Source: Desertivirga arenae (GTDB lineage Bacteria > Bacteroidota > Bacteroidia > Sphingobacteriales > Sphingobacteriaceae). Taken from it: a DNA stretch of 64,000 nucleotides. Of the stretch, positions 1 through 64,000 are shown one piece after another. The notes beneath the pieces are model-generated. The model ran no database searches, was not told the DNA's origin, and saw only the letters and a program-made list of their open reading frames with translations. The first letter of the stretch is position 1; each line of letters starts with the position of its first letter. The stretch lies in NCBI RefSeq assembly GCF_017355785.1, contig NZ_JAFEWE010000021.1, positions 1 through 64,000 of the forward strand, given 5' to 3'. Both the position numbers and the translations under genes were made by a program.

Positions 1-86
1 AATTCCTCAACAACCATCCGCTTAAATACTTCGCTGTACTTTTTCGACGAGCTTTCTCTTTTTTGTTTAATTACCTGATAACTCAT
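1..86 (-). CDS. transposase-like HTH protein, N-terminal fragment (cut by window edge)
   Basis: Reading leftward from an ATG at 86-84 gives 28 codons without a stop before the window ends, starting MSYQVIKQKRESSSKKYSEV and then FKRMVVEE. The stretch KKYSEVFKRMVV resembles the start of the helix-turn-helix domain of IS3-type OrfA transposases (pattern KxYSxEFKxxxV). A short inverted repeat lies just upstream. Only the N-terminus is visible, so the family is a resemblance rather than a domain match, and whether the element is intact cannot be judged. Confidence 0.45.
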   Translation of the reverse strand, partial: MSYQVIKQKRESSSKKYSEVFKRMVVEE

Positions 87-88
87 AT

Positions 89-109
89 GTTGACTTTGTA
101 TTAGTCAAC
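89..109. repeat. short inverted repeat upstream of the transposase-like fragment
   Basis: GTTGACT (89-95) and AGTCAAC (103-109) form a 7-bp perfect stem with a 7-base loop, directly before the start codon of the edge fragment. It could be part of the terminal region of an insertion sequence or a leader hairpin. It cannot be confirmed as an IS end because the other end is outside the window. Confidence 0.4.
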
Positions 110-140
110 TTTTTTCAGGACGAGACATATTAAAAGAAAA

Positions 141-164
141 GCCCGCTAATTAGCGGGCTTTTTT
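141..164. terminator. bidirectional rho-independent terminator
   Basis: GCCCGCTAA (141-149) pairs with TTAGCGGGC (150-158) and is followed by six T on the plus strand and preceded by an A-rich run, so it also works for the minus strand. It lies 38 bp past the apaG stop codon and probably ends the dusB-apaG transcript. Confidence 0.85.
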
Positions 165-201
165 ATATCTCAAAGTATCAATAGAAAAGTTCCTTACTCC
201 C

Positions 202-588
202 CTAGTTTAATTTGTATGGAGCTACCATAAAGAACTCTGGAATTTTAACTTCAAATGGTTCGTCATCGACAAGACGTTTCATTTCATAGGTGCCTTTCAT
301 ACTTCCCATGTCCGTTTTCAGATTACAACCCGAAACGTATTCATGAAACGTACCAGGATCTATTACCGGCTGCTGCCCTACCACTCCCTCTCCTTCTACC
401 TCCCTGTGAGCACCATTTGAATCAAATATATACCAATGTCTTCGCATTAGCTGTACACTATAATCGGTAAGATTTTCAATGCTAATTTTGTAGGCAAACA
501 TGTAATGATCGTTTGCCGGGTTTGAATATTCGGGCTGATAGATCGTTTCTACTGATACCTTTACGCCTTCAGTAATGTGTGTTACCAT
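202..588 (-). CDS. apaG: ApaG family protein
   Basis: A 128-residue protein of ApaG size. The conserved fibronectin-III-like core is visible, with YKISIENLTDYSVQLMRRHW near residues 33-52 and then GEGVVGQQPVIDPGTFHEYV and MKGTYEM. ApaG is a small cytoplasmic beta-sandwich protein named Co2+/Mg2+ efflux protein in databases; its real biochemical role is poorly defined. The gene lies 38 bp downstream of dusB on the same strand and ends before a strong terminator, so the two are probably cotranscribed. Family assignment is confident, function is not. Confidence 0.9.
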   Translation of the reverse strand: MVTHITEGVKVSVETIYQPEYSNPANDHYMFAYKISIENLTDYSVQLMRRHWYIFDSNGAHREVEGEGVVGQQPVIDPGTFHEYVSGCNLKTDMGSMKGTYEMKRLVDDEPFEVKIPEFFMVAPYKLN

Positions 589-626
589 AACGTTTTCTTA
601 ATTTGATATTTATGGTTATTCAAAAA

Positions 627-1619
627 TCAAGCCATCTCTGTTTCGAACTTGTTTTTTATTTCCTCAAGTATTTCTTCAATAAGTTCTAATGTATCTGCAG
701 AAACTAATCGCATTCTATATTCTTTAAAGTTTGGAATGCCTTTGAAATAATTAGAGTAATGCCTCCTCATTTCAAATATCCCTGTTTTTTGTCCCTTCCA
801 GGTAATTGATTTCTCCAGGTGAGTTCTGCAAACTTCTACTCTCTCAGCTAAGGATGGACCCTGAAGAATTTCTCCGGTTTTGAAAAAATGTTTAATTTCT
901 CTGAATATCCATGGGTACCCTATGGAGGCGCGACCAATCATAATCCCGTCTATTTCATACTCCAGGCGCCAGTTTGCAGCTTTCTCCACAGAATCAACAT
1001 CCCCATTACCGAAAATGGGAATTCCGATACGAGGATTTCGTTTTATTTCTCTTATTAAAGTCCAGTCTGCTTGTCCTTTATACATTTGAGATCGGGTACG
1101 TCCATGGATTGTAAGTGCTTTAATCCCTACATCCTGCAGCCTCTCTGCTACCTCATACACATTTTTTGTATTATCGTCCCAGCCAAGTCGGGTTTTTACA
1201 GTAACAGGAAGATGAGTAGACTCAACTACAGCTTTTGTCATCTTCACCATTTTATCAATATCTTGTAGTAAACTTGCACCCGCACCTCTGCAAGCAACAT
1301 TTTTTACGGGACAGCCATAATTAATATCAATCAGATCAGGATCAGCTTTAGTAGCTATCTCCGTCGCAATCCTCATAGTTTCTATGTTACTTCCAAATAT
1401 TTGAATTCCAATAGGCCGCTCGTATTCAAAGATGTCAAGCTTTTGTATACTTTTTGCTGCATCTCTGATCAATCCTTCAGAAGAGATGAATTCGGTATAC
1501 ATCATATCCACTCCGTTCTGCTTACACACAAACCTAAAAGGTGGATCACTTACATCTTCCATTGGAGCCAACAATAATGGGAATTCACCTAAATCTATAT
1601 TTCCAATTTTTACGGACAT
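627..1619 (-). CDS. dusB: tRNA-dihydrouridine synthase DusB
   Basis: A 330-residue flavin-dependent reductase that makes dihydrouridine in tRNA D-loops. The FMN-binding TIM-barrel start LLLAPMEDVSDPPFR (near residue 16), the motif DINYGCPVKNVACRGAGASL with the catalytic Cys (about residue 110), VTVKTRLGWDD, IHGRTRSQMYKG, IFGNGDV and GIMIGRASIGYPW are all present, and a C-terminal helical RNA-binding region follows. Length fits the family. Probably first gene of a two-gene operon with apaG. Confidence 0.95.
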   Translation of the reverse strand: MSVKIGNIDLGEFPLLLAPMEDVSDPPFRFVCKQNGVDMMYTEFISSEGLIRDAAKSIQKLDIFEYERPIGIQIFGSNIETMRIATEIATKADPDLIDINYGCPVKNVACRGAGASLLQDIDKMVKMTKAVVESTHLPVTVKTRLGWDDNTKNVYEVAERLQDVGIKALTIHGRTRSQMYKGQADWTLIREIKRNPRIGIPIFGNGDVDSVEKAANWRLEYEIDGIMIGRASIGYPWIFREIKHFFKTGEILQGPSLAERVEVCRTHLEKSITWKGQKTGIFEMRRHYSNYFKGIPNFKEYRMRLVSADTLELIEEILEEIKNKFETEMA

Positions 1620-1745
1620 GGGCTATTTTTAAACTACTATCTTTGCCTGATTTTATAATTGAGTTTGATATTGATTCTTGCCAGAATCAATACTTAATCC
1701 TCGTATTAAATTTGTCTAATTCGCAAAATTACAAATAATTACCTG

Positions 1746-2681
1746 ATGATAGCTGAAAGCACTTCAAGTACTCGTCATCCTTTTGTTTCTTTATTAGGCC
1801 TGTTTCTATGGGTAGCTTTAGGAATGATAATATTTACTGTGCTGGGTATAATAGCTTGCGGAGTAATTTTTGGATTTGGCGATATTCTTAATATTAATAA
1901 AGGAGTTGGAAGCAATATAAATGCCCTTAAACTAGTTCAACTATTCTCATCTATAGGCACCTTCATTGTACCAGCTTTTGTATTTGCAAAGCAGGAAAGC
2001 AAGGATTCTTTCGAGTATCTGAATTTAAATAAGAGAACCGATCTTTTAATTCTCATCTCAGCGGTTGTTATTTTCTTCTCATTTACTCCATTTATAGAAT
2101 GGACAATAGTTCAAAATTCTAAAATGAAATTACCAGGGTTCTTGAGTGATCTAGAGATCTGGATGAGGCAGAAGGAAGATGAGATGGCAGTTTTGACCCG
2201 GCAATTCCTGATAATGAAATCGCCTTCTGATTTGTTAATTAATCTTTTAATAATTGCTATCATCCCTGGTATCGGTGAAGAACTACTATTCAGAGGGTGT
2301 CTTCAAAAGATCTTATCAAAGTGGACAAAAAATTATCATCTTGGCATCTGGCTGGCTGCAGTAATCTTTAGCGCTATTCATGTTCAATTTTACGGGTTCA
2401 TTCCTAGAATGTTATTAGGCGCCTTGTTTGGTTACCTTTTTCATTGGGGTAAAAATTTGGTAATTCCCATGATTGCACATTCTATTAATAACGGTACTGC
2501 CGTAATCGGGGCCTTCATTTTGCAAAAAAACGGGGAGTCTTTAGATAAAATAGATGAGCAAAATAGTTATCCCCTATACGTCGCTATCTTAAGTTTTATT
2601 GTAGGGGTAGGATTACTAGCTCTTTTTAAAAGTCAGCTTGAAAAAAAATCGATTGGCAATCAAACCGGCACCGATGTTTAA
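1746..2681 (+). CDS. CPBP family intramembrane glutamic protease
   Basis: A 311-residue multi-pass membrane protein. The C-terminal half carries the CPBP (Abi/Rce1-type) motifs: EELLFRG near residue 180 with the paired catalytic glutamates, FSAIHVQ about 35 residues later, and IPMIAHSINN near the end. In this family these residues form the active site of a membrane-embedded protease; the substrate is unknown. The gene starts 126 bp from the divergent dusB and is followed by DUF2007 and cdsA on the same strand. Confidence 0.88.
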   Translation: MIAESTSSTRHPFVSLLGLFLWVALGMIIFTVLGIIACGVIFGFGDILNINKGVGSNINALKLVQLFSSIGTFIVPAFVFAKQESKDSFEYLNLNKRTDLLILISAVVIFFSFTPFIEWTIVQNSKMKLPGFLSDLEIWMRQKEDEMAVLTRQFLIMKSPSDLLINLLIIAIIPGIGEELLFRGCLQKILSKWTKNYHLGIWLAAVIFSAIHVQFYGFIPRMLLGALFGYLFHWGKNLVIPMIAHSINNGTAVIGAFILQKNGESLDKIDEQNSYPLYVAILSFIVGVGLLALFKSQLEKKSIGNQTGTDV

Positions 2682-2738
2682 AAAGGTTTGAAAAATCCTT
2701 TTATTGAAAAATCTGGCTTTGACAGAAATATATATTAG

Positions 2739-2942
2739 ATGAGGAATGATTGGATAAAGATTTATACTTCGAATGATTTTTATAAATCAGAATTAGTAAG
2801 ACAAATATTGGTTGAACATGAAATCGAAGCAGTGTTATTAGACAAACAAGGCTTTCCATATAAAATTGGAGAGGTGGAGATTTACGTTCATCCGAACAAT
2901 TTCCAGGAGGCTTTAGAAATAATTATTAAAAACGAACTATGA
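2739..2942 (+). CDS. DUF2007 family small protein
   Basis: A 67-residue protein with the DUF2007 pattern: it opens with WIKIYTSNDFYKSELVRQIL, contains EHEIEAVLLDKQ and ends in a segment (EIYVHPNNFQEALEIIIK) like the alpha-beta fold of this family, often called putative signal-transducing protein. Its stop codon overlaps the cdsA start (ATGA at 2939-2942), which points to translational coupling. No biochemical function is established. Confidence 0.85.
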   Translation: MRNDWIKIYTSNDFYKSELVRQILVEHEIEAVLLDKQGFPYKIGEVEIYVHPNNFQEALEIIIKNEL

Positions 2943-3745
2943 AGACAAGGGCTATAACAGGATTCTTCTTTGTATTAGTGATGCTGGCATCTGTATTAAC
3001 CGGAGAAAAAACTTTTGTCCTTTTTTTTCTGGTATTGAGCTTATTATGTGTTAATGAGTTCTATGGTCTGGTGCAATCTGATGATGTAAAACCTCAGAGG
3101 TTTTTGGGAATAATTTTAGCAGCTGCTACATTTATTCCTGTTCTTGTTTACTTACTTACACGTGAGGGATTAGGGTATATCCTCATAAGTGCTCCGATTG
3201 CTATTATAACCTGTATAGCAGAACTTTATAAAAAATCAGAAAGGCCATTTCATAACCTTGCCTATACTTATTTTGGAGTAACTTATCTAATAATGCCTTT
3301 TGCTTTTTTTTCAGCATTAGCATTTTTAGATGGAACTTATAACTTTCATCTTCCACTAGGTTTCATGCTATTGCTATGGGCTAGCGATACAGGTGCTTAT
3401 CTATTTGGAGTTAAACTTGGCAAGAGTAAATTATTTGAAAGGCATTCGCCTAAGAAGTCCTGGGAAGGTTTTTTTGGTGGGCTTTTCACCAGTTTATTAG
3501 TTGCGTTTATTTTAAGTACTCAGTATATTGAAATACCTACAATTCACTGGGCTATAATGTCACTACTAATTGTGGTTGGCGGAACTTTTGGCGACCTGGT
3601 TGAATCAATGCTTAAACGCAGTGTTGGAAAGAAAGATTCAGGTTCTATTCTTCCCGGTCATGGTGGTTTACTAGACCGTTTCGACGGATTATTATTTGCA
3701 GCACCTCTTGTTTTTGTATATTTATATTTTACCCTTTCTTTTTGA
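2939..3745 (+). CDS. cdsA: phosphatidate cytidylyltransferase
   Basis: A 268-residue integral membrane enzyme that makes CDP-diacylglycerol from phosphatidate and CTP, the branch point of phospholipid synthesis. About eight hydrophobic segments are present. The C-terminal signature is clear: SMLKRSVGKKDSGSILPGHG followed by GLLDRFDGL, containing the conserved Lys-Lys-Asp and Asp residues that hold metal and substrate. Translation probably couples to DUF2007 through the 4-base overlap. Confidence 0.95.
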   Translation: MKTRAITGFFFVLVMLASVLTGEKTFVLFFLVLSLLCVNEFYGLVQSDDVKPQRFLGIILAAATFIPVLVYLLTREGLGYILISAPIAIITCIAELYKKSERPFHNLAYTYFGVTYLIMPFAFFSALAFLDGTYNFHLPLGFMLLLWASDTGAYLFGVKLGKSKLFERHSPKKSWEGFFGGLFTSLLVAFILSTQYIEIPTIHWAIMSLLIVVGGTFGDLVESMLKRSVGKKDSGSILPGHGGLLDRFDGLLFAAPLVFVYLYFTLSF

Positions 3746-3752
3746 TTAAATA

Positions 3753-4802
3753 ATGACCAATACTCCGGAAAAAACTGAAGAGCAAATAGAAGAGCAATCA
3801 TTGATTCAAAAAGACCGGTCCCTACTATATATGGGCGTTATTTTAGGTGTCATTATTTTGATAATGGGTTATCTGACTTTTTTTGTCGACGAGCCGTTAA
3901 AGCTATTCAGGGGAAAGGAAGAAGCTAATAAAACGGAAGATGTAAAAGAAGACGGAGATTCAAGTATCCTTGACGAGAGTTCTTCAATGAGTGACGAGGA
4001 AGTAAGGTCCTCACTTGTTAAATTCATCGAAGCATATTATTATGATGAGAAACGAGGTTATTTTGATCCTCCAAGCTACTTCGCCAGTATAACTGAAACT
4101 TTTTATAACTACCATAACTTAACCTACAGCAGGCTCAAAGATCTGTATTGGCAGCGTCGCAAGGATATGGAGAACTTGAAAAGGATATGGATCGTATCCT
4201 CTTTAAAGTTCGAACGCCAGGGAGATAGGATAGTAACCACCCACTGGGTTAAGGAAAACTATTTCAGGCCGTCAACCCGTGATCTTTACTCTGCCCACGT
4301 TCAATATGAATTTGTGATTGATGCGGATGGTAAGATTGTTTCTTTAAGAGATGTTGATGTTAAGAACGAAGAAGTTCATCCTATCCAACCTGATAGTATG
4401 GATTTGGCTCCCGTGGGCGCTGTAAGTCCTCAACAGGGAGCTATTACAGAACCTCCCGCTGCTGTGAATAATGAGAATAAAGTATTTAATACCAATGAGG
4501 TAGACGTTCAACCTGAATTCAATGGGGGGCAGAAAGAGTTGATAAAATATGTATCGTCCAACATCAAATATCCCGTTACTGCTCGTCAGGCCAATATACA
4601 GGGTAAAGTAATTGTAGCTTTCGTAGTGGAAAAGGATGGTTCTCTAAGTGATATAAAAGTTACTAAGGGAATTGGCGGTGGATGTGATGAAGAAGCTGTA
4701 AGACTAGTTCGTAACTCCCCGAAATGGAAGCCCGGAGTGCTAAAAGGAAGTACGGTTAGAACTAACGCCAACCTGCCTATAACATTTCAAACAGGTCAAT
4801 AA
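3753..4802 (+). CDS. TonB C-terminal domain protein with one membrane anchor
   Basis: A 349-residue protein with a short cytoplasmic N-terminus, one membrane segment (about residues 26-45, YMGVILGVIILIMGYL), an acidic linker, a middle domain (about 85-215) that looks NTF2-like/SnoaL-like, and a C-terminal TonB domain (about 255-349) with KYPVTARQANIQGKVIVAF and GGGCDEEAVRLV. TonB domains deliver proton-motive energy to outer-membrane receptors such as SusC. The order anchor - extra domain - TonB is common in Bacteroidota. It starts 7 bp after cdsA and ends at a strong terminator. Confidence 0.85.
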   Translation: MTNTPEKTEEQIEEQSLIQKDRSLLYMGVILGVIILIMGYLTFFVDEPLKLFRGKEEANKTEDVKEDGDSSILDESSSMSDEEVRSSLVKFIEAYYYDEKRGYFDPPSYFASITETFYNYHNLTYSRLKDLYWQRRKDMENLKRIWIVSSLKFERQGDRIVTTHWVKENYFRPSTRDLYSAHVQYEFVIDADGKIVSLRDVDVKNEEVHPIQPDSMDLAPVGAVSPQQGAITEPPAAVNNENKVFNTNEVDVQPEFNGGQKELIKYVSSNIKYPVTARQANIQGKVIVAFVVEKDGSLSDIKVTKGIGGGCDEEAVRLVRNSPKWKPGVLKGSTVRTNANLPITFQTGQ

Positions 4803-4810
4803 TCTAAATA

Positions 4811-4843
4811 ATAAATGGGTTAAGATATACTTAACCCATTTAT
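4811..4843. terminator. bidirectional terminator between tonB-like gene and mfd
   Basis: A perfect 14-bp stem, ATAAATGGGTTAAG (4811-4824) with CTTAACCCATTTAT (4830-4843), and a 5-base loop. It fills nearly the whole gap between the two convergent stop codons and ends on the base next to the mfd stop codon. It has no long T-run, so it relies on the A/T-rich outer stem. Confidence 0.75.
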
Positions 4844-7800
4844 TTATACCATTACTCCTCCTGAAAGTTCTTCAAGTATAGAAATAGCTTCATCCAGACT
4901 TCTGATATCTTCGAAAGCTATTCGTAAAGTTGATTTTACTTCTTTTAAATTACATCTTCTTGGATGTTCTTTTACAAACTGAAGCACTCTTCCAAAAGCT
5001 TCACTCTCAAAGTATGAAGACTGTTGGTCAGAAACGAAATATCCTTTCAAAGAGTTCTTTTTGAAGGTAACTTTCTCAAATCCGATTGCCTTAGAAAGCC
5101 ATTGAAGTTTTAAGGTATTTAAAAGTTCACGTACCTGTTTTGGAAGAGGTCCAAATCTGTCTTGTAATTGCTGGGCAAATTTATCCAGTTGCTCTTCATC
5201 TTCAAGCTTTGAAATATCGGTATAAAGGTTATAACGTTCCGTAATATTAGTAACATAACTATCCGGGATCAAAACTTCCAAATCAGTGTCGATTTGAGTA
5301 AAAGACACAATTGGGCGAGGCTTTTCGTCTTTAAACAAATCCTTGAACTCATCATCTTTTAGTTCCTGTATTGCCTCGTCCAGAATTTTATGATACATTT
5401 CAAACCCTATTTCTGCTATAAATCCGCTTTGTTCTGCACCTAATAAATTTCCACTTCCGCGTATATCCAGGTCCCGCATCGCAACGTTAAAACCACTTCC
5501 CAGGTCAGAGAACTCCTCAATCGCACTTAAACGTTTTCTGGCTTCAGGAGTAAGGGTTGATATTGGAGGACTCAGAAGATAGCAAAACGCTTTTTTATTT
5601 GATCTTCCTACCCTTCCCCGCATTTGGTGCAAATCACTCAAACCAAACATGTGTGCATGATTTATCAGGATAGTATTTGCATTTGGAATGTCAAGTCCTG
5701 CCTCAATAATTGTAGTTGCAACCAGCACATCATATTCCGCATTGATAAACTTAAGCATTACATCTTCTAATTCATCTCCCTCTAATTGCCCATGGGCGAT
5801 TCCAACCCGAGCCTTTGGAACAAGCTTCTTAATTAATCCTCCTAGTTGAGCAAGATCCTGAACGCGGTTATGAATGAAAAATATTTGTCCATTTCTAGCA
5901 AGTTCAAACTCAACAGACTCTTTAATAAGCTTCTCATTAAATACATGCAGTTCCGTTACCACGGGCTGACGATTAGGGGGAGGAGTTGAGATGATAGACA
6001 AATCTCTTGCTCCCATTAATGAAAAATGTAATGTTCTTGGAATAGGTGTTGCTGTCAAAGTTAAGGTATCGACATTAGCACGGAACTGTTTAAGTTTCTC
6101 CTTCACACTAACTCCAAACTTTTGCTCTTCATCAATAATAAGCAGACCCAGATCTTTAAATTTAACATCTTTGCTTACAATTCTATGAGTACCTATGATA
6201 ATATCAATTTTTCCGTCAGCTAATTTCTGAAGCGTTTCCTTAATCTGTTTGCTTGTTTTAAAACGATTAACATAATCGATATTGCAAGGGAAATCTTTTA
6301 AACGAGAATTGAATGTTTTGAAGTGTTGTAGGGCAAGGATTGTAGTTGGAACCAGGATAGCAACTTGCTTACTATCAGCAACTGCCTTAAATGCTGCACG
6401 AACTGCGATTTCTGTTTTCCCAAAACCCACGTCTCCGCAAACAAGACGGTCCATGGGGTGAGGCGATTCCATATCTTTTTTCACATCCGCTGTAGCCTTT
6501 TCCTGATCTGGTGTGTCTTCGTAAATAAATGAAGCCTCTAGCTCGGCCTGCAAATAGGTATCAGGATGAAAGGCATTACCAGTTTGGGCCTTTCGAACAG
6601 CATAAAGCTTGATCAGATCCCTTGCTATGTCTTTAACTTTTTTTTTAGTTGTTTTTTTAAGCTTTTCCCATGTATCAGTTCCAAGTTTATTCATTCGGGG
6701 AATAGTCCCTTCCTTTCCTGAATATTTAGAGATCCTGTTCAATGAATTAATATTCACGTAAAGCAGGTCGTTATCCGCATATATCAAGCGAATCATCTCC
6801 TGGGTTTTACCGTTGACCTCTACTTTTTCGAGTCCTGCATACTTTCCGATACCATGATCTATATGGGTGATGTAATCACCTGGCTTTAATTCCCTCAATT
6901 CCTTTAGGGTAATAGACTGAGAGCGTGAATAACCTTTCTTGAGCTTATATTTATAGTAACGATCAAATATCTGATGATCAGTATAACAGGCTATCTTTTG
7001 CTCATAATCAAGAAAACCTTCACGAAGGGATAAGTGAATCGGAGTAAACTTTACAGTCTTGTCAATATCATCAAAAATAGTGTACAAGCGTTCTGCCTGT
7101 TTCACTGAATCAGTGAATATGAAGTTGCTTATTTTTTCAGATTCGTTTTGTTTAATATTGTGTATCAGTAGGTTAAAATCTTTGTTGAAAGAGGGTTGAG
7201 GCTTAATTTCAAATTGTATAATTTCTGTAGCCTGATAGAAAAACTGTTTGCCAAATTCTACTATGGCAAAATCTCTTAATTGATCTGCCAGTAACTTCTC
7301 GTCCGTGAAATTGAACTTTGGATCGATCCATTCTGGGTTCTGCTGCTTGTCTGAGGCAGAGAGAGCTTTCCAGAGCTCGTTTGCTTTCTTGTAGCCGTCT
7401 TGCAGAATATCAAGGGTAAATTGAACATCTTTAAACCAGATGGAAGTGTCCTTATCAATGTATTCCAGCAAGGAGATATTATGTTCAGTTAAAAATTTAG
7501 ATTGAACGTTAGGCACTATTGTAATACTTCTAACAGTTTCAATACTTAATTGCTCTTCTACATTGAATGTCCTGATACTTTCAATATGATCGCCAAAAAA
7601 TTCAATTCTGTAAGGGTGATCATGAGAGAAAGAAAAAATATCCACAATTCCTCCCCGTATTGAAAATTGTCCGGGTTCGTAAACAAAGTCAACTCTTTCG
7701 AAGTCGTATTCAATTAAAAATTCATTTATAAAATCAATATTTAACTTATTTCCGGTCGAAATCTCCAGCGTGTTTTTTTCAAGAGAATCTCTGTTAATTA

Positions 7801-8197
7801 CCCTTTCTGCAATGGCTTCAGGGTAAGTAACGATAAGCTTTCCAAATTCTGTAGCATGGATCAACTCATTAAGCACCTCTGCTCTTTGTAACACATTACC
7901 CGGATCAGGCTGAGTGAAATCAAAAGGTTTCCTATATGAAGAAGGGAAAAGAAGTATTTCTTTATCCATCAGATTTTCCAGGTCGCTAAGAAAATAGGCT
8001 GCCTCTTCCCTGTCGGGAAGTACAAATACCATGTGACTATGCTGAAGGAAGTAGAAGGTAGAAGCTACTACTGCATCACTTGATCCAACTAAACCTTTTA
8101 CATGTACCCGGGGGCCTTTGCTTGCGTTAAGAGCAGAAGCAAGGCTTTCGACCTTTCGGTCATTTTTATATAGATCTAAAATATCCCTTACGTTCAC
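4844..8197 (-). CDS. mfd: transcription-repair coupling factor Mfd
   Basis: A 1117-residue ATP-dependent translocase that removes RNA polymerase stalled at DNA lesions and recruits UvrA. Seen in order: UvrB-like N-terminal region (with GGIVDIFSFSHDHPYRIEFF), CarD-like polymerase-binding domain near 430-500 (GDYITHIDHGIGKYAGLE), Walker A GDVGFGKTE near 587, DEEQ box near 687, SF2 motifs (TATPIPRTL; GRVGRSNKKAFCYLL) and the C-terminal UvrA-binding domain. The start codon is GTG at 8197-8195; no in-frame ATG fits better. Length is typical. Confidence 0.97.
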   Translation of the reverse strand: MNVRDILDLYKNDRKVESLASALNASKGPRVHVKGLVGSSDAVVASTFYFLQHSHMVFVLPDREEAAYFLSDLENLMDKEILLFPSSYRKPFDFTQPDPGNVLQRAEVLNELIHATEFGKLIVTYPEAIAERVINRDSLEKNTLEISTGNKLNIDFINEFLIEYDFERVDFVYEPGQFSIRGGIVDIFSFSHDHPYRIEFFGDHIESIRTFNVEEQLSIETVRSITIVPNVQSKFLTEHNISLLEYIDKDTSIWFKDVQFTLDILQDGYKKANELWKALSASDKQQNPEWIDPKFNFTDEKLLADQLRDFAIVEFGKQFFYQATEIIQFEIKPQPSFNKDFNLLIHNIKQNESEKISNFIFTDSVKQAERLYTIFDDIDKTVKFTPIHLSLREGFLDYEQKIACYTDHQIFDRYYKYKLKKGYSRSQSITLKELRELKPGDYITHIDHGIGKYAGLEKVEVNGKTQEMIRLIYADNDLLYVNINSLNRISKYSGKEGTIPRMNKLGTDTWEKLKKTTKKKVKDIARDLIKLYAVRKAQTGNAFHPDTYLQAELEASFIYEDTPDQEKATADVKKDMESPHPMDRLVCGDVGFGKTEIAVRAAFKAVADSKQVAILVPTTILALQHFKTFNSRLKDFPCNIDYVNRFKTSKQIKETLQKLADGKIDIIIGTHRIVSKDVKFKDLGLLIIDEEQKFGVSVKEKLKQFRANVDTLTLTATPIPRTLHFSLMGARDLSIISTPPPNRQPVVTELHVFNEKLIKESVEFELARNGQIFFIHNRVQDLAQLGGLIKKLVPKARVGIAHGQLEGDELEDVMLKFINAEYDVLVATTIIEAGLDIPNANTILINHAHMFGLSDLHQMRGRVGRSNKKAFCYLLSPPISTLTPEARKRLSAIEEFSDLGSGFNVAMRDLDIRGSGNLLGAEQSGFIAEIGFEMYHKILDEAIQELKDDEFKDLFKDEKPRPIVSFTQIDTDLEVLIPDSYVTNITERYNLYTDISKLEDEEQLDKFAQQLQDRFGPLPKQVRELLNTLKLQWLSKAIGFEKVTFKKNSLKGYFVSDQQSSYFESEAFGRVLQFVKEHPRRCNLKEVKSTLRIAFEDIRSLDEAISILEELSGGVMV

Positions 8198-8214
8198 AAT
8201 ACAAAATTCTGAAA

Positions 8215-8222
8215 CAAATATA
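8215..8222 (-). promoter_or_regulatory. candidate Bacteroidota -7 promoter box for mfd
   Basis: On the minus strand this reads TATATTTG, an exact match to the TAnnTTTG consensus, about 18 bases before the GTG start of mfd. This would give a very short leader. No clear TTTG -33 element is seen at the usual distance. Confidence 0.4.
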
Positions 8223-8400
8223 CAAGCTGTGGTTAAGCTATTATGAAAATACTCTCCAGCTGCTTTTGTTTTACATCATTTAACTTCATTAAATTAAATC
8301 AAATGTAAATTGTTATATCTGTACGGAAGATAAAAGGAACAAATTCCTTAACTCATCTGTTAGAAATTTATCGACCAATGATGATTTAAAATTTGTTGTT

Positions 8401-8814
8401 ATGAAAAACGCATTTAAATATGGTTCTATTATTGGGGTAATCAGTGGTGTTTGGATCTTTATTCTGCATCTGGCGGGTGTGTATGAAAACTCTTACCCAA
8501 GTGCCGATAAGGCTAGCTGGTTAGAATACTTGTCGATTATCATTCCTGTTACAGGTTTATATTTAGGGATTAAGAATTTCAGGAACCGCATAAACGGAGG
8601 ACGGATGGAGTTCTTCGAAGGAATCTTCGAAGGCTTTAAAATAATGGTTTTTGGGGGGTTGATAGCTTGCTTTTTTGCAGCGGTTTATATTTCATATGTA
8701 GCACAGGATTTACAAATGGATTATATGGGAAGAGTTGGAGCAGCTGGTGTTATAGGCATTTTATCTACTCTTGTTATTTCTTTGCTTTTAATGAATAAGC
8801 AACATAATTTGTAG
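8401..8814 (+). CDS. DUF4199 family membrane protein
   Basis: A 137-residue protein with four hydrophobic segments and the pattern of DUF4199: an N-terminal MKNAFKYGSIIGVISGVW, GLYLGIKNFRNRINGGRMEF in the middle (short hairpin with FEGIFEGFK) and a last hydrophobic helix. The family is found mainly in Bacteroidota and has no known function. It stands alone between the mfd promoter and the next membrane protein. Confidence 0.82.
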   Translation: MKNAFKYGSIIGVISGVWIFILHLAGVYENSYPSADKASWLEYLSIIIPVTGLYLGIKNFRNRINGGRMEFFEGIFEGFKIMVFGGLIACFFAAVYISYVAQDLQMDYMGRVGAAGVIGILSTLVISLLLMNKQHNL

Positions 8815-8916
8815 GTTAGCGATATTTGTTGATGAATTCTGTTGCTTATTTCTCTTTTTATTAATCTTATAATCCGCTTGTTCAGGTGGTTTAACTAATT
8901 ATTACATTTGCGGATT

Positions 8917-9417
8917 ATGGAATATATTAATAATCCTCAGGCTTTAACTCCTTTTTTAATTGCCACCCTTATCAAGTTGGTAATTATGGTTCTTTTCTGT
9001 CGTACTCAGGTAAGAACACTTGAATTAATTGAGCCTGAAAACCGGACCGTTCAACCTTGGTTAGTTTGGTCGCTTATCATACTGGAAAGTATACTTAGCT
9101 TTTTTGTGGTAATAGGTATGTCTAGATCGATAGCTAATGAATTAAAGAGCCGTAACTTTGAAGAAGAAGCTAATCCAGCACTAACTCCCGGACTTTTATA
9201 TGCTGCACTGGGACTTATTTCTTTCATCATTCTCGGGTTAGAAATTAATGGTATGAAGGTTCCATCTTCTTACGCGCCTGTGGTGGCCGTTATAGGATTC
9301 AGTCAGATCTTTTTTATGGTTCAATACTGGTCTAAAGTTACCTGGTATAAAAAAATATTGGAGAATGATGACCAGGAAAACTATGGTGTTGAGGATAAGA
9401 ACAGAGACGAAGAATAA
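8917..9417 (+). CDS. hypothetical four-helix membrane protein
   Basis: A 166-residue protein with about four hydrophobic stretches and a charged C-terminus. The open frame extends upstream to a TTG at 8908, but the ATG at 8917 (MEYINNPQALTPF) is the better start. The stop overlaps the next gene's ATG by one base (TAATG at 9415-9419), so it is probably coupled to the Nif3-like gene. I do not recognise the family. Confidence 0.75.
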   Translation: MEYINNPQALTPFLIATLIKLVIMVLFCRTQVRTLELIEPENRTVQPWLVWSLIILESILSFFVVIGMSRSIANELKSRNFEEEANPALTPGLLYAALGLISFIILGLEINGMKVPSSYAPVVAVIGFSQIFFMVQYWSKVTWYKKILENDDQENYGVEDKNRDEE

Positions 9418-10514
9418 TGAAGTTACTTGAACTTACCTCCTACCTTGAAAGCCTCGCTCCTCTTGGTTATCAGGAAGAATATGATAATTCAGGGCTAATT
9501 GTTGGAGACCCGGAAACAGATATAACAGCAGCTTTAATATCTTTAGATTGTACAGAGGCTGTAGTAGATGATGCAATTAATAAGGGATGTAATCTTATCA
9601 TCTCGCACCATCCTATCGTCTTTAAAGGTTTAAAGAAGTTTAATAATAGAACGTACATAGAAAGGGTAGTTATCAAGGCAATTCGTAATAATATTGCTAT
9701 TTACGCTATTCATACAAATCTGGACCATATTTCTGGTGGTGTTAATGCTAAGATATGTTCTAAACTAGGTTTATCGAAAACAACGATCCTATCACCTAAA
9801 AAAGGAATATTAAAGAAGCTGGTAACATTCTGTCCTCTAAAAGAGGCTGATAGAGTACGTGAGGCCCTGTTCCAGGCAGGTGCAGGAAACATAGGAAACT
9901 ATTCAGAATGCAGCTTCAATTCAGAAGGTTTTGGAACGTTTAAAGCTGGAGAAAATACAAATGCTTTTGTGGGCGATAAAGGGATCCAACATCATGAGCC
10001 TGAGGTCAAACTTGAAACCATTTTTCCCGAGGTATTTGAAAAACCAGTCCTCTCCGCACTATTCCGTGCTCATCCCTATGAAGAGGTTGCCTATGATATA
10101 TATCCTTTGGCTAATTCGTACCAGGATATTGGTGCGGGAATGATAGGAGTGTTAGAAGAAGATATGGATGAACTGGCATTTCTAAAGCATGTTAAAGAAA
10201 ATCTTAAAACGAAAGTTATCAGACATACAGCCCTACTTGGTAGAAGAGTAAAAAAGGTAGCTGTATGCGGAGGATCAGGCAGTTTTTTACTTAACAAAGC
10301 TATTTCTGAAGGAGCTGACGTGTTTATAACGGCGGATTACAAATATCACGAGTTCTTCGATGCAGAAAGTAAAATTGTAATTGCAGATGTGGGACATTTT
10401 GAAAGTGAGCAGTTTACACAGGAATTATTGTTTGAAATTATTCAGAAAAAATTTTCTAACTTTGCACTCCATTTAACAGAAGTAAATACAAACCCCATAA
10501 ATTATCTAATTTAA
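9417..10514 (+). CDS. Nif3-like dinuclear metal centre protein
   Basis: A 365-residue protein of the NIF3/YbgI family. Visible are the first domain with EYDNSGLIVGD and metal ligands ISHHPIVF (near 61-68) and AIHTNLDH (near 97), and the closing metal site IADVGHFESEQ. The long form contains an inserted PII-like domain (about 130-245, with AHPYEEVAYDIYPL). Homologues form hexameric rings with a dinuclear metal site; databases often name them GTP cyclohydrolase 1 type 2, but the substrate is unclear. One-base overlaps on both sides suggest an operon of three genes. Confidence 0.92.
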   Translation: MKLLELTSYLESLAPLGYQEEYDNSGLIVGDPETDITAALISLDCTEAVVDDAINKGCNLIISHHPIVFKGLKKFNNRTYIERVVIKAIRNNIAIYAIHTNLDHISGGVNAKICSKLGLSKTTILSPKKGILKKLVTFCPLKEADRVREALFQAGAGNIGNYSECSFNSEGFGTFKAGENTNAFVGDKGIQHHEPEVKLETIFPEVFEKPVLSALFRAHPYEEVAYDIYPLANSYQDIGAGMIGVLEEDMDELAFLKHVKENLKTKVIRHTALLGRRVKKVAVCGGSGSFLLNKAISEGADVFITADYKYHEFFDAESKIVIADVGHFESEQFTQELLFEIIQKKFSNFALHLTEVNTNPINYLI

Positions 10515-11263
10515 TGGAACAAACTGTCGAGCAAAAATTGAAAGCTCTGTTCGAGCTTCAAAACATCCATACAAAAATTGACAAGATAAGACAAGTTCGC
10601 GGAGAACTTCCAATGGAAGTATCTGATTTGGAAGACGAAGTTGCAGGTCTTGAAACCCGTATAAATAAAATAAAAGCAGAGCTTGACGATCTTGAAGATT
10701 CGATCGTAACACGTAAAAACATGATTCGTGATGCGCAGGCTGCCGTTAAAAAATACGAAACACAACTTAACGATGTAAAAAACAATCGTGAATACGATGC
10801 CATCTCTAAAGAAATTGAAATTCAGGGCCTGGAAATTCAGGTCTGTGAGAAGAAGATCAAGGAGCATGGTTTCGAGATAACTAACAAAACTCAGGTATAC
10901 GACAAAGCATTAGCAGATCTTGAAGAAAGAAAGAAAGATCTTGATGCTAAAAAAGCAGAGTTGAATAACATCACGTCTGAAACTCAAAAAGAAGAAGACG
11001 ATTTAAGTTCGAAGGCCAAAGAAGCTGAAAGTGATATTGAAGAGCGTTTGCTTGTTGCTTATAACCGTCTTCGCAATAATGCGAAGAATGGATTAGCTGT
11101 TGTAACAATTCAGCGTGATTCTTGCTCCGGATGTTTCAATCAAATTCCACCGCAGCGTCAGTTGGATATCCGTCAGCACAAAAAAGTAATTGTGTGTGAA
11201 CATTGCGGCCGTATTTTAGTGGACGAGGCAATTGCCGGAGTTAAAGAAGAAGAAGCATTATAA
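10514..11263 (+). CDS. coiled-coil zinc-ribbon protein (C4-type, CT398-like)
   Basis: A 249-residue protein with a long alpha-helical coiled coil (about 1-180, heptad-rich, many Glu/Lys) followed by a C-terminal zinc ribbon with two Cys-x-x-Cys knuckles, CSGC and CEHC, about 25 residues apart. This arrangement is that of the CT398/DUF164 family, proposed from structure to bind nucleic acid or membrane-trafficking partners. In Bacteroidota it is often next to the Nif3-like gene, as here, where the stop and start codons overlap by one base. Function is not established. Confidence 0.88.
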   Translation: MEQTVEQKLKALFELQNIHTKIDKIRQVRGELPMEVSDLEDEVAGLETRINKIKAELDDLEDSIVTRKNMIRDAQAAVKKYETQLNDVKNNREYDAISKEIEIQGLEIQVCEKKIKEHGFEITNKTQVYDKALADLEERKKDLDAKKAELNNITSETQKEEDDLSSKAKEAESDIEERLLVAYNRLRNNAKNGLAVVTIQRDSCSGCFNQIPPQRQLDIRQHKKVIVCEHCGRILVDEAIAGVKEEEAL

Positions 11264-11285
11264 TTAAATCCAAATAAACGAAAAC

Positions 11286-11315
11286 AAGCGGTTACTCATC
11301 AGTGCCGCTTTTTTT
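11286..11315 (+). terminator. rho-independent terminator after the Nif3-like operon
   Basis: AAGCGG...ACT pairs with AGT...CCGCTT with a small internal bulge and a 4-base loop, followed by five or more T. It lies 22 bp after the stop codon of the zinc-ribbon gene. Confidence 0.8.
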
Positions 11316-11467
11316 ATGTCCTAGAATTTAGTTATTGTTATTACACGATCACTTGAGTACTCCGAAAACTTTCTTCCTGCGTCACTGCTAGCGTGGATCT
11401 TACTGACTCTGACCAACTAAGCCAGATGTATTCAGGGCCAATGACTACTAATAATGAATTCATAAAA

Positions 11468-11500
11468 AAAGGTCTTCAAACGGGGAGAATGAAGACCTTT
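11468..11500 (-). terminator. terminator-like hairpin A
   Basis: AAAGGTCTTC and GAAGACCTTT form a perfect ten-base stem with a 13-base loop. On the minus strand the stem runs into seven T. No gene ends close to it on that strand. Confidence 0.5.
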
Positions 11501-11595
11501 AACTAACCAATTATAAACCGCTATAAAGATAAAAACAAGAGCTTTTAAAAAAGCCCTTTTAACAATCTTTAACATTCCGAAGTCTTTTAAAGCAA

Positions 11596-11623
11596 AAAGC
11601 CCTCACCGGTCGGCAAGGGCTTT
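11596..11623 (-). terminator. terminator-like hairpin B
   Basis: AAAGCCCT (11596-11603) and AGGGCTTT (11616-11623) form an eight-base stem with a G/C-rich 12-base loop. On the minus strand it ends in five T. It is the nearest candidate terminator for the gene ending at 11777. Confidence 0.55.
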
Positions 11624-11776
11624 AAGATCATATTTGGTTAGTTGAGCGGCTCAAAAATAACAACAATTATGATGTTCGCAAATTTTTATTAAAAAAGAGT
11701 ATCAGTTTTAATAAAAAATAAATAAAACATTGGAGTGTCTATTTTTTTGTTAATAGACAATCGATTTCCATATTAA

Positions 11777-11986
11777 TTATTCAAAATGCTTTTCTATTTC
11801 TTTACCTATTTCCTCCACTGGTATAGGATATTTTCCATATTGGTAACAGTCGCAAATCCACTCTCCTCCTGAATCTAATTTAATGTTATAACTACCATTA
11901 CTATCAGTCACTTTAAAAGTTACCTTACCATTTCCCACTGGTTGTATGCGGTACTCTTTATTATCTAGTTTTACGTTGAATTCCAT
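11777..11986 (-). CDS. hypothetical 69-residue protein
   Basis: A small protein starting MEFNVKLDNKEYRIQPVGNG, rich in beta-forming residues, with a central WICDCYQYGKYP segment and a charged C-terminal helix. I do not recognise a family. The start is well defined: AAGGAGG lies 9 bases before the ATG (minus strand, 12002-11996). Such a perfect Shine-Dalgarno sequence is unusual in Bacteroidota, which mostly initiate without one, so recent acquisition or unusually high expression is possible. It stands alone between hairpins and the signalling cluster. Confidence 0.65.
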   Translation of the reverse strand: MEFNVKLDNKEYRIQPVGNGKVTFKVTDSNGSYNIKLDSGGEWICDCYQYGKYPIPVEEIGKEIEKHFE

Positions 11987-11995
11987 TTTTATAAA

Positions 11996-12002
11996 CCTCC
12001 TT
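11996..12002 (-). promoter_or_regulatory. strong Shine-Dalgarno sequence
   Basis: Read on the minus strand as AAGGAGG, fully complementary to the 16S rRNA anti-SD core, with a 9-base spacer to the ATG at 11986. No other gene in the window shows a comparable site. Confidence 0.7.
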
Positions 12003-12442
12003 GAATAGTTTGCTTGAATTCTAACGGGTATAAATACTTGATGTTTTAAGTATTTTTACTATTTCATATTGTATTTCTACTCGAATTTTAGATGTCACTT
12101 ATAATAATTACTTATTTAAAAACAATTTAAAGACGAAATGGTTACTGTTTTCTAGTCACGGAAGAGTGGCACTAATGGTGATTTTATGAAAGAAGGGGAA
12201 GTCTTAGAGAAGTTTTGTGTTCAACATTAAAAGCGACTACATGAGGAATTTTTACTCTTACCACTAAAATTAGCCCGCATGAGTTTAAGCGGGATGTTCT
12301 AAGCCTAAAGTATGATGTACAAGATAGACGCGTTGTCTGTCGTTTGTATTAAACAATTGATATAAGAATACATAAACACAGTTGTTCAACTAATTACACG
12401 TTGGATATCTGCTCAAAAACTACGACTCGTATTATTTATTAT
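12003..12442. other. non-coding spacer upstream of the giant kinase
   Basis: A/T-rich. Only very short open frames (for example 14 codons from an ATG at 12187) are seen. CCCGC (12274-12278) and GCGGG (12289-12293) form a weak hairpin. The spacer must hold the promoters of the minus-strand small gene and of the kinase, but no clear TTTG/TAnnTTTG pair was found. Confidence 0.4.
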
Positions 12443-15400
12443 ATGGAACAGGAAATCTTATTAGAAGGGGAACTAAACAGCATTCCTAAGAAAAATGGAG
12501 TTAAAGAAGACTCTCTTGACCTTAAAGAGCTTTTAAACGTTCTTTCTCAGGTTAAAAACGGGAAGCTTGATGTTCGTATGCCAGTAAAACAAGCAGGGAT
12601 AAGTGGGAGGATATGTGAAGTCCTGAATGACATTATTGACATGAGTGAACAGTTTGTAACAGAGATCTGTACAGCTGAGAAGATTATTGGTAAGAAAGGC
12701 AATTTATCGAAACGGGTTGAAATGCCTGATGCACGCGGTCAGTGGGCTGTCGGTGTTAAGTCTTTAAATGGCTTAATAACTGACCTTACCTATCCTACCC
12801 TTGAAATAGCTGGCATGATTAATTCAGTGGCAAATGGTAACCTTTCAAGACAAATTCCTTTAGAAATAAATGGTCAGCCATTAAAGGGTGAGTTCCTCCG
12901 TATAGCAAAAGAATCTAATCAAATGCTCGAGCAGCTTCGACTTTTTACTATGGAGGTAACACGAGTTGCACGTCAGGTAGGAGCTGAAGGTAAGTTGGGG
13001 GAACAGGCAAAAATTAAAGGCGTTGCAGGTGTATGGGCGGAGTTGACAGACTCCGTGAATCTTATGGCTGGTAACCTTACTGCTCAAGTGCGTAATATTG
13101 CTGCTGTAACAACAGCAGTAGCGAAAGGTGACCTTACCCGTAAGATTACAGTAGAGGCAAAAGGAGAAATTCTTGAGCTTAAGAACACGATCAATACGAT
13201 GGTGGATCAGCTGAACTCCTTTTCGTCGGAGGTAACACGTGTGGCGCTCGAGGTAGGTACGGAAGGTAAGTTGGGTGGACAAGCGAAAGTACCGGGAGTT
13301 GCGGGAACCTGGAAAGACTTAACAGACTCAGTAAACCGTATGGCTGGTAACCTTACATCTCAGGTTCGTAACATTGCAGGTGTAACTACAGCGGTTGCTA
13401 ATGGTGACTTATCCAAGAAGATCACCGTGGACGTAAAAGGGGAAATGTTGGAGCTGAAGAAAACCATTAATACCATGGTGGATCAGCTGAACTCCTTCGC
13501 ATCAGAAGTAACGCGTGTGGCACTTGAGGTAGGTACAGAGGGAAAACTGGGAGGTCAGGCGAAAGTAAAAGGTGTCGGCGGGGTTTGGAAGGATCTGACA
13601 GACTCCGTAAACCAGATGGGATCTAACCTTACCGACCAGGTACGTAATATTGCGGATGTAACCACGGCGGTAGCGAAAGGAGATCTTTCCCGTAAAATCA
13701 CAGTAGATGCAAAAGGTGAGCTCTTAGAGCTAAAAAATACGATCAACACGATGGTGGATCAGCTGAACTCCTTCTCTTCCGAGGTAACTCGTGTGGCGAG
13801 AGAGGTAGGTACAGAAGGAAAGTTGGGTGGACAAGCAAACGTACCGGGTGTCGGAGGAACCTGGAAAGACTTAACAGACTCCGTAAACCAGATGGCTGGT
13901 AACCTGACAGGTCAGGTGCGGAATATTGCCGAGGTAACAACAGCGGTAGCAAAGGGTGACCTTTCCAAGAAGATTACGGTAGACGTAAAAGGGGAAATGC
14001 TCGAGCTGAAAGTGACCATTAATACGATGGTGGATCAGTTGAACTCCTTTGGTTCTGAGGTAACTCGTGTGGCACGTGAGGTAGGTTCTGAAGGTAAACT
14101 GGGTGGTCAGGCAAACGTACCGGGTGTAGGTGGTACCTGGAAAGACTTAACAGACTCCGTAAATAAAATGGCCGATAACTTAACGTCGCAGGTACGTAAC
14201 ATTGCCGAGGTAACTACAGCGGTGGCAAAAGGTGACCTTTCCCGCAAAATTACAGTAAATGCAAAAGGAGAGCTCCTTGAGCTTAAAAATACAATCAATA
14301 CAATGGTGGATCAGCTCCGTGGTTTCGCATCCGAGGTAACTCGTGTGGCCCGTGAGGTAGGTTCAGAAGGCCAGCTGGGAGGTCAGGCCAACGTACCGGG
14401 GGTAGATGGAACGTGGAAAGACTTAACGGACTCCGTAAATAAAATGGCGGGTAACCTTACTGCACAGCTTCGTAACATTGCGGATGTATCCATCGCGGTA
14501 GCGAATGGCGACTTGTCCAAAAAAATTACAGTTGACGTACGAGGCGAGATCCTTCAGCTTAAAGAAACTATCAATACGATGGTGGATCAGCTCCGTGGTT
14601 TCGCATCCGAGGTAACACGTGTGGCCCGGGAGGTGGGTACCGACGGTAACTTGGGAGGTCAGGCATTCGTGCCTGGGGTAGCAGGTACCTGGAAAGACTT
14701 AACGGACTCTGTAAACCAGATGTCGTCCAACTTAACATCCCAGGTACGTAACATTGCTGAGGTAACAAAAGCGGTAGCATCCGGAGACTTAAGTAAAACG
14801 GTAATCATTGATGCGAAAGGTGAGGTATTGGAGCTAAAGAATACTATCAATACGATGGTGGATCAGCTGAACTCCTTTGCATCTGAGGTAACACGTGTAG
14901 CTCGTGAGGTAGGTACGGAAGGTAAACTGGGTGGTCAGGCACACGTAAAAGGGGTTGCCGGTACGTGGAAAGACTTAACGGACTCGGTGAACCAAATGGC
15001 TTCCAACTTAACGGTACAGATTCGTGGTATTGCGAAGGTGGCAACATCGGTAGCGAAAGGTAACCTGAAACAACGTCTATCCATCAACGCGATGGGTGAG
15101 GTAGCACAGCTGACCGACGCTATCAATGAGATGATTGATACACTAGCCGTATTTGCCGATCAGGTAACAACGGTGGCCCGTGAGGTGGGTGTGGAAGGTC
15201 GATTAGGTGGTCAGGCGAGTGTACCGGGAGCATCAGGAACCTGGAAAGACTTAACAGAAAACGTAAACCAGCTGGCACAAAACTTAACTGTTCAGGTGCG
15301 TTCAATCTCTGAGGTAGCATCTGCAGTAACAAAGGGTGACTTAACCCGGACAATCCGTGTAGAAGCAAAAGGAGAGCTGGAAGCATTAAAAGATACCATT

Positions 15401-18157
15401 AACCAGATGATTGCCAATCTTAAAGGAACAACCTTGAGGAACCATGAGCAAGACTGGCTGAAATCCAACTTAGCGAAGTTCACGCAGATGCTTCAAGGGC
15501 AGCGTGACCGGAACGCAGTAGCAAATAAAGTACTATCTGAACTTGCTGAACTGGTAAATGCCCGCTACGGAGCATTCTACATTTTAGAACAGCCGGAAGC
15601 TTCAGATGCCATGCTCAAAATGTTTGCTGCTTATGCGCATGATAATAAACGTACACTAAGCGAATCATTCTCTATTAATGAAGGGCTCGTTGGTCAATGT
15701 GCTTTAGATAAAGAAAGGATCTTATTAACGAATGTGCCGGGAGACTATCTGCAGATCAATTCAGGCATTGGAAGTGCAACACCTTCTGCCCTGGTTATCC
15801 TTCCGGTATTGTTCGAAAACAATATCAAAGCAGTAATTGAACTAGCGTCATTCGAAACATTTAGTCCAACCCACTTAGACTTCCTCGACCAGTTAACTGA
15901 GTCTATTGGTATCGTACTGAATAACATTGAGACGAATACACGTACAGAGGAACTCCTTGCCCAATCTCAGTCCCTTGCAAATGAGCTGAAAGCACAGCAG
16001 GAAGAGTTGAGACGTGCTAACGACGAACTTCACGATAAAGCACAACTTCTTGAGAAACAAAAGGAAGAGGTGGAGCAGATCAACAAAGAGGTCGAAGAAG
16101 CAAGAAGATCATTAGAAGAAAAAGCCGAGCAGCTCACGCTAACCTCCAAATATAAATCCGAATTCCTTGCAAACATGTCGCACGAGTTGAGAACGCCGCT
16201 CAACAGCTTACTCATCCTTGCGCAGCAATTGTTTGAAAACCACGAAGGGAACTTAACCGAAAAACAGATCAGGTACGCTAAGACTATCCACTCTTGTGGA
16301 TACGACCTGATCCAGCTGATCAATGATATCCTTGACCTTTCTAAGATCGAGTCAGGGGTTATCTCGGCTGACATTATGCCTGTAAGCTTCCGTGAAATTG
16401 CTTCGTTTGTAGAAACTACCTTCAAACCAATTTCAGAAACTAAGAATCTTAACTTCGATATTCACATTGAAGAAGATCTTCCGGAAATTATGGAGACGGA
16501 TATTCAACGTCTTAATCAGATCCTGAAAAACCTATTATCCAATGCCTTTAAATTCACTGAAAAAGGAAGTGTTAAATTAAGTATACAGAGACCAAGTGCA
16601 TCTTTACGAAATCCGTTAACTGGAGTAGATCATGTGATTGCCTTCTCTATTGAGGATACAGGTATTGGTATATCTAAGAAAACGCAGGGAATTATCTTCG
16701 AAGCATTCCAGCAGGCAGAAGGTTCTACCAGCCGTAAGTACGGAGGTACTGGTCTTGGTCTTTCTATCTCGAAAGGTTTTGCGGAGCTCCTTGGAGGTAC
16801 TATTACTGTGGAAAGCGAGCTTGGAAAAGGCAGTGCATTTACGCTCTTCCTGCCATTAAAGTATAAAGAAGGAACAAAACAGATAGGTGATTATGCAGCA
16901 GCAGCAGCTAGTACCTATCCTGCAGTGAACAAAACGACTCCAGAAGTAACAGAGTCGATTGTTGATGATGATAAACATAATATTCATCCTGGCGATAAAG
17001 TAATCCTAGTAATTGAGGATGACATTCGCTTCACTAAGATCATGCTTGACAAAGCTCACGATTTCGGTTTGAAGGCTGTCGTAGCTGTTAATTATATTGA
17101 GATCTTTGATGCAATCCAGAACTATAATCCAATTGCGATAACGCTCGATGTCAATTTGCCGGAGTCTAATGGATGGAAAATTCTTAAACTGCTTAAGAAC
17201 GACTATAATTTGCGGCATATTCCTGTTCATTTAATTTCTGGAGAAGATAACAGAGCTCTTGCTTTAAAATATGGGGCAAAAAGTTTCCACCTGAAACCTT
17301 TATCCAATAAATCCTTAGATGAACTTCTTTCAGGTATCCTCAACTTTAGTGAGCGTAAAACGAAGAAAGTATTGCTTATCGAAGATGATAAAGAAGAGCT
17401 TCAGCGCATCTCTCAATTGTTGGAAAGCGAAAATACACAGGTTGCGACAGTAGAAAGTATGAAAGCTGGCTTGGAACAATTAAAGGAAGATCAGTTTGAT
17501 TGTATTGTTTTAGATTACAATAAGCCTGATGCGGATCAGATCGCAAACCATCTCAACATTAACCGACAGTTCCAAACTTCAATCATTCTTTATTCCGAGA
17601 AAGAAGTATCTTCTGACCAATTGATTCACTTAAAGCGCGTAGCACATAAAATGATTGTGAAGTCACAAGGAACAGAAAAACAATTATTGAATGAAGTTTC
17701 CCGAATGCTTCACCTGGACATAAAAGGCCTACCTGAAGATAAGGTTAAGCTTTTGAATGAGGTTAAAGGCGATAAGGATATACTTGATAATAAAAAAGTT
17801 CTTGTAGTAGATGATGATGTGCGTAACCTGTTTGCACTAACAGCTGCATTTGAGCGTTCTCAACTGCAGGTGATAACTGCTGAAAGTGGTCGTGAAGCTC
17901 TTGAGATACTAAATGACAATAAAGATATTGACATAGTATTAATGGATATTATGATGCCTGAAATGGATGGTTATGAAACAATTCAATGGATTCGTAAGGA
18001 GCCAAAGAATAAGCAATTGCCTATTATTGCCGTAACTGCCAAAGCAATGATTGGCGACAGGCAGAAATGTATTGCGTCCGGAGCCTCTGATTACATTACT
18101 AAGCCTGTTAAGACAGATCAGTTGTTATCTTTGATGAAGGTTTGGTTATATCAATAG
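12443..18157 (+). CDS. giant cytoplasmic hybrid histidine kinase with nine HAMP-type repeats
   Basis: A 1904-residue kinase with no membrane segment. Order: degenerate HAMP-like region (1-171); nine tandem 92-residue repeats (172-999), each with [37 protein letters not shown] and [14 protein letters not shown]; a GAF domain (about 1020-1180); coiled coil; HisKA with His1247 in [13 protein letters not shown]; an ATPase domain with NAFKFT, DTGIGI and GGTGLGLSI; three receivers (about 1519-1633, 1639-1752, 1783-1902). The third has Asp1835 in [11 protein letters not shown]; the second lacks the usual motif after its Asp. The layout resembles group III (Nik1/Os-1) HAMP-array kinases of osmotic stress, which also lack membrane segments. 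The frame opens at a TTG at 12401, but ATG 12443 fits better. The ligand is unknown. Confidence 0.93.
12956..15439 (+). repeat. nine tandem 276-bp coding repeats (HAMP array)
   Basis: Units start at 12956, 13232, 13508 and so on every 276 bp without a single length change, the ninth at 15164. Each begins with the codons for VT(R/T)VA. The DNA itself is very similar between neighbours: the segment encoding NTMVDQL and the segment around GACTTAACAGACTC recur almost unchanged. Units 8 and 9 are the most diverged, unit 1 slightly so. This suggests expansion or homogenisation by recombination. Confidence 0.95.
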
Positions 18158-18280
18158 ATCGATAAGCAACCTTATAGAATCTAAATTTTCTGAAGGGTTG
18201 TTTATTCTCCATTGATAAAAAATGAAACTTGTTTAAACCTGTAGGATAGTATTTTGTCATACAGGTCACCGATAAATATT

Positions 18281-18310
18281 ACCTATGAGGATTAACCTCA
18301 TAGGTTTTTT
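18281..18310 (+). terminator. terminator after the giant kinase
   Basis: ACCTATGAGG (18281-18290) and CCTCATAGGT (18296-18305) form a perfect ten-base stem with a 5-base loop, followed by T5. It lies only 27 bp before the start codon of the next gene, so it could also act as an attenuator for that gene. Confidence 0.85.
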
Positions 18311-18337
18311 AACAATAATAGCAAACACGCACGCGAA

Positions 18338-19573
18338 TTGGCTTCAGATACAATTAAGATTTTATTGGTAGATGACCGTGAAGACAACCTAATGTCTATG
18401 GAAATCGTGCTTGAGAAGGAAGGATACGCCTTTTCAAAAGCAACCTCTGGGATGGATGCGCTTAAAATCCTATTGAAGGAAGACGATTTTTCGTTGATCT
18501 TATTGGATGTAAAAATGCCAATTATGGACGGCTACGAAACCGCAGAATTGATCTATCAACGGGAAAAGCTTAAGCATATACCTATTATTTTTATCACTGG
18601 TCAGGATTACGAAGAGACTAATATTTTCAAGGGATATAAAGCAGGAGCGGTTGACTATATTCGAAAGCCTTTTAATCCCCAGATGCTCCGTTCTAAGGTT
18701 GCTGTATTCGCTGAACTCAATCAGAAGAATCAGCTTCTCAAGAAAGCACAGGAAGAGCTAAGGGAATCCAATGAGAATCTAAAGAAATTGAACCTCGATC
18801 TAGAGGACCGGGTGAAAGAGAGGACGATTGAGTTGGAAAACCTTAATAAGGAATTAAAAGATCTCAATCTGGCAAAAGACAAGATACTTTCAGTGATCTC
18901 TCATGATTTGAGGAACCCTTTTACAGCTTTATTAGCCTCATCTGAGAAGCTTTCAAGAGATATAGAAAAATTAGGTCCATCAGAGGTAAAGAACTTTTCT
19001 CAGGTAATTCATCGTACTTCAAAGAAAATACTTAATCAGTTGAATGAGCTGGTTGAATGGGCTAAAACTCAACGGGAGAAAACAAATTTCAATCCTTCCA
19101 GGCTCCAATTAGTTAAGGGAGCAAAAGAATCGATAGATGTCCTGCGAAATAATGCCGTACAGAAATCCATCCGACTCGAGAACGCCATTAAAGAAAATAT
19201 TTTTGTAAATGCAGATGCCTTAATGCTTCGATCCATCTTGCAAAACCTTATAACTAATGCTATTAAATTTACACCTGAGGGTGGTTTAGTACAGGTTAGT
19301 GCAAAAGCAAATGAAAGAATGGTGGAAATATGCGTTAAAGATAGTGGAGTGGGAATGAATGATGAGATGAGAACAAGACTTTTTCAACAAGTAGCTCCCT
19401 CAATTAGCGGTACCAATAATGAGCAGGGAACAGGTTTAGGATTATTATTGGTTAAGGACTTTGTCACCCAACATGGAGGGACGATCAGTGTTGATAGTGA
19501 ACTGGGCAAAGGCACTTGTTTTACGTTTACAATGCCTGTATTTAATGAGGACGCAAATATGGCTACAGCCTAA
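18338..19573 (+). CDS. receiver-histidine kinase (REC-HisKA-HATPase)
   Basis: A 411-residue soluble protein. A receiver domain (about 6-125) with phospho-acceptor Asp57 in LLDVKMPIMDGYE, a coiled coil (about 128-180), a HisKA domain with His189 in SVISHDLRNPFT, and an ATPase domain with NLITNAIKFT, DSGVGM and GTGLGLLLV. The start is TTG at 18338; the receiver's first strand (IKILLVDD) begins five codons later, so no later start is possible. Response-regulator-fused kinases like this pass phosphate within a relay. It lies between two other kinases and probably works with them. Confidence 0.92.
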   Translation: MASDTIKILLVDDREDNLMSMEIVLEKEGYAFSKATSGMDALKILLKEDDFSLILLDVKMPIMDGYETAELIYQREKLKHIPIIFITGQDYEETNIFKGYKAGAVDYIRKPFNPQMLRSKVAVFAELNQKNQLLKKAQEELRESNENLKKLNLDLEDRVKERTIELENLNKELKDLNLAKDKILSVISHDLRNPFTALLASSEKLSRDIEKLGPSEVKNFSQVIHRTSKKILNQLNELVEWAKTQREKTNFNPSRLQLVKGAKESIDVLRNNAVQKSIRLENAIKENIFVNADALMLRSILQNLITNAIKFTPEGGLVQVSAKANERMVEICVKDSGVGMNDEMRTRLFQQVAPSISGTNNEQGTGLGLLLVKDFVTQHGGTISVDSELGKGTCFTFTMPVFNEDANMATA

Positions 19574-19608
19574 GTTAATTCTAATCAACCTTATTAATAA
19601 TCCTATTT

Positions 19609-21072
19609 TTGAGATTATCAACACTTATATTTTTAGGGTTCTCGGTAGTGATCGTTCTTTCACTGGTAGATTCTTATGTTAATAATTTACTATCTGATAA
19701 GGTTAATCAAAACATTGTATTTCTTACGCGTTCAGAAGCTGTAATCAGGAATTCAAGTCGCTTGCATAAGAGTATAATCGAAATGCAGAGCGGATTTAGA
19801 GGATACTTACTTACAGATGAGCAAGAATTCTTACAACCCTATTTCTCCGGTTTAAAAGTTATTCCTAGACTTTTTAACGAACAACGTGCACTTATAAAGG
19901 AATCTGATGTTCAGTCAAGAAAACTAGATTCTATAGCTAGATTGCATCAGGAATGGATAAATTATGCTAACTCACTCATTGAGGCAAAAAAGGAATCTCT
20001 GGAAGAAAGCAGGGTTTCCAATCGCTACCAGTACCTTTTCGAAAACAAGCTTCGAAAGCAGGTAGGAAAAAAGATTAACGATAATATCGCCAGTATCTTT
20101 CGACGCTTTGATCGACTTGAATATCAAGTAAGGGAAAACCGTCGTGATCAGCTTTTGCTTTCCATTGATCGAACTAAAACCTTTTCGTTCATATTTTCGA
20201 TGCTCACTGTTGCTGTTGGAGTTATGAGTGGAATTTATATTGTGCTGCTAATATCCCGTCGTATTAAACAGATGGTTAATTTAGCTGAAAGTATTTCTAA
20301 AGGACAGTTTATTCTGGTTAAGGACAATAAAAATGACGAATTAACTAGCCTTTCAAATTCCCTGAATATCATGTCAACAGAGCTTAGTAAGAACATTAGC
20401 GAGCTTGAGAAGAGAAATAGAGAGCTTAACCAATTTGCTTATGTTGTTTCGCACGATTTAAAGGCCCCTATAAGAGGTATTTATAATGTAGTACAATGGA
20501 TCGAGGAGGATCTTGGAGAAGAAATATCCTCCGAAATGAGGAAGTATCTTAATATAATTCCTCAGCGCATTAATAGAATGGAAGATCTTATTCACGGTCT
20601 TCTGGACTATGCAAGAATTAGCAGGGATAAGCCTGTGAAGGAGGTTGTTGATGTTAATATAATGTTGCAAGGTATAGCCGAAATGCTAGTGCCCGAAAGC
20701 TTTCGACTAAACATTGACAAGATGCCAGTATTGTTTACAGAGAAGATCAGATTAGAACAGGTATTTAGTAATCTTATTAGCAACGCTGTTAAATACAGTA
20801 AAGGAGAAAATCCTGCCATTGAGATACAGTCTGAAGAGAAGTTGAATGCGTTTCAGTTTAAAGTTATAGACAATGGTATAGGAATCGATCCGCAATATCA
20901 CTCGAAGATCTTTGAAATATTTCAAACATTACGGGAGAAACATGATAAAGAAAGTACTGGAATTGGTTTGGCTATCGTTAAGCGTATTATAGAAGAAAAA
21001 CAAAGTACAATAAAAGTAGAATCGGAACCAGGTAAAGGAACAGCCTTTATTTTCACCTGGCCTAAAGACTAA
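19609..21072 (+). CDS. CHASE3-domain membrane histidine kinase
   Basis: A 487-residue sensor kinase. A membrane segment (about 3-23), an extracytoplasmic CHASE3 domain (about 25-180, with MQSGFRGYLLTDEQEFLQPY), a second membrane segment (about 190-215), a HAMP linker, HisKA with His282 in YVVSHDLKAPIRG, and an ATPase domain with NLISNAVKYS, DNGIGI and GIGLAIVK. The first codon is TTG at 19609 (35 bp after the previous stop); no ATG lies upstream of the first membrane segment. CHASE3 ligands are generally unknown. It is followed 5 bp later by a stand-alone receiver, which is its likely partner. Confidence 0.9.
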   Translation: MRLSTLIFLGFSVVIVLSLVDSYVNNLLSDKVNQNIVFLTRSEAVIRNSSRLHKSIIEMQSGFRGYLLTDEQEFLQPYFSGLKVIPRLFNEQRALIKESDVQSRKLDSIARLHQEWINYANSLIEAKKESLEESRVSNRYQYLFENKLRKQVGKKINDNIASIFRRFDRLEYQVRENRRDQLLLSIDRTKTFSFIFSMLTVAVGVMSGIYIVLLISRRIKQMVNLAESISKGQFILVKDNKNDELTSLSNSLNIMSTELSKNISELEKRNRELNQFAYVVSHDLKAPIRGIYNVVQWIEEDLGEEISSEMRKYLNIIPQRINRMEDLIHGLLDYARISRDKPVKEVVDVNIMLQGIAEMLVPESFRLNIDKMPVLFTEKIRLEQVFSNLISNAVKYSKGENPAIEIQSEEKLNAFQFKVIDNGIGIDPQYHSKIFEIFQTLREKHDKESTGIGLAIVKRIIEEKQSTIKVESEPGKGTAFIFTWPKD

Positions 21073-21077
21073 TATTT

Positions 21078-21506
21078 ATGGAAGTAAGGAATATATTACT
21101 GGTTGAAGATGATGAGCTGGACGTGATCAGTGTGAAGCGCTCTTTAAGGAAGTTGGAACATTCCTATAATTTAGATACAGCATACAATGGAATAGAAGCT
21201 CTTGAAATTTTACAGCAGTGTAAGCTGCGTGAAAAACCCCTTCCTGATATTATTTTGCTTGATTTAAATATGCCAAAAATGAATGGTATTGAATTTTTGA
21301 AGGCGCTAAGACAGGATGAGAAGTTAAGGGACTTGAAAGTGTTTGTTATGACAACATCCGGAGATGAAGCAGACCGAAAAACCACCGAACAGTTAGGTGT
21401 ATCAGGTTATCTTATAAAGCCTTTAAACTTTAATAATAATGACAAAAGAACCGATTCGTTGGAAGGCTTTTTCCAATTTCACTTGAGAAAGATTATTGCT
21501 CTGTAA
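21078..21506 (+). CDS. single-domain response regulator (CheY/Rcp1-like)
   Basis: A 142-residue receiver with no output domain. The acidic pair EDDELD near the N-terminus, phospho-acceptor Asp62 in ILLDLNMPKMNG, Thr in VFVMTTS and Lys in YLIKPL are all present. It lies 5 bp after the CHASE3 kinase, the usual arrangement for Rcp1-like regulators of phytochrome- or CHASE-type kinases, so it probably receives phosphate from that kinase and passes it to another protein. Confidence 0.93.
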   Translation: MEVRNILLVEDDELDVISVKRSLRKLEHSYNLDTAYNGIEALEILQQCKLREKPLPDIILLDLNMPKMNGIEFLKALRQDEKLRDLKVFVMTTSGDEADRKTTEQLGVSGYLIKPLNFNNNDKRTDSLEGFFQFHLRKIIAL

Positions 21507-21676
21507 TATAATAATCACCTATTATGACCCGGTAATTTCTTCATCTTTTTAATTTGAATTTTGCTTTTCCAATCCGTTACTTTGATGCCAGAAAACAACT
21601 GGTGAAATAACCTGTAAGGGTTATTATAATCGCCGACTTGTTACTTAAAACATAAATTACACTTTAAAAAACAACT

Positions 21677-22126
21677 ATGTATTCTGCTTTCTTAACTACA
21701 CACTCTATCATCCGCTTCGCAGTAATTATAGCAAGCGTTCTTTCAATTCTGCTTGCGTTTGCGGGTTGGTTTGGGAATAAGGAGTATACTAAAGGGAACA
21801 AGGTATTGAATCTTCTTGCTTTGATTTCAGCACACCTTCAGCTTGTTGTTGGCTTAATATTATATTTTATAAGTCCTATAGTTAATTCAGCAGAGTTTGG
21901 AGCTGCAATGAAAAATAGTTCCCTGCGTTACTGGAAAGTTGAACACATGGCAATGATGATTATTGCGATCGTACTGATTACAGTAGGCTATTCAAAATCT
22001 AAAAGAGCTTTGGCCTCTGTAGATAAACATCGTACCATCGCTATTTTTTATACCATAGCTGTAATAGTAGTACTTGCAGCGTTGGCTATGAGTGGCAGAG
22101 GAATATTCGGAATGACTGTGGCTTAG
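21677..22126 (+). CDS. conserved four-helix membrane protein
   Basis: A 149-residue protein with four hydrophobic segments, starting MYSAFLTTHSIIRFAVIIAS. Histidines lie in the first helix (residue 9), in LISAHLQLVVGL and in VEHMAMMI. The shape resembles small membrane proteins of Bacteroidota that databases sometimes label cytochrome b-like, but haem binding is not shown. It has its own upstream spacer of 170 bp. Confidence 0.7.
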   Translation: MYSAFLTTHSIIRFAVIIASVLSILLAFAGWFGNKEYTKGNKVLNLLALISAHLQLVVGLILYFISPIVNSAEFGAAMKNSSLRYWKVEHMAMMIIAIVLITVGYSKSKRALASVDKHRTIAIFYTIAVIVVLAALAMSGRGIFGMTVA

Positions 22127-22175
22127 TTTTCTTAGAGACCTTTAGTATCCTCAGATCGTCCTTTATTATAAAGAC

Positions 22176-22215
22176 TTTGACAAAAAATTTGCTAATTAAA
22201 AAATCTTTACATTTT
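22176..22215 (+). promoter_or_regulatory. candidate promoter of the trp leader
   Basis: TTTG at 22188-22191 (another at 22176) lies 16 bases before TACATTTT at 22208-22215, a near match to TAnnTTTG, about 10 bases before the leader-peptide ATG. The match is imperfect. Confidence 0.3.
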
Positions 22216-22224
22216 TTTGTATTC

Positions 22225-22284
22225 ATGATGAACGCATTACATACTCAAAACTGGTGGTGGCAAAAAAGTATTTGCGCCGGATAA
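22225..22284 (+). CDS. trpL: trp leader peptide with three tandem Trp codons
   Basis: Nineteen codons, MMNALHTQNWWWQKSICAG, then TAA. The three consecutive TGG codons (22252-22260) lie 70-80 bases before a rho-independent terminator and 185 bp before trpE. By the classical mechanism, low tryptophan makes the ribosome stall at these codons and leaves the segment GCGCCGG (22274-22280) free to pair with the terminator's left arm. When tryptophan is plentiful the ribosome covers that segment and the terminator forms. The peptide is too short to be found by ordinary gene callers. Confidence 0.85.
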   Translation: MMNALHTQNWWWQKSICAG

Positions 22285-22331
22285 GGTATGTTTAATAGAG
22301 ATATCAAGTAAAAGATCTTAATAAATATAAC

Positions 22332-22360
22332 AACCCGACGCTAACAACGTCGGGTTTTTT
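22332..22360 (+). terminator. trp attenuator terminator
   Basis: AACCCGACG (22332-22340) and CGTCGGGTT (22348-22356) form a perfect nine-base stem with a 7-base loop, followed by T4. It is between the leader peptide and trpE, not after a gene. The left arm CCGACGC (22335-22341) can instead pair with GCGCCGG (22274-22280) with a single mismatch, giving an antiterminator. Confidence 0.85.
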
Positions 22361-22445
22361 ATTTATCCCTATTAAACACTGTAACCAAAAGAATAAGATT
22401 TAGTAATAACAGTGACTTAAGTATAATCTTAACTCTTAAGTCTCA

Positions 22446-23888
22446 ATGCAACCAAAAATGAAGTATATTTTAAATACTACCTATAAAAAACTTCTTGCAG
22501 ACACCACCACCCCTGTAGCTATATATCTGCGTTTAAGAGATGTTTTTCCTAACAGCATATTACTCGAAAGTTCAGACTATCACAGCCGTGAAAATAGTAT
22601 GAGTTACGTTTGCTGTGACCCTATCGGGGGAATACTTTTGGATAAGAATTCTTTAATAACCTACTTTCCAGATGGCAGGAAAAATGAAAAATCATCAGAG
22701 GGGATTAATCTTCAGGAAGAGGTTACCGCTTTTAGAAGTAGTTTTGAATCTAATTTAAAAGATAGCTTCAAATATATCTCAAGTGGCTTGTTCGGATATT
22801 TTGCTTATGAAACTATTGAATTCTTTGAAGATATAACGCTTACAACTGAACGAAAGGGAGAGCGTGATATACCTTTGTTACAATACCATCTGTACCGGTA
22901 TGTTATTGCAATCGACCACTTTAAGAATGAGATGTACCTTTTCGAATCCAGGGCTTCAGAAGCAGAGCCTTCGGGGTTAGAAAGAATTCAATACTTAATT
23001 CAGAATAAGAATTTCCCAGAATATCCGTTTGAGACATCGGGTGACGAGACATCAAACTTCAGTGATGAGGGTTTCGTTGAAGTAGTTAATAAAATGAAGC
23101 AACATATCTTCAGAGGAGACGTTTTTCAGATAGTTCCTTCCAGAGCGTTTGCAAAACCATTCCAGGGAGATGAGTTTAATGTTTACCGAGCCTTAAGGTC
23201 TATAAATCCATCGCCTTACTTATTTTATTTTGATTACGGAAATTTTAAGCTTTTTGGATCTTCTCCTGAAGCACAGCTTACTATTAAAAACGGAGAGGCC
23301 TCCATCTATCCTATCGCCGGAACTTTTCGCCGTACGGGAAATGATGTATTAGATGCAGAGTTGGCAAAAAAACTAGAGAACGATCCCAAGGAGGTTGCCG
23401 AGCATGTAATGCTGGTAGATCTCGCTCGTAACGATCTCAGCAGACATTGTAATAATGTTAAAGTCAGGGCATTTAAAGAAGTACAATATTACTCGCATTT
23501 GATCCATCTGGTTTCAAAAGTTACTGGAAGCTTACAGGAAAAAGCTCATCCTTTTTATGTTGTGGGCGATACTTTCCCTGCAGGAACTCTTAGTGGAGCG
23601 CCAAAGTACATGGCTATGACTTTAATAGACCGATATGAAAACGGTCCAAGAGGATTTTACAGTGGAGCAATTGGTTATATGGGCTTTAATGGCGATTTTA
23701 ATCATGCAATTATGATTCGTTCATTCATGAGCCGGAATAATGTCCTTCACTATCAGGCTGGGGCGGGTATTGTAGCAGATTCTGATCCTCAAAGTGAACT
23801 TAATGAGGTTAATACAAAAGTAGGTGCTTTGCGCAAGGCTTTAGAGCTAGCTGGTTCTATCGTAGCACAGGTGGAAAAGCCCGCCTAA
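22446..23888 (+). CDS. trpE: anthranilate synthase component I
   Basis: A 480-residue enzyme that converts chorismate and ammonia (from TrpG) to anthranilate, the first step of tryptophan synthesis. The chorismate-binding core is clear: FGSSPEAQLT, YPIAGTFRRTG, LVDLARNDLSR and FPAGTLSGAPK. The N-terminal LLES motif (ILLESSDYHS, near residue 34) is the tryptophan feedback site of this family, so the enzyme should also be inhibited by tryptophan. It is under the attenuator just upstream. ATG 22446 is used; ATG 22458 is an alternative. Confidence 0.96.
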   Translation: MQPKMKYILNTTYKKLLADTTTPVAIYLRLRDVFPNSILLESSDYHSRENSMSYVCCDPIGGILLDKNSLITYFPDGRKNEKSSEGINLQEEVTAFRSSFESNLKDSFKYISSGLFGYFAYETIEFFEDITLTTERKGERDIPLLQYHLYRYVIAIDHFKNEMYLFESRASEAEPSGLERIQYLIQNKNFPEYPFETSGDETSNFSDEGFVEVVNKMKQHIFRGDVFQIVPSRAFAKPFQGDEFNVYRALRSINPSPYLFYFDYGNFKLFGSSPEAQLTIKNGEASIYPIAGTFRRTGNDVLDAELAKKLENDPKEVAEHVMLVDLARNDLSRHCNNVKVRAFKEVQYYSHLIHLVSKVTGSLQEKAHPFYVVGDTFPAGTLSGAPKYMAMTLIDRYENGPRGFYSGAIGYMGFNGDFNHAIMIRSFMSRNNVLHYQAGAGIVADSDPQSELNEVNTKVGALRKALELAGSIVAQVEKPA

Positions 23889-23901
23889 AATTGGGTTAAC
23901 T

Positions 23902-23934
23902 GGTTAAACAGGGAAAAGCCTTCCCTTATTAACC
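23902..23934 (+). other. hairpin between trpE and trpG
   Basis: GGTTAA (23902-23907) with TTAACC (23929-23934) and GGGAA (23911-23915) with TTCCC (23921-23925) give an interrupted stem in the 67-bp gap. It has no T-run and is therefore not a terminator; it might stabilise or partly process the mRNA. Confidence 0.45.
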
Positions 23935-23955
23935 AAATAAATTAAAAATATTAAG

Positions 23956-24528
23956 ATGAAGATATTAGTTGTTGATAATTACGACTCCTTTACGTTCAAT
24001 CTTGTTCATTTACTGCATGAGTGTGGCCATGAACCGACCGTTTGGAGAAATGATAAATTTGAACTTAAGGAGGTAGAACAATTTGATAAAATTCTTCTAT
24101 CACCAGGTCCCGGTATTCCTTCAGAAGCTGGATTATTGCAGGAGGTTATCAGAACCTACGCGCCAACTAAAAGTATCCTCGGCGTTTGTCTTGGGATGCA
24201 GGCAATGGGAGAGGTATTTGGAGGAAGCTTGTATAACCTATCCTACCCGGTTCATGGCAGAGCTACCGATATGCAGATTCTAGACGAAGAGGAACCTTTA
24301 TTTAAAGGTCTCCCCGGATCTTTTAAGATCGGTCGTTATCATTCATGGGCTGTTAGTCGCGAAGGCCTGCCAGAAACTGTTAAAGTCACAGCAAAAGATG
24401 CTGAAGGGGTGATCATGGCTCTGCGGCATATTGAATATGATGTAAGAGGAGTTCAGTTTCATCCCGAATCGGTGTTAACAGAACATGGGAAAGAAATGAT
24501 AGAGAACTGGTTAGTTCCTCATCCCTAA
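23956..24528 (+). CDS. trpG: anthranilate synthase component II (glutamine amidotransferase)
   Basis: A 190-residue class I glutamine amidotransferase that supplies ammonia to TrpE. The catalytic Cys78 lies in GVCLGMQAMGEVFGG, the His169-x-Glu171 pair in QFHPESVLTEHG, and the oxyanion strand in LLSPGPGIPSEAG. Closely related PabA enzymes serve folate synthesis, and many bacteria share one subunit. Position 67 bp after trpE supports the Trp role, without excluding dual use. Confidence 0.95.
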   Translation: MKILVVDNYDSFTFNLVHLLHECGHEPTVWRNDKFELKEVEQFDKILLSPGPGIPSEAGLLQEVIRTYAPTKSILGVCLGMQAMGEVFGGSLYNLSYPVHGRATDMQILDEEEPLFKGLPGSFKIGRYHSWAVSREGLPETVKVTAKDAEGVIMALRHIEYDVRGVQFHPESVLTEHGKEMIENWLVPHP

Positions 24529-24655
24529 AGCGCAACTAAATAGCGCCTTGGCTTGTATAGGAGAAAGAAGGGCTGTTAGCAAGATCTTTCCTATAAATAT
24601 TAATCAATAACAAAAAGGTAATCCGTATGCCCTTCTAAGGGACTAAGGACTCGGT
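24529..24655 (+). other. structured spacer between trpG and trpC
   Basis: 127 bp where trpD is usually found. No coding remnant was recognised. It can form two competing stems: TATAGGAGAAAG (24556-24567) with CTTTCCTATA (24586-24595), and AGAAGGGC (24566-24573) with GCCCTTCT (24629-24636). The arrangement could regulate trpC or be a scar of gene loss. Confidence 0.4.
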
Positions 24656-25468
24656 ATGAGAACAATTTACAAAGGACAAGGAAATACAATACTAGATAAG
24701 ATAGTTATTCAGAAACACAAAGAAGTTGCTGAAGCCAAGGCATTAACACCAATTGTAAAGTTGGAAGAAGGTGAGCTTTTTCATCGAGAATGCTACTCAA
24801 TGCGCCAGTTTATTTTAGACCCTGAAAGGACAGGCATTATATCCGAGTTTAAAAGAGCATCTCCCTCAAAAGGGATCATTAATGATAAGGTATTTGTTGA
24901 GGATGTTACGCAAGCTTATGCCGAGGCAGGAGCCTCTGCCCTATCTATACTTACCGATCCTCACTTTTTTAAAGGAAGTAATTTCGATGTCTTAAAAGCT
25001 CGCCCTGTCAATCAAATTCCGATCCTTCGTAAGGAATTTATTGTAGATGAATTTCAGATACTTGAAGCAAAAGCAATTGGTGCTGATATTATCCTTCTGA
25101 TTGCGGCTATCTTAACTCCTGAAGAGGTAACCCGATTTGCAAGGCTTGCAAAGAGTGTGGGATTAAGCGTACTTATGGAAGTGCATAATCAGGAAGAACT
25201 AGATGCATGTCTTTGCGACGAACTAGATGCTGTAGGTGTTAATAACCGAAATCTTGCAGATTTTAGTGTTTCATTAGATCATTCGTACAATCTGGTTAAT
25301 CAGATTCCTGATACTTTTCTAAAAATCTCTGAAAGTGGTATTAGTAATCCAAATACAATCAACGATTTAAGGAAAGCAGGCTTCAACGGTTTTTTGATTG
25401 GCGAGAACTTTATGAAGGAGCAAGATCCAGGAAAAGCGATAAAAGAATTTGTAGCGCAGCTCAGTTAA
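24656..25468 (+). CDS. trpC: indole-3-glycerol phosphate synthase
   Basis: A 270-residue TIM-barrel enzyme that closes the indole ring from CdRP. Conserved segments: ILDKIVIQKHKEV, ISEFKRASPSKGII (with catalytic Lys), SILTDPHFFKGS, PILRKEFIVDEFQI (catalytic Lys and Glu), LMEVHNQEEL, GVNNRNL and ISESGIS. The ATG start gives an extra ten residues before the conserved region; no closer ATG exists. trpD, trpF, trpB and trpA are not in the window; hflX follows after 52 bp. Confidence 0.95.
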   Translation: MRTIYKGQGNTILDKIVIQKHKEVAEAKALTPIVKLEEGELFHRECYSMRQFILDPERTGIISEFKRASPSKGIINDKVFVEDVTQAYAEAGASALSILTDPHFFKGSNFDVLKARPVNQIPILRKEFIVDEFQILEAKAIGADIILLIAAILTPEEVTRFARLAKSVGLSVLMEVHNQEELDACLCDELDAVGVNNRNLADFSVSLDHSYNLVNQIPDTFLKISESGISNPNTINDLRKAGFNGFLIGENFMKEQDPGKAIKEFVAQLS

Positions 25469-25520
25469 TATTAATTTAAAATACATCAATCCTATTATCC
25501 TTATCACTGTTTAAATATAC

Positions 25521-26726
25521 ATGGGTAGACAAAAATTTTTTGATACAGCCATAAAGCCAGAGCGAGCAGTTCTGGTAGGAATAATAACTCCAGACGAGTC
25601 AGAAGAAAAAGAGAAAGAATATCTGGAGGAACTGGAATTTCTGGTAGATACTGCCGGAGGTGTTACAGAGAAATGGTTCACACAGAAACTATTAAGAGCA
25701 GACAGAGCTACATTTGTAGGTACCGGTAAACTCGAAGAAATAAAGGCTTACGTAAAGTCAGAAGAAATTGATATTGTAGTTTTTGATGATGAGCTTTCAC
25801 CTTCTCAATTGCGTAATATCGAGAAAGAACTAGAGGTTAAGATACTAGACCGTAGTAATCTTATCCTTGATATTTTTGCCCGTCGTGCTCAAACTGCTCA
25901 AGCCAAAACGCAGGTAGAGCTGGCCCAGCTTCAATATCTTCTTCCCCGCCTTACCCGAATGTGGACCCACTTGGAAAGACAAAAGGGAGGTATCGGTATG
26001 CGCGGTCCTGGAGAAAGTCAGATAGAGACCGACCGCCGTATAATACAAGACAAGATTGCATTATTGAAAGAGCGTTTAACTATTATCGATAAACAAAACG
26101 CAACTCAACGCAAAAACCGTGGACAGTTGGTAAGAACGGCATTAGTTGGATACACTAACGTTGGGAAATCCACCATCATGAACATGATATCCAAATCTGA
26201 AGTGTTTGCCGAAAATAAGCTTTTTGCTACGTTGGATACTACAGTTCGTAAGGTGGTGATCGAAAATTTGCCATTTCTTCTTTCAGATACGGTCGGATTC
26301 ATAAGGAAGTTACCCCATCATTTGGTCGAGTGCTTCAAATCAACCCTTGACGAGGTTCGTGAGGCGGATATTCTAATTCACGTAGTTGATATATCTCATC
26401 CAACGTTTGAAGATCATATTCGTGCAGTGAATGATACCTTAAAGGATTTGGGAGCAATAGACAAGCCTGTTATTACCGTATTTAACAAGATCGATGCTTA
26501 CAAACCCGAAGGTAGAGAGGAAGGACAGCCAGTAAGTCTTGAGGAATTTAAAAGTACCTGGATGAGCAAGCATAATATGCCAGCAGTCTTTATTTCAGCC
26601 CTTGAGAAAGAAAACGTGGAGGAATTCAGATCACTTTTATACGAGAAAGTTAAAGCAATACATCAGCAAAGATATCCCTACGACAAATTATTATATCCTG
26701 ATATCGAGGGCCAGGAAACAGAATAA
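25521..26726 (+). CDS. hflX: GTPase HflX
   Basis: A 401-residue GTPase that splits stalled or hibernating ribosomes, notably under heat stress. The N-terminal HflX domain (about 1-195) contains GTGKLEEI, FDDELSPSQLRN and the conserved GIGMRGPGESQIETDRR. The G domain follows with G1 GYTNVGKST (near 209), DTVGFIRKLPHHLVE (G3) and NKID (G4), and a short C-terminal region. The start at ATG 25521 is close to trpC. A terminator follows. Confidence 0.95.
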   Translation: MGRQKFFDTAIKPERAVLVGIITPDESEEKEKEYLEELEFLVDTAGGVTEKWFTQKLLRADRATFVGTGKLEEIKAYVKSEEIDIVVFDDELSPSQLRNIEKELEVKILDRSNLILDIFARRAQTAQAKTQVELAQLQYLLPRLTRMWTHLERQKGGIGMRGPGESQIETDRRIIQDKIALLKERLTIIDKQNATQRKNRGQLVRTALVGYTNVGKSTIMNMISKSEVFAENKLFATLDTTVRKVVIENLPFLLSDTVGFIRKLPHHLVECFKSTLDEVREADILIHVVDISHPTFEDHIRAVNDTLKDLGAIDKPVITVFNKIDAYKPEGREEGQPVSLEEFKSTWMSKHNMPAVFISALEKENVEEFRSLLYEKVKAIHQQRYPYDKLLYPDIEGQETE

Positions 26727-26770
26727 ACTCCACCTTTTTTAAAGATGGTATTTATCCACAAAAGAATAGA

Positions 26771-26794
26771 GGAGGCAATCATTTGTCTCCTTTT
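26771..26794 (+). terminator. terminator after hflX
   Basis: GGAGGCAA (26771-26778) with TTGTCTCC (26783-26790), including one G-T pair, and a 4-base loop, followed by TTTTATAT. Confidence 0.7.
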
Positions 26795-26882
26795 ATATAT
26801 ACTTTAACAAAAAGGAGCAGGATGATGAATTCGAAAGCAACATTCGGCTCCAAATTCTCAAACCATTAAATGTTATTTCATT

Positions 26883-27257
26883 ATGGAATCTAAACGTCAA
26901 CAGAAGTTTGCAGGGGTAATACAGAAAGATTTAGCAGAGATCTTTCAACGTGAAGGAATGAGATATCTTCCTAATACTCTTGTAACTATTACTAAGGTAA
27001 GAGTTACTCCAGATCTAGCCCTTGCCCGCGTTTTTCTAAGCTTTTTCAACAATCAAAATACCTCTCTTTCATTAAATACTATTAAATCTCACTCAAACGA
27101 GATAAGATATAAATTAGGTAGTCGTATTAAAGATCAGGTGAGGGTAATACCTCAGCTAGAGTTCTTTGTTGATGATACTAATGAGTATGTAGAGCGAATG
27201 GATAAGATCTTTGATAAGATTAGTAAAGAGCCCCGGCAACCAGATCCGGAGGAGTAA
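26883..27257 (+). CDS. rbfA: ribosome-binding factor A
   Basis: A 124-residue small-subunit assembly factor, slightly longer than the family's core. The KH-like fold is visible with KRQQKFAGVIQKDLAEIF, VTITKVRVTPDLALARVFLS, EIRYKLGSRIKDQVRVIPQL and FVDDTNEYVERMDKIFDKI. It binds the 30S subunit near the 5' end of 16S rRNA during late maturation and in cold adaptation. It has its own upstream spacer after the hflX terminator. Confidence 0.95.
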   Translation: MESKRQQKFAGVIQKDLAEIFQREGMRYLPNTLVTITKVRVTPDLALARVFLSFFNNQNTSLSLNTIKSHSNEIRYKLGSRIKDQVRVIPQLEFFVDDTNEYVERMDKIFDKISKEPRQPDPEE

Positions 27258-27263
27258 AAAATG

Positions 27264-27289
27264 AAAAGGCACTCCAACGTGCCTTTTTT
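27264..27289. terminator. terminator after rbfA, probably bidirectional
   Basis: AAAAGGCAC (27264-27272) with GTGCCTTTT (27279-27287) and a 6-base loop, then more T. The stem starts 6 bp after the rbfA stop. The left side is A-rich, so it may also end the minus-strand transcript coming from the thioredoxin-like gene. Confidence 0.85.
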
Positions 27290-27356
27290 AATGTTCCTTA
27301 GTCTTTGTTTAAATTAAGCCTAACCTAATTGTAGCTGGTCCCTTTATTGAACTTCT

Positions 27357-28646
27357 TCAATTATCCCAGGTTCTTTCACCCTTCTTCATTTTATTTAATA
27401 CCTTATGCAGTTCTCCATTTTCATTTTTTTCACCTGAAAGCCTTACTGCCTCGGCTTCCAGGGCAATTGCCTCTTGTTTTTTTCCTATTTTGTAAAGCAG
27501 GTTTGCATAGGTGTCCATAAACATAACTTCTCTCGCACTTGATCCTTCCAATGTTTTTTTGGACCAGGCAAGAGCATAGTTCAGCGATTTCTGATCGCTG
27601 TTTTTCTGGAAGATCTTCCATGCTACATTGTTAAGTTCATACTTGCTTACCTTTTCTGGATATTTTAAAAAGTACTCGTTGAAAACCTCGCAAAACTTAG
27701 CACTTTGGTCTGTCCAGTTGTAGTATGTCTTCTTGGCAGTTAGGAGAAGCTCTGTTGTATATTGAGGATAGGTTGAATTCAGGTCTTTTTCTATTATATC
27801 CCAATCAACGTCTTTTTTTACCTCTCCGGCAAATACCATCATTGCTCCATTTTGCTGTGGAGGACTTGTCCTTAGTTTTGGATATACATTTTCCTTAAGT
27901 ATAATTGATTTAACGATTCCTTCACTGGCTCCCTTACCCAATACAGAGTCGGCTGCATTGGAATTATTCAAAAAAAAGGTGAAGCCGGCATCGGTACTTG
28001 ATGAAGTTGCAAAAGGTAATAACTTAATAACCTCAGGTTTTGTCAAGTCAGGTTGAGTTGAGAAGTAGTCTTTCGCAACTACAGGAATAAAACCGCTGTC
28101 ATATGCTTGTCTGGCAGCATTAATGAGTTTATAAAGGAAGTCTGGATCTTTTTTCCCAGCCTCATACTGGCGCTTCAATCCGTAGTATTGCCTGTCAGAA
28201 TTTAATGCGTCCTTACCCTTGGCAATAAACTCTGAAGCAGGAGAAGAACCTACTGCCCTGTGCACCAATACACCATCAGAATTTAAAAATATATAAGTTG
28301 GATAAGCATTAATTTGGTAATCGTTTCCGATTTTTCTTGCGGCGCTGTACCATCTTCTGGTTTCCTCACTATCAGTTTTAGTTGAGTCCATTTGAACCTT
28401 GACATTAATGAAATTTAAATTGTAGAATTCTCCTACCTCTTTTAATGGAAAAACTTCTTTAGCCATCTGCTTACAAGGGCCACACCAGGTAGTAAAAGCA
28501 TCAATAAAAATATATTTCTTCTCAGCCTTTGCTTTAGCCTTAATTTCTTCCCAGTTCTGGTTGTGTGCAAATTGAATTCCTGTGATTTCTTGTGAAAATC
28601 CTGAGGTTACAAAAAAGAGTAAGATGAGAGATAGGAGCTTTGTCAT
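27357..28646 (-). CDS. secreted thioredoxin-fold protein
   Basis: A 429-residue protein with an N-terminal signal peptide (about 1-18, SLILLFFVTSGFSQ) and a thioredoxin-like domain (about 25-150) with the redox pair Cys55 and Cys58 in TTWCGPC, the cis-Pro strand INAYPTYIFL and the sequence GNDYQINAYPT. The remaining 280 residues are helical, TPR-like (SLNYALAWSKKTLEG, TYANLLYKIGKKQEAI). In Bacteroidota such exported proteins are thought to reduce or shuffle disulfides in the periplasm. The substrate is unknown. Confidence 0.85.
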   Translation of the reverse strand: MTKLLSLILLFFVTSGFSQEITGIQFAHNQNWEEIKAKAKAEKKYIFIDAFTTWCGPCKQMAKEVFPLKEVGEFYNLNFINVKVQMDSTKTDSEETRRWYSAARKIGNDYQINAYPTYIFLNSDGVLVHRAVGSSPASEFIAKGKDALNSDRQYYGLKRQYEAGKKDPDFLYKLINAARQAYDSGFIPVVAKDYFSTQPDLTKPEVIKLLPFATSSSTDAGFTFFLNNSNAADSVLGKGASEGIVKSIILKENVYPKLRTSPPQQNGAMMVFAGEVKKDVDWDIIEKDLNSTYPQYTTELLLTAKKTYYNWTDQSAKFCEVFNEYFLKYPEKVSKYELNNVAWKIFQKNSDQKSLNYALAWSKKTLEGSSAREVMFMDTYANLLYKIGKKQEAIALEAEAVRLSGEKNENGELHKVLNKMKKGERTWDN

Positions 28647-28885
28647 AGCTATAGGTTTTAAATGCGTTTTTCTACAATTAAGAAGATGTAATAGGTTTAT
28701 ATAAATGAAAGAAATTTTTCTTATAAAAACAAAACTATTAACGTATTAATTGAAGGGCAAATGTTATTACTAGGCAGGAAAGCAGTCAAGTTATTTTGAT
28801 CCTTCGTTTTGGACTCCTGCTCGTGAAGGTTATTATTTATTCTAGCCACTCAAAGGCCAGATAAAAAGGAAATGGAGCTTGTTTA
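28647..28885. other. spacer between two minus-strand genes
   Basis: 239 bp between the start of the thioredoxin-like gene and the end of the anti-sigma gene. A/T-rich; no clear terminator or promoter consensus could be assigned. Confidence 0.3.
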
Positions 28886-29731
28886 TTATATACTTCCCAT
28901 TACTATCATTTCATCCATAGTAGGATTTATACTTCCGCCTCTTGGCTCCAAAGTAACTGCAAAAGCTTGTGCGTTCTTTAGATTTTTCATTTTGATCATA
29001 CCTGTGCTGTCTGCTTTCATGTCAAACACACCTAAGTCAACGGGTTTTCCGTCTACCAGGGCCCATAACTGGTACTGGTGCTTCTCGTCAGTGGCAGGCA
29101 TTCTCAAAGAGGCTAGGTCAATCATTACCATTTCCTTTCTTGGACTAAAAGCAACCATCATTTTTGCTTCAGGAGCTTTTGGAAGGCCTTTTAATTCTAC
29201 CATTTTAAACTCCTTAGGATTCTGATAAACATCCAAGGTATGTTTTACGTCTGATAGCTCTTTTTCTATATAATTTGCCCGGCTACTGAACTTCTGGTTA
29301 CTGCTTTCGAGAATAGCTATTCGTTGATGTGATTCATTAAGTTGACTCCTCAAATTAACAATTGCCACGGTGCTCAACAACAGTAGAGCTACGGAAGCTG
29401 CAAAGGCATACTTATATACATTACTATTACCAGTAGTTCGTTCTGTTGCAGCAGGTAATACTTTAACTGGGGTTTCCTCTTTAAAGACAGTCTCTGTCCC
29501 TTGTTTAAAATCCAGAGTACCTAAAACTCGTTCCCTCACATTTTCCCTGGGTTCGAAAGAATGTTTCTCTGCGTATTTTTCTAATGCTTTTTCTATCTCA
29601 TCAAGCTCATATCGTAACTCAGGATGCTTTTGGAGCATCAATTCAACCTCCTGCCTTTCGCCCGGAGACATGTCCCCTAAAGCGTAAAGCTCCAACACAC
29701 CACTTTCGATATATGCTTTTAAATCTTCCAC
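28886..29731 (-). CDS. anti-sigma factor, RskA type
   Basis: A 281-residue single-pass membrane protein. The N-terminal cytoplasmic domain (about 1-60; GVLELYALGDMSPGERQEVE) resembles the anti-sigma domain that binds an ECF sigma factor. A membrane segment follows (about 105-122), then a coiled coil and a C-terminal RskA domain (about 190-281; VDGKPVDLGVFD, AFAVTLEPRGGS). It lies 2 bp after the sigma factor gene on the same strand. In this family the signal triggers proteolysis that frees the sigma factor; the signal here is unknown. Confidence 0.9.
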   Translation of the reverse strand: MEDLKAYIESGVLELYALGDMSPGERQEVELMLQKHPELRYELDEIEKALEKYAEKHSFEPRENVRERVLGTLDFKQGTETVFKEETPVKVLPAATERTTGNSNVYKYAFAASVALLLLSTVAIVNLRSQLNESHQRIAILESSNQKFSSRANYIEKELSDVKHTLDVYQNPKEFKMVELKGLPKAPEAKMMVAFSPRKEMVMIDLASLRMPATDEKHQYQLWALVDGKPVDLGVFDMKADSTGMIKMKNLKNAQAFAVTLEPRGGSINPTMDEMIVMGSI

Positions 29732-29733
29732 TT

Positions 29734-30285
29734 CTAATTAAATAACTTCCTCAGCGTATTAATTGCTAATCTAACTCTGGTCTTGACTGTACCCAAAGGT
29801 ATCCCTAATTCTTCAGAAGCCTCAGAATGAGTATAACCTTTAAAATAAACTAGATCAAGAACTGCCTTCGACTCGGGTTTTAACTTATCAACCATTTCTT
29901 TAACACCTAGGGTCTCAGGGTTTAAAGTTGTATTGCGCTGATCATCAATTAAATTTACGGAATTTTCGAGATCCTGGTTTTTACTGTTATTACGAAAATC
30001 CTTAGATCTTAATTTGTCAACTGCTAAATTCCGGGCAATATTAACCATCCAGGTAAAAAGCCTTCCTTTCGTCTCGTCGAATGAATCAATAGAGTTCCAG
30101 ATCTTAACGAAAGTTTCCTGCAATAAGTCTTGCCCAAGCTCCTCATCCTGTATTACCCGTAAAATAACACCAAATAAAGATGCGGAATACATATCATATA
30201 GTGCCTCTGCTCCTATCCGCTCTTTATCCCGAATAGCTTTGATCAGATCAGCTTCTGGTAATGATATCTTGTGTTTTTTGCTCAA
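29734..30285 (-). CDS. ECF-type RNA polymerase sigma factor (SigK-like)
   Basis: A 183-residue ECF sigma factor with region 2 (MYSASLFGVILRVIQDEELG, DLLQETFVKIWNSIDSFD, RLFTWMVNIARNLAVDKLRS) and region 4 (LKPESKAVLDLVYFKGYTHS, ASEELGIPLGTVKTRV). It lies directly upstream of its anti-sigma partner. Upstream is a 236-bp spacer shared with the divergent ferritin-like genes, which are candidate targets. Confidence 0.94.
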   Translation of the reverse strand: MSKKHKISLPEADLIKAIRDKERIGAEALYDMYSASLFGVILRVIQDEELGQDLLQETFVKIWNSIDSFDETKGRLFTWMVNIARNLAVDKLRSKDFRNNSKNQDLENSVNLIDDQRNTTLNPETLGVKEMVDKLKPESKAVLDLVYFKGYTHSEASEELGIPLGTVKTRVRLAINTLRKLFN

Positions 30286-30361
30286 TGCTTATAAAAGTTT
30301 GCTTTTGACGTCAGCAGTATGCGAATGTCGGTTATTTTTTTTCAGAATCTCTATAAAAAGA

Positions 30362-30378
30362 TTCAAAAAATATTTGAA
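30362..30378. promoter_or_regulatory. dyad in the sigma/ferritin divergent spacer
   Basis: TTCAAA (30362-30367) and TTTGAA (30373-30378) with a 5-base A/T centre form a perfect palindrome 77 bp upstream of the sigma gene. A candidate regulator site; it may also be simple A/T bias. Confidence 0.35.
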
Positions 30379-30521
30379 GTGATTATCCTGCTATTGGAGC
30401 CTTTCCTCATTCCATTCCTGGATAAATAAAATTTTCAAAAAAAATTACTATTTCTCTTAACACCGAAATCCAGCCTAAGTTTTTCACCGTAAGTCAATTA
30501 AAAATAACCGATCCACTCAAT

Positions 30522-31229
30522 ATGAAAAATTTTAAACAAACAGAGGAGATGGCTTTTCTGAACGGTTCGGAAGAGCTACTGGATGCCCGGATGCAAAGGC
30601 GTTCCTTTTTGAAGTTTGCAGGCGCTGGAGCAGCAGGAATGGCGCTTGTAGCAGCGGGCTGTAAAAAGGACAATGATAACGATAATGGCATTCGTTTAGG
30701 TGAAGGCGACGTTGGTATCTTAAACTATGCCTATGCATTGGAACAATTGGAAGCCGCATTTTATACAAAGGTGGCAGCTACTCCTAATACAGGTCTAAGC
30801 TCTGCCGAAGCAGCCCTCTTTGTCGACATTAGAGATCATGAAATTGCTCACCGTGAATTCTTCAAAGCTGCATTGAAAGATAAAGCCATTGGTTCTTTAG
30901 AAGTCGATTTTAGCTCAATTAATTTCACCAGCAGAGATAGTATACTTGCCACAGCAAAAGCTTTCGAAGATTTAGGAGTTTCTGCCTATAATGGTGCTGG
31001 TAGATTGATCGAGAACGCAACGTATCTGCTGTTAGCCGGTAAAATTGTATCGGTAGAAGCAAGACATGCCGCTTTAATCCGCGACTTAATCTCCAACGGC
31101 AGCTTCGCTGATTCTTCAGTGGTAGATAGCAACGGTCTGGACTTATCCAGAAGCCCGGGTCAGGTTCTGGCCATAGCAAAAACCTATATCAAAACCGAGA
31201 TCAGTTTAACAGGATTACCTAACTACTAA
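30522..31229 (+). CDS. exported ferritin-like protein, Tat/lipoprotein signal
   Basis: A 235-residue protein. The N-terminal region has a twin-arginine motif (RRSFLKFAGAG) followed by a lipobox ending VAAGC, so it is probably exported folded and lipid-anchored. The body is a ferritin-like four-helix bundle with the ligand pattern ALEQLEAAFYT, DIRDHEIAHREFFK and VSVEARHAALI, i.e. Glu and ExxH residues for a di-metal site. Stress-linked ferritin-like proteins of this type are known in Bacteroidota and plants' desiccation-linked relatives. The product probably acts outside the inner membrane. Confidence 0.85.
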   Translation: MKNFKQTEEMAFLNGSEELLDARMQRRSFLKFAGAGAAGMALVAAGCKKDNDNDNGIRLGEGDVGILNYAYALEQLEAAFYTKVAATPNTGLSSAEAALFVDIRDHEIAHREFFKAALKDKAIGSLEVDFSSINFTSRDSILATAKAFEDLGVSAYNGAGRLIENATYLLLAGKIVSVEARHAALIRDLISNGSFADSSVVDSNGLDLSRSPGQVLAIAKTYIKTEISLTGLPNY

Positions 31230-31240
31230 TTTGAAAAGCC

Positions 31241-32074
31241 ATGAATTTTCTAAACATATTAGATGAAATTGAGAAAATAGATGCAGACCTGACAGAGCGT
31301 TTGAGTCCCCGCAGAAAAGCTATACAAGCATTAACCGGATTTGGAGGAAAAGTGGCTTTAGCCAGTCTTCCCTTTGCATTGGGGTCAATGTTTAAAAAGG
31401 CCTATGGCCAAACTTCAACAACATCTCAAATTGTAGATGTACTTCAGTTCGCTCTAACCCTTGAATACCTTGAAGCAGAGTTTTATACAAGGGGTGTAAG
31501 TACTGCAACATTTGCTATTCCTTCAGATGCTGCCCGGGGAGCATTAACAACTATACGTGATCATGAGAATGCACATGTTAATTTCTTAAAAAGTACTATT
31601 AGTTCTTTAGGTGCAACACCTGTAGCGAAGCCAACTTTTGATTTTACTGCTCGTGGTACATTTCCTACGGTCTTTACTAATTATGATACATTTTTAGCGG
31701 TAGCTCAAGCGTTTGAAGATACGGGGGTGAGAGCTTATAAAGGCCAGGCGGGTAATTTACTTGGATCAAATGCAGTTCTTACTGCCGCTTTAAACATTCA
31801 CTCCGTAGAGGCGCGCCATGCTTCACATATCCGTCAAATGCGTAAGGCTCGTGGAGCTTCTGTGAAACCATGGATAACCTCTAACGATACAGGAGGCATT
31901 GGGTCTGCTGTTCAAGCAATATATAATGGAGAAGAGCTTGATACCCAGGCAGACGTAAAAATCACCGGAATAGCAGGTATGAGTATTTCTGCAGCAGCAG
32001 CAACAGAATCGTTTGATGAGCCGCTAACCAAAAATCAGGTGCTCGCTATCGTTACTCCGTTTATAGTAGCATAA
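31241..32074 (+). CDS. ferritin-like protein, second copy
   Basis: A 277-residue paralogue starting 11 bp after the first, so cotranscribed. It has the same di-metal pattern: ALTLEYLEAEFYT, TIRDHENAHVNFLK and HSVEARHASHI. The N-terminus (SPRRKAIQALTGFGGKVALA) has only a weak twin-arginine-like signal and no lipobox. A C-terminal extension (about 225-277) is not found in the first copy. The two may form hetero-oligomers; this is inference. Confidence 0.82.
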   Translation: MNFLNILDEIEKIDADLTERLSPRRKAIQALTGFGGKVALASLPFALGSMFKKAYGQTSTTSQIVDVLQFALTLEYLEAEFYTRGVSTATFAIPSDAARGALTTIRDHENAHVNFLKSTISSLGATPVAKPTFDFTARGTFPTVFTNYDTFLAVAQAFEDTGVRAYKGQAGNLLGSNAVLTAALNIHSVEARHASHIRQMRKARGASVKPWITSNDTGGIGSAVQAIYNGEELDTQADVKITGIAGMSISAAAATESFDEPLTKNQVLAIVTPFIVA

Positions 32075-32096
32075 GTGAGGGATGATGTATAGTTTG

Positions 32097-32125
32097 GGGC
32101 AGCTGCAATTGTAGCTGCCCTTTTT
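32097..32125 (+). terminator. terminator after the ferritin-like pair
   Basis: GGGCAGCT (32097-32104) with AGCTGCCC (32113-32120), loop with the palindrome CAATTG, followed by T5. It ends just inside the convergent csaA-like gene. Confidence 0.85.
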
Positions 32126-32459
32126 ATATAAGTTTAGCACCATTCGGTACCGGCCGTTCTAGGGCCGCAAGTACAATATTCCCATTTTCGTCGGCAAACC
32201 CGGTAACTAAAAACTCAGACATGAACTTTCCTATCTGTTTCTTTGGAAAGTTTATCACGCCGATTATTTGTCTTCCGGTCAACTCTTCTTTACTGTAATG
32301 TTTGGTGATCTGAGCACTGCTCCACTTTATTCCAAACTCCCCAAAATCCACTTTTACTTTGTAAGCTGGCTTCCGGGCTTCCGGAAAGTCCAATACTTCA
32401 AGAATAGTCCCTACCCTTAGTTCAACTTTCTCAAAATCTGCCCAATTTATTTCCTCCAT
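32124..32459 (-). CDS. CsaA-type tRNA-binding protein
   Basis: A 111-residue protein made of a single tRNA-binding (OB-fold) domain like CsaA and the C-terminal domain of some MetRS: EKVELRVGTILEVLDFPEAR, KVDFGEFGIKWSSAQITKHY and RQIIGVINFPKKQIG. CsaA was described as a chaperone in secretion and binds tRNA-like structures. Isolated gene, convergent to the ferritin-like pair. Confidence 0.9.
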   Translation of the reverse strand: MEEINWADFEKVELRVGTILEVLDFPEARKPAYKVKVDFGEFGIKWSSAQITKHYSKEELTGRQIIGVINFPKKQIGKFMSEFLVTGFADENGNIVLAALERPVPNGAKLI

Positions 32460-32600
32460 TCTAATTACATAAATGAAAGCGCAATTTGCAATTGTTTACC
32501 AAAATGTCAAAAGCTGTTTTTCAATTTTGAATTACTCCATATTCTATCTAAGTTTAGAGTTTTTTAAGTATTAACTTCTACCTTATTTTTTGCTTTTTTA

Positions 32601-35501
32601 ATGTTACGTGTAGATAGTTCGAAGCCTTGTAAGTTAGTTTATTCTTTATGCCAGCACGAGTTTCTGGGTTTTTTGATTGAGCCTCATGTAGTTCAGTTAA
32701 ATCCTGACGGCGGTTTTTCATTAACCTATCAAAGGCTGTTTTCAACTACTGCTAACGAATTTGCTTCTATTCTTGATGATACAGATAAGAAGCTCATTAA
32801 ACTTTTGGAAGAGACGGAGCAAGGGAGTATTATAAAAAGGTATTATAAAAAGCCTATACGCCCAATCGTTTACTTTTTAAAAATATTTGATGATAAGCTT
32901 TTTTCAGTTATTCGGCCAAAGATTGAAAAACGGCTTATTGAAGCATTGAGCCTTCTTGGAGATAAGCCTTTATATTTAATGAGTAAGGAAGGTTGGCCTG
33001 TAGAACGCAAGCTAGCGATAGCTTCAGAGCCTGCCACGGTTCTCTTTCATTTCAGAAGAAGTGAGGAAGAAACCCGGTACTTTCCTACTATTAAGTATCA
33101 GGGATTGCGGATCGAATTTATGTTCCGGGATGCCCAGGTGGTTTGTAACCAGCCTGCTCGTTTGCTGCTTGAAGATGTTCTCTATCATTTTGAAGGAGAT
33201 CTTGAGGGGAAAAAACTTCAGCCCTTTTTAAATAAGCGTTACATTTCCATTCCTAAAGCATCAGAGAAAAACTACTTCGAACGTTTTGTAGCTCCGCTAA
33301 TTGAGAAGCACCATGTTTACGCGGAGGGCTTTACCATCAACACCGAAAAGTTTGATGCCCGGCCTATATTGAAAGTGGTTTATGTTGAAGGTGGAATATC
33401 GCAATTGCAGCTCTATTTCAAATATGACCATTATGTATTTGCTGCCGGTAGTGAGAGTAAGGTTTCGGTAAGGATGGAAAAGAACGGGGACGATTATATC
33501 TTCCACCGGATAAAGCGATCTACCAATTGGGAAAAAATCAAATTAGATGAGCTGTTGGCCAGAGGCTTAAAAACTACTTCATCGCTTTTCGTTACCCTCG
33601 AGCCAGGACAAAGCAGTTTGGCAGAACAAGATGCTTCGTTTTCTATAATTGACTGGCTGAATGAAAATCATGATGAGCTGGTGGCTATGGGATTTGAATT
33701 TGAACAACCAGAAGGGGGCAAGCGGTTTATATTTGGTACTAATAAGATTAATCTTGAAGTGACTGAAAGCAATGATTGGTTCGATCTGAATGCTATTGTT
33801 TATTTCGGCACTCATCGGATACCTTTCATTGATTTAAGAAATCATATTCTTAACCGGATCCGGGAGTTTATTCTTCCGTCTGGAGAAATAGCCGTTATTC
33901 CAGAAGTCTGGTTTACCCAATATGGCAACCTTTTAAGCTTTGCTGAAAAAGGTGATGAAGGTTTGAAGCTTAAGAAGCACCATTTAGGTCTTCTGGCTGA
34001 TTTTGCCAATAGTGAATTAGCTAGCATTACTATTGACAGGAAATTACAGCAGTTAACGAACTTCGAGCAGATTGAAGAAGCGGATTCACCAAGAGATTTT
34101 AAAGGAACATTAAGACCCTATCAGAAGGCCGGGTATAACTGGTTCCATTTCTTACGGAAATTTAATTTTGGAGGATGCCTTGCAGACGATATGGGATTAG
34201 GTAAAACCGTGCAAACGCTTTCTCTACTTCAAAAGGTAAAAGAAGAAAATGCAGATAAAGGTACTTTTGTAACCTCTCTTATCGTCATGCCGACATCCCT
34301 GATTTATAATTGGATGAAGGAGGCTGAGAAGTTTGCCCCAACTCTTAAGATCATGGCACACACCGGAAGTTCGCGGTCGAAAGATATCTCTACGTTTGCC
34401 CGTTACGATGTCGTGTTCTCTACTTACGGAGTTGCCCGTGTAGATGCAGAAATGTTATCGGGTCTCTTTTTCCATTATATTATTCTGGATGAAAGCCAGA
34501 ATATAAAGAACCCCTCATCCAAAGCCTATAAGGCTGTAAAGCAACTCAAGTCTCAGCATAAGTTGATCCTCAGCGGAACGCCGGTTGAAAATTCGGTGAA
34601 TGACCTTTGGGCACAGATGTCATTTATCAATCCCGGGCTTTTAGGATCTCAGCATTTCTTTCAGGAGACCTTTGTAACGCCCATCGAAAAGAAAAAAGAC
34701 GAAGAAAAAGCCCGGAGGCTACAAGCCCTTATAAAGCCATTTATTCTGCGAAGAACAAAAGACCAGGTGGCAACCGAGTTGCCAGCTAAGTCTGAGCAGG
34801 TGTTCTATTGCAGCATGAGTGAAGATCAATTGGATTACTACGAGAAGATCAAATCTGAATATCGTAATGACCTGTTGCAGGCCCTGGAAGATGGAACGTT
34901 TGCCAAATCGCAGGTCCAGGTATTGCAGGGATTAACAAAGCTTCGCCAGATAGCAAACCATCCGGCCATGCTCGACAAGGATTATGAGGGCGAATCAGGC
35001 AAGTTCGAAAGTGTGGTCAATACTTTAGAGAGTGTTCTGGCCGAAGATCACAAGGTACTTGTCTTCTCTCAGTTTGTAAAGCAGCTCGACATTTATCGTA
35101 ATTACTTCGATGAGCGGGGTGTGAAATATTCTTACCTTGACGGTTCTACCCAAAACCGTGGAGATATCGTTCAGGAATTTCAGGAGAACGGAGCTATCAA
35201 GCTTTTCCTGATCTCCTTGAAAGCAGGTGGTGTTGGATTGAATTTAACAGAAGCAGATTATGTGTTTCTCCTCGATCCATGGTGGAATCCGGCTGTAGAA
35301 CAACAGGCAATAGATCGTGCCCATCGTATCGGTCAGAAAAAAAGCGTCTTCATTTATAAATTCATTACCAAGGATACGGTAGAAGAAAAGATCCTTGCGT
35401 TACAGAATAGAAAGCGCCTAGTGGCAGAGTCGCTCATTACTACGGAAGAAAGTTTTGTAAAGTCATTAACGGCTGACGATATCAGAGACATCCTTAATTA
35501 G
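32601..35501 (+). CDS. SNF2-family DNA-dependent ATPase
   Basis: A 966-residue protein with an uncharacterised N-terminal half (about 1-490), then the Swi2/Snf2 motor: Walker A ADDMGLGKTVQT (near 527), SLIVMPTSLIYNW, DESQNIKN (motif II, near 628), LSGTPVENSVNDLWA, and the second lobe with SLKAGGVGLNLTEADYVFLL and RAHRIGQ (near 871-910). These proteins move along double-stranded DNA or remodel protein-DNA or polymerase complexes (like RapA); the target is unknown. Its stop codon overlaps the convergent aat stop. Confidence 0.93.
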   Translation: MLRVDSSKPCKLVYSLCQHEFLGFLIEPHVVQLNPDGGFSLTYQRLFSTTANEFASILDDTDKKLIKLLEETEQGSIIKRYYKKPIRPIVYFLKIFDDKLFSVIRPKIEKRLIEALSLLGDKPLYLMSKEGWPVERKLAIASEPATVLFHFRRSEEETRYFPTIKYQGLRIEFMFRDAQVVCNQPARLLLEDVLYHFEGDLEGKKLQPFLNKRYISIPKASEKNYFERFVAPLIEKHHVYAEGFTINTEKFDARPILKVVYVEGGISQLQLYFKYDHYVFAAGSESKVSVRMEKNGDDYIFHRIKRSTNWEKIKLDELLARGLKTTSSLFVTLEPGQSSLAEQDASFSIIDWLNENHDELVAMGFEFEQPEGGKRFIFGTNKINLEVTESNDWFDLNAIVYFGTHRIPFIDLRNHILNRIREFILPSGEIAVIPEVWFTQYGNLLSFAEKGDEGLKLKKHHLGLLADFANSELASITIDRKLQQLTNFEQIEEADSPRDFKGTLRPYQKAGYNWFHFLRKFNFGGCLADDMGLGKTVQTLSLLQKVKEENADKGTFVTSLIVMPTSLIYNWMKEAEKFAPTLKIMAHTGSSRSKDISTFARYDVVFSTYGVARVDAEMLSGLFFHYIILDESQNIKNPSSKAYKAVKQLKSQHKLILSGTPVENSVNDLWAQMSFINPGLLGSQHFFQETFVTPIEKKKDEEKARRLQALIKPFILRRTKDQVATELPAKSEQVFYCSMSEDQLDYYEKIKSEYRNDLLQALEDGTFAKSQVQVLQGLTKLRQIANHPAMLDKDYEGESGKFESVVNTLESVLAEDHKVLVFSQFVKQLDIYRNYFDERGVKYSYLDGSTQNRGDIVQEFQENGAIKLFLISLKAGGVGLNLTEADYVFLLDPWWNPAVEQQAIDRAHRIGQKKSVFIYKFITKDTVEEKILALQNRKRLVAESLITTEESFVKSLTADDIRDILN

Positions 35502-36130
35502 GAATTTAAGAAAGCCATATACTGCTCTCTGCTGATAAATTCTGCTCCCATACTCTCCAGGTGCTCTGTATGCACCTGGCAGTCTATCAATTGATAGCCC
35601 TTATGTTGGCACATCCAGATCAGTGCTGATTTAGAAGCGTTGCTTATCCTGGAGAACATACTTTCTCCACAAAACACCTTTCCTACCCTTACCCCGTAGA
35701 GACCACCAACAAGTTCATTGTTAAACCAAACTTCTACAGAATGTGCAAAGCCTGCCTTATGAAGTTTATTGTAGGCTTCCTGCATTTCCTGCAAGATCCA
35801 GGTCCCGTCTTGGCCTTCTCTTTCAGCCTCAGCACAAGCCATAATAACTTTTGAGAAAGCCCTGTCTTCGGTAATGGTAAACTTACCCGACTTCAAAACT
35901 TGTTTCATGCTCTTGCTCACTTTGACCCTATCTGGAAATAATACAAATCGTTCGTGCGGAGAGTACCACAAGATTGGAGTTTCTTCGGAATACCATGGGA
36001 AAATACCAAGATGGTAGGCTTGGAGAAGTCGTTCTTCAGTTAGATCTCCACCCACTGCCAGTAAGCCGTCTTCTTCTGCCAGCTCTACAGGTGGAAATTG
36101 AATATCATCGTCATTAAGGCGAAAGATCAT
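35498..36130 (-). CDS. aat: leucyl/phenylalanyl-tRNA-protein transferase
   Basis: A 210-residue enzyme that adds Leu or Phe to the N-terminus of proteins with basic first residues, marking them for ClpS/ClpAP (N-degron pathway). Typical are FPPVELAEEDGLLAVGGDLT, LGIFPWYSEETPILWYSPHE, HSVEVWFNNELVGGLYGV and FCGESMFSRISNASK. It follows the TonB-like gene by 30 bp on the same strand and overlaps the SNF2 stop by 4 bp. Confidence 0.95.
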   Translation of the reverse strand: MIFRLNDDDIQFPPVELAEEDGLLAVGGDLTEERLLQAYHLGIFPWYSEETPILWYSPHERFVLFPDRVKVSKSMKQVLKSGKFTITEDRAFSKVIMACAEAEREGQDGTWILQEMQEAYNKLHKAGFAHSVEVWFNNELVGGLYGVRVGKVFCGESMFSRISNASKSALIWMCQHKGYQLIDCQVHTEHLESMGAEFISREQYMAFLNS

Positions 36131-36160
36131 TGAATGTTAGCAATGTTTGAATTGGAAGCC

Positions 36161-36838
36161 TCATCTTTTACAGTTTTCTGCAATTTGCTTATCAGCCTTG
36201 TTGCTTCCCAAATTTTTTACAAAGGTAAAATCTTCGCACGCACCTTCCTTATCACCTTGTTTCAATTTCTGATTTGCCTGACGAATAAGCCTGTCTAGAA
36301 ATTTCTCGTCAAATCCCAGTTGTTCCTTTATTTCGATGATTCTTGCTTCATCATCCGAACTGTAATTACCTTCATTCTTGCGCTGGTAATAGTTCGTTAC
36401 TACCTTCGTCAAATCTTCATGAGCCCTATAGGCAGCAATTGCCTCCTTGATTTCATCAGCTGACTTAGCTTCACAATTATATTCCCGCAAAGAAAAATTA
36501 ATTGGAATAGTTAGAAATTGCGTCGTATCAAAACTTGTAGGTACTACCCATTTTCCGGAAGTTAAACGTGTTACCCTAAGGGCCTCGTCATCGAGGTCAA
36601 TGCCCATTCCTTTAGTAACTTTCGATTCAATAATCCTTCCCTTTTTATTTAAACGAAAGCTTATCTGGATAGTACCCTGCAAGCAATTAAACTTAGAGTA
36701 TTCAGGATAGATGATCGATCTGCTGATTAAACTGTTTAAGCTGGCCGCTCCTCCCTTAAATTCAGGGATATCCTCTCGCCGAATATTAAGAAGAGAGAGT
36801 AGAGCGGTAAGCAGTACCAGTAAATAGTTGATGATCAT
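36161..36838 (-). CDS. TonB C-terminal domain protein with C-terminal extension
   Basis: A 225-residue protein with an N-terminal hydrophobic segment (about 1-18), a short TonB-like domain (about 25-115; GTIQISFRLNKKGRIIESKV, TKGMGIDLDDEALRV) and a charged C-terminal extension of about 110 residues, ending in a small Cys-containing helical region. The usual long Pro-rich spacer is missing, so it may be a secreted or anchored accessory protein rather than a true energy transducer. It lies upstream of aat on the same strand. Confidence 0.7.
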   Translation of the reverse strand: MIINYLLVLLTALLSLLNIRREDIPEFKGGAASLNSLISRSIIYPEYSKFNCLQGTIQISFRLNKKGRIIESKVTKGMGIDLDDEALRVTRLTSGKWVVPTSFDTTQFLTIPINFSLREYNCEAKSADEIKEAIAAYRAHEDLTKVVTNYYQRKNEGNYSSDDEARIIEIKEQLGFDEKFLDRLIRQANQKLKQGDKEGACEDFTFVKNLGSNKADKQIAENCKR

Positions 36839-36927
36839 GACCTAATATACTAATAAACTTAAGATTCTCATAAAAGAGTTTCTTACACGCTGTTACTAGT
36901 CAACCTCCGATTCTTAGTAATGATCGT

Positions 36928-37875
36928 CTATTTTCTAAGACTAAAATCCCCTTTTGGCAGTTCTTCCTCCATACCCGGTATTGGAGGTTGCTCCCTTACC
37001 TTATTGGCTATGCTTTTGCCCTGCTTTTTCCATAGATCCTTAAACTTAGCTTGGATCTCAGGACCAGAATAACTTAATGGATTTATGGGTACTTCTCCCA
37101 CAACAGCCTTTTCCTTTTCCAGTCTGTTGGTGTTTTCTGGCTCTTCCTGTGCAGGAGCCTGCCATCCGCCAATTATTCCACCCGGACTCCAGGCTTTATT
37201 ATTAACCCGTGTATAGCCATCAAAAGAATCGCAGTTGTAAGCGTAAATAAACATGCCAAGCAAAACCAGGCGGCCTTGAGGGATTGACTGAAGAACCTCT
37301 ATTTCACCACCTTCAAATCCTTTTCCCTTCTCTATTTTGATTTCTTTATTACTTAGGTAGCTTGCAAGGGAAGTTTTGAAATTGAAAGATATGGCCATCA
37401 ACCGGATTACATAATGACTTCTAGCAGGTCCGCGGAGATCATTGTCGGTAAACGCGGGAATATTAACCAGTATCCTTCCATCTTCAGTTAATCTAACCTG
37501 TGGTTTTACTCTCAGACAATCCTCCAGCGTGGAATTTTTATTAAACTGAAAACCTGAAAACATATCAGGATCGCCATCATGAATATCTCTTTCGCCTCTG
37601 CGCTTATGGGTAGCAGTTTTTATACTTTTTAAAGTTAGTGCGGTAAGGCGATTAGCCATTCCGCCGTCATTTGCTTTGTAACCAGGAAAAAATACAGCCC
37701 GAAAACTTGCTGCAGTGGTAGCAGCCAGTCCGAACTCCAGACTTGCTTCTCTGCTGGCGAGGCTTTGCTTAACTTTTGAAGGCTTGATTTGTGCAATCTG
37801 CATTCCCCGGTAAGAACGGTACAAGATATTGTCTACGGGGCCGTGCAAAATTCCTTTCTTATCAACGATAGCCAT
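36928..37875 (-). CDS. hypothetical 315-residue protein
   Basis: Opens MAIVDKKGILHGPVDNILYR and continues with a basic segment (QIKPSKVKQSLASREASLEF). It has no obvious signal peptide or membrane segment, and the middle is beta-rich (YVIRLMAISFNFKTSLASYL). The start GPVDNILYRSYRGMQ is reminiscent of DUF6266-type proteins of Bacteroidota, but I cannot support that. Function unknown. It is flanked by long spacers, so it is transcribed alone. Confidence 0.65.
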   Translation of the reverse strand: MAIVDKKGILHGPVDNILYRSYRGMQIAQIKPSKVKQSLASREASLEFGLAATTAASFRAVFFPGYKANDGGMANRLTALTLKSIKTATHKRRGERDIHDGDPDMFSGFQFNKNSTLEDCLRVKPQVRLTEDGRILVNIPAFTDNDLRGPARSHYVIRLMAISFNFKTSLASYLSNKEIKIEKGKGFEGGEIEVLQSIPQGRLVLLGMFIYAYNCDSFDGYTRVNNKAWSPGGIIGGWQAPAQEEPENTNRLEKEKAVVGEVPINPLSYSGPEIQAKFKDLWKKQGKSIANKVREQPPIPGMEEELPKGDFSLRK

Positions 37876-38312
37876 AAGGTCTGAATTATAGAGTGAAACA
37901 ATGTTCGAGCAATATAAAAGCTATTGTCAAAAGAAAAAATGTTTCAAATCACATTTGGGTTTTAACCGCAGTAACACCTGATTATCCCCCGGCTTTATAT
38001 GTTCGCTGTCTTTTCCCTGCTTAACTTCGGGATAAATCCACATCTACTGATAAAAAGGTGGACTCATCAGGGATATATGGAGGATAAAAGATGCAGACAT
38101 ACAAAGGCAGGGCAAAAGAGAACTAAAAGAGGTTTTAGCGTTGCATACTATTAGATGGAAGATTTATAGGAACTTATTAAGAAAGGTAGAGGTGTCAAGA
38201 TAACGACGTTCAGCTGCAGTTGAATACTTTAGCTGTGGAATAACAATTTCCGGATTTAGGTAGACAAAAAGGAGCAATGTTTCAGCATTGCCCCCTCTCT
38301 GATTTAAATCAA
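37876..38312. other. gene-free spacer
   Basis: 437 bp. It holds the promoter region of the 315-residue gene and the terminator of the rhodanese operon near its right end. No coding sequence was found on either strand. Confidence 0.4.
38266..38294 (-). terminator. terminator after the rhodanese operon
   Basis: On the minus strand GGGGCAATG (38294-38286) pairs with CATTGCTCC (38279-38271), with one G-T pair and a 6-base loop, and then T5. Confidence 0.75.
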
Positions 38313-38507
38313 TTACTTCTTTTTCGATCTCGCATATTCTTTAACCTGCTTGATCAATCTTAATTTGAAATAAACGATTAAAGCAATAGCCGCGGCGAAT
38401 GTTGCTACTACTAAATAATTAGTATGCTTAATTCCCCATACAAGGCATAAGCCAAAAGCAAATATTGCAAGGTTATAAACAACGTTTAAAATGATCTTCC
38501 CAGTCAT
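38313..38507 (-). CDS. small two-helix membrane protein
   Basis: A 64-residue protein with two hydrophobic segments (about 5-26 and 30-48) and a basic C-terminus ending YARSKKK. Its start overlaps the rhodanese stop by one base (TAATG), suggesting coupling. Family not recognised; a membrane partner of the rhodanese is possible by position only. Confidence 0.65.
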   Translation of the reverse strand: MTGKIILNVVYNLAIFAFGLCLVWGIKHTNYLVVATFAAAIALIVYFKLRLIKQVKEYARSKKK

Positions 38508-38824
38508 TAGTAAACTGGCATATTTGGATCATACTTATCTTTCCAGGCTAAAATTCCACCCTCCAAGTTGTACAAATTATCGTATCCCAATTGTTGCTCC
38601 AATTGCATAATTGCTGCAGCACTCCTTTTTCCGCTACGGCACTGTACAATTACAGGCTTGTCTGTAGCAATTTTATCAGATTCAATCAGAATTCCTGCTA
38701 ATGGAATATTTTCGCCTCCCAGGTTTGATACCTCGTACTCAAACGTTTCGCGTACGTCGATCAGTTGAAAGTCTTCACCGTTATCTATTTTCTGCTTTAA
38801 TTCTTCTACTGTAATTTCGTTCAT
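38507..38824 (-). CDS. rhodanese-like domain protein
   Basis: A 105-residue single rhodanese domain. The catalytic Cys lies in the active loop VQCRSGKRS (near residue 62) and the front motif FQLIDVRETFEYEVSNL and C-terminal NLEGGILAWKDKYDP are typical. Such proteins carry persulfide sulfur for transfer to acceptors; the acceptor is not evident. It shares an operon with a small membrane protein. Confidence 0.9.
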   Translation of the reverse strand: MNEITVEELKQKIDNGEDFQLIDVRETFEYEVSNLGGENIPLAGILIESDKIATDKPVIVQCRSGKRSAAAIMQLEQQLGYDNLYNLEGGILAWKDKYDPNMPVY

Positions 38825-38843
38825 CGTTAAGGATTTTGGAGTT

Positions 38844-38870
38844 CAAATATAGGATTAATACAAATTGTAT
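38844..38870 (-). promoter_or_regulatory. candidate promoter box and dyad upstream of the rhodanese gene
   Basis: On the minus strand TATATTTG (38851-38844) matches the TAnnTTTG consensus, about 20 bp before the ATG. Just upstream is the perfect dyad ATACAA-A-TTGTAT (38858-38870), where a regulator could bind between the two promoter elements. Confidence 0.45.
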
Positions 38871-38965
38871 AAAGGTTTAAGGCTCAGCAAACAATTTATT
38901 TTACTTTCACTTGTAACAAGTAGTATCGCTGGTCGTTTTATTAAATATTTATTCTCTACGCTTTC

Positions 38966-40084
38966 ATGAAGAAAATTAACGATTTTTTCTGGTTTTGTTC
39001 AGGCGCACATATTGGTACACTTAAACGATTTCCAACAGAACACAATAAATACGTAGGCATTGGTGCCACTATCTTTTTTACAGCCTTATTTGCTGCATTG
39101 TCGGGAGGTTATGCTATGTACTTTGTCTTTTCAGGAAGTACTGGTGCCGTATTTTTCGCTTTGCTTTTCGGTGCGTTATGGGGGCTGGCGATCTTCAATA
39201 TGGACCGTTATATCGTATCAAGCATCAGCAAGAATGCCTCCACAAATAAACAGATTCTTCAGGCTACCCCGCGTGTTCTTCTAGCCATTATGATTGGTAT
39301 TGTGATTTCCCGGCCGTTGGAATTGAAGATCTTTGACAAAGAGATCAGGCAAAAACTCAAGATCAGTTATCTGGGAGGACAACGATCTAAACTCGATACC
39401 TTAAATAGCACTTTTGCTAAAAAATACTCTGCAGAATTAGGTAAGATAGTAGATTTAAGAGCAGAAAGAGATTCTTTAACGAATGATATCAATCGTTCGC
39501 GATATCAATTGAATCAGGAGATCTTTGGTGATAAAACTAACCAGACTTCTGGTAAAGTAGGTTATGGTACTTATGCTAAGCAGAAGGAAGCCGTTTTGAC
39601 TCAAAAAATGACCAGACTGGAAGCTGTAAGGTCTGAAATGGCGAAGATGGAGGAATTGATCACCCGAAGAAAAGAACTGGAAGGTATTGCTTCTGAACGT
39701 ATGTTTAGTGGGAAGCAACTCGATAGTCTGGCGGATGTGGCTGGTTTTGCTGATCGTAACTGGGCTCTCGGTCAATTAAGTTTTAATAATGATGGAAGCA
39801 GGGATACAGGAACATATCTGGCCATTACTTTTATTGGCTTGTTATTTATTCTGTTTGAATGTCTCCCTGTTTTTGTAAAGCTGATGAGCAATAGAGGACC
39901 GTATGACATAGCTTTACAAAATGTTGAAGATTCGTCCGTTTATGGTTCGTTTAAAGATAAAGATGCAGATGTTGCGGTGGTTGATGGTGTATATGATACG
40001 AAGGTAGAAACGGAAATTGATAAGCAGAAGAAGATAATAAGAGGTCGTTCTGCCCGTGAACTAGAAAATTATTCCTGGGATTAA
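38966..40084 (+). CDS. DUF4407 family membrane protein
   Basis: A 372-residue protein with an N-terminal pair of hydrophobic helices (about 30-80), another near 105-120, a long coiled-coil region (about 135-255) and a last membrane segment near 285-310. The order and the motif NMDRYIVSS match DUF4407, a family of unknown function. The coiled coil probably faces the periplasm. It lies 36 bp before an M28 peptidase on the same strand. Confidence 0.85.
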   Translation: MKKINDFFWFCSGAHIGTLKRFPTEHNKYVGIGATIFFTALFAALSGGYAMYFVFSGSTGAVFFALLFGALWGLAIFNMDRYIVSSISKNASTNKQILQATPRVLLAIMIGIVISRPLELKIFDKEIRQKLKISYLGGQRSKLDTLNSTFAKKYSAELGKIVDLRAERDSLTNDINRSRYQLNQEIFGDKTNQTSGKVGYGTYAKQKEAVLTQKMTRLEAVRSEMAKMEELITRRKELEGIASERMFSGKQLDSLADVAGFADRNWALGQLSFNNDGSRDTGTYLAITFIGLLFILFECLPVFVKLMSNRGPYDIALQNVEDSSVYGSFKDKDADVAVVDGVYDTKVETEIDKQKKIIRGRSARELENYSWD

Positions 40085-40120
40085 AATACATTTGCTACTA
40101 AATTCACTCCTCTGATCTAT

Positions 40121-41419
40121 ATGATGAAACGATTTCTTTCTGTCGTGGGATTTGCTGCTGTTCTTAGCGCTTGTTCTGTTCAAAAGCCTACACAACTTGT
40201 AAAAGACAAGGACGTGGAACGCATAATAAAAACACTTTCTGCTGATGATATGCAAGGACGCGGTATTTTTACCCCTGGAATAGATAGAGCGGCAAGTTTT
40301 ATTGAGGCAGAGTTCAAGGCGATCGGATTAAAGCCACTAAATGGACTCTCCGGCTTTAGGCAGGATTTTTCAATGAACAGGATCGCACCTGCTTCTTATC
40401 AGATTAGTATTAACGGAAAAGCGGTAGAGAAGGAAAACGTGTTCTATATTTCAGATAAGCCTTCCTTGAGTTGGAGCAAGCCAACAGAAGTGGAAATCCA
40501 GTATATTAAGGCAAATGAATCCTTTACCAGCAGGTATAAAGCAATAATGCAATTGAATAAACCTGTTTTGGTTTATGTAGACGAGGCGCTATTCTCTGCC
40601 TTTAAGCGGTTCCGCGACCATTATATGGAAGAAAGGGTTGTAGGTGAATTTAGTCCTGTAGATGCCGTTTTTGTTCTTGGCAATGAAAATTCGGTTGAAT
40701 CCTTTTCAATTAACCTTACGAACACGATCAGTAAGGCTCCGCTTTTCAATGTAGCGGGAATGCTGCCTGGTAGATCCAAAGCAAATGAATACGTTATTTT
40801 TTCTGGTCATTATGATCACTTAGGTGTTATCGAAGCGGTTGAAGGAGATTCTATAGCCAATGGTGCAGATGACGATGCTTCCGGTATTACGGCAGTTATA
40901 AGTCTTGCTAAGTACTATAAGCAGTTAAATAATAATGAGCGCACCTTGATCTTTGCGGCCTTTACTGCCGAGGAAGTAGGGGGTATTGGTTCGCAATATT
41001 TTTCGAGGCAACAAAATCCGGATTCCGTAATGGCTATGTTTAATATCGAAATGATAGGGAAAGATTCGAAGTTTGGGAAGAACTCGGCCTTTATAACCGG
41101 GTATGAGAAATCAGATTTCGGTCAGATCCTTCAGAAGAACCTTCAAGGTACTGAATTCAAATTCCATCCAGATCCTTATCCAGAGCAGAATTTATTCTAC
41201 AGGAGTGATAACGCAACCCTCGCCGCCCAAGGTGTTCCTGCTCATACGATTTCCACCGATCAAATAGACCAGGATAAGTTTTATCACACAGTAAATGATG
41301 AACTTTCTACACTAGACATTGCAAATATCGTCTCAACCATTAAAGCAATTGCCCTAAGTTCAAGAAGCATAGTAGCCGGTACAGATACTCCACGGAGGAT
41401 TGAAAAACTTAAAGAGTAA
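40121..41419 (+). CDS. M28-family metallopeptidase, lipoprotein
   Basis: A 432-residue zinc peptidase with a lipoprotein signal (FAAVLSACS, Cys near 18). The M28 ligands are seen in order: GHYDHLG (His, Asp), NGADDDASG (bridging Asp), TAEEVGGIGS (catalytic Glu), NIEMIGKDS (Asp/Glu). The last His probably lies in FYHTVNDE. It would release amino acids from peptides in the periplasm or at the outer membrane. The stop codon lies 4 bp from the convergent acetyltransferase stop. Confidence 0.92.
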   Translation: MMKRFLSVVGFAAVLSACSVQKPTQLVKDKDVERIIKTLSADDMQGRGIFTPGIDRAASFIEAEFKAIGLKPLNGLSGFRQDFSMNRIAPASYQISINGKAVEKENVFYISDKPSLSWSKPTEVEIQYIKANESFTSRYKAIMQLNKPVLVYVDEALFSAFKRFRDHYMEERVVGEFSPVDAVFVLGNENSVESFSINLTNTISKAPLFNVAGMLPGRSKANEYVIFSGHYDHLGVIEAVEGDSIANGADDDASGITAVISLAKYYKQLNNNERTLIFAAFTAEEVGGIGSQYFSRQQNPDSVMAMFNIEMIGKDSKFGKNSAFITGYEKSDFGQILQKNLQGTEFKFHPDPYPEQNLFYRSDNATLAAQGVPAHTISTDQIDQDKFYHTVNDELSTLDIANIVSTIKAIALSSRSIVAGTDTPRRIEKLKE

Positions 41420-41423
41420 GAGA

Positions 41424-41912
41424 CTAGTTTTCGACCAAAGTTTTTCTCATCACGTAATCATTCAAGACAAAATGATGGTAAGGTATATCTACTTCTTCAA
41501 GAATTTCGAAACCTATGCGCGTGTAGAAATTAAGTGCAGGATTATTTCGATTTACGTTCAGATCAAGAAAGCTTGCCTTTGCTCCTTTTGCTTCATTCTC
41601 TATAAAACTTAGCAGTTTAGATCCTACTCCTTTTCCTTGTTGAGAGCTAAGAATGTAGAGTTTATGGACCTTATAAGCAGGCAGGTTTGGCGTAAATGAG
41701 GCAAAGCCAACAGATTCCTCGTTCTCTTCTGCCAGAATAAAAATGGCCCCTGCTTGAATTTGCTGCTTCAATGAGGCGATAGAATAGATGTCAGCCAACA
41801 TGAAATCTATTTGTTCATTACTTAGTATCCCCTTATAAGCCTGGTTCCAGATTTCTTCTGCCAGTTTATTTACTGTGTCAAGATCTTCCAGACGTGCTGT
41901 TCGAATATTCAT
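41424..41912 (-). CDS. GNAT-family N-acetyltransferase
   Basis: A 162-residue GNAT fold: N-terminal IRTARLEDLDTVNKLAEEIW, the acetyl-CoA loop LSSQQGKGVGSKLLSFIE (Q/R-x-x-G-x-G), and LDLNVNRNNPALNFYTRIGF near the C-terminus. The substrate is not predictable. It starts right at the stop of the TPK-like gene (operon). Confidence 0.9.
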   Translation of the reverse strand: MNIRTARLEDLDTVNKLAEEIWNQAYKGILSNEQIDFMLADIYSIASLKQQIQAGAIFILAEENEESVGFASFTPNLPAYKVHKLYILSSQQGKGVGSKLLSFIENEAKGAKASFLDLNVNRNNPALNFYTRIGFEILEEVDIPYHHFVLNDYVMRKTLVEN

Positions 41913-42479
41913 TTATAATGCTTCTCCTACAAAAGTAAAGGGTTGTTCGAAGGTAAGGGTATAAAAGCCATCTTTCTCTGTCCTATACTTCTGCTCTGTC
42001 ATTTTTATTAAGCCAGAGGTCTTAAGGTTCTTTACTCCATGTAAGATAGTTATTTCTTCTCCTTCTGCTTTCCACTTACTGAATCCTGAGTTGACTGGGA
42101 AGATGCGTTGATGCGGTGTCAAAACCACCAGGTTAATTCTCCCTATGTATAGAATATAGTCTTTTTCACAAAAGCTAGCGTCTATAATGTTTACAGAAGG
42201 GTATTGCTCGCCCACCAGATACTTCAGTGCATCTTGAAGGGGATTATTTTCAGTGCGAATGATTAAAGTGCTTTCTTGAAGATGGGTATGAAGCGGAGAG
42301 GTAACGATGGCATCAACCTTAATACCCAGGGAATCCACATGTTCGTATTCAGATTGGCTCGCGATAACCGTAGGGCTCCACTCCAGTAGCTGGCCCAGGT
42401 GCTCGAAATCGAAGTCAGTTAAATCCATGATCAAAAGGGCAGGTTCCTGCTTATCGCGCACTATATGATGTGATGACAT
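41913..42479 (-). CDS. thiamine-pyrophosphokinase-like protein (divergent)
   Basis: A 188-residue protein with the size and fold order of thiamine pyrophosphokinase: a first region ending SLGIKVDAIVTS, a middle segment ENNPLQDALKYLVG, and a C-terminal beta-rich part (EEITILHGVKNLKTSGLIKM, resembling the thiamine-binding domain). The usual GDxDS motif is not seen, so activity is uncertain. Databases may call it thiamine pyrophosphokinase in Bacteroidota. It forms an operon with the GNAT gene. Confidence 0.55.
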   Translation of the reverse strand: MSSHHIVRDKQEPALLIMDLTDFDFEHLGQLLEWSPTVIASQSEYEHVDSLGIKVDAIVTSPLHTHLQESTLIIRTENNPLQDALKYLVGEQYPSVNIIDASFCEKDYILYIGRINLVVLTPHQRIFPVNSGFSKWKAEGEEITILHGVKNLKTSGLIKMTEQKYRTEKDGFYTLTFEQPFTFVGEAL

Positions 42480-42565
42480 ACAACAAATTTATAGAAGAAT
42501 TTAATAACAGATAAAATTATAATTTGCTGTAAGAATTGCAAACCAGCAGCGACTAACTAATAAAA

Positions 42566-43078
42566 TTGAATCAGTTCAATTCAAACTCTAAAGTATTGAA
42601 AGAAGAATTTCTACAGGCGATTGATGAACATCAGGGTATTATCCTTAAGGTTTGCAGAATGTACTGTTCGGATAATTCGGACGCAGAAGACTTATATCAG
42701 GATATTCTTTTAGCTCTGTGGAAGGCTTGGCCTAAGTTCAGGAGAGATGCGAAGATCAGTACCTGGATGTATAGGGTAGGTTTGAATCAGGCTATCAGCA
42801 GATTAAGGAATTCAAAAAGAAATGTTCCACGTGAATCCTTAAATTTTGTTCATGATACTATTCCGGCAAATGAACAAAATCGCCTGGATATACAATTCGA
42901 CAAGGAACTACAGACTGCAATAGCAGCTTTAGGTAGGTTTGATAGGGCTCTTTTAATGCTATATCTGGATGAGAAGACTTACAGGGAAATAGCAGAAATT
43001 TTAGGTGTTTCTGAAAGCAATGTGGGGGTTAAAATTAATCGCATAAAAAAACAGTTGAAGGAGAAGATTAAGCCTTGA
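42566..43078 (+). CDS. ECF-type RNA polymerase sigma factor
   Basis: A 170-residue ECF sigma factor. Region 2: MYCSDNSDAEDLYQDILLAL and WPKFRRDAKISTWMYRVGLN; region 4: ALGRFDRALLMLYLDEKTYR and EIAEILGVSESNVGVKINRI. The start is TTG at 42566; the nearest ATG is too far in. The next gene overlaps it by 4 bases if its TTG start is used or starts 2 bases later at ATG 43081. That gene is the candidate partner. Confidence 0.92.
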   Translation: MNQFNSNSKVLKEEFLQAIDEHQGIILKVCRMYCSDNSDAEDLYQDILLALWKAWPKFRRDAKISTWMYRVGLNQAISRLRNSKRNVPRESLNFVHDTIPANEQNRLDIQFDKELQTAIAALGRFDRALLMLYLDEKTYREIAEILGVSESNVGVKINRIKKQLKEKIKP

Positions 43079-43080
43079 TT

Positions 43081-43725
43081 ATGGAGTTAGACGAATTAAA
43101 AGCCAGGTGGCAACAGGAATCAGAAAAAAATATAGACATAAATAATCAATCTATGGAACAGTTAGAGACAATTTTGAGACAAAAGACTTCAAGTACGCTT
43201 GGTCATATTAAAGAAAAGTACAAAGGGATAATTTCCTATCTAATGGTGGGACTTTTACTTAATATTATTGTAAGTCCTTTTTTGCATTTCCTTTTGGGAG
43301 ATGAGGGCCCGGTATTCCGCTTAACCTTTAATGGTTTATTCGCCCTGGTTACATTTCTAACACTGGGCTTGATCGTAGTATTTTTTTATTGGCTCAAGTA
43401 CTCGGCATTTAATACAGAGGTAGCTGATACTGATGTGAGAACGACCTTAGAACAAAAGATCAGAGCATTGAGAAGGTCTTTAAGGCATGAGCTTACCCTC
43501 ATTATAGGCATTTTTATTAGCATTTTTATTATTGGAAGAGCTAGCTCACAGTATTTAGGTAATGGCAGCTTTAGTGATATTTTCAGGAAAGACATCCTTC
43601 TTTCTTTAGGTGCCGGAGTGCTTATTCTTATCTTTTACATAGTAAAAAGGGTAAAGGCATATAATAGTTATATTAGGAAGCTAGAAGAGTATTTAGCGGA
43701 GTTTGAGGATAAAGGAAGTTTCTAG
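43081..43725 (+). CDS. membrane protein, candidate regulator of the adjacent sigma factor
   Basis: A 214-residue protein with a charged helical N-terminus (about 1-45), and four hydrophobic segments near 45-70, 80-105, 135-155 and 165-180. It has no zinc or RskA-like motif. Its location 2 bp after an ECF sigma gene is the only sign that it is an anti-sigma or co-regulator. Family not recognised. Confidence 0.65.
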   Translation: MELDELKARWQQESEKNIDINNQSMEQLETILRQKTSSTLGHIKEKYKGIISYLMVGLLLNIIVSPFLHFLLGDEGPVFRLTFNGLFALVTFLTLGLIVVFFYWLKYSAFNTEVADTDVRTTLEQKIRALRRSLRHELTLIIGIFISIFIIGRASSQYLGNGSFSDIFRKDILLSLGAGVLILIFYIVKRVKAYNSYIRKLEEYLAEFEDKGSF

Positions 43726-43743
43726 TTCAGATAAAGAGCAGCC

Positions 43744-44814
43744 TCAAAATAAATCCATTTGTTTCCCTCCTTTGGGCGTAAACAAACTTAGATTGTAAGA
43801 AGGCATATTTCTTTCTTTTAAAAACCTGTTAACAGAGATTTTAAAAAGTTGATGTATGCTTTCTGCAATTTTTCCATCTCCCCGCATCCTATTTCCCCAG
43901 CGACTGTCGTTTAAACTTCCGCCATGACAGCTGGCAATCATATTCAATACTTTCTCTGCCCGGTCCGGATAGGCTTTGTTTACCCAATCGGTAAATATTT
44001 CAGCTATAGCTCCATTCAATCGTACCAGAGTAAATATAGCATCCTTAATTCCTTCATCGGCTGCTGCTTTTATTAACGTTGGAATTTCATCACTATTGAG
44101 GCCTGGCACTATCGGGGCCATCATTAACCTTACGGGAATATTTTCTGAAGCCAGTTTGTTAATCACCATTAATCTGCTTTGAGCGGTAACCGTCCGAGGT
44201 TCCATCTTTTGCCTTAGGCTTTCATTAAGTGAGTTTATAGTCACCGTTACATGCACAAGATTGAGTTTTGCCAGTTCTTTAAGTAGATCGATGTCTCTTG
44301 TTATAAGGTTGTTTTTGCTTATAAGGCTTACGGGATGTTTATATTTTAAGAATACCTCCAGGAGAGATCGTGTAATTTTTAGCTTTCGTTCAATGGGCTG
44401 GTAGCAGTCAGTATTGCCAGACAGCATGATTGGTTGAGGTTCGTAACCCTTTTTATTGAAGAACTGTTCCAGTAGGGATGCTGCATTTCGCTTTACGATT
44501 ATTTTTCGCTCAAAGTCAAGACCAGCGCTAAAACCGTAGTATTCATGTGAATTGCGGGCGTAACAGTAGATACAGCCATGTTCACAGCCTTGGTAAGGAT
44601 TTATGGAAAAATTAAAGTTAAGGTCTGGACTGTTAGAAATACTAACAATACTTTTTGCATCCTCTTCGATCAGTTGGGTTGTAACATTCTCATGCAACTG
44701 TTCGTCGAGTCCCTCAATATGCTCAGTGATATATTTATTTTTTAAAAAACGGTTATGAGTATTAACCTGCGCACCTCTTCCCTTAAAATATTCGCTATTA
44801 TCTTCAAACGGCAT
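43744..44814 (-). CDS. radical SAM protein (PA0069 family)
   Basis: A 356-residue enzyme. The iron-sulfur motif Cys-x3-Cys-x2-Cys is present in GCEHGCIYCYARNSHEY (near residue 75), as in spore photoproduct lyase-like and PA0069/Rv2578c-like proteins. Further SAM-domain segments are LSGNTDCYQPIERKLKITR and VTITINSLNESLRQKMEPRT-like repeats. The reaction is unknown. It starts 5 bp after a hairpin following the response regulator, and may belong to that transcript. Confidence 0.9.
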   Translation of the reverse strand: MPFEDNSEYFKGRGAQVNTHNRFLKNKYITEHIEGLDEQLHENVTTQLIEEDAKSIVSISNSPDLNFNFSINPYQGCEHGCIYCYARNSHEYYGFSAGLDFERKIIVKRNAASLLEQFFNKKGYEPQPIMLSGNTDCYQPIERKLKITRSLLEVFLKYKHPVSLISKNNLITRDIDLLKELAKLNLVHVTVTINSLNESLRQKMEPRTVTAQSRLMVINKLASENIPVRLMMAPIVPGLNSDEIPTLIKAAADEGIKDAIFTLVRLNGAIAEIFTDWVNKAYPDRAEKVLNMIASCHGGSLNDSRWGNRMRGDGKIAESIHQLFKISVNRFLKERNMPSYNLSLFTPKGGKQMDLF

Positions 44815-44820
44815 TATACA

Positions 44821-44845
44821 AAATTGCTAATAATATTAGCAATTT
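44821..44845 (-). terminator. hairpin between the response regulator and radical SAM genes
   Basis: AAATTGCTAA (44821-44830) and TTAGCAATTT (44836-44845) form a perfect ten-base stem with a 5-base loop. On the minus strand it ends in TTTT and lies 6 bp before the radical SAM start. A weak terminator or a 5' UTR hairpin. Confidence 0.5.
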
Positions 44846-44850
44846 GCAAT

Positions 44851-45492
44851 TTAAGTGAGGTTGTTTTTTACCGCATATAAGGCTAATCCAACCCGGCTTT
44901 TCACCTGTAATTTCTCGAATAAGCTATCGCGGTAATTATCTATGGTCCTTACACTTACAGACATCTCGTCGGCAATTTCTTTGTAAGTGAGTTCTGTGGC
45001 AATGTATTTTAAGAATTCCAGCTCACGCTGATTAAGTTCTGTTTTTGATGAAACAACATCTGCTTCTGGTTTTTGAAGCTGTTTCATCATATGTTCAGTA
45101 ACAAACTGAGGATAATAATATCTCCCGGCGGCTACTGTATCCAGGGCTGCTTTAAATTCTTCAGGCTCGCTATCTTTGAGTAAGTAGCCTTTTATTCCAT
45201 GCTTGAGAAGAGTAAGCACCGTTTTTTCATCTTCAGCCATTGAAAGGATGATTGTTTTAATACCTGGCTCGAAGGTATGCAGCCATTTTGCGGTGCTTAC
45301 TCCATCCATCACGGGCATACTCAAATCCAGGAATAACACTTCGGGTTTTTCTCCTGAATTCAGCTTCTTAATAAAATCGTCGCCGTTACTGGCTTCAAGA
45401 ATTATTTCATACTCTTTGAAATGTTTGATCAGACTTTTTATCCCACTTCTAAATAGGTTATGATCATCTACAAGCGCAACCTTAATTGGCAT
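44851..45492 (-). CDS. NarL/LuxR-type response regulator
   Basis: A 213-residue transcription factor with a receiver domain (about 1-120, phospho-acceptor Asp in LFLDLSMPVMDG, Lys in GYLLKDSE) and a LuxR-type HTH (about 150-210, NQRELEFLKYIATELTYKEI, SVRTIDNYRDSLFEKLQVKS). It lies 7 bp after its kinase gene and is the output of the preceding operon. Targets are unknown. Confidence 0.95.
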   Translation of the reverse strand: MPIKVALVDDHNLFRSGIKSLIKHFKEYEIILEASNGDDFIKKLNSGEKPEVLFLDLSMPVMDGVSTAKWLHTFEPGIKTIILSMAEDEKTVLTLLKHGIKGYLLKDSEPEEFKAALDTVAAGRYYYPQFVTEHMMKQLQKPEADVVSSKTELNQRELEFLKYIATELTYKEIADEMSVSVRTIDNYRDSLFEKLQVKSRVGLALYAVKNNLT

Positions 45493-45499
45493 TTAGAAT

Positions 45500-46261
45500 T
45501 TATTTGTCGGTTTTAATCTCTAAACTAATTTTTGTACCCGACCCAGGAGAGCTTACAACATCCAGTTTTGCCCCTATCAGTTTTGCTCTATAGTTAATAC
45601 TTCGTAGACCAAGACCCTCTTTTAGGGTGTCAATTTCAAAGCCTTTTCCGTCGTCGGTAATACTTATAGTTAATAAAGATAGTCCATAAATCAATTCCAC
45701 AAAAACATTTTTTGCTTCAGCATGCTTCAAAATATTGTTTATGCACTCCTGAAAGATCCTAAAAAGGAATATTTCGGTTTGAGGATCAAAGGTATGCGCA
45801 TCCCCTTCCTGCTGAAATTGTAACTGTAGAGTTGTGCTTTTTTTGAGGCGTTCCACTTCAGTTAAGATAAGTTCTGCAATAGATTTCCCTCCTAAAGCTT
45901 CTGAGTGCATACTATGAGCCAAGCTGCGAACATCTTTAATTACTTGAGCAACCAGGTTTTTAGTCTCCTTTAACTCAGGATCGGGATTTAACGCAAGATT
46001 TAGTTTGATAACAGAAAGTAATTGTCCAATATGGTCGTGGATCTCTGCAGCGATATTATTCATCGTTTGGTCTTTGATCTCCAACTCAGATTTAAGGAGC
46101 TCCTGATTGAAGGCCTGCTCCATCTCCTTTATCTGGTGTTGATGCCTCAAATATCTTTTTTGATAAGAAAGAACGAAGAATACGATCGTGGATACAAGCA
46201 GGAACATTAAAAATGTCCCTGATAGAATTATGAGAGTGATTTCCGAGATGTCGCTGAGCAT
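45500..46261 (-). CDS. sensor histidine kinase (NarX/LiaS type)
   Basis: A 253-residue kinase with one N-terminal membrane segment (about 9-32) and no extracellular sensor domain, then a coiled coil, the HisKA_3 box with His in AAEIHDHIGQLLSVIKLNL (near 75) and an ATPase domain with FRIFQECINNILKHAEAKN, DDGKGF and GLGLRSI. With no sensor domain of its own, it probably senses through the multi-pass protein encoded just upstream, whose gene overlaps this one by 34 bp. Confidence 0.93.
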   Translation of the reverse strand: MLSDISEITLIILSGTFLMFLLVSTIVFFVLSYQKRYLRHQHQIKEMEQAFNQELLKSELEIKDQTMNNIAAEIHDHIGQLLSVIKLNLALNPDPELKETKNLVAQVIKDVRSLAHSMHSEALGGKSIAELILTEVERLKKSTTLQLQFQQEGDAHTFDPQTEIFLFRIFQECINNILKHAEAKNVFVELIYGLSLLTISITDDGKGFEIDTLKEGLGLRSINYRAKLIGAKLDVVSSPGSGTKISLEIKTDK

Positions 46262-46857
46262 ATAAATCCAATACTATATAAACTATACATAATGATATTC
46301 AAAATATGAATAATGGTATATAACTGTTTTGCCAGATCCATACTTACATGCATTATATAGTTAAGCAATCCCATAAAAAAGATATTGCATGGATAGAACA
46401 CAAGTATTCCGGTACTTATCCAGAACATGGGTACGCGCAGCAATGGTTCAGGGTTGTTGTCATTTAGTAATTGATGATAGAATAGTAACACCGTAACAGT
46501 AACTAACATGCAGGAAAAGGCAAAGGTGTAGTTATTGAAAGTGTTAAGTCCCTGGAAAAATAGCCAGTTGCTTAGATATATCAGAGCTGTGACTCCAGCA
46601 AATAGAAGCAATAAGTTCTTTATTTTATGAGAAAAAAATAAGCGTCTGTATAGAAGAAAAATAGATGAAAATTCAATTACACCAAAAAGGTTAAACATCC
46701 AAAGATTATTCTTTAGGAAATGCCCTACAATTTCTACGATTGCAGTAAGAACAAGAAGTAAAGCAAAGCCCTTTAGATGGAAGGGTGACCTTTTAAAATG
46801 GTAAAGCCCTATCAAGGCGCTTAGAAAAATTGTGATAAGGTAAATTTGTTTTAACAT
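46228..46857 (-). CDS. multi-pass membrane protein of the kinase operon
   Basis: A 209-residue protein with about six to seven hydrophobic segments and short loops. It ends CSATSRKSLS. Its 3' end overlaps the kinase start by 34 bp, which favours coupled expression. I know this type only as a common partner of short NarX-like kinases in Bacteroidota; a sensory or transport role is inference. Confidence 0.75.
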   Translation of the reverse strand: MLKQIYLITIFLSALIGLYHFKRSPFHLKGFALLLVLTAIVEIVGHFLKNNLWMFNLFGVIEFSSIFLLYRRLFFSHKIKNLLLLFAGVTALIYLSNWLFFQGLNTFNNYTFAFSCMLVTVTVLLFYHQLLNDNNPEPLLRVPMFWISTGILVFYPCNIFFMGLLNYIMHVSMDLAKQLYTIIHILNIIMYSLYSIGFICSATSRKSLS

Positions 46858-46866
46858 TCCAGTCTG

Positions 46867-47241
46867 TTAACAGAGGGGTGGACACATGGCGCCATTGTCA
46901 TAAGCAATAACGTTATCCTTATCCACCTCAAGTGAATCATCATTTGTTGCAGTTAAAATCACATTATGCAGTCCTACACACTCATCTGGGATAGGAACGC
47001 CCTGCCGGTCTTCTGGCACTACGCCGTAATGGATTTCAAGGCCAAATTTATCAGAATTTTCTTCTGTTGCCCCTGCTGCCTTAAATAATTCATCAATGGT
47101 CTTTTTGGAGAACCAGATTTTTCTGGTGTCGTCAATACCAAGTTGTTCTTTGATCAGATTTAATCTTTTCTGTTGATACTCATCTTTCATCGCTTGATAA
47201 AGCGAAGTGGGAATTGGGCTTCCCGGCTTTCTTTCTGCCAT
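46867..47241 (-). CDS. small protein with C-terminal CPPLC tail
   Basis: A 124-residue soluble protein. It starts MAERKPGSPIPTSLYQAMKD and ends in YDNGAMCPPLC. The body is mixed alpha/beta with a helix (about 10-35) and beta-forming C-terminal part. The last two Cys of the tail suggest disulfide formation, metal binding or a peptide release site. The gene opens a four-gene operon, 9 bp before the multi-pass protein. No family recognised; signal-peptide-like features are absent. Confidence 0.7.
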   Translation of the reverse strand: MAERKPGSPIPTSLYQAMKDEYQQKRLNLIKEQLGIDDTRKIWFSKKTIDELFKAAGATEENSDKFGLEIHYGVVPEDRQGVPIPDECVGLHNVILTATNDDSLEVDKDNVIAYDNGAMCPPLC

Positions 47242-47462
47242 AAAAATTGTTGGGTTAATGAATGTGTAAAGTTATTTTACAGCAACGAAAAAAGGAAAAG
47301 GTTTTTTAACCCTGCAGGAATGGATGTTGGGAGGAGGCCATAGGCTGTTAAGGTTCGGGTTTCACGTTCTTAAAATAGGGTGTTTTACCTAATTGATCGA
47401 TAATGCTTTTAGGCTGAGATTTGTGTTAACGTTTTGCCCTCATCTACCTATTGGCTTAAATT

Positions 47463-47490
47463 ATCCCAACTGTTTTATTACAGTTGGGAT
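47463..47490 (+). other. 11-bp perfect hairpin before the small membrane peptide
   Basis: ATCCCAACTGT (47463-47473) and ACAGTTGGGAT (47480-47490) with a 6-base loop, no T-run, ending 33 bp before the ATG at 47524. Probably a 5' UTR structure or operator. Confidence 0.5.
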
Positions 47491-47523
47491 GCAAGAGCCT
47501 TATTAAACCAAACAATTATTGTT

Positions 47524-47661
47524 ATGAACTGGAAAAAAGGTTTTTACATTTTACTCGGCATTGTTGGAGTAGTATTATTAATGACTAAGATCGGAAACAG
47601 CAGCAGTCCTGATGTATTAGACAGGTATTCATTATTCACTACTCACGCTAAAGCTAAGTAG
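47524..47661 (+). CDS. 45-residue membrane peptide
   Basis: Starts MNWKKGFYILLGIVGVVLLM, one hydrophobic helix (about 6-20) after a basic N-terminus, then a polar tail ending THAKAK. A 30-codon upstream extension of the frame is less hydrophobic and lies over the hairpin, so the ATG at 47524 is preferred. The stop is 7 bp from the convergent PspC-like gene. Function unknown; small membrane peptides may modulate kinases or transporters. Confidence 0.55.
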   Translation: MNWKKGFYILLGIVGVVLLMTKIGNSSSPDVLDRYSLFTTHAKAK

Positions 47662-47668
47662 TACTTCT

Positions 47669-49261
47669 TTAATGTACTACCTGAGTTGAATCTTGCTGAT
47701 CATTGTCTTTGTTAAGGTCTTTGCTGCACTTCAAGCCTCCTTCTGTCATTATTACATCTAATGGGCTAGACCAGTCATCCTCTTTCGTCTGGCAATCCCA
47801 GACATTAACATTTCTTATGTGTTGAGCAACTTCGCGATCTATTAATAATCGTGTTCCCAATGGGATCTTCACTATCAGGTTTAGTTCCTGAGCGCGAAAT
47901 GGTATTTGATTATTTATTTTGAAGTGCTTATCAAACGTAAGCGTTGAATCTTGTTCAATCCACGTATATGCAATGCTCTGTGCATTTTTCAACGCCGCTT
48001 CTAGATTTTTTCCCCTGGCTTTGTATTGTTTCACAAGGATGGGAGTACTTGAATCACTATTTTCAATGTTGATATCTACATCCAGATTATCGTCGAAGCC
48101 CTCGTCGTCATCACTGATGATCTGGCCTTTAAAATTCTGGTTGAGGTTCAGGCTTAAACTATCCTGTCTGCTTAGAGACCTGCTGCGGTTAAGTTTTAAA
48201 TGATAAGTGCCTTGTTTAGTGATTGGAACTTCTTGTTCGATGGCCGCATCTACTTTAAACTCGGATGCAATTTTAGAACCATAATAAACGGCCATCCCAA
48301 ATCCGGTCAACCATAGGATGAGCATGGCAAATGCGCCGGTTTTAGAAATAAGCCTGTAATTAAAGATTACGCGAATGGCAAAAGATATTAAAGCGATAAG
48401 AGGGATTGAAAGAAGGACAAATGCGCTAAAAATAACTTCAGATTGATATCGGGGACTAACTGTGTTTAATATAAAATTATAAGCTTCTCCGTCTTTAAAG
48501 AATCCGATACCAAAAATTAGAGCTCCTATAAGTCCAATAAGTGCCATAGAGCCAGCAATAGCGATAAATAAACCCAAGGTTTTTACCACTATTTTCACAA
48601 TTCGCCCAATAAAGTTAACAATGCTGCTGATTGCACTACCAATAGAATCGCCGGTCCTTGAATGGCTACCCATTCTCTCATTTCTGTTAAAGCTATCGCC
48701 ATCGGTCTCAAAGTTTTTTTTGAAGCTTTGTAAATTAATGGGTTCTCCCTTCATTGCCATTTTCTCTTGCCTGCTGCGTGCTTCGGGTACTACTATCCAT
48801 AGAATGGCATAAAGTATAACGGTTGTGCCGGTTGTAAAAGCTAAAATGACCATAATTATTCTTATCCATTTAGCCTCAATATCCAGGTAGTAACCCAAGC
48901 CAGAACATACCCCTGCTATATGTTTATCATCCGGGTCGCGTAAAAGACGTTTTTCTGTAGAAGTTGTATTTGAAGTACTTCCTCCTTCTTCCATAGGATA
49001 GTCAAAGTCGTTCACTGAACCCATAACACCTATCACTTCTTCAACGTCCTGCAGTACGATGACTTGTTTATTTGGAGCAGCAAGACGCTCATTGAACATT
49101 TCAGCCAAACGATTTTCGATATCGGTGATGATTTCATCGCTATCCGCTGAATAGGCAAAATGCCTTTTAACTTCAGTCATATAGCTTTTCAGTACTTCGT
49201 ATGCGTCTTCCTCAATGTGAAAGACAATTCCGTTTATGTTGATGATTATAGTCTTATTCAT
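47669..49261 (-). CDS. PspC-domain membrane protein with adhesin-like C-terminal part
   Basis: A 530-residue protein. An N-terminal cytoplasmic domain (about 1-95), a PspC domain (about 103-160) with RDPDDKHIAGVCSGLGYYLD and WIVVPEA, further membrane segments (about 225-330), and a C-terminal periplasmic beta-rich domain (about 340-530), rich in DxD-type and Ser/Thr residues. PspC proteins sense or protect membrane integrity. The upstream PadR gene probably controls it. Confidence 0.85.
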   Translation of the reverse strand: MNKTIIININGIVFHIEEDAYEVLKSYMTEVKRHFAYSADSDEIITDIENRLAEMFNERLAAPNKQVIVLQDVEEVIGVMGSVNDFDYPMEEGGSTSNTTSTEKRLLRDPDDKHIAGVCSGLGYYLDIEAKWIRIIMVILAFTTGTTVILYAILWIVVPEARSRQEKMAMKGEPINLQSFKKNFETDGDSFNRNERMGSHSRTGDSIGSAISSIVNFIGRIVKIVVKTLGLFIAIAGSMALIGLIGALIFGIGFFKDGEAYNFILNTVSPRYQSEVIFSAFVLLSIPLIALISFAIRVIFNYRLISKTGAFAMLILWLTGFGMAVYYGSKIASEFKVDAAIEQEVPITKQGTYHLKLNRSRSLSRQDSLSLNLNQNFKGQIISDDDEGFDDNLDVDINIENSDSSTPILVKQYKARGKNLEAALKNAQSIAYTWIEQDSTLTFDKHFKINNQIPFRAQELNLIVKIPLGTRLLIDREVAQHIRNVNVWDCQTKEDDWSSPLDVIMTEGGLKCSKDLNKDNDQQDSTQVVH

Positions 49262-49281
49262 GATTTTAAGAGTTTAGTAGT

Positions 49282-49623
49282 TTATGTGGTGGGGGTTCTT
49301 CCTTCAAGGGAAGTGTTAACAGCAAAGACGAGTTCCGTCCAGGTATGATCGAGTTGCGTAAGTACTTCCCTTCCTGCAGGAGTGAGGGTATAGTATTTTC
49401 TTGGCGGGCCCGAAGTTGATTCTATCCAATTATATGAAAGGAGGCCATTATTCTTAAGGCGTGTTAATAAGGGATAAAGCGTTCCCTCCACAATAAGTAA
49501 CCTGGCTTTTTTTAATTCGCCGATTATATCAGAGGCGTAAATTTCACCTTTTGAAATAATTGATAGAATACAATATTCAAGTATCCCCTTTCGCATTTGG
49601 GTTTGTGTATTTTCTACTATCAT
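49282..49623 (-). CDS. PadR-family transcriptional regulator
   Basis: A 113-residue winged-helix protein. The start MIVENTQTQMRKGILEYCIL and the segments SIISKGEIYASDIIGELKKA, LIVEGTLYPLLTRLKNNGLL and GPPRKYYTLTPAGREVL are those of PadR regulators. The open frame extends 13 codons upstream (ATG at 49662), but the ATG at 49623 fits the family. It is 20 bp before the PspC gene, likely autoregulated. Confidence 0.92.
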   Translation of the reverse strand: MIVENTQTQMRKGILEYCILSIISKGEIYASDIIGELKKARLLIVEGTLYPLLTRLKNNGLLSYNWIESTSGPPRKYYTLTPAGREVLTQLDHTWTELVFAVNTSLEGRTPTT

Positions 49624-49782
49624 AACATTACAAAGATATATGTTTTGTTTGGTACTATGCAATGCATACTACCTTGTTTGTAATTTTTTTTATTTTTATA
49701 ATTAAAATGTGGTCTGGTTTGTAATTTTTTAATTTTTTTAAACGAAAACATCTTTGTTTTCCAAAAATTAAGGAAACTTTAA

Positions 49783-49812
49783 TTTGCGATAGTAGAATAA
49801 AGAGTACATTTT
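49783..49812 (+). promoter_or_regulatory. Bacteroidota-type promoter of the first susC
   Basis: TTTG at 49783-49786 and TACATTTT at 49805-49812 (TAnnTTTG-like) are separated by 18 bases, the expected spacing, about 28 bp before the ATG at 49840. Confidence 0.55.
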
Positions 49813-49839
49813 TATAACGGCAAAACACATAGATAAAAA

Positions 49840-52800
49840 ATGGGCAAATTTTTATCCTGTTTACTTCTTGTGCACTTAGTGGTCCTTTCTGCTGTAGCCC
49901 AGCAGAGAAACGTTAAGGGCAGTGTCATCTCAAATGACAATAATGAAGTTCTACCAGGAGTAAGTATTAAGGTTAAAGGGAGTAGAACTGTTACGCAGAC
50001 AGATGCTAATGGCGAGTTTCAACTAAATTTAGCAGGTAGCAATGATTTGGAACTGGCCTATGTGGGCTATCAAACGCTAACCATTAGGGTTGGGGAATCA
50101 GATAGCTTTATAAAGGTTAAACTTATTCCGAATGAGGCTTCTTTAAAGGAAGTTATTATTACGAGTTATAGCAGGGAGAAACGAGCTCAATTTTCTGGAG
50201 CAGCTTCTGTTCTTACTGCCCAACAGATTAATCAGGTGCCGGTTGGATCTTTTGAGCATGCATTGCAGGGGCAAGCTGCGGGAGTATATGTTACTGCAGG
50301 CTCGGGGCAACCAGGATCAGCTGCAAGGTTAATAGTAAGAGGTGTTAGTACCATTAACGGATCTACAAACCCTTTATTTATCGTAGATGATGTTCCCACA
50401 GAAAGTACTATTGTTTATGCAATAAATTCTGCCGATATACAATCTGTCACTGTTCTTAAAGATGCCGCGGCTACTGCTTTATATGGATCGCGAGGATCAA
50501 ACGGCGTAGTCGTTGTCACTACAAAACGAGGAGCCGTTGGACCTCTGAAATTCAACTATAATTCTCAGTTGGGGGTAAGTGTGAAGAACAATGATAATTA
50601 TAGTATGATGACTTCCGCCCAACGCCTTCAGTTTGAGGAAGAAGTAGGGCTAGAATCACCGGATACCTGGAGGAGCGTTTCTGTTCCAGGATGGAACTTC
50701 TCTGAAAGAAACCCAGCTAATCTTAATCTTTCTACGGAAGCTAAAGCTAGAAATACTGGTATCCTTGACAGCTTAAGAAATATTAATACTGACTGGCGAG
50801 ACGTGTTTTTCAGGAATGGAAAATATCAGCGCCATAATGTAAGCGCAGCGGGAGGCTCTGAGAAATTTAGATTTTTCAGCTCGGGCGAGTATTTTGACCA
50901 GGATGGAATTGCTGAGGAGTCTTATATGAAACGCTACTCTTTTCGAACCAACCTCGATTTCACAGAGAAAAGATTTTCTGCTAACATAAGTCTTGGTTTG
51001 GGATACTCAAGAACAAGCGGGATAGAGAATGAAAACAACTCTTCATCCTTTAATCCTTTTGCCTCTGTTTACTATGCACTTCCTTATGAGCAACCTTATA
51101 TTAATGGAATGTTGTACCATCCCGGAAATGCCAACTCTGCACCTGTTTCCATTCTGGATCAAAGGGAAGGCTCTTCAGCTATTGAGCGGATGTTGGATGG
51201 GACAAGTTCAAGTGACCTTATTAAAGCAATGTTTACCACAAAGCTTCAATATAAATTAACTAATGATCTTTATGCCACAACAACTTTAGGTGTTGACTTT
51301 CGTGATCTGGATTTTATCAGGACACTATTGACTAGACCAGTAGCAAGTTTGCCAGCAAAACTAGGTTCGTATACAGAAGTAGTGAACAGGAATCTGCAGT
51401 ATGTTTCCACCTCTGGGCTTAATTATAAGAAAGCCTGGGCAAGCAGACATCAGCTTGACTTGAAGGCATTATTTGAACTAAATAGATTGAAGTTTAAGTC
51501 GACAACATTTGTTGGCAATGGGATTAATCCTAAACTGATCGGATCTCCTGCGGGGATTCCTAACAGCACATCTGCTCCTTCTATGGCTACAGGAAGCAGA
51601 ACACAAAGTGCTTTAGTGTCATTGATCGGTTTAGCTAGTTATAGTTATAACCAAAAGTATTCTGTAAATGTGAATTATAGATATGATGGTTCCTCCGTCG
51701 TTGGAAGGGAAAATAGATGGACTGGCTTTTATTCTGCCGGACTTAATTGGAATGCCAAAGAGGAGAATTTCTTAAAGGATATCTATTTTCTGGATGGCTT
51801 AAAATTCAGGGGTAGCTATGGTAAAACAGGGTCACAGTTCCCAGGTAATTTTAACGCTTTTTCTACTTATGAAACTACGAAGTATAGCGGCTCAACAGGG
51901 ATAGTTGCTAACTCGCCCGGAAACTCAGATTACGATTGGGAAATTACTCATCAACTTAGTACGGGAATTGATTTTTCTTTGTTGAAAAACCGGATTTACG
52001 GTTCTTTCGATTGGTATAATAAAATCTCGTCGAACTTGTTTATCGATCAGCCATTATCTTCCACCTCTGGGTTCATCACTTCAAGGATAAATGCTGGTAA
52101 AATGAGGAATAGAGGATTTGAGGGCGAACTATCAGGAGATATCGTTAGTAAGAAGGATTTCTTTTTAAGAGTAGGCGCAAGCTTTAATTATAATCAAAAT
52201 AAAGTACTTGATCTTGGCCAGGTTAACGATTTTATTGTGGGCACCACTATTGTTCGTGAAGGACTCCCTTTTGGCACTCAGTACGCTGTTAAATGGGCAG
52301 GCGTTTTTATGCAGACTGGCGATGCAATGTACTATAACAGAGATGGAACTATCACCAGTACTTATGACCCGACTAATCAAAATGTTACAGGCTTCGGCTC
52401 TTATATTCCACCATTCGTTGGCGGATTTAATTCGACTATTAAATATAAAGATTTCTCTCTAAATGCTTTGTTTTCTTTTGTGAATGGATACTATCGATTA
52501 AACAATGAACCATTGTATAATGAGAGTCCCTCTTTTGCTACGTCAAATAAATCGACCGCTCTTTTGAGAAGATGGAGGAACCCTGGAGATATTACAGATA
52601 TTCAGCGATATGATAGAAATAGTACACGAAGATTATCATCAAAAGATATAGAGGATGCCTCCTATATCCGTTTTCGAAATCTAACACTTGGTTATACAGT
52701 TCCTAAAGATCTGATTTCCAAAGTGGGTGTTAAAAGTGCTATGTTGTATGTGCAGGGTCAGAATTTATATACCTGGACTAAGTGGACTGGATTCGATCCG

Positions 52801-52878
52801 GAAGACAATAATAATATTGCCATCTTCGAATATCCAACTGCCAGAACTTTTTCTTTAGGATTGAATGTTAATTTCTAA
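49840..52878 (+). CDS. SusC/RagA-family TonB-linked outer-membrane transporter
   Basis: A 1012-residue transporter. Signal peptide (about 1-21), a carboxypeptidase-D-like regulatory domain (about 22-100; VKGSVISNDNNEVLPGVSIK), a TonB plug (about 105-230; PLFIVDDVPTES, ADIQSVTVLKDAAATALYGS) and a C-terminal beta barrel ending in ...SLGLNVNF with Phe. With its SusD partner it brings a bound ligand across the outer membrane using TonB energy. No degradative enzyme lies nearby, so the ligand is unknown; peptides are as likely as glycans. Confidence 0.95.
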   Translation: MGKFLSCLLLVHLVVLSAVAQQRNVKGSVISNDNNEVLPGVSIKVKGSRTVTQTDANGEFQLNLAGSNDLELAYVGYQTLTIRVGESDSFIKVKLIPNEASLKEVIITSYSREKRAQFSGAASVLTAQQINQVPVGSFEHALQGQAAGVYVTAGSGQPGSAARLIVRGVSTINGSTNPLFIVDDVPTESTIVYAINSADIQSVTVLKDAAATALYGSRGSNGVVVVTTKRGAVGPLKFNYNSQLGVSVKNNDNYSMMTSAQRLQFEEEVGLESPDTWRSVSVPGWNFSERNPANLNLSTEAKARNTGILDSLRNINTDWRDVFFRNGKYQRHNVSAAGGSEKFRFFSSGEYFDQDGIAEESYMKRYSFRTNLDFTEKRFSANISLGLGYSRTSGIENENNSSSFNPFASVYYALPYEQPYINGMLYHPGNANSAPVSILDQREGSSAIERMLDGTSSSDLIKAMFTTKLQYKLTNDLYATTTLGVDFRDLDFIRTLLTRPVASLPAKLGSYTEVVNRNLQYVSTSGLNYKKAWASRHQLDLKALFELNRLKFKSTTFVGNGINPKLIGSPAGIPNSTSAPSMATGSRTQSALVSLIGLASYSYNQKYSVNVNYRYDGSSVVGRENRWTGFYSAGLNWNAKEENFLKDIYFLDGLKFRGSYGKTGSQFPGNFNAFSTYETTKYSGSTGIVANSPGNSDYDWEITHQLSTGIDFSLLKNRIYGSFDWYNKISSNLFIDQPLSSTSGFITSRINAGKMRNRGFEGELSGDIVSKKDFFLRVGASFNYNQNKVLDLGQVNDFIVGTTIVREGLPFGTQYAVKWAGVFMQTGDAMYYNRDGTITSTYDPTNQNVTGFGSYIPPFVGGFNSTIKYKDFSLNALFSFVNGYYRLNNEPLYNESPSFATSNKSTALLRRWRNPGDITDIQRYDRNSTRRLSSKDIEDASYIRFRNLTLGYTVPKDLISKVGVKSAMLYVQGQNLYTWTKWTGFDPEDNNNIAIFEYPTARTFSLGLNVNF

Positions 52879-52885
52879 GAGCACC

Positions 52886-54379
52886 ATGATTAATAGATAT
52901 ATAAAGTGTTTGATTGCGGGTACGGTGTTTCTTACAGCTACTGCCTGTAATAAAACCCTGGATATTTTACCTACAGATACCATTGTGGCCAATGTTGCCA
53001 TTCAAACTATGTCTGATTTGGATCAGGCAGTGGCCGGAGTGTACGGCACTTTGGGAAATACGAATGTGCAGTACAGAACTGTTGGTAATGCAGACATCAT
53101 TCTAAGTTCTCTAATGTCTGATGAAAATTATTTGCCTGCTGAGAATGTGTCAGGAAATGGCGTTAATATGTATAAGTGGCTCCTTCATCCAGACGAACAA
53201 AATACATGGGCAAACTGGGGCAGTTCTTTGACTCCTACAAACCCGGTAATCTTCACGGGTTCAAATTATGCGGTTATAGATCGGGCTAATCGGGTCTTGC
53301 GGGTTATAGATGCGGTGCCCACAACTACTAATGAAGAGTTGATAAGAAAGGCAAGACAAAAAGCAGAGCTTTTAACAATTCGAGCTTTTTGTCATTTTAG
53401 AGTGTTAAAGAGCTACGCCGAGAATTATGAGCCGCAATCTCTCGGAATTCCTTACATGGAAAGCATCAATGACGCTCCCGGAGCTGTCAAGCCTTCACGT
53501 TTAACGGTGGGTGAAAGCTTTGAAAAAATAGAAAGTGACCTTGAGGCAGCAAGATCGATATATCCTTCTGGTACTGTAACTGATGTAACACGCCTGTCAA
53601 AGTTAGCAGTATATGCATTAAAAGCTCGTGTATTTCTATATGAGAAAAAATGGGATAGCGCGGCAGTAGCGGCAACCGAAGTCATTAATACTATACCTCT
53701 AGCAACACGTGCACAATTTCCTGGAATATGGACAGATGCTAATAATAGTGAGGTGATCTGGAAATTAAAAAAGGATGTTGATAATGATAGGATTGGTTCG
53801 TTCTACCGAACTTCTGCAGGTATAGTGGAATATGCTGCTTCGCCAAAACTTGTCAACTTATTCGATCAGGCCGCAGATATCCGCTTCGCTTCTTATATTA
53901 AAATAGATAACACCAGGGGTAACAATAAAAGTCCTTATCTGGTTAATAAGTATGCCTATAATACGACCAATGTTGGGCTTGCGGATTTAAAATTGATTAG
54001 AGTTGCCGAAATGTACCTGATAAGGGCCGAAGCTTATGCAGAGAGTTCGAATGCTCCCGGTGGTCTTGCTTTAGCAAATAGCGATCTTAATGCCTTAAGG
54101 AGTGCCAGGATTGAGAATTATGTTCCGACAAGCTATAATAAGGAAAACCTAATTGATGAGATTTACCAGGAACGCTTTAAAGAATTGGCTTTTGAGGGTC
54201 ATAGATATTTTGATTTAAGAAGAAGGTCAAAGGAAATTAACAGAACCCCTCTTGCTGCAGATGATGCGGGTGGATCTAAAACTATTCTAAAACCCACAGA
54301 TAAGGAATATTATCTTCCAATTCCAGGCTTTGAGTTGAGAGCTAATGAGAATATGGTTCAAAATCCTTTATATAGATAA
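52886..54379 (+). CDS. SusD/RagB-family outer-membrane lipoprotein
   Basis: A 497-residue ligand-binding lipoprotein with a lipobox ending LTATAC (Cys21), the helical SusD fold with repeated TPR-like units (AELLTIRAFCHFRVLKSYAE, LADLKLIRVAEMYLIRAEAY) and the C-terminal EIYQERFKELAFEGHRYFDL with LRRR. The frame opens at 52865 inside susC, but the ATG at 52886 gives a standard lipoprotein signal. It lies 7 bp after its susC. Confidence 0.95.
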   Translation: MINRYIKCLIAGTVFLTATACNKTLDILPTDTIVANVAIQTMSDLDQAVAGVYGTLGNTNVQYRTVGNADIILSSLMSDENYLPAENVSGNGVNMYKWLLHPDEQNTWANWGSSLTPTNPVIFTGSNYAVIDRANRVLRVIDAVPTTTNEELIRKARQKAELLTIRAFCHFRVLKSYAENYEPQSLGIPYMESINDAPGAVKPSRLTVGESFEKIESDLEAARSIYPSGTVTDVTRLSKLAVYALKARVFLYEKKWDSAAVAATEVINTIPLATRAQFPGIWTDANNSEVIWKLKKDVDNDRIGSFYRTSAGIVEYAASPKLVNLFDQAADIRFASYIKIDNTRGNNKSPYLVNKYAYNTTNVGLADLKLIRVAEMYLIRAEAYAESSNAPGGLALANSDLNALRSARIENYVPTSYNKENLIDEIYQERFKELAFEGHRYFDLRRRSKEINRTPLAADDAGGSKTILKPTDKEYYLPIPGFELRANENMVQNPLYR

Positions 54380-54402
54380 AATAGTATTGAAATAAGCTAC
54401 CG

Positions 54403-54431
54403 AAGCCGCTACTGAAATAGCGGCTTTTTTT
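54403..54431 (+). terminator. terminator after the first SusCD pair
   Basis: AAGCCGCTA (54403-54411) with TAGCGGCTT (54418-54426), 6-base loop, then T5. Confidence 0.88.
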
Positions 54432-54808
54432 ATTTTTTCAAGTTTCAAATGTGAGACTGACCAAAACCAGGAATTATTCAAAAGTCAAAACTTTTCAAAA
54501 TTGTTACGGTTGTATACCTTAGATAAGGCCTATTCTTATCAGACATAGTGACTTGATAATTAACGATAAAACCTTTTTTGCTAGCGGGACTTCTTGGGAA
54601 ATATAAAAATTAATGCGTTTAATCATTTTTTGTTGCTGAAATAAGGGAAACCTTTGGGAAATAGTTCACAACCTTTAACTATATCTTATATAGTTCATAC
54701 TAAAGTTTGTTAACCATTGAGATATTAATAAAAAAAATATAAAATATTTTCAAGTTTTATATTTTATCACATATATTTATAATTCGATCATTAATTTAAA
54801 AAGAGAGT
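54432..54808. other. regulatory spacer before the second SusCD
   Basis: 377 bp without coding sequence. It contains a direct repeat TTGGGAAATA (54594-54603 and 54654-54663, exactly 60 bp apart) and a dyad AACTATAT-CTT-ATATAGTT (54677-54695). No perfect TTTG/TAnnTTTG pair was found. Confidence 0.45.
54677..54695. promoter_or_regulatory. dyad operator candidate upstream of the second susC
   Basis: A perfect eight-base inverted repeat with a 3-base centre (AACTATAT-CTT-ATATAGTT), 114 bp upstream of the second susC ATG. Length and symmetry fit a dimeric regulator. A/T-rich sequence makes chance symmetry possible. Confidence 0.4.
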
Positions 54809-57800
54809 ATGAGAAAAAATCTATTCAGTTTCTTTCTCTTGCTGCTATTTATTACTAACGTAATTGCGCAAGAGCGTACCATTACCGGTACAGTAACGGA
54901 CAAAGGTGACGGCCTACCGTTGCCCGGAGTAAGTATAAGGGTGAAGGGTGGTACAACAGGAACTCAAACAAATGCAAATGGTAAGTACACCCTAAGAATT
55001 CCGGGTGATAACACCACAATTGTATTCAGCTACATTGGTTATGCTAATTCAGAAGTAAACACTGGCTCAAGAACGGTGGTGGATGTTGCTTTAGGTACTG
55101 ATGCGAAGCAGTTGGGGGAAGTTGTTGTGACTGCTCTGGGGATTGAGCGTCAGAAAAAGGAACTTGGATACGCTGCAACAACTATCACTGGCGAAAATCT
55201 AACAAACGCCAATGCCGTAAATGCAATTAATGGTTTGCAAGGTAAAGTATCTGGGCTAAATGTTACTACTATTAGTAGTAGTGTTAATGAGGAAGTCCGA
55301 ATTACGATGCGCGGTATGAGATCATTAACAGGTAATAATGATCCATTGTTAGTATTGGACGGGGTGCCGATGGCTGTAAGTTATTTAAGTGCCCTGAATC
55401 CTAATGACATCGAAAATGTTTCAGTTTTAAAAGGATCATCTTCTGCAGCAATTTACGGTCCTGATGCACGAAATGGGGTTATTGTAGTTACAACTAAGAA
55501 AGGCTCAGCATCAAAGCCTGTAGTTACATTTAGCAATTCAACTCAATTTTCTAGTATTTCTTTCTTTCCGAAACTTCAGACCCAATTCGGGCAAGGAGGT
55601 TACGGCGAATTTATACCATATGAGAACTGGTCTTGGGGTCCAGCTTATGATGGTTCGACGGTTAATTTAGGTCGTGATCTTCCAAACGGAGGACAGCAGA
55701 CTGTAACTTATAGTCCAACAGACGAACGTAAAAAATTCTTTAATACTGGAGTTACGATGCAGAATGACGTTTCCCTGTCTGCGAAGGATTTTTATTTGAG
55801 TATCCAGGATGCTAGAATTAAAGGTGTTGTTCCTGATGATGAGAACCGCAGAACTGGTGTGAGATTGAATGCGTCAAGGGAGTATGGGAAATTTAGAGCA
55901 GGATTGAACGTTAACTATGTTCAAAATAACTTTAAGCTCTTTAATGACGATGCCATGTCTGATTATTTCACCGGCTTGGGCCAGGGGGGATATGATGGTT
56001 TGATGAATGCTATATATAGCACTCCAGCGCACATTCCTATTTCAAAATATAAAAATCTTAACGATAGATTTTCTACCTATAGTGGTTATTATAATGACTA
56101 TGGCTTGAACCCATATTTTGCAATAGATAATTGGAGAAACGAGGGTAAAAGGCAAGAGATTTTGGCAAATCTTGACATGACTTTAAAGCCTACCAGCTGG
56201 GTGAGTTTAACGTGGCGTCCATCTATATCCTCTAGGAATACAGCTGAACGCATGTTTTCAAGAGGAGAAGTTGCGGACGATTACGCTATAAATGTTAGAT
56301 CTCTTGGCAGTATACCTGCAAATCTTTCTGAAAAATCGATTAATTTAAATCGTTTATCTTCTGAATTATTTGCTGAGGTTAATAAAGATATTAATAGTGA
56401 TTTTAAGGTAAGAGGAATTCTAGGCACATATGTTCGCCAGAACCAATCCCGTACTACAACAGTTGGTGCTTCAAGCCTTGTTGTTCCTGATTTATATAAT
56501 TTAACTAATCGTACAGGGATCCTTACTGGAACCTCTCCAGAATTTAAGTCTAGGCTATTCTCCGTTTATGGAAGTGCGGGTTTAGGTTATAAAGGTTGGG
56601 CTAATATTGAAGTAACAGGCCGTAATGACTGGACTTCTGTACTTGCTATTGGAAACAACTCATATTTCTATCCAGGAGTGAGCGGTTCACTAGTTCTAAG
56701 TGATGCTGTTCCTTTGCTGAAGTCAAACGATATTTTATCTTATTTAAAGGTACGGGGAGCATGGAATAAAACAGGAAACGCAGATATTGATCCTTATCAA
56801 TTAGCTGCCAGTTTCACTCAGCCTACTTATACAGGGTTTCCGTTTGGAGCCAATGCTGGATTCACTGCGGCAAGTACAACATACGATGCTAATCTAAAGC
56901 CAGAGTTTATTAATAGTACGGAAGCAGGAATTGAAACCGGATTCCTCAATGGAAAAATTAACCTTGAAGCCACTTACTTCTTCCAAAAGAATACGGATCA
57001 GATAATCAGCGTAAGAACTTCAGAAGCTACTGGTTATACTTTCGCAAATCTTAATGCTGCGTCATTTAATAATAAAGGAGTTGAGTTAGATCTTCGATTA
57101 ACTCCATTGGTTAAGTTCCGTGATGGTAATGTTCAATTCAGAGCAAATGCAACTTATAATGATTCTGAAGTAACTAGTATATATTCAGGTCTTGACCAAC
57201 TAAACATTGGAGGATATCTAAAGTCAGGAAACTATGCTATAGTAGGTCAACCTGCCATGGTTATTAAGGCGAACGACTATAGAAGGGATAGCCAAGGTCG
57301 CGTAATTGTAGATAGCTTTACCGGTTACCCAACGGAAGATCCTAACTTGAAGCAGTTCGGCCGGACTCTACCGTTATGGATCGTGGGTCTTAATCCATCA
57401 GTTAATTGGAAGGGATTGAATTTGTCAGCATTATTTGAGTATAAGGGTGGTCATGAGGCGTCTTTCTGGGTGATGGGAAGTGATATGACCTGGACTGGTG
57501 TTTCAGCCGCTTCAGCTAGGAATAACAGGGAAAGATTTGTAATGCCTAACTCTGTGATTGCAGATCCTGCTAATCCTGGTTCTTATATTCCTAATACCAA
57601 TGTAGCTGTAAGCAATGTAAATGATTTCTATACCAGTGTTTATCAAAACGTAGCATCCAATTTCATAGTAAGTGCTGCTGCTTGGAGAATGAGAGAACTT
57701 GCTTTGTCTTATGATGTTCCAACTAAATTTATAGCGAAACAGAAAGTAGTTAAAGGGCTTTCATTGGCTCTGACTGGAAGAAACCTTTTTGTTTGGGTTC

Positions 57801-57934
57801 CAAAAACAAATGAGTGGACAGATCCTGACTTTAACAGTGTTGCTGATACTTACAGAAATACCTTTGGTATCGTTAACTCGCAATCGAATCCTCCGGTGAG
57901 ACTTTACGGGTTTAACATTGTTGCCAAATTTTAA
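54809..57934 (+). CDS. SusC/RagA-family TonB-linked outer-membrane transporter, second copy
   Basis: A 1041-residue transporter: signal peptide (about 1-21, LLLFITNVIAQ), carboxypeptidase-D-like domain (about 22-100; ITGTVTDKGDGLPLPGVSIR, FSYIGYANSEV), plug (about 110-235; LVLDGVPMAVSYLSALNPND, SVLKGSSSAAIYG) and a barrel of about 20 strands. It clearly differs from the first copy in the plug and loops, so the ligand probably differs. It is expressed with a SusD and a DUF1735-type lipoprotein. Confidence 0.95.
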   Translation: MRKNLFSFFLLLLFITNVIAQERTITGTVTDKGDGLPLPGVSIRVKGGTTGTQTNANGKYTLRIPGDNTTIVFSYIGYANSEVNTGSRTVVDVALGTDAKQLGEVVVTALGIERQKKELGYAATTITGENLTNANAVNAINGLQGKVSGLNVTTISSSVNEEVRITMRGMRSLTGNNDPLLVLDGVPMAVSYLSALNPNDIENVSVLKGSSSAAIYGPDARNGVIVVTTKKGSASKPVVTFSNSTQFSSISFFPKLQTQFGQGGYGEFIPYENWSWGPAYDGSTVNLGRDLPNGGQQTVTYSPTDERKKFFNTGVTMQNDVSLSAKDFYLSIQDARIKGVVPDDENRRTGVRLNASREYGKFRAGLNVNYVQNNFKLFNDDAMSDYFTGLGQGGYDGLMNAIYSTPAHIPISKYKNLNDRFSTYSGYYNDYGLNPYFAIDNWRNEGKRQEILANLDMTLKPTSWVSLTWRPSISSRNTAERMFSRGEVADDYAINVRSLGSIPANLSEKSINLNRLSSELFAEVNKDINSDFKVRGILGTYVRQNQSRTTTVGASSLVVPDLYNLTNRTGILTGTSPEFKSRLFSVYGSAGLGYKGWANIEVTGRNDWTSVLAIGNNSYFYPGVSGSLVLSDAVPLLKSNDILSYLKVRGAWNKTGNADIDPYQLAASFTQPTYTGFPFGANAGFTAASTTYDANLKPEFINSTEAGIETGFLNGKINLEATYFFQKNTDQIISVRTSEATGYTFANLNAASFNNKGVELDLRLTPLVKFRDGNVQFRANATYNDSEVTSIYSGLDQLNIGGYLKSGNYAIVGQPAMVIKANDYRRDSQGRVIVDSFTGYPTEDPNLKQFGRTLPLWIVGLNPSVNWKGLNLSALFEYKGGHEASFWVMGSDMTWTGVSAASARNNRERFVMPNSVIADPANPGSYIPNTNVAVSNVNDFYTSVYQNVASNFIVSAAAWRMRELALSYDVPTKFIAKQKVVKGLSLALTGRNLFVWVPKTNEWTDPDFNSVADTYRNTFGIVNSQSNPPVRLYGFNIVAKF

Positions 57935-57960
57935 GTCGAACTATTAAATAGAAAAATACA

Positions 57961-59478
57961 ATGAAAAAAGTCATATATAGCTTTATTACACTACTGCTTA
58001 TCGTCTCTGCAGGGTGTAAAAAGGATTTTTTCGATATTAATAAAAATCCAAACGCTCCCACAGAGGACGTTCTTACACCAGACCTCATATTGCCGAACGT
58101 CTTACATCAGACCGCCCGGAAGATGGCTACTTCTTATGATTTTGCTGCCCATTGGACTGGTTATTGGGCTAGATCTGGCTCATTCGGTCCAAGTAACCCT
58201 CTTGAAAGTTATGACATAAACACCAATTATGAGACTAATGAGTGGGTAAACGAAAGTACGGCTAATTATAATCCTGCTGTATCATGGTACAATATAATGA
58301 TGGACGCTGATGTGATGCAAAGGAAGGCTGAAGCTAGCGGTCAAACATTTTATGTGGGTATCGCCAAGGTTATTAAATCAATAGGATTTATGTACCTGGT
58401 TGACTCTTACAATAATGTCCCATACACTGAGGCTTTTCAAGGCACGAAGTTTATTACTCCAAAATACGATAATGGTCAGGATATTTACCGGGACCTTCTT
58501 GTTCAATTGGATGATGCAGCTAAAATTTTCGCTTCTGTTGATATGAATGCCAATGCGGGAATTACAACTGCAGATATCATGTTTAATGGAAATGCCTTGA
58601 AGTGGAGAAAGCTGGCGAATACTCAAAGGTTAAAGTTGTTGATCCATCAATCCGAAGTTTTTGGAGCAACACCACCAACAGCTGAAATTGCTAAAATAAC
58701 AGCTGACGGTAGCGGATTCCTGGGTGCAGGAGAGACAGCCTCAGTAAATCCAGGCTACGCTAAGAACGAGTTCCAGCAAAACCCATTTTGGGATACTTAC
58801 AAGAAGACTTTCAGTGGATCAACTTCTGACGACTTTAATAGAGCAAATAACTATGTTTTAAATAAGTTAAAGGCTAACGATGACATTCGTTACCAGTATT
58901 ACTTTAGCGCTGCATCAACCCCTGTTGGTGGGTTGACCTATAGGGGATATAATTTTGGTTTTGTGGATCCAGATCCAAATCAACCGAAAGCTGCGAACTC
59001 TTCAGACGTTGCCGGACCTGGTTTAGTGAAAGGACCGGAGCAAGCTTTATGGCTATTCACTTCAGTAGAAAGTATGTTCCTTCAAGCGGAAGCTGTACAG
59101 AGAGGTTGGTTACCAGGCAACGCACGAACTGCCTATGAAAATGCAGTTAGAGAGTCATTCTCATGGTTAGGGGTAACTAATGCTACAGCAACAGCAAACA
59201 CTTATTTAGCGGGGGCAGGTGCTTACCAAAGTAACGTGCAGTTTATTGTTATGCAGAAGTACTTATCTCTGGTAGGTATCAACAACTTTGAGGCATGGGT
59301 AGACTACAGAAGGTTAGGCGTTCCATCAGATTTACCACTTTCTCAATCTCCAAGTAGAGTGGGTGGTGTTCCCGTTAGGTTGCTTTATCCACAAGATGAG
59401 TATAATAACAATGCTGCTAATGTTGGAGCTCAAGGCGAAATAAGTGCTCAAACTTCTAAAGTGTTCTGGGATAAATAA
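57961..59478 (+). CDS. SusD-like lipoprotein (SusD-like_2 type)
   Basis: A 505-residue lipoprotein (lipobox VSAGC, Cys19) opening DINKNPNAPTEDVLTPDLIL, typical of the second SusD-like family (PF12771-type), with YLVDSYNNVPYTEAFQGT and MQKYLSLVGINNFEAWVDYR. It binds the substrate at the cell surface for the SusC 26 bp upstream. The ligand is not predictable. Confidence 0.92.
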   Translation: MKKVIYSFITLLLIVSAGCKKDFFDINKNPNAPTEDVLTPDLILPNVLHQTARKMATSYDFAAHWTGYWARSGSFGPSNPLESYDINTNYETNEWVNESTANYNPAVSWYNIMMDADVMQRKAEASGQTFYVGIAKVIKSIGFMYLVDSYNNVPYTEAFQGTKFITPKYDNGQDIYRDLLVQLDDAAKIFASVDMNANAGITTADIMFNGNALKWRKLANTQRLKLLIHQSEVFGATPPTAEIAKITADGSGFLGAGETASVNPGYAKNEFQQNPFWDTYKKTFSGSTSDDFNRANNYVLNKLKANDDIRYQYYFSAASTPVGGLTYRGYNFGFVDPDPNQPKAANSSDVAGPGLVKGPEQALWLFTSVESMFLQAEAVQRGWLPGNARTAYENAVRESFSWLGVTNATATANTYLAGAGAYQSNVQFIVMQKYLSLVGINNFEAWVDYRRLGVPSDLPLSQSPSRVGGVPVRLLYPQDEYNNNAANVGAQGEISAQTSKVFWDK

Positions 59479-59494
59479 TTTAATCGTTATTAGA

Positions 59495-60538
59495 ATGAAA
59501 AGATTTTTAAAAGTATTACCAATAGCATTGATTTGCTTTGGTTTAAGTTCTTGTCTTAAGGACGAGCCATATACACCCGATACAGCTGAAGCTGAAAACA
59601 TTATCGAGTTATCTGAAGTGCCGGAGACGTCTGCTGATGCGTCGCATATTTATGCAACCACTGTTAAGTCGTTTCAAGTTGTTCCTAGTGATGAATTCGA
59701 TGTAATTATAAGTTATTCTGGTTCTGATGTTGCTCCGCAAGATATCGTGGTGGACCTCGAAACAGATTTCTCGGTAGTAGACAAATACAATGCTAAAATT
59801 GTAAAAGATGCTAGGGACGCCGCCATTGAGGAAGGAGAGGATCCTGATGACGCAGAGGAGGCCGTTCAAGGTGAACTTTTCGACAAGATGCCTAGTAATT
59901 TGTTTTCATTGTCTTCTAAACAAGTAACCATTAAAAAGGGGGAGAAAACAGCAATAGTAAAAGTTACGGTTACTCCAAACAAGTTCGATTTTTCTTATAA
60001 ATATGGGCTACCTATTTCTATTAAAAGTGCTTCATACGGCACCGTAAGCGGTAATTTTAATTCAATTATCTATGCTGTTGGTGCCAAGAATAAATGGGAC
60101 GGAAACTATGAAGTAACTGCTACGGCGCCTTTTGTCGATCTAGTTAACCCTCTTGGTAGTGGCTGGTATCCGTTAGATGCTGATTTGATAACCGTTGACG
60201 CAAATTCGGTAGTAATGGCTAGTAATACATATCTGCAAGGCGACCCATATGGTCACCCATTCAAAAATAACGGAGGCAATTCGTATTATGGTAATTTCTC
60301 TCCAATTTTTACTATGGATGATAATGGCAATGTGATAAGAGTTACAAACTATTATGGTCAAGGTGGCACAACTAATGGAAGTGGACGTTCTGCAAGATTA
60401 AATCCTAGTGGGGTAAACAAATTCACTACAAATGCAGACGGCTCGAAAACCTTGGAAGTTAGTTACATAATGCAGGGGCCTGGATTTGTAGATCGGACTT
60501 TTTTCCACGAAAAATGGGTATTCAAGGGAGCTAGATAA
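59495..60538 (+). CDS. DUF1735-domain surface lipoprotein
   Basis: A 347-residue lipoprotein (lipobox GLSSC, Cys20) with an N-terminal DUF1735-like beta domain (about 35-200; FQVVPSDEFDVIISYSGS, VTIKKGEKTAIVKVTV) and a C-terminal domain (about 200-347) that may be a lectin-like fold. Such proteins in SusCD loci are additional surface glycan-binding proteins. An upstream extension of the frame (from 59444) is rejected because ATG 59495 gives a standard signal. It starts 16 bp after the susD stop. Confidence 0.85.
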   Translation: MKRFLKVLPIALICFGLSSCLKDEPYTPDTAEAENIIELSEVPETSADASHIYATTVKSFQVVPSDEFDVIISYSGSDVAPQDIVVDLETDFSVVDKYNAKIVKDARDAAIEEGEDPDDAEEAVQGELFDKMPSNLFSLSSKQVTIKKGEKTAIVKVTVTPNKFDFSYKYGLPISIKSASYGTVSGNFNSIIYAVGAKNKWDGNYEVTATAPFVDLVNPLGSGWYPLDADLITVDANSVVMASNTYLQGDPYGHPFKNNGGNSYYGNFSPIFTMDDNGNVIRVTNYYGQGGTTNGSGRSARLNPSGVNKFTTNADGSKTLEVSYIMQGPGFVDRTFFHEKWVFKGAR

Positions 60539-60560
60539 TTTTTTATTTACTCTTTATAAC

Positions 60561-60595
60561 AGAAGGCTTTCCAAATACAATTAGGAAAGCCTTCT
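60561..60595. terminator. bidirectional terminator between the SusCD operon and ompA-like gene
   Basis: A 12-bp perfect stem: AGAAGGCTTTCC (60561-60572) and GGAAAGCCTTCT (60584-60595). The right arm ends at the first base of the minus-strand gene's stop codon. Shared by the two convergent genes. Confidence 0.85.
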
Positions 60596-61815
60596 TATTT
60601 TACTGAAATTTCCTCCTCCCTCAATACCAATTCAATCTCCACTCTCAAATTCTTCATTGCCTCTTTCTGCACCTTCGATGTAGTTAAAGGTTGCTTCCCT
60701 CCTTTTCCCATACAAGAAAGACGAACTTCCTGAATACCATTTGCGATCAAGCGCTTTTTAACAGCTGTAGCTCGGTAAAAGGATAACCTTTGTAAGTAGC
60801 CCTGCTCGGTAAAGGGGTTATTATTTGTATGACCTATAATCTTTATATCGTATTCTGGATAAGCTTTTAGAAACTCAATTAAGCGATTAACATCAGGGAA
60901 GGAATTCGGTAAAATGATATCATTATTGGGTTCGAAATGAATATTGAACAGGATAGCCTTATTTCCAGCGATCACAGGATCAAGATTGAAGTTAACGGTA
61001 TCAGCCTTTTGTTCTACTTCAATGTCTTCTGTTGCGAAGATATATCCACTGTGTTTTGCAATAATATTTATAGGTCTGTTTACTGGCACCAATAGGGTAT
61101 AAATTCCTGAGCTATTTGCAACTGTTTCTGACAGTTGCATACCTGTAGAATCGTCTTCGCAGATAATTTTTCCTGCAAGAGGTTTTTTGGTACTGTTGCT
61201 AATTATCTTTCCTTTTAATGTTGCTAGGAGTGGGATTCGATTGGATAGTGTACTTTTGAAAGTAAAACCGCCACCATTATGATAAATATTGTCAATTACA
61301 AAGGCGAGAGTATCCCCTTTTTTAACATCGAGGGGTTTAGAAAAACTTCTACCTGGTCCCGGTACGGCATACAAATTTTGATATCCCTCCCGCATTCCGG
61401 TTCTGCCTGATACGGTTGCATCAGGCCTCGAAATATTAGATCTTATCGGTCTCGCAATGTCTTTTGCAATATCCTTCTTCAATCGATGGGAATACTTATA
61501 GATCATCCAATCAAAATCATCCCCTTCACTTTTAGGGGAGATTTCAAATGTCAGACATCCATTAGCAGCAATTGGCATTAGGAACCAAACTGTGTTCTTT
61601 TCTTCCTTGAATACAAATGAAGCCCTATAGGGATTTTTAGGAAATTCCTGGATAGAACCGTATCCCTGGGGTGAGTTAGTAAATGAATAATTAATATTAG
61701 GACGGACAAGGATTGCATGGTCTAGATCTCCAGCACTCTTATTGATTTTAAGAGTCTGGCCGGTGCAGGAAAATGCAGTTGCAACTAATACTACAATAGC
61801 CGAAAGAATGCGCAT
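60595..61815 (-). CDS. OmpA-family outer-membrane protein
   Basis: A 406-residue secreted protein: signal peptide (about 1-18), an N-terminal region (about 20-195) with a Trp/Tyr-rich beta domain, a carboxypeptidase-regulatory-like middle domain (about 205-275; GKIISNSTKKPLAGKIICED) and a C-terminal OmpA domain (about 285-395; HFEPNNDIILPNSFPDVNRL, IIGHTNNNPFTEQGYLQRLS). OmpA domains hold the peptidoglycan, so it links the outer membrane to the cell wall. Confidence 0.88.
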   Translation of the reverse strand: MRILSAIVVLVATAFSCTGQTLKINKSAGDLDHAILVRPNINYSFTNSPQGYGSIQEFPKNPYRASFVFKEEKNTVWFLMPIAANGCLTFEISPKSEGDDFDWMIYKYSHRLKKDIAKDIARPIRSNISRPDATVSGRTGMREGYQNLYAVPGPGRSFSKPLDVKKGDTLAFVIDNIYHNGGGFTFKSTLSNRIPLLATLKGKIISNSTKKPLAGKIICEDDSTGMQLSETVANSSGIYTLLVPVNRPINIIAKHSGYIFATEDIEVEQKADTVNFNLDPVIAGNKAILFNIHFEPNNDIILPNSFPDVNRLIEFLKAYPEYDIKIIGHTNNNPFTEQGYLQRLSFYRATAVKKRLIANGIQEVRLSCMGKGGKQPLTTSKVQKEAMKNLRVEIELVLREEEISVK

Positions 61816-61856
61816 TAGGGTAAAAATTTTTCGATACCAGGAAATTAGGTTTAAAC

Positions 61857-62759
61857 TCAGAATACTATCTGAACACGGTCAGCGGTAATATTTAAATATA
61901 CATTTTTTCCAAAAATAATTGCGTGATTATCAGAAAGATGTCCTGCCGGAAACCCGAAGCAAATGGGGTAGTGGTAATCTTTGGTAACGTTTAGTATAAT
62001 TTCTTCCACGTTTTGCCCGAATGGCTCATCGTTATCCTTCATGCTAGTAAAGCCTCCAACAATCAAACCTGCTAAGCCTTCTAGTTTTCCCGATCTCTTT
62101 AAATTCCACATCATCCTATCCACTGCGTATAAATATTCCCCTACGTCTTCAATAAACAATATTTTGCCTTTGAAGTCCATTTCTGATACCGAGCCCATCA
62201 TCATAACAAGAAGGGATAAATTTCCTCCTATTAATGGAGCGCTGGTTTCTCCAAGTGCATTATAGGTATTAGGTTCCAATAAGTATTCCAAAGATTCTCC
62301 GAACAAAGCTTTACGTAATGATTCAAGTGAGGGCTTGGTAGCATCTGGTACGTTTAACGGCATTTGTCCATGAATGGTAGGGATATCAAGGTTGTGTATA
62401 TGGCTATGGAGAGCGGTAATATCACTAAAACCAATTAGCCATTTAGGTCTTCGGCTAAAGGAGGAGAAGTCTAGCTGATCAATAATTCTGATAGTTCCGT
62501 ATCCACCCCGGGCTGCAACAATTGCTTTTATTTCGGCATCATCAAGAAATCGTTGTAAGTCCCTAGTGCGGAGGTTATCATCACCAGCAAATTGATAGTG
62601 AGAAGCATAGACGGTTTCGCCAAGGACTACTTCAAGTCCCCAGCTTTCCAATAAAGTAATGGCGGAATTTATATCATGTGGAAGTTTTTTAGCAGGGCAG
62701 GTAATTGCAATTTTATCACCTTTTTTTAAATATGGAGGAGTGTTTAATTTAGCTAGCAT
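61857..62759 (-). CDS. LD-carboxypeptidase (peptidase S66 family)
   Basis: A 300-residue enzyme that removes the terminal D-Ala from murein tetrapeptides during cell-wall recycling. The S66 triad is visible: Ser112 in LIGFSDITALH, Glu in LFIEDVGEYL and His in FPAGHLSDNHAI. The N-terminus (KKGDKIAITCPAKKLP) is typical. No signal peptide, so cytoplasmic, as expected for recycling. Separated from the OmpA-like gene by 41 bp on the same strand. Confidence 0.93.
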   Translation of the reverse strand: MLAKLNTPPYLKKGDKIAITCPAKKLPHDINSAITLLESWGLEVVLGETVYASHYQFAGDDNLRTRDLQRFLDDAEIKAIVAARGGYGTIRIIDQLDFSSFSRRPKWLIGFSDITALHSHIHNLDIPTIHGQMPLNVPDATKPSLESLRKALFGESLEYLLEPNTYNALGETSAPLIGGNLSLLVMMMGSVSEMDFKGKILFIEDVGEYLYAVDRMMWNLKRSGKLEGLAGLIVGGFTSMKDNDEPFGQNVEEIILNVTKDYHYPICFGFPAGHLSDNHAIIFGKNVYLNITADRVQIVF

Positions 62760-62974
62760 AGCGTTTAGTGGGGCATTCCGCAGATAAGAAACATTAAAAC
62801 CTGCTTGTTGCTTAACCAGCCTAAAGGTAGTAATTAAGAAAACTAGCGCTACTGATTAATTGAAAACAGGAAAATGATTAAAGAATGAGCCCTCCTGTTC
62901 TAACCCATTGACGTTAATGATGGTCTGCTAGTATAGAAAACTTGTTAGAGTAAGCAGTTGTTGACATCAAATAG

Positions 62975-62982
62975 TATCTTTG
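62975..62982 (+). promoter_or_regulatory. candidate -7 promoter box of metG
   Basis: TATCTTTG matches TAnnTTTG exactly, 19 bp before the metG ATG. The upstream TTG (62958-62963) is closer than the usual spacing. Confidence 0.4.
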
Positions 62983-63001
62983 CGTTTTTTAATAGAATTC
63001 A

Positions 63002-64000
63002 ATGTCGGAATTAGATAAATTTAAAAGATATACTGTTACTTCTGCTTTGCCTTATGCAAATGGGCCCCTTCATATCGGTCATTTAGCCGGAGCTTATATT
63101 CCCGCAGATACCTTCGTGCGGCATCTTCGCTTGAAAAAGAAAGATGTTGTATACATCTGCGGATCTGATGAGCATGGAGCTGCGATCACAATTAAGGCAA
63201 AGAAAGAGGGAACAACACCTCAGGAGATCATTGATAAGTACCATACTATTATTAAGAATAGCTTTGAGGAGTTTGGAATTGCCTTTAATATTTATCACCG
63301 AACCTCTTCCCCTGTTCATCATGATCTATCTAAAGAGTTCTTCTTGAACCTTTATGAGAAGGGCGAGTTTGTGGAGAAGGAATCTGAACAGTATTATGAT
63401 GAAGACTTCGACCAGTTTTTAGCAGACAGGTATATTGTTGGTACTTGTCCGAATTGTAAGAGTGATGGTGCCTATGGTGATCAGTGTGAGAAATGTGGCA
63501 CTTCACTAAATCCCACCGATTTAATTAATCCCAAATCTACTTTAAGCGGCAAACCCCCAGTTTTAAGAACAACCAAGCATTGGTACCTGCCACTAGATAA
63601 GTATCAACCCTGGTTGGAAGACTGGTTACTTGAAGGAAAAAAGAATAAGTGGAAGACAAATGTTTACGGGCAGTGCAGTTCCTGGTTGAAATCTGGCCTT
63701 CAGCCTCGTTCTATGACCCGCGATTTGGATTGGGGTATAGATGTTCCATTAGAGGAAGCGAAAGGTAAAAAGCTTTACGTATGGATGGATGCTCCTATCG
63801 GGTATATATCTGCTACCAAGCAATGGGCTGAAGATAACGGAAAAGACTGGCAGCTTTATTGGAAAAAACAGCAGAATGAAGAAGACGATTCCTGCCTGAT
63901 CCATTTTATTGGAAAGGATAACATTGTGTTCCATTGTATCACCTTCCCTTCTATACTTCACGCGCATGGAGAGTATGTGTTACCTCAGAATGTGCCTGCA
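63002..64000 (+). CDS. metG: methionyl-tRNA synthetase, N-terminal part (cut by window edge)
   Basis: 333 codons to the right edge with no stop. Typical class I signature HIGH (residues 24-27, in [14 protein letters not shown]), the KMSKS loop lying beyond the edge, and the zinc-binding insertion (Cys-x2-Cys twice, [18 protein letters not shown]) of the long MetRS form. It charges tRNA-Met. The gene is divergent from the LD-carboxypeptidase gene. Confidence 0.96.

Follow-up and report, generated by a model that had tools for sequence, protein, structure and literature searches.

Attenuators were reportedly predicted in some Bacteroidetes/Chlorobi by Vitreschak and co-workers in 2004. The Rfam family RF01692, 'Bacteroid-trp', represents a cis-regulatory leader RNA of Bacteroidetes with a tryptophan peptide (Weinberg et al. 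2010, PMC2864571), and a 2019 paper (PMC6414381) reported Bacteroid-trp to be conserved 5' of the Flavobacterium psychrophilum trp operon, compared it with the leader of E. coli, and independently inferred for the Bacteroid-trp RNA of Flavobacterium the same mechanism as is considered here. Leader-peptide attenuation was likewise inferred in Flavobacterium psychrophilum in PMC9723704, whose main text offers neither trp detail nor a cross-phylum comparison.

The window, that is, the whole stretch of 64,000 nucleotides from Desertivirga arenae (Sphingobacteriaceae) that was analysed, harbors a trp operon with the gene order trpE-trpG-trpC, followed by hflX, all features discussed for this locus being on the forward strand. 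These genes encode anthranilate synthase component I (trpE, 22446-23888; TIGR00564 is the best match, E 2e-124, below its curated cut-off; an alternative in-frame ATG is possible at 22461), anthranilate synthase component II (trpG, 23956-24528; TIGR00566, 177.6 bits, above cut-off) and indole-3-glycerol phosphate synthase (trpC, 24656-25468; NF001377, 288.5 bits, above cut-off). Among named relatives, Pedobacter sp. SYSU D00535 and Desertivirga xinjiangensis are the closest by TrpE. Elsewhere in the window, a 1918-aa ORF (12401-18157) looks like a hybrid sensor kinase that contains numerous almost identical repeat blocks, and more kinase and response-regulator ORFs lie 3' of it.

The region before trpE contains a leader peptide ORF of 19 codons, MMNALHTQNWWWQKSICAG (22225-22284; ATG at 22225, stop codon TAA at 22282-22284), with three tandem Trp codons (TGG, 22252-22260) as the sensor, and a 9-bp intrinsic terminator (22332-22360; arms 22332-22340 and 22348-22356, with a run of six T at 22355-22360), so that, as in amino-acid attenuators, a leader ORF in which codons for the product of the pathway are clustered is followed by an intrinsic terminator placed before the first structural gene. 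Segment 2a, GCGCCGG (22274-22280), lies inside the leader ORF and is able to pair with segment 3, CCGACGC (22335-22341), which is common to the antiterminator and the terminator. The earlier note had described the ORF, the Trp codons, GCGCCGG, the stop codon, the terminator and trpE, and all of these were found in place; the one mismatch that it had allowed between GCGCCGG and the left arm of the terminator is a C-A mismatch, and helix 2a is weak alone. The present analysis adds to that note a second antiterminator helix, a 1:2 hairpin, an attenuator before trpD and the prior description of attenuators of this kind. The second helix is formed by segment 2b, TATGTTTA (22287-22294), and segment 3b, TAAATATA (22322-22329), and is also backed by a relative (L002). 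The 1:2, or protector, hairpin pairs ACATACT (22239-22245) with GGTATGT (22285-22291), the latter overlapping segment 2b; it is present in the free fold of the window and recurs with altered letters in near relatives. Across the phylum, 1:2 pairing gave no signal above shuffles (median z -0.07), and the protector hairpin is therefore claimed only for the window and its near relatives.

Differential relationships were observed between this leader and the database models. Like RF01692, it encodes a Trp leader peptide 5' of Bacteroidota trp genes, and like E. coli trpL (RF00513) it has tandem Trp codons, alternative 2:3 and 3:4 stems and a terminator before trpE. It differs from trpL in that the sequence is unrelated (16.5 bits, E 0.86, against the RF00513 cut-off of 41 bits), segment 2 lies within the leader ORF, the ORF is predicted to start near the 5' end of the RNA, and a Shine-Dalgarno sequence is not expected in Bacteroidota. 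RF01692 (cut-off 49 bits) gave no match to the window at the gathering score or at E up to 5, none in the same genome at E up to 1 under stricter filters, and at the gathering score none at 23 Sphingobacteriaceae trpE loci or at the scanned loci of other families, whereas it matched all eight trpE leaders scanned from family f4 and some Sphingobacteriaceae trpD leaders; in some relatives it recognises the trpD leader but not the trpE leader. The 'trpB motif' RF04312, a motif of Firmicutes/Fusobacteria (PMC11109978), was rejected as the identity of the element at 17.8 bits against a cut-off of 59. The leader resembles Bacteroid-trp and E. coli trpL in its place and its probable mechanism; the curated RF01692 score is not reached, and the window is best regarded as an unrecognised member of this functional class and, by that score, not a member of RF01692.

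The upstream regions of trpE were surveyed at 192 Bacteroidota loci (80 named relatives, 3 genomes of the same genus and 109 phylum-wide loci), of which the named relatives were chosen by closeness, so that the rows are not independent, and a few genomes are present twice (e.g., L002/L004, L003/L005 and L017/L084). A short ORF with WWW was found before trpE at 127 of the 192 loci, in the majority of the sampled families, and a W-(x)-W leader ORF at 52, giving 179/192 together. Dinucleotide-preserving shuffles yielded WWW in 0/3840 cases (3.9% for W-(x)-W), and the reverse strands of the surveyed regions yielded no WWW. Among the 13 loci with neither pattern, four, from families f11 and f12, have upstream sequence resembling the end of trpB, and trpE is therefore probably not the first gene there. 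An intrinsic terminator lies 3' of 178/179 leaders (median -17.7 kcal/mol), and its left arm begins 46-94 nt past the last Trp codon in 172/178, the spacing being steady while most other letters vary.

Pairing between the sequence 3' of the Trp codons and the 5' arm of the terminator has a median z of -2.1 relative to shuffles of that sequence (173 loci; p ≤ 0.05 in 59%) and is better than shuffles in most families; when terminators of other families are substituted for comparison, the own arm has a median rank at the 8th percentile. For the window alone the own arm reaches only the 24th percentile against swapped arms, so that its 2:3 pairing is unremarkable and, taken alone, is not counted as evidence. 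What exceeds chance is the comparative evidence. Within Sphingobacteriaceae (47 distinct rows), the pairs between segments 2 and 3 are standard in 82% of cells, compared with 28% and 47% for registers slid by one and with a maximum of 81.8% over 2000 permutations that ignore the relatedness of rows, the margin being small because the columns are conserved. The most variable 2:3 pair is U-A in 20 rows, C-G in 13 and C-A in 11, with the window in the C-A group. Two relatives (L057 and L060) carry GCGCAGGC/CCCTGCG/CGCAGGG where their relatives carry GCGCTGGC/CCCGGCG/CGCCGGG, a difference in which all three strands are changed and both alternative stems are preserved. A different layout was observed in families f17 and f35 and at many f4 loci, where the antiterminator partner appears to be the terminator loop plus 3' arm rather than the 5' arm of the textbook layout (e.g., L166, L167, L173 and L179; L114 and L111 in f4), with pairings such as GUCGUGA/UCACGAC and UCAGUGA/UCACUGA; the swapped-terminator comparison supports this layout for f17, not clearly for f4. 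The window, with its use of the 5' arm, differs from many members of f4, the family whose eight scanned leaders are matched by RF01692.

The two states of the ribosome, whose edges are estimates in both folds, were represented by separate transcripts. With the ribosome at the Trp codons and the right arm of the terminator unmade (22273-22347), the minimum free energy fold is the two-helix antiterminator at -13.7 kcal/mol, to which the second helix adds strength; once the ribosome has reached the stop codon (22297-22365), the fold is the terminator. This is the outcome that the earlier note had anticipated for the two alternatives, and its expectation for relatives was borne out as well, the Trp codons, the terminator and both alternative stems being kept with compensatory changes. 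In silico, antiterminator and terminator are mutually exclusive, the former being available during the stall and masked once the ribosome is at the stop codon. The completed terminator is more stable than the antiterminator, and the switch must therefore be kinetic.

The start of the RNA was approached through the -33/-7 consensus TTTG/TAnnTTTG (PMC7366714). A TAnnTTTG box with at most one mismatch ends 4-10 nt 5' of an in-frame leader ATG at 132/172 distinct loci (perfect in 105 of these 132), and a perfect -7 box lies no more than 90 nt from the Trp codons at 129/171 loci versus 6% in shuffles. From this position and the spacing in F. psychrophilum, where the -7 box lies at -12 to -5 (PMC9723704), 5' UTRs of mostly 0-6 nt are predicted. 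In the window, a candidate -7 box, TTTTTTTG (22212-22219; one mismatch to TAnnTTTG), lies 5 nt before the leader ATG, and a candidate -33 box, TTTG (22188-22191), lies 20 nt 5' of this -7 box; the motif position would place the RNA start at ~22224, with a terminated leader RNA predicted at ~137 nt. RNAs of this type are uncommon in the phylum: leaderless RNAs make up 5.5% in F. psychrophilum (PMC9723704), and 5' UTRs shorter than 10 nt make up ~3.7% in B. thetaiotaomicron (PMC7366714). The near-leaderless arrangement does not extend to all amino acids: in most his leaders of near relatives, ~30 nt separate the -7 box from the ATG.

On the basis of anatomy, conservation, covariation and folds, the trpEGC leader is very probably a classical ribosome-mediated transcription attenuator, within which we infer leader translation, stalling, the RNA start and the Trp-dependent outcome. 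A ribosome would start at the leader ATG, which is predicted to coincide with the 5' end of the RNA or to lie a few bases from it. With ample Trp-tRNA, the three Trp codons would be read and the ribosome at 22282 would cover segments 2a and 2b, whereupon the terminator would form and transcription would end before trpE. With scarce Trp-tRNA, the ribosome would stall at 22252-22260 and leave both segments free to pair with the left arm of the terminator and the bases just 5' of it ahead of synthesis of the right arm; with the antiterminator formed, RNA polymerase would continue into trpE. If the leader were not translated, segment 2 would be sequestered by the 1:2 hairpin and termination would be favoured. 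The mechanism is the one claimed in the earlier note, which conservation, covariation and the two-state folds support, while the view of such logic as unexpected in Bacteroidota is contradicted by RF01692, PMC2864571 and PMC6414381.

The hairpin before trpE might instead serve only to end transcripts of the preceding gene or to damp expression constitutively, the Trp-rich ORF being incidental; that gene (21677-22126) shares its strand with the leader, and the hairpin, taken alone, makes a good terminator, but it stands ~205 nt beyond the gene, and an incidental ORF is at odds with the phylum-wide Trp codons at a steady distance from the terminator, with the covarying antiterminator strands and with the recurrence of a Trp leader and terminator before trpD, which makes this reading highly improbable. 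Attenuation of trp genes relies on sensors of this other type in other phyla, such as TRAP in Bacillus and the T-box in Firmicutes, and a Trp-binding RNA (riboswitch) or an RNA-binding protein, not a ribosome, could be imagined to control the terminator here. What is conserved, however, is in-frame Trp codons and pairing strands rather than an aptamer-like fold, and the Rfam scan of the window found no family at the gathering score, so that we consider control of this type even less probable. Action in trans of the terminated leader RNA or of the peptide, in addition to attenuation in cis, is unlikely: a precedent is reported for peTrpL in Sinorhizobium (PMC7298713), and a terminated RNA of ~137 nt is predicted above, whereas the leader peptide, apart from its Trp codons, lacks conservation from one family to another and its conserved end follows the pairing strand.

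The remaining pathway genes lie elsewhere in the genome (trpD at G000:C23:452614 and trpB at G000:C23:454293), and ~165 nt 5' of trpD (L269) a second Trp leader, MELAFTHIIWWHSH with its stop codon, is followed by a terminator with a T-run; the split pathway is therefore under two Trp leaders, and a trpD Trp leader is also present in most of the Sphingobacteriaceae examined. Leaders rich in other amino acids were observed as well. In the same genome (G000:C16, L232), a Thr-rich leader, MIKFTYTITKTITTTHKVSGGSSYLV with its stop codon, with a segment of the GGAGGAAG type and then a terminator, lies 5' of thrA, and Ile/Leu/Val-rich ORFs precede one ilvD of this genome (L219) and ilvD in same-genus genomes (L214 and L215); the thrA and ilvD leaders are further candidate attenuators of the same kind. 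A His-rich leader precedes hisG in this genome, and the hisG upstream regions L197, L201, L202, L205 and L195 have His-rich leaders (e.g., MKHEFTHSMHFHHRQ with its stop codon), the conserved sequence TATGTTTCTACGTGAA close to or past the stop codon, and a possible small hairpin between the -7 box and the ATG (~30 nt). No clear T-run terminator was found before hisG in these five regions, and the control of hisG may be of another type.

In Sphingobacteriaceae, whose trpE leaders the Rfam model misses, these findings identify the trp control element, and in Bacteroidota they make Trp-codon leaders with terminators the rule before trpE; this breadth, the near-leaderless leader ORFs and the loop/3'-arm variant of the antiterminator may be new. 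The two attenuators of one genome, before trpEGC and trpD, form a natural pair for dissecting the switch, and the attenuator offers a ready test of transcription-translation coupling in a phylum that lacks Shine-Dalgarno sequences. There is about an even chance that the trp attenuator of Bacteroidota represents a distinct design, with a leaderless or near-leaderless, Shine-Dalgarno-less leader RNA that the first ribosome enters once the 5' end has emerged, and, in part of the phylum, with an antiterminator that captures the terminator's loop and 3' arm in place of its 5' arm; if this is true, transcription and translation would have to be functionally coupled throughout Bacteroidota.
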